From NCBI GenBank assembly GCA_018903055.1, contig JAHIPW010000132.1, forward strand, positions 1 through 5,668: DNA of 5,668 bases, written 5' to 3'. The number at the start of each line of letters is the position of its first letter. Within the stretch, counting starts at the first letter, position 1. The DNA comes from DRGV01 sp018903055 [NCBI: bacterium] (GTDB taxonomy: Bacteria; UBP18; UBA7526). The notes below the pieces were generated by a model. It saw only the letters and a program-made list of their open reading frames with translations. It searched no databases and was not told where the DNA came from. Shown one piece after another: positions 1-5,668 of the stretch. A program made the translations under genes and the position numbers.

Positions 1-999
1 AAGAGGTCCGGCCACTATGACTTCTATCGAGAACTAATGTATTTCTTCAAGATTGAAGAGCAGGAGTATGCCGTAAAGCCCATGAACTGTCCCGGCCACG
101 TGCTAATCTATAAGAGCAAGACCAGGAGCTATAAAGACCTACCGATAAGATACTTTGAATTGGGAACGGTCTATAGGCACGAGAGAAGCGGGGTAATGCA
201 TGGCCTAATGAGAGCCAGAGGATTTACCCAGGATGATGGGCACATCTTCTGTACTCCGGCTCAACTCAAAGAGGAGATAGAGAATACGATCTCCTTTGCC
301 TTAGATATCCTGAAGACCTTTAACTTCGGTTTTAAGTTTATCCTGTCTACCCGGCCAGAGGATTATATTGGAAGTAAGAAGAATTGGGAACATGCTACAA
401 AAGCCTTAAGGGAGGCCTTAAAAGAGAGTGGTTTAAATTATGAAATTGCTCTGGGTGAGGGGGCCTTCTATGGACCGAAGATTGATATCCAGGTCTCGGA
501 TGCCCTGGGAAGGCTCTGGCAGTGTTCTACCATTCAGGTGGACTTCAACTTCCCGGAAAAATTCGACCTCACCTATACGGAAAGAGATGGTAAGAAGCGT
601 AGATGTGTTATGGTCCATCGGGCCTTATTGGGAAGTATAGAGAGGTTCCTGGGGGTCTTGATTGAACATTATGGGGGGGCCTTTCCGGTATGGTTAGCTC
701 CGGTTCAGGTGAAAATACTTCCTATCGCTGATCGTCACCTGAAGTATGCTTCAGAGATAAAGAAAAGATTAGAGAAAGAGAATCTGAGGGTGGAATTAGA
801 CAGGCGGAGTGAGAAGATTGGCAAAAAGATTCGAGAGGCCCAGATAGAGAAAGTTCCCTATATGCTCATCATTGGAGATAAAGAAGTGAAGAGCGGGAGC
901 GTGGCTCTGAGGCTGAGAAGCGAAGAGGATTTAGGAGAGGTGAAGGTAGATAAGTTCCTCAGAAGAATTTTTCTTGCAATTGAAAGGAAAGAGTGTTAA
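1..999 (+). CDS. thrS: Threonyl-tRNA synthetase, C-terminal part (5' end outside window)
   Basis: Class II synthetase that charges tRNA-Thr in the cytosol. The frame is open from base 1 to TAA at 997-999, giving 332 residues; the family is usually about 640 residues, so the TGS, editing and early catalytic regions lie upstream. The visible part starts in the catalytic core (KRSGHYDFYREL). The three zinc/threonine-site ligands are present: Cys in MNCPGH (codon 88-90), His in DDGHIFC (241-243) and His in MVHRALLG (616-618). Motif 2 (YRHERSG and the following RARGFTQDD) and motif 3 (GSIERFLGVLIEHYGG) are intact. The anticodon-binding domain begins at about base 690 (VWLAPVQVKILPI) and includes the LRVELDRRSEKIGKKIREA helix and YMLIIGDKE. 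An internal ATG at 37 is not the start, because conserved ThrRS sequence continues upstream of it. infC follows, as in many bacteria. No defect is seen. Confidence 0.97.
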   Translation, partial: KRSGHYDFYRELMYFFKIEEQEYAVKPMNCPGHVLIYKSKTRSYKDLPIRYFELGTVYRHERSGVMHGLMRARGFTQDDGHIFCTPAQLKEEIENTISFALDILKTFNFGFKFILSTRPEDYIGSKKNWEHATKALREALKESGLNYEIALGEGAFYGPKIDIQVSDALGRLWQCSTIQVDFNFPEKFDLTYTERDGKKRRCVMVHRALLGSIERFLGVLIEHYGGAFPVWLAPVQVKILPIADRHLKYASEIKKRLEKENLRVELDRRSEKIGKKIREAQIEKVPYMLIIGDKEVKSGSVALRLRSEEDLGEVKVDKFLRRIFLAIERKEC

Positions 1000-1008
1000 A
1001 ATTTTAAA

Positions 1009-1035
1009 GGATGGTTTTTGCCATCCAAATTTTTT
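1009..1035 (+). terminator. Terminator-like hairpin after thrS
   Basis: GGATGG (1009-1014) pairs with CCATCC (1021-1026) around a 6-nt loop, followed by AAA and a run of six T (1030-1035). This is a short, Rho-independent-like structure 10 nt past the thrS stop. The 6-bp stem and the three A between stem and T-run make it weaker than a classical terminator, so it may allow readthrough into infC. It could also be part of an attenuator together with the second hairpin just downstream. Confidence 0.55.
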
Positions 1036-1039
1036 AAGA

Positions 1040-1086
1040 CCCGTTAAAGATTCGTTTGAAAAAGACTTTTCAAATCTTTAAACGGG
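1040..1086 (+). promoter_or_regulatory. Long imperfect hairpin in the infC leader
   Basis: The arm at 1040-1062 pairs with 1067-1086 to give about 19 bp. The inner stem is 8 bp, TTTGAAAA (1055-1062) with TTTTCAAA (1067-1074), closed by the loop AGAC. The outer stem is 11 bp, 1040-1050 with 1075-1086. It is interrupted by a 4-nt bulge TTCG (1051-1054) on the left and a single A (1082) on the right. It ends 7 nt before the infC Shine-Dalgarno sequence and has no T-run after it. A role in controlling infC-rpmI-rplT translation or mRNA stability is inference; in some bacteria this operon is controlled through a leader RNA by L20, but I cannot show an L20 site here. Confidence 0.5.
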
Positions 1087-1093
1087 GTAAAGA

Positions 1094-1108
1094 GAGGTGA
1101 AGAAAATC
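1094..1108 (+). promoter_or_regulatory. infC ribosome-binding site pointing to an ATC start
   Basis: GAGGTGA at 1094-1100 is a perfect 7-nt match to the anti-Shine-Dalgarno consensus and lies 5 nt before ATC at 1106-1108. The GTG at 1097-1099, the first ordinary start codon in this frame, sits inside that Shine-Dalgarno sequence. Its own upstream candidate is only GGGG (1084-1087), most of which is sequestered in the preceding hairpin. Known biology: infC starts with AUU in E. coli and AUC in Myxococcus xanthus, which makes its translation sensitive to IF-3 itself. Confidence 0.65.
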
Positions 1109-1618
1109 AAGAGAGAATTAAGAGTGAATGAGGCCATCTCGGCAAAAGAAGTGAGATTGATTGGCAGAGAAGATAATCAACTGGGAGTCATGGATATCGG
1201 AAAGGCTCTGGAGATTGCGAAAAGAGAGGGTTTAGACTTAATAGAGATTGTTCCCCAGGCCTCTCCCCCCGTCTGCCAGGTAATGGACTATGGGAAGTTT
1301 AAATACTGGCGAGAGAAAAAATTGCGAGAAGCAAGGAAGAAACAGAAGATCTATGAAATTAAGCAAGTGAAGATGAGAATTAAAATTGGAGAGCATGACT
1401 ATCAGGTGAAGAAACGCCTGGCCCTGAAATTCTTGGAAAGAGGAGATAAGGTTAAGGTGACCATCATGTTCTTAGGGAGACAGATCTCCTATCCTGAGTT
1501 GGGTCGGCGCCTTTTAGACAGATTGATTGAAGAGACAAACCAGATATCGGAAGTGGAGAGCAGTCCCAGACTGGAAGGCCGCAATATGACCATGGTTCTC
1601 AAATCAAAACACGGATGA
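1106..1618 (+). CDS. infC: Translation initiation factor IF-3
   Basis: IF-3 binds the 30S subunit, prevents premature 50S joining and rejects non-canonical initiation codons and tRNAs. With the proposed ATC start the protein has 170 residues; with the alternative GTG at 1097 it has 173. The normal length is about 165-180, so length does not decide. The N-domain (about 5-67) contains RVNEAISAKEVRLIG and the signature PPVCQVMDYGKFKY (54-67). A lysine/arginine-rich linker helix follows (about 68-81), then the C-domain with EHDYQVKKRLALKFLERGDK and ending EGRNMTMVL. ATC is preferred because the Shine-Dalgarno sequence GAGGTGA overlaps the GTG and is correctly spaced for ATC. The last codons (SKHG and stop) lie in a repeat that continues into the intergenic space. 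It heads the infC-rpmI-rplT group; rpmI begins 94 nt later. Confidence 0.95.
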   Translation: MKRELRVNEAISAKEVRLIGREDNQLGVMDIGKALEIAKREGLDLIEIVPQASPPVCQVMDYGKFKYWREKKLREARKKQKIYEIKQVKMRIKIGEHDYQVKKRLALKFLERGDKVKVTIMFLGRQISYPELGRRLLDRLIEETNQISEVESSPRLEGRNMTMVLKSKHG

Positions 1619-1695
1619 GCACGGATTACAAAACAGATGAGCACGGATTAAATCAGTGCTAATCAGTATGATAAAATCTGTGCTAATCTGTGCTT
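1605..1695 (+). repeat. Degenerate inverted/direct repeat cluster, infC 3' end to rpmI
   Basis: Two tandem copies of CAAAACA(CG)GATGAGCACGGATTA lie at 1605-1628 and 1629-1650; the 15-mer GATGAGCACGGATTA is identical at 1614-1628 and 1636-1650. They are followed by roughly complementary copies, AATCAGTGCTAATCAG (1651-1666) and AATCTGTGCTAATCTGTGCT (1675-1694). The whole can fold as an imperfect hairpin. The internal period is about 10 bp (AATCTGTGCT twice). The infC stop codon TGA (1616-1618) is inside the first copy. No T-run or promoter is evident. The rpmI Shine-Dalgarno sequence GAGGA (1703-1707) lies just beyond it. Confidence 0.8.
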
Positions 1696-1712
1696 AAGAA
1701 GCGAGGAAAGAG

Positions 1713-1910
1713 ATGCCTAAAATAAAAACCAAAAGAGGAGCAGCCAAAAGGTTCAGATTAACTAAGAAGGGAAAGATCAAGAGAAAGAAGGCCTATAAAA
1801 GCCACATCCTGACAAAGAAAAGCGCCAAGAGGAAAAGAGGCCTTAAGAAATCGGGTCTCATTCATAAGGCCGATGTGAAACGCATCAAGAGATTAATTCC
1901 CTACGGATGA
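1713..1910 (+). CDS. rpmI: 50S ribosomal protein L35
   Basis: This is a small, very basic 50S protein of 65 residues, the usual length for bL35. It starts [14 protein letters not shown], the canonical L35 opening, and includes the conserved middle segment [15 protein letters not shown] and the C-terminal motif IKRLIPYG. The start ATG is preceded by GAGGA at 1703-1707 with 5 nt spacing. It lies between infC and rplT, as in nearly all bacteria, and is probably co-transcribed with them. A small hairpin with four T follows directly after the stop. Nothing in the coding sequence is unusual. Confidence 0.98.
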
Positions 1911-1928
1911 AGTGCCATAGGCACTTTT
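1911..1928 (+). terminator. Small terminator-like hairpin after rpmI
   Basis: AGTGCC (1911-1916) pairs with GGCACT (1920-1925) around the loop ATA, and the T at the stem end opens a run of four T (1925-1928). It abuts the rpmI stop directly. The short stem and T-run suggest a weak or partial terminator, or a processing or stability element, because rplT downstream would normally be on the same mRNA. Confidence 0.4.
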
Positions 1929-1929
1929 G

Positions 1930-1964
1930 GTTTACCGTTCACGGTTAACGGTTAACGGTAAACG
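1930..1964 (+). repeat. Heptamer array GTTAACG x5, palindromic
   Basis: Five consecutive 7-bp units: GTTTACC, GTTCACG, GTTAACG, GTTAACG, GTAAACG. The outer parts form perfect 10-bp inverted repeats, GTTTACCGTT (1930-1939) and AACGGTAAAC (1954-1963), so the array can also fold as a hairpin. It fills most of the rpmI-rplT gap and ends 13 nt before the rplT Shine-Dalgarno sequence. Confidence 0.85.
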
Positions 1965-1977
1965 AACCGAACAAAGT

Positions 1978-1989
1978 GAGGTTTTCATG
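1978..1989 (+). promoter_or_regulatory. rplT ribosome-binding site and start
   Basis: GAGG at 1978-1981 lies 5 nt before ATG at 1987. This fixes the rplT start. The frame is also open upstream to a TTG at 1927, but that segment is the hairpin T-run and the heptamer palindrome, not L20 sequence. Confidence 0.8.
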
Positions 1990-2370
1990 GTAAGGACAAA
2001 GTATGCCCCAGCAAGAAAGAGAAAGACGAAGAGAATATTAAAGGCTGCTAAGGGTTATTACGGAGCAAAGAGCAGGCTCTATCGAACAGCCAAAGAGGCT
2101 GTGACCAGGTCCCTGGTTTATGCCTATCGAGACCGAAAGAGAAGAAAGAGGGACTTTAGACGCTTGTGGATTTCAAGGATAAATGCTGCCTGCCGCAGTC
2201 GGGAAATGAGCTATAATAGGTTCATTAATGGACTGAAGAATGCAAAAGTAGAAATCGATCGCAAAATTCTATCCGATTTAGCCATAAATGACCCAGACAC
2301 CTTTACCCAACTGATAGATATTGCTAAGAAGAATACCACTGAGAACACAGAAGGGGCCAGTAATCAGTGA
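1987..2370 (+). CDS. rplT: 50S ribosomal protein L20
   Basis: bL20 is an early 23S rRNA-binding assembly protein and, in some bacteria, a repressor of its own operon. The protein is 127 residues, somewhat longer than the usual 117-119. It starts MVRTKYAPARKRKTKRILKA, followed by the L20 core (GYYGAKSRLYRTAKEAV, YRDRKRRKRDFRRLWISRIN, YNRFINGLKNA) and the C-terminal DLAINDPDTFTQLIDIAKK. The extra C-terminal residues, NTTENTEGASNQ, come from repeat-like DNA: ACCACTGAGAACACAGAAGG at 2335-2354, then the first units of a GTAATCG heptamer array that contains the TGA stop (2368-2370). The extension is therefore probably repeat-derived and not functional L20 sequence; this is inference. The ATG at 1987 is chosen from its Shine-Dalgarno sequence and homology. 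It is the last gene of the infC-rpmI-rplT group; pheS would be the usual next gene. Confidence 0.97.
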   Translation: MVRTKYAPARKRKTKRILKAAKGYYGAKSRLYRTAKEAVTRSLVYAYRDRKRRKRDFRRLWISRINAACRSREMSYNRFINGLKNAKVEIDRKILSDLAINDPDTFTQLIDIAKKNTTENTEGASNQ

Positions 2371-2505
2371 TTGGTTATCGGTAATCGGTTGCGGTTACGC
2401 AGCTCGTCACGGTAATCGTCAAACGTCTTTCGTAAAAAGACGCAACCGATAGACGTAAGACGAAACGAGCCTCGCAACCGAAAAACGAATGACGAAAGAC
2501 GGAAT
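2360..2505 (+). repeat. Composite heptamer/palindrome cluster after rplT
   Basis: The cluster starts inside rplT with GTAATCA, GTGATTG, GTTATCG, GTAATCG, GTTGCGG (2360-2394), five 7-bp units. ATCGGTTGCG (2384-2393) is exactly complementary to CGCAACCGAT (2441-2450), and CGCAACCG recurs at 2473-2480. GCTCGT (2402-2407) pairs with ACGAGC (2465-2470). CGTCTTT (2424-2430) pairs with AAAGACG (2436-2442) around a 5-nt loop. Further heptamers are AGACGTA, AGACGAA (2451-2464) and ACGAATG, ACGAAAG, ACGGAAT (2485-2505). The result is a nested fold-back structure in the rplT-ktrB gap. None of its hairpins has a T-run, and I see no convincing promoter. Confidence 0.75.
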
Positions 2506-2513
2506 TCTTTAAA

Positions 2514-2549
2514 TTCTGCGACCTCTGCGTTTTTTCTGTGACCTCTGCG
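2514..2549 (+). repeat. 16-bp direct repeat upstream of ktrB
   Basis: TTCTGCGACCTCTGCG (2514-2529) is repeated with one change as TTCTGTGACCTCTGCG (2534-2549), offset by 20 bp, with T-rich sequence between. Each copy itself holds two CTCTGCG-like halves. It ends 6 nt before the ktrB Shine-Dalgarno sequence AAAGGAG (2555-2561). It resembles, from memory, short dispersed repeats seen in environmental bacterial genomes. Confidence 0.7.
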
Positions 2550-2566
2550 GTTGTAAAGGAGAGTAA

Positions 2567-3886
2567 ATGGCGAAGGCCAGACTGAATCCGGCTCAGATCC
2601 TTGCTCTGGGCTTTCTAGCCGCTATTACCATAGGGACCATCCTTCTCTCCCTACCCATAAGCACGGCCAATGGTCAGAGGCTTCCCTTTGTGGATGCCCT
2701 TTTCACCGCAACCAGTGCCACCTGCGTTACTGGTCTGAAAGTGGTCGATACCGGAAGTTATTTCTCTCTCTTCGGCCAACTGGTCATATTAGTGCTCATT
2801 CAGCTCGGTGGCTTGGGGATCATGACCATGGCCACATTATTTGGCCTCATGATTGGCAGGCGCCTTGGCCTGCGGGAAAGGTTGGTTGTCCAGGAGGCCC
2901 TGAAGCACTCTACCCTGGGAGGGATAAGGGTTCTCTTAAGATATGTTATTATTCTGACCCTGAGCATCGAGGGATTGGGAGCCATCTTTCTCTATCTGAG
3001 GTGGAAAGGGATGGGTATTAGTTATCCTGGGTACTGTGCCGTATTCCATGCCGTCTCCGGCTTCTGCAATGCCGGGTTCTCCCTTTTTAAAGATAGCCTG
3101 GTAGGTTACCAAGCTGATCCGGTAATAAATGTTACCATGCTTCTTCTAATTATTCTGGGTGGATTGGGATTTACTGTTCTAACCAATCTCAGAAGATATC
3201 GCCCAGGGAAGAAGGAGACCTTAAGCCTCCATACCAAAGTAGTCCTATCCATGACTTTCTTCCTCATCGTTCTCTCTGTCCCCCTTATTTTCCTTCTGGA
3301 AAGAAATAATACTCTAAGCACTCTCCCTGTGGGGGGAAAGATACTAGGGGCCGTCTTTCAAGCCATTACCCCCCGAACAGCGGGCTTCAATACCTTAGAA
3401 ATTGGCCAGATGAGGGGAGCAAGCCTCTTTCTATTGATGATATTAATGTTCATCGGCGCCTCTCCTGGTTCTACCGGGGGAGGAGTAAAAACCTCTACCT
3501 TTGGAGTCTTCCTGGTCACTATCTGGACCTTCTTCCGAGGGAAAAAAGAGATAACTATTTTTAAAAGAACCATTTCTCATAAAGTCACCAGAGAGATATT
3601 AACGGTCGTTGCCTTTGCCTTTGGTTTAGTTGTTTTAGCGACCTTTCTTCTCTTACTTACTGAAGGAAAAGAATTCATTAAAGTCCTCTTCGAGGTCTTT
3701 AGTGCTTTTGGCACGGTTGGATTATCAACGGGAATAACCGATACTCTCTCTAATCTGGGACGAATCATAATCACCATCACCATGTTTATGGGGAGGATCG
3801 GCCCCTTAACCATTGCTGTGGCCATGGGTCAGAGGGAATACGCGCCATTATATAAGTATCCGGAAGAGAGAGTGATGATCGGCTAA
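2567..3886 (+). CDS. ktrB: KtrB/TrkH-family potassium uptake channel subunit
   Basis: Inner-membrane K+ translocating subunit of 439 residues, matching the KtrB length of about 440-450. It shows the fourfold M1-P-M2 architecture of the Trk/Ktr/HKT superfamily. The four pore loops with filter glycines are ATCVTGL (G56), FCNAGFS (G170), RTAGFN (G273) and GTVGLS (G385). The intramembrane gating loop GASPGSTGGGVKTSTF lies at 297-312. The conserved arginine of the last M2 helix is R410 in MFMGRIGPLT. The opening FVDALFTATSATCVTGL and GQLVILVLIQLGGLGIMT are typical of KtrB. The start ATG has AAAGGAG (2555-2561) 5 nt upstream. The next gene encodes a single-RCK KtrA, which supports Ktr over Trk (TrkA usually carries two RCK modules). 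In other bacteria ion coupling is often to Na+; nothing here tests that. The position between rplT and pheS is unusual. Confidence 0.93.
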   Translation: MAKARLNPAQILALGFLAAITIGTILLSLPISTANGQRLPFVDALFTATSATCVTGLKVVDTGSYFSLFGQLVILVLIQLGGLGIMTMATLFGLMIGRRLGLRERLVVQEALKHSTLGGIRVLLRYVIILTLSIEGLGAIFLYLRWKGMGISYPGYCAVFHAVSGFCNAGFSLFKDSLVGYQADPVINVTMLLLIILGGLGFTVLTNLRRYRPGKKETLSLHTKVVLSMTFFLIVLSVPLIFLLERNNTLSTLPVGGKILGAVFQAITPRTAGFNTLEIGQMRGASLFLLMILMFIGASPGSTGGGVKTSTFGVFLVTIWTFFRGKKEITIFKRTISHKVTREILTVVAFAFGLVVLATFLLLLTEGKEFIKVLFEVFSAFGTVGLSTGITDTLSNLGRIIITITMFMGRIGPLTIAVAMGQREYAPLYKYPEERVMIG

Positions 3887-3888
3887 AC

Positions 3889-4011
3889 AGTTCGGAGTTA
3901 ACAGTTCAGAGTTCGGAGACAAATACACCGAACACCGAACTCACCTCGTGCCGAGCACTCGGTGCGAGGCAAGCGACCCCGACCAATGGTCAGGAGAGCG
4001 TGCTCCGAACT
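3889..4011 (+). repeat. Composite inverted-repeat element between ktrB and ktrA
   Basis: A 123-bp element begins 2 nt after the ktrB stop and is bounded by exact 9-bp inverted repeats, AGTTCGGAG (3889-3897) and CTCCGAACT (4003-4011). Left part: four heptamers AGTTCGG, AGTTAAC, AGTTCAG, AGTTCGG (3889-3916). Then come complementary units CCGAACA, CCGAACT (3928-3941), which pair with 3903-3916 with two mismatches. Centre: CCTCGTGCCGAG (3944-3955) and CTCGGTGCGAGG (3958-3969) form a GC-rich 12-bp stem with two G-T pairs. GACC/GGTC (3981-3991) makes a further small hairpin. There is no T-run. It ends 9 nt before the ktrA Shine-Dalgarno sequence. Confidence 0.8.
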
Positions 4012-4035
4012 ATATAAGCAAAGGAGGAATAAAAG

Positions 4036-4737
4036 ATGGCGAGACAGTTTGCGGTAATTGGCCTGGGAAGGTTTGGCTCAAGCGTAGCCCGAACCCTGGT
4101 TAATGCCGGATGTGAGGTACTGGCCATTGACGAAAGCGAAGAAAAGGTAAAGGAGATAAGCGATCTCGTTACCCAGGCAGTAGAGCTCGATGGTACGGAT
4201 GAGAAGGCCCTGAAAGCAGTAGGGATTGAGGATGTAGATGTCGCCATAGTGGCTATTGCAACCGATATGCTGGCGAGTATTTTGATTACCCTCTTGTTAA
4301 AGGAGATTGGGGTAAAGGAGGTAGTGGCCAAGGCCCTCAATGCGCGCCATGGAAGGATACTGCAGAAGATCGGGGCAGACAAGGTCATCTTTCCAGAGAG
4401 GGAGATGGGTGAGAGGCTGGCCCAGACCCTCGTTACTCCCAGTGTCCTGGAGCAGATAGAATTAGCTCCCGGTCACAGCATCATGGAAATCGTTGCCCCA
4501 AAGGCCTTTGTGGGAAAGACGATTAGGGATCTCAATATAAGGGCGAAGTATGAAGCAAATATCATCACCATAAAGAAGAAGGTTCCCCATCTCACCAAGA
4601 CCGGAGAAACAGACTTTGTGGAGACGGTCAATATGACTCCCAAGGCAGAGGATAGGATTGAAAAAGGAGATCACCTAATGGTCATCGGCAAGGATGAGAG
4701 CCTATCCAAACTCAAGAAACTCTCTTGTAAGGAATAG
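4036..4737 (+). CDS. ktrA: KtrA, single-RCK regulatory subunit of K+ uptake
   Basis: Cytosolic, nucleotide-binding regulator that assembles as an octameric ring on KtrB and gates K+ flux. It has 233 residues, near the roughly 220 of KtrA. The N-terminal RCK domain has the Rossmann motif VIGLGRFGSSVA (G9, G11, G14) and the acidic residue closing strand 2 (D32 in AIDESEEKV), which fits NAD(H)/ATP/ADP-type ligands. It continues with ATDMLASILITLLLKEIGV and RILQKIGADKVIFPEREMGE. The C-terminal RCK_C domain covers about 140-225, with a long loop (about 180-200) before EDRIEKGDHLMVIG. The start ATG is set by AAGGAGG at 4021-4027 (8 nt spacing). It is separated from ktrB by a 149-nt repeat-rich gap, so independent translation from a common mRNA is likely. 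Only three bases separate its TAG from the pheS start. Confidence 0.95.
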   Translation: MARQFAVIGLGRFGSSVARTLVNAGCEVLAIDESEEKVKEISDLVTQAVELDGTDEKALKAVGIEDVDVAIVAIATDMLASILITLLLKEIGVKEVVAKALNARHGRILQKIGADKVIFPEREMGERLAQTLVTPSVLEQIELAPGHSIMEIVAPKAFVGKTIRDLNIRAKYEANIITIKKKVPHLTKTGETDFVETVNMTPKAEDRIEKGDHLMVIGKDESLSKLKKLSCKE

Positions 4738-4743
4738 AAATTG
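4729..4743 (+). promoter_or_regulatory. pheS ribosome-binding site and TTG start
   Basis: AAGGA at 4729-4733, inside the last codons of ktrA, lies 7 nt before TTG at 4741. The in-frame TAG of ktrA (4735-4737) rules out a start further upstream, and the first in-frame ATG (5161) is deep in the conserved domain. TTG is therefore the only sensible start. Confidence 0.8.
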
Positions 4744-5668
4744 AAAGAGAGACTTCTGAAAATTCGGAAAGAGATAGAAGAAGCCCTTAAAAAGTCCCAG
4801 ACCCTTGAGGAATTAGAGGCTCTGAGGGTAAGGTATCTGGGGAGGAAAGGTTTTCTTACTCTCTTTATCCAGGGAATAGGAAAATTGCCCAAGGAGCTAC
4901 GTCCCTCCCTAGGGAGATTGGCAAACGAGATAAAGAAGGACTTAAATCGAAAGATAGAAGAAAGGAAAGAGAGACTTAAAGAAAAGCGAGTCCTACCTTC
5001 CCTTGATCTCACCCTTCCAGGAAAGAAGCCCTCCTTGGGCGGACTTCATCCCATAACCCAGGTTCTAGATGAGGTAACAGGAATCTTTTCAAGATTGGGC
5101 TTTCGCATCGTTCAGGGCTCAGAAATAGAGACCGATTACTATAACTTTGAAGCCCTTAATATGCCTCCCGGTCATCCAGCGAGAGGAATGCTTGATACCT
5201 TCTACTTACACAGTCAAAAGTCAATAGTCAATAGTCGAAAGCCAAAGAAGACACGTAAAGATTTCGTCTCTCGTCCCTCATCCCGCGTCCCTCAATTTTT
5301 ATTAAGAAGTCATACTTCTCCCGTTCAAATCCATGTTATGGAGAAGGAGAAACCTCCCATCCAGATTATTTCGCCGGGCAAGGTATATAGATATGAGGCA
5401 GTGGATGCCAGCCATCTCCCTATGTTCCATCAGGTGGAGGGGTTTATGGTCGATGAGGAAATTAGTTTTTCTCATTTAAAAGGAGTATTAGAAGTCTTCC
5501 TGAACGAATTATTCGGCCCAGACACCCCCATTCGATTTCGTCCCTCCTTCTTCCCTTATACTGAACCTTCTGCAGAGGTAGATATCGGTTGTCTCATCTG
5601 TAAGGGGAAAGGATGCTCAGTCTGTAAGAGAACCGGGTGGCTGGAGATCTTAGGTTCCGGAATGATCG
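4741..5668 (+). CDS. pheS: Phenylalanyl-tRNA synthetase alpha subunit (3' end outside window)
   Basis: Catalytic alpha subunit of the alpha2-beta2 PheRS that charges tRNA-Phe; 309 residues are visible and the frame is open at the right edge. The N-terminal coiled coil (about 1-85) starts MKERLLKIRKEIEEALKKSQ with TTG read as Met, and includes LRVRYLGRKG. The catalytic domain opens at LGGLHPITQV (about 99-108). Then come ETDYYNFEALNMPPGHPAR (130-148), DTFYL (152-156), LLRSHTSPVQ (187-196), motif 2 (PGKVYRYE, R217), FHQVEG (229-234) and FFPYTEPSAEVD. A CxxC-CxxC cluster (Cys 284, 287, 292, 295) is typical of many bacterial PheS. The sequence stops at GSGMI, before the end of motif 3. Odd feature: residues 157-186, where relatives have about 5-18, are encoded by heptamer repeats, yet frame and flanks are intact. 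It appears translationally coupled to ktrA. pheT is expected downstream. Confidence 0.96.
   Translation, partial: MKERLLKIRKEIEEALKKSQTLEELEALRVRYLGRKGFLTLFIQGIGKLPKELRPSLGRLANEIKKDLNRKIEERKERLKEKRVLPSLDLTLPGKKPSLGGLHPITQVLDEVTGIFSRLGFRIVQGSEIETDYYNFEALNMPPGHPARGMLDTFYLHSQKSIVNSRKPKKTRKDFVSRPSSRVPQFLLRSHTSPVQIHVMEKEKPPIQIISPGKVYRYEAVDASHLPMFHQVEGFMVDEEISFSHLKGVLEVFLNELFGPDTPIRFRPSFFPYTEPSAEVDIGCLICKGKGCSVCKRTGWLEILGSGMI
5212..5292 (+). repeat. Two heptamer arrays inserted in frame within pheS
   Basis: Array 1 (5212-5246) has five 7-bp units: AGTCAAA, AGTCAAT, AGTCAAT, AGTCGAA, AGCCAAA. Array 2 (5265-5292) has four: CGTCTCT, CGTCCCT, CATCCCG, CGTCCCT. They are separated by 18 bp of non-repeat sequence. 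The insert-derived codons run about 5209-5298 and encode a basic, serine-rich peptide (HSQKSIVNSRKPKK, then TRKDFVSRPSSRVPQF). Conserved PheS sequence ends at DTFYL and resumes at LLRSHTSP. The architecture matches the intergenic heptamer arrays elsewhere in the window, but the unit sequences differ. Confidence 0.85.

What the first reader, a model, noticed from the sequence alone, without database searches (positions are those of the whole stretch)
5209..5298. Repeat element captured in frame inside pheS
Seen: between the conserved PheS blocks DTFYL and LLRSHTSP there are 30 residues, made largely of two heptamer arrays, and the frame is kept. Known: E. coli and Bacillus PheS have only about 5-8 residues here, while Thermus PheS, as I recall it, has a longer loop of about 18, so the site tolerates length change. 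Rickettsia palindromic elements are the known precedent for repeats inserted in frame in essential proteins. Inference: an intergenic-type repeat entered an essential synthetase gene and is translated as a surface loop of strong net positive charge. A basic loop in a tRNA-binding enzyme could be neutral or could touch tRNA.
Basis: partly seen in the sequence, partly recalled or inferred. Interest (0 to 1): 0.75.

Follow-up and report, generated by a model that had tools for sequence, protein, structure and literature searches.

The report
Repeat DNA translated inside an enzyme
In an uncultured bacterium a short stuttering DNA repeat of the kind usually found between genes sits in frame inside the gene for an essential enzyme, and relatives carry different repeats at the same spot, which suggests that some protein loops repeatedly catch such DNA and tolerate it.

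Summary
The window encodes PheS, and between DTFYL and LLRSHTSP there are 30 in-frame residues made largely of two period-7 arrays (lag-7 identity 0.57; 0 of 2000 shuffles as good at any lag 5-12). Three close relatives have 4 residues there, so it is an insertion. The unit AGTCAAT is dispersed in this genome: exact double units lie at four places. Array A shares 25 identical bases with an array outside genes in another genus of the family.

The case is not isolated. A fourth relative has an unrelated octamer array at the same PheS site, and the three genomes held of another small phylum have three different repeats there. In the window's phylum the same happens before a beta-strand motif in RsmE (period-7 loops in 5 of 6 genomes) and NnrD (4 of 5). 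In RsmE the two closest genomes carry different units. Best explanation: a family-wide pool of 7-8-nt arrays enters genes, and only stop-free, frame-keeping copies in tolerant turns survive. Loop charge varies from +8 to -1, against a conserved tRNA role.

In-frame repeat capture and intergenic heptamers are both known; repeated capture at fixed loops with changing units is a new variant. No reads or proteomics were available.

The parts
4741..5667 (+). pheS, phenylalanyl-tRNA synthetase alpha subunit, cut by the window end
5209..5298 (+). in-frame insert of 30 codons (residues 157-186) that replaces a 4-residue turn; net gain 26 codons
5212..5246 (+). array A: five heptamer copies, AGTCAAA AGTCAAT AGTCAAT AGTCGAA AGCCAAA
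5266..5295 (+). array B: degenerate heptamers of the type GTCCCTC; the whole insert shows no hairpin with array A
1600..1700 (+). repeat hairpin of the same general kind in the gap between infC and rpmI
   Evidence: fold z -6.53; TRF 1605-1650 and 1675-1694
1929..1964 (+). GGTTAAC heptamer array before rplT; variants of this unit occur inside rsmE of G005
   Evidence: fold of 1915-1985 z -2.11
2371..2515 (+). repeat hairpin in the gap between rplT and trkH
   Evidence: fold z -3.10
3886..4020 (+). repeat hairpin in the gap between trkH and trkA, AGTTCGG-type heptamers with inverted partner
   Evidence: z -6.82

Best explanation
The 90 bases are a short tandem repeat element of heptamer arrays, drawn from a pool dispersed through this genome and its family, that landed in the DNA for a tight turn between two beta-strands of PheS. 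It survived because it is stop-free in the pheS frame, changes length by a multiple of three, and lengthens an unconstrained loop. Shown: the insertion, the empty sites in relatives, the dispersed unit, the open frame, and the same thing with other units at this site and at other loops. Inferred: that arrays move by copying, that the loop is surface-exposed, translated and close to neutral, and that the coding sites recur mainly because few loops tolerate them. The copying step itself (template switching, a helper enzyme, or gene conversion between arrays) is not identified.
For: Empty site in 3 of 5 pheS-bearing genomes of the phylum. A different octamer array, 41 residues, in G004, whose flanks are 85.0 and 90.0% identical to empty G003. 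Three different repeat loops in the 3 genomes held of G034's phylum. AGTCAATAGTCAAT occurs 8 times at 4 places in G000, once in G001, twice in G003, and once in 1 of the other 54 genomes searched; the reversed control occurs in none of G000, G001, G003 and once each in 3 of the 60. 25 bases identical to an array in G003 C44 that lies between long frames. RsmE loops with period 7 in 5 of 6 genomes and NnrD loops in 4 of 5, of which two are identical. In RsmE the closest pair G000/G001 (88.2% in flanks) has different units, while G000/G002 (77.8%) and G001/G004 (75.7%) share unit types. The insert has one open frame of six.
Against: No reads, proteomics or population data, so translation and assembly rest on the kept frame and the flanks. 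The window insert does not fold as several elements outside genes do (z +0.90; 161 of 200 shuffles fold at least as well), so it may be decayed or two separate arrays. AGTCAAA, which avoids the in-frame TAG, also occurs in the G003 array outside genes, so it is no proof of selection after insertion. No target duplication or end sequence was seen by eye; no search for one was made. Outside these two phyla no such PheS loop was found, but most genomes were judged by match span alone, and 133 of the 368 genomes with a PheS match were not examined. Array B's unit pair was found nowhere else in the 128.8 kb of G000 held.
Confidence: 0.82

Rival explanations
1. Local birth: the arrays arise at each site by polymerase slippage from a short local seed, without movement. 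Heptamer length reflects a polymerase property, as proposed by Mrazek and co-workers (seen as cited in PMC4679880 and PMC4692102).
For: Units differ between sites and genomes. The empty G002 site holds AGTAAAA, one base off the unit AGTCAAA. Heptamer excess across bacteria is described in the passages seen of those papers.
Against: The same unit recurs at four unrelated places in G000, and a 25-base stretch recurs in another genus. RsmE unit types are shared across genera while the closest pair differs. Some arrays come with an inverted partner array, which slippage alone does not give.
Confidence: 0.13
2. Functional loop: the basic insert was selected to touch tRNA or another partner.
For: Net charge +8 in the window's loop; PheS is part of a tRNA-binding enzyme.
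Against: Five repeat-type loops at the site have unrelated sequences and charges +8, +3, +2, +1, -1. Close relatives do without it. The model gives the loop and its edges pLDDT near 42.
Confidence: 0.04
3. Assembly or binning error, or a pseudogene.
For: Repeats can mislead assemblers; the genome is a fragmented assembly (191 contigs).
Against: The frame is kept and the other five frames are closed. Both flanks are clean PheS. Separate assemblies show other inserts at the same site.
Confidence: 0.02
4. The long loop is ancestral and the short loops are deletions.
For: Some bacterial lineages have longer loops at this site.
Against: 74 of 78 matches among named relatives have 5 residues. Three of five genomes of the phylum are short, and the two long ones are unrelated in sequence.
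Confidence: 0.02

Closest known systems
Rickettsia palindromic elements (RPE) and Wolbachia protein-coding palindromes
   Same: repeat DNA found between genes and also in frame inside genes for conserved proteins, tolerated as extra residues (review PMC2229807, passages seen; Wolbachia from a reference title there)
   Different: RPEs are 105-146 bp elements with terminal inverted repeats; here the units are 7-8 nt arrays whose sequence differs between sites, and the window's copy is not a palindrome
Cyanobacterial STRR and other intergenic heptamer repeats (TAACTGA in Beggiatoaceae, GGGAATC in Xanthomonas, GGGGA(T/C)T in Nostoc)
   Same: 7-nt tandem units dispersed mainly between genes, sometimes as inverted pairs; copies inside genes are already reported (11% and 7% of repeats in two xanthomonads; 25 Beggiatoaceae proteins) (PMC4679880 abstract and two sections, PMC2670836 and PMC4692102 passages)
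   Different: those reports centre on one unit per genome, and TAACTGA copies in genes lie mostly at protein ends; here many units coexist and arrays sit at the same internal loops of core enzymes in several relatives
Borg amino-acid tandem repeats
   Same: DNA tandem repeats translated as disordered segments (PMC9879509, passages seen)
   Different: Borg in-gene units are divisible by three; here units of 7 and 8 nt run through all three phases
Heptanucleotide repeats in the cyanobacterial tRNA-Leu intron and RNase P RNA
   Same: arrays captured at a tolerant loop of a functional gene (recalled, not read here)
   Different: RNA genes, not protein genes

Membership tests
Rickettsia palindromic elements | in-frame presence inside genes for conserved proteins | tested here: met
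Rickettsia palindromic elements | palindrome able to form a long stem-loop | tested here: not met
   window insert z +0.90; other PheS inserts vary: G041 -10.66, G004 -3.30, G034 +0.29; G042 not folded
Rickettsia palindromic elements | one conserved element sequence shared by the copies | tested here: not met
   units differ between sites and genomes
dispersed intergenic heptamer repeats (STRR-like) | tandem 7-nt unit | tested here: met
dispersed intergenic heptamer repeats (STRR-like) | same unit at several, mainly intergenic places of the genome | tested here: met
   of the four G000 places two lie outside frames of 100 residues or more, one overlaps the end of a long frame, and one is pheS. 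Shown for array A's unit only.
cyanobacterial STRR sensu stricto | host is a cyanobacterium | not testable with these tools
Borg amino-acid tandem repeats | unit length divisible by three inside genes | tested here: not met
   period 7 here, 8 in G004
TAACTGA repeats | unit TAACTGA | tested here: not met
   unit is AGTCAAT, which is no rotation or complement of TAACTGA (compared by eye)

The most novel reading that the evidence does not exclude
In these uncultured phyla short arrays of 7-8 nt units form a fast-moving class of micro-elements that copy into preferred places, including the DNA of particular turns in core enzymes (PheS, RsmE, NnrD), where the units are then exchanged faster than the gene diverges. 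The same coding site would be a long-term landing pad, refilled with different units.
Probability: 0.3. Interest if true: 0.75.

Novelty: new variant of a known kind. Interest (0 to 1): 0.52.

Why it matters
It extends protein-coding repeat capture beyond Rickettsia-type elements to arrays whose unit does not match the codon length, and shows the same loops holding different units in relatives. That makes two questions testable by comparing genomes: how such arrays spread, and which protein loops tolerate foreign sequence. It also warns annotators that odd loops in proteins from assembled genomes can be genuine repeat translations.

Tried and rejected
A repeat origin of other long PheS loops. 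From the wider sample 35 stretches were fetched (19, 16). A script gave 24 loops for a periodicity test, and none reached fewer than 12 of 1000 shuffles (lowest G021, lag 12); the G035 entry among them is probably a false pattern match. Seven genomes' loops could not be read for sure (G374, G206, G317, G072, G245, G109, G035); a few others were short and seen by eye only. G024 and G033 were tested (P 0.41, 0.22). The Omnitrophota record L077 has a 13-residue loop (pattern count), but its periodicity is not significant (P 0.33), so it is not counted. The first fold of the G004 insert used wrong coordinates (L119) and was replaced by L007. A third phylum was sought through L077, but the best handles were only 54-56% identical. 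A structure search only confirmed PheS; the model (mean pLDDT 70.6, pTM 0.49) is too poor to place the loop relative to tRNA. MiaB of G000 (+7 residues) was set aside as weak, because the relatives are only 54-58% identical.

Full report
What is there. The window is contig 124 of a 1.085 Mb assembly in 191 contigs, with thrS (cut), infC, rpmI, rplT, a trkH-like and a trkA-like gene, and pheS cut by the end (names other than pheS are recalled from the sequences, not from a search). In pheS the stretch 5209-5298 encodes 30 residues between DTFYL and LLRSHTSP. Array A (5212-5246) has five heptamer copies; array B (5266-5295) is a degenerate pyrimidine-rich heptamer array. The best lag of 5-12 is 7, and 0, 0 and 8 of 2000 dinucleotide shuffles do as well for the whole, A and B. 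Of the six frames only the pheS frame is open.

It is an insertion. In the same phylum (6 genomes held, 5 with a PheS match) G002, G003 and G005 have four residues there, SKNT or TKNT. Among 80 named relatives 78 pattern matches were found and 74 have five residues between DTFY and the L-L-R block; one of the four others is a spurious match, and two loci gave no match. A survey with a profile of short-loop PheS hit 368 of 386 genomes; 150 places, the best-scoring, were listed, and by eye five of them had clearly longer spans (558-576 nt against 540 for the model). Five more genomes are the repeat cases (G000, G004, G034, G041, G042). Of the 213 other matched genomes 80 were examined (all 15 split ones included) and 133 were not. 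Long or split cases were fetched and read as far as possible: 24 loops were tested and none was a significant tandem repeat (lowest 12 of 1000 shuffles); seven genomes' loops could not be read for sure. So repeat-type loops were seen in 5 of 228 genomes, most of the rest judged by match span alone, and the five belong to two small phyla.

Same site, other repeats. G004, whose flanks are 85.0 and 90.0% identical to the empty G003, carries 41 residues built on the octamer AATCGGGG followed by a degenerate array that pairs with it (fold z -3.30). In G034's phylum the three genomes held differ: CCAAAAT heptamers in G034 (fold z +0.29); GCGGATT heptamers with their reverse complement in G041 (z -10.66); a 10-nt period in G042. 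All are in frame, and 0 of 2000 shuffles are as periodic.

Where the unit comes from. AGTCAATAGTCAAT occurs 8 times at 4 places of G000, once in G001, twice in G003, and once in 1 of the other 54 genomes searched (G053); the reversed control gives none in G000, G001 and G003 and one hit each in 3 of the 60 genomes, G053 among them. Twenty-five bases of array A are identical to an array in G003 that lies about 24 bases before a GlmU-like frame (the name is recalled). In 128.8 kb of G000 periods of 7 and 8 make up 34 of 86 arrays. Of 13 elements outside confirmed coding inserts that I folded, chosen partly because they showed paired arrays, 9 fold with z of -3.1 or lower (three in gaps of the window; the gene context of most others was not settled), and 4 do not (window 1915-1985 -2.11, L002 +0.14, L003 -0.43, L004 -1.59). 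Three of those four hold AGTCAAT. The pheS insert does not fold either (z +0.90), which speaks against calling it an intact hairpin element.

Other genes. Sampled contigs showed arrays inside further conserved genes. RsmE has a variable loop just before ITVFIGPEGGF: 5 of 6 genomes have a period-7 loop (0 of 2000 shuffles each), and the sixth, G003, has a palindrome-like loop without period (P 0.60). NnrD before IITPHPGEMARL has period-7 loops in 4 of the 5 genomes whose match reaches this region (0-3 of 2000 shuffles); G003 and G004 are identical there, so three distinct arrays, and G002 is short. In RsmE the closest pair, G000 and G001 (88.2% in flanks), carries different units, whereas G000 and G002 (77.8%) share an ATCC(A/C)GG type and G001 and G004 (75.7%) share an ACATC(C/T)C type. 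So the array seems to be exchanged or replaced faster than the gene diverges; this rests on one gene. In G041 the LeuB-like protein (Pfam Iso_dh; the name is recalled) has an octamer array where G034 has a short loop, G042 giving no match to the pattern used, and UvrC has an array as well. For scale, 75 reciprocal best pairs of G000 or G004 against G003 (18,056 aligned residues, at least 50% identity) hold only 15 indel segments of 4 or more residues; three are the two pheS inserts and one more is a clear heptamer case.

Stops. An exact AGTCAAT array has a stop in every frame of both strands within 21 nt. The pheS copy reads through because the units in the TAG phase end in A. That variant also occurs in the G003 array outside genes, so it may have been present on arrival.

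Mechanism. The shared unit pool and the unit exchange favour copying between arrays over local slippage; the copying machinery is unknown. The loop joins two beta-strands in a low-confidence model (strands 154-157 and 185-188; residues 150-191 all below pLDDT 50, strands included), and in the three solved PheS chains whose alignments were shown the flanking blocks are one to three residues apart. Charges of the five repeat loops run from +8 to -1, against a conserved tRNA role.

Literature. In-frame capture in conserved proteins is known for RPEs (PMC2229807, passages). Intergenic heptamers, with a minority inside genes, are known (PMC4679880, abstract and two sections; PMC4692102, passages; PMC2670836, passages). 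Borg repeats in genes have units divisible by three (PMC9879509, passages). In the listings of searches I saw no paper on heptamer arrays captured in PheS or repeatedly in the same protein loops; only the top titles and abstract starts were seen, and the library holds open-licence papers only.

Noticed in passing
L214-L219 (rsmE of six genomes): The loop before ITVFIGPEGGF holds period-7 arrays of different units in 5 of 6 genomes; unit types are incongruent with flank similarity.
   Followed up: yes
L220-L224 (NnrD of five genomes): The loop before IITPHPGEMARL holds heptamer arrays in 4 of 5 genomes; G003 has a further 24-residue palindrome-like in-frame insert near the N-terminus.
   Followed up: partly
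L206:15779-17158 and L204:1810-3507 (G041): A LeuB-like dehydrogenase and UvrC carry octamer and heptamer arrays in frame.
   Followed up: partly
L191 frame at 5040 and L188 frame at 1 (G000): In-frame inserts of 13 and 17 residues, rich in GC palindromes by eye rather than tandem repeats, relative to G003.
   Followed up: no
L187 frame at 7084, minus strand (G000): A six-residue insert DIRYQK with lag-7 identity 0.79 relative to G003, in a gene not identified.
   Followed up: no
window 1600-1700, 2371-2515, 3886-4020: Three gaps between genes of the window fold into hairpins with z -3.1 to -6.8, with short-repeat arrays, each with its own unit.
   Followed up: partly
L002 (G000 C128), array near 1501-1534: The end of a long frame overlaps an AGTCAAT array, so the repeat seems to supply its last residues and stop.
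   Followed up: no
G003 and G004: An NnrD match is 97% identical between them while PheS flanks are 85-90%, which suggests recombination or shared contigs between assemblies.
   Followed up: no
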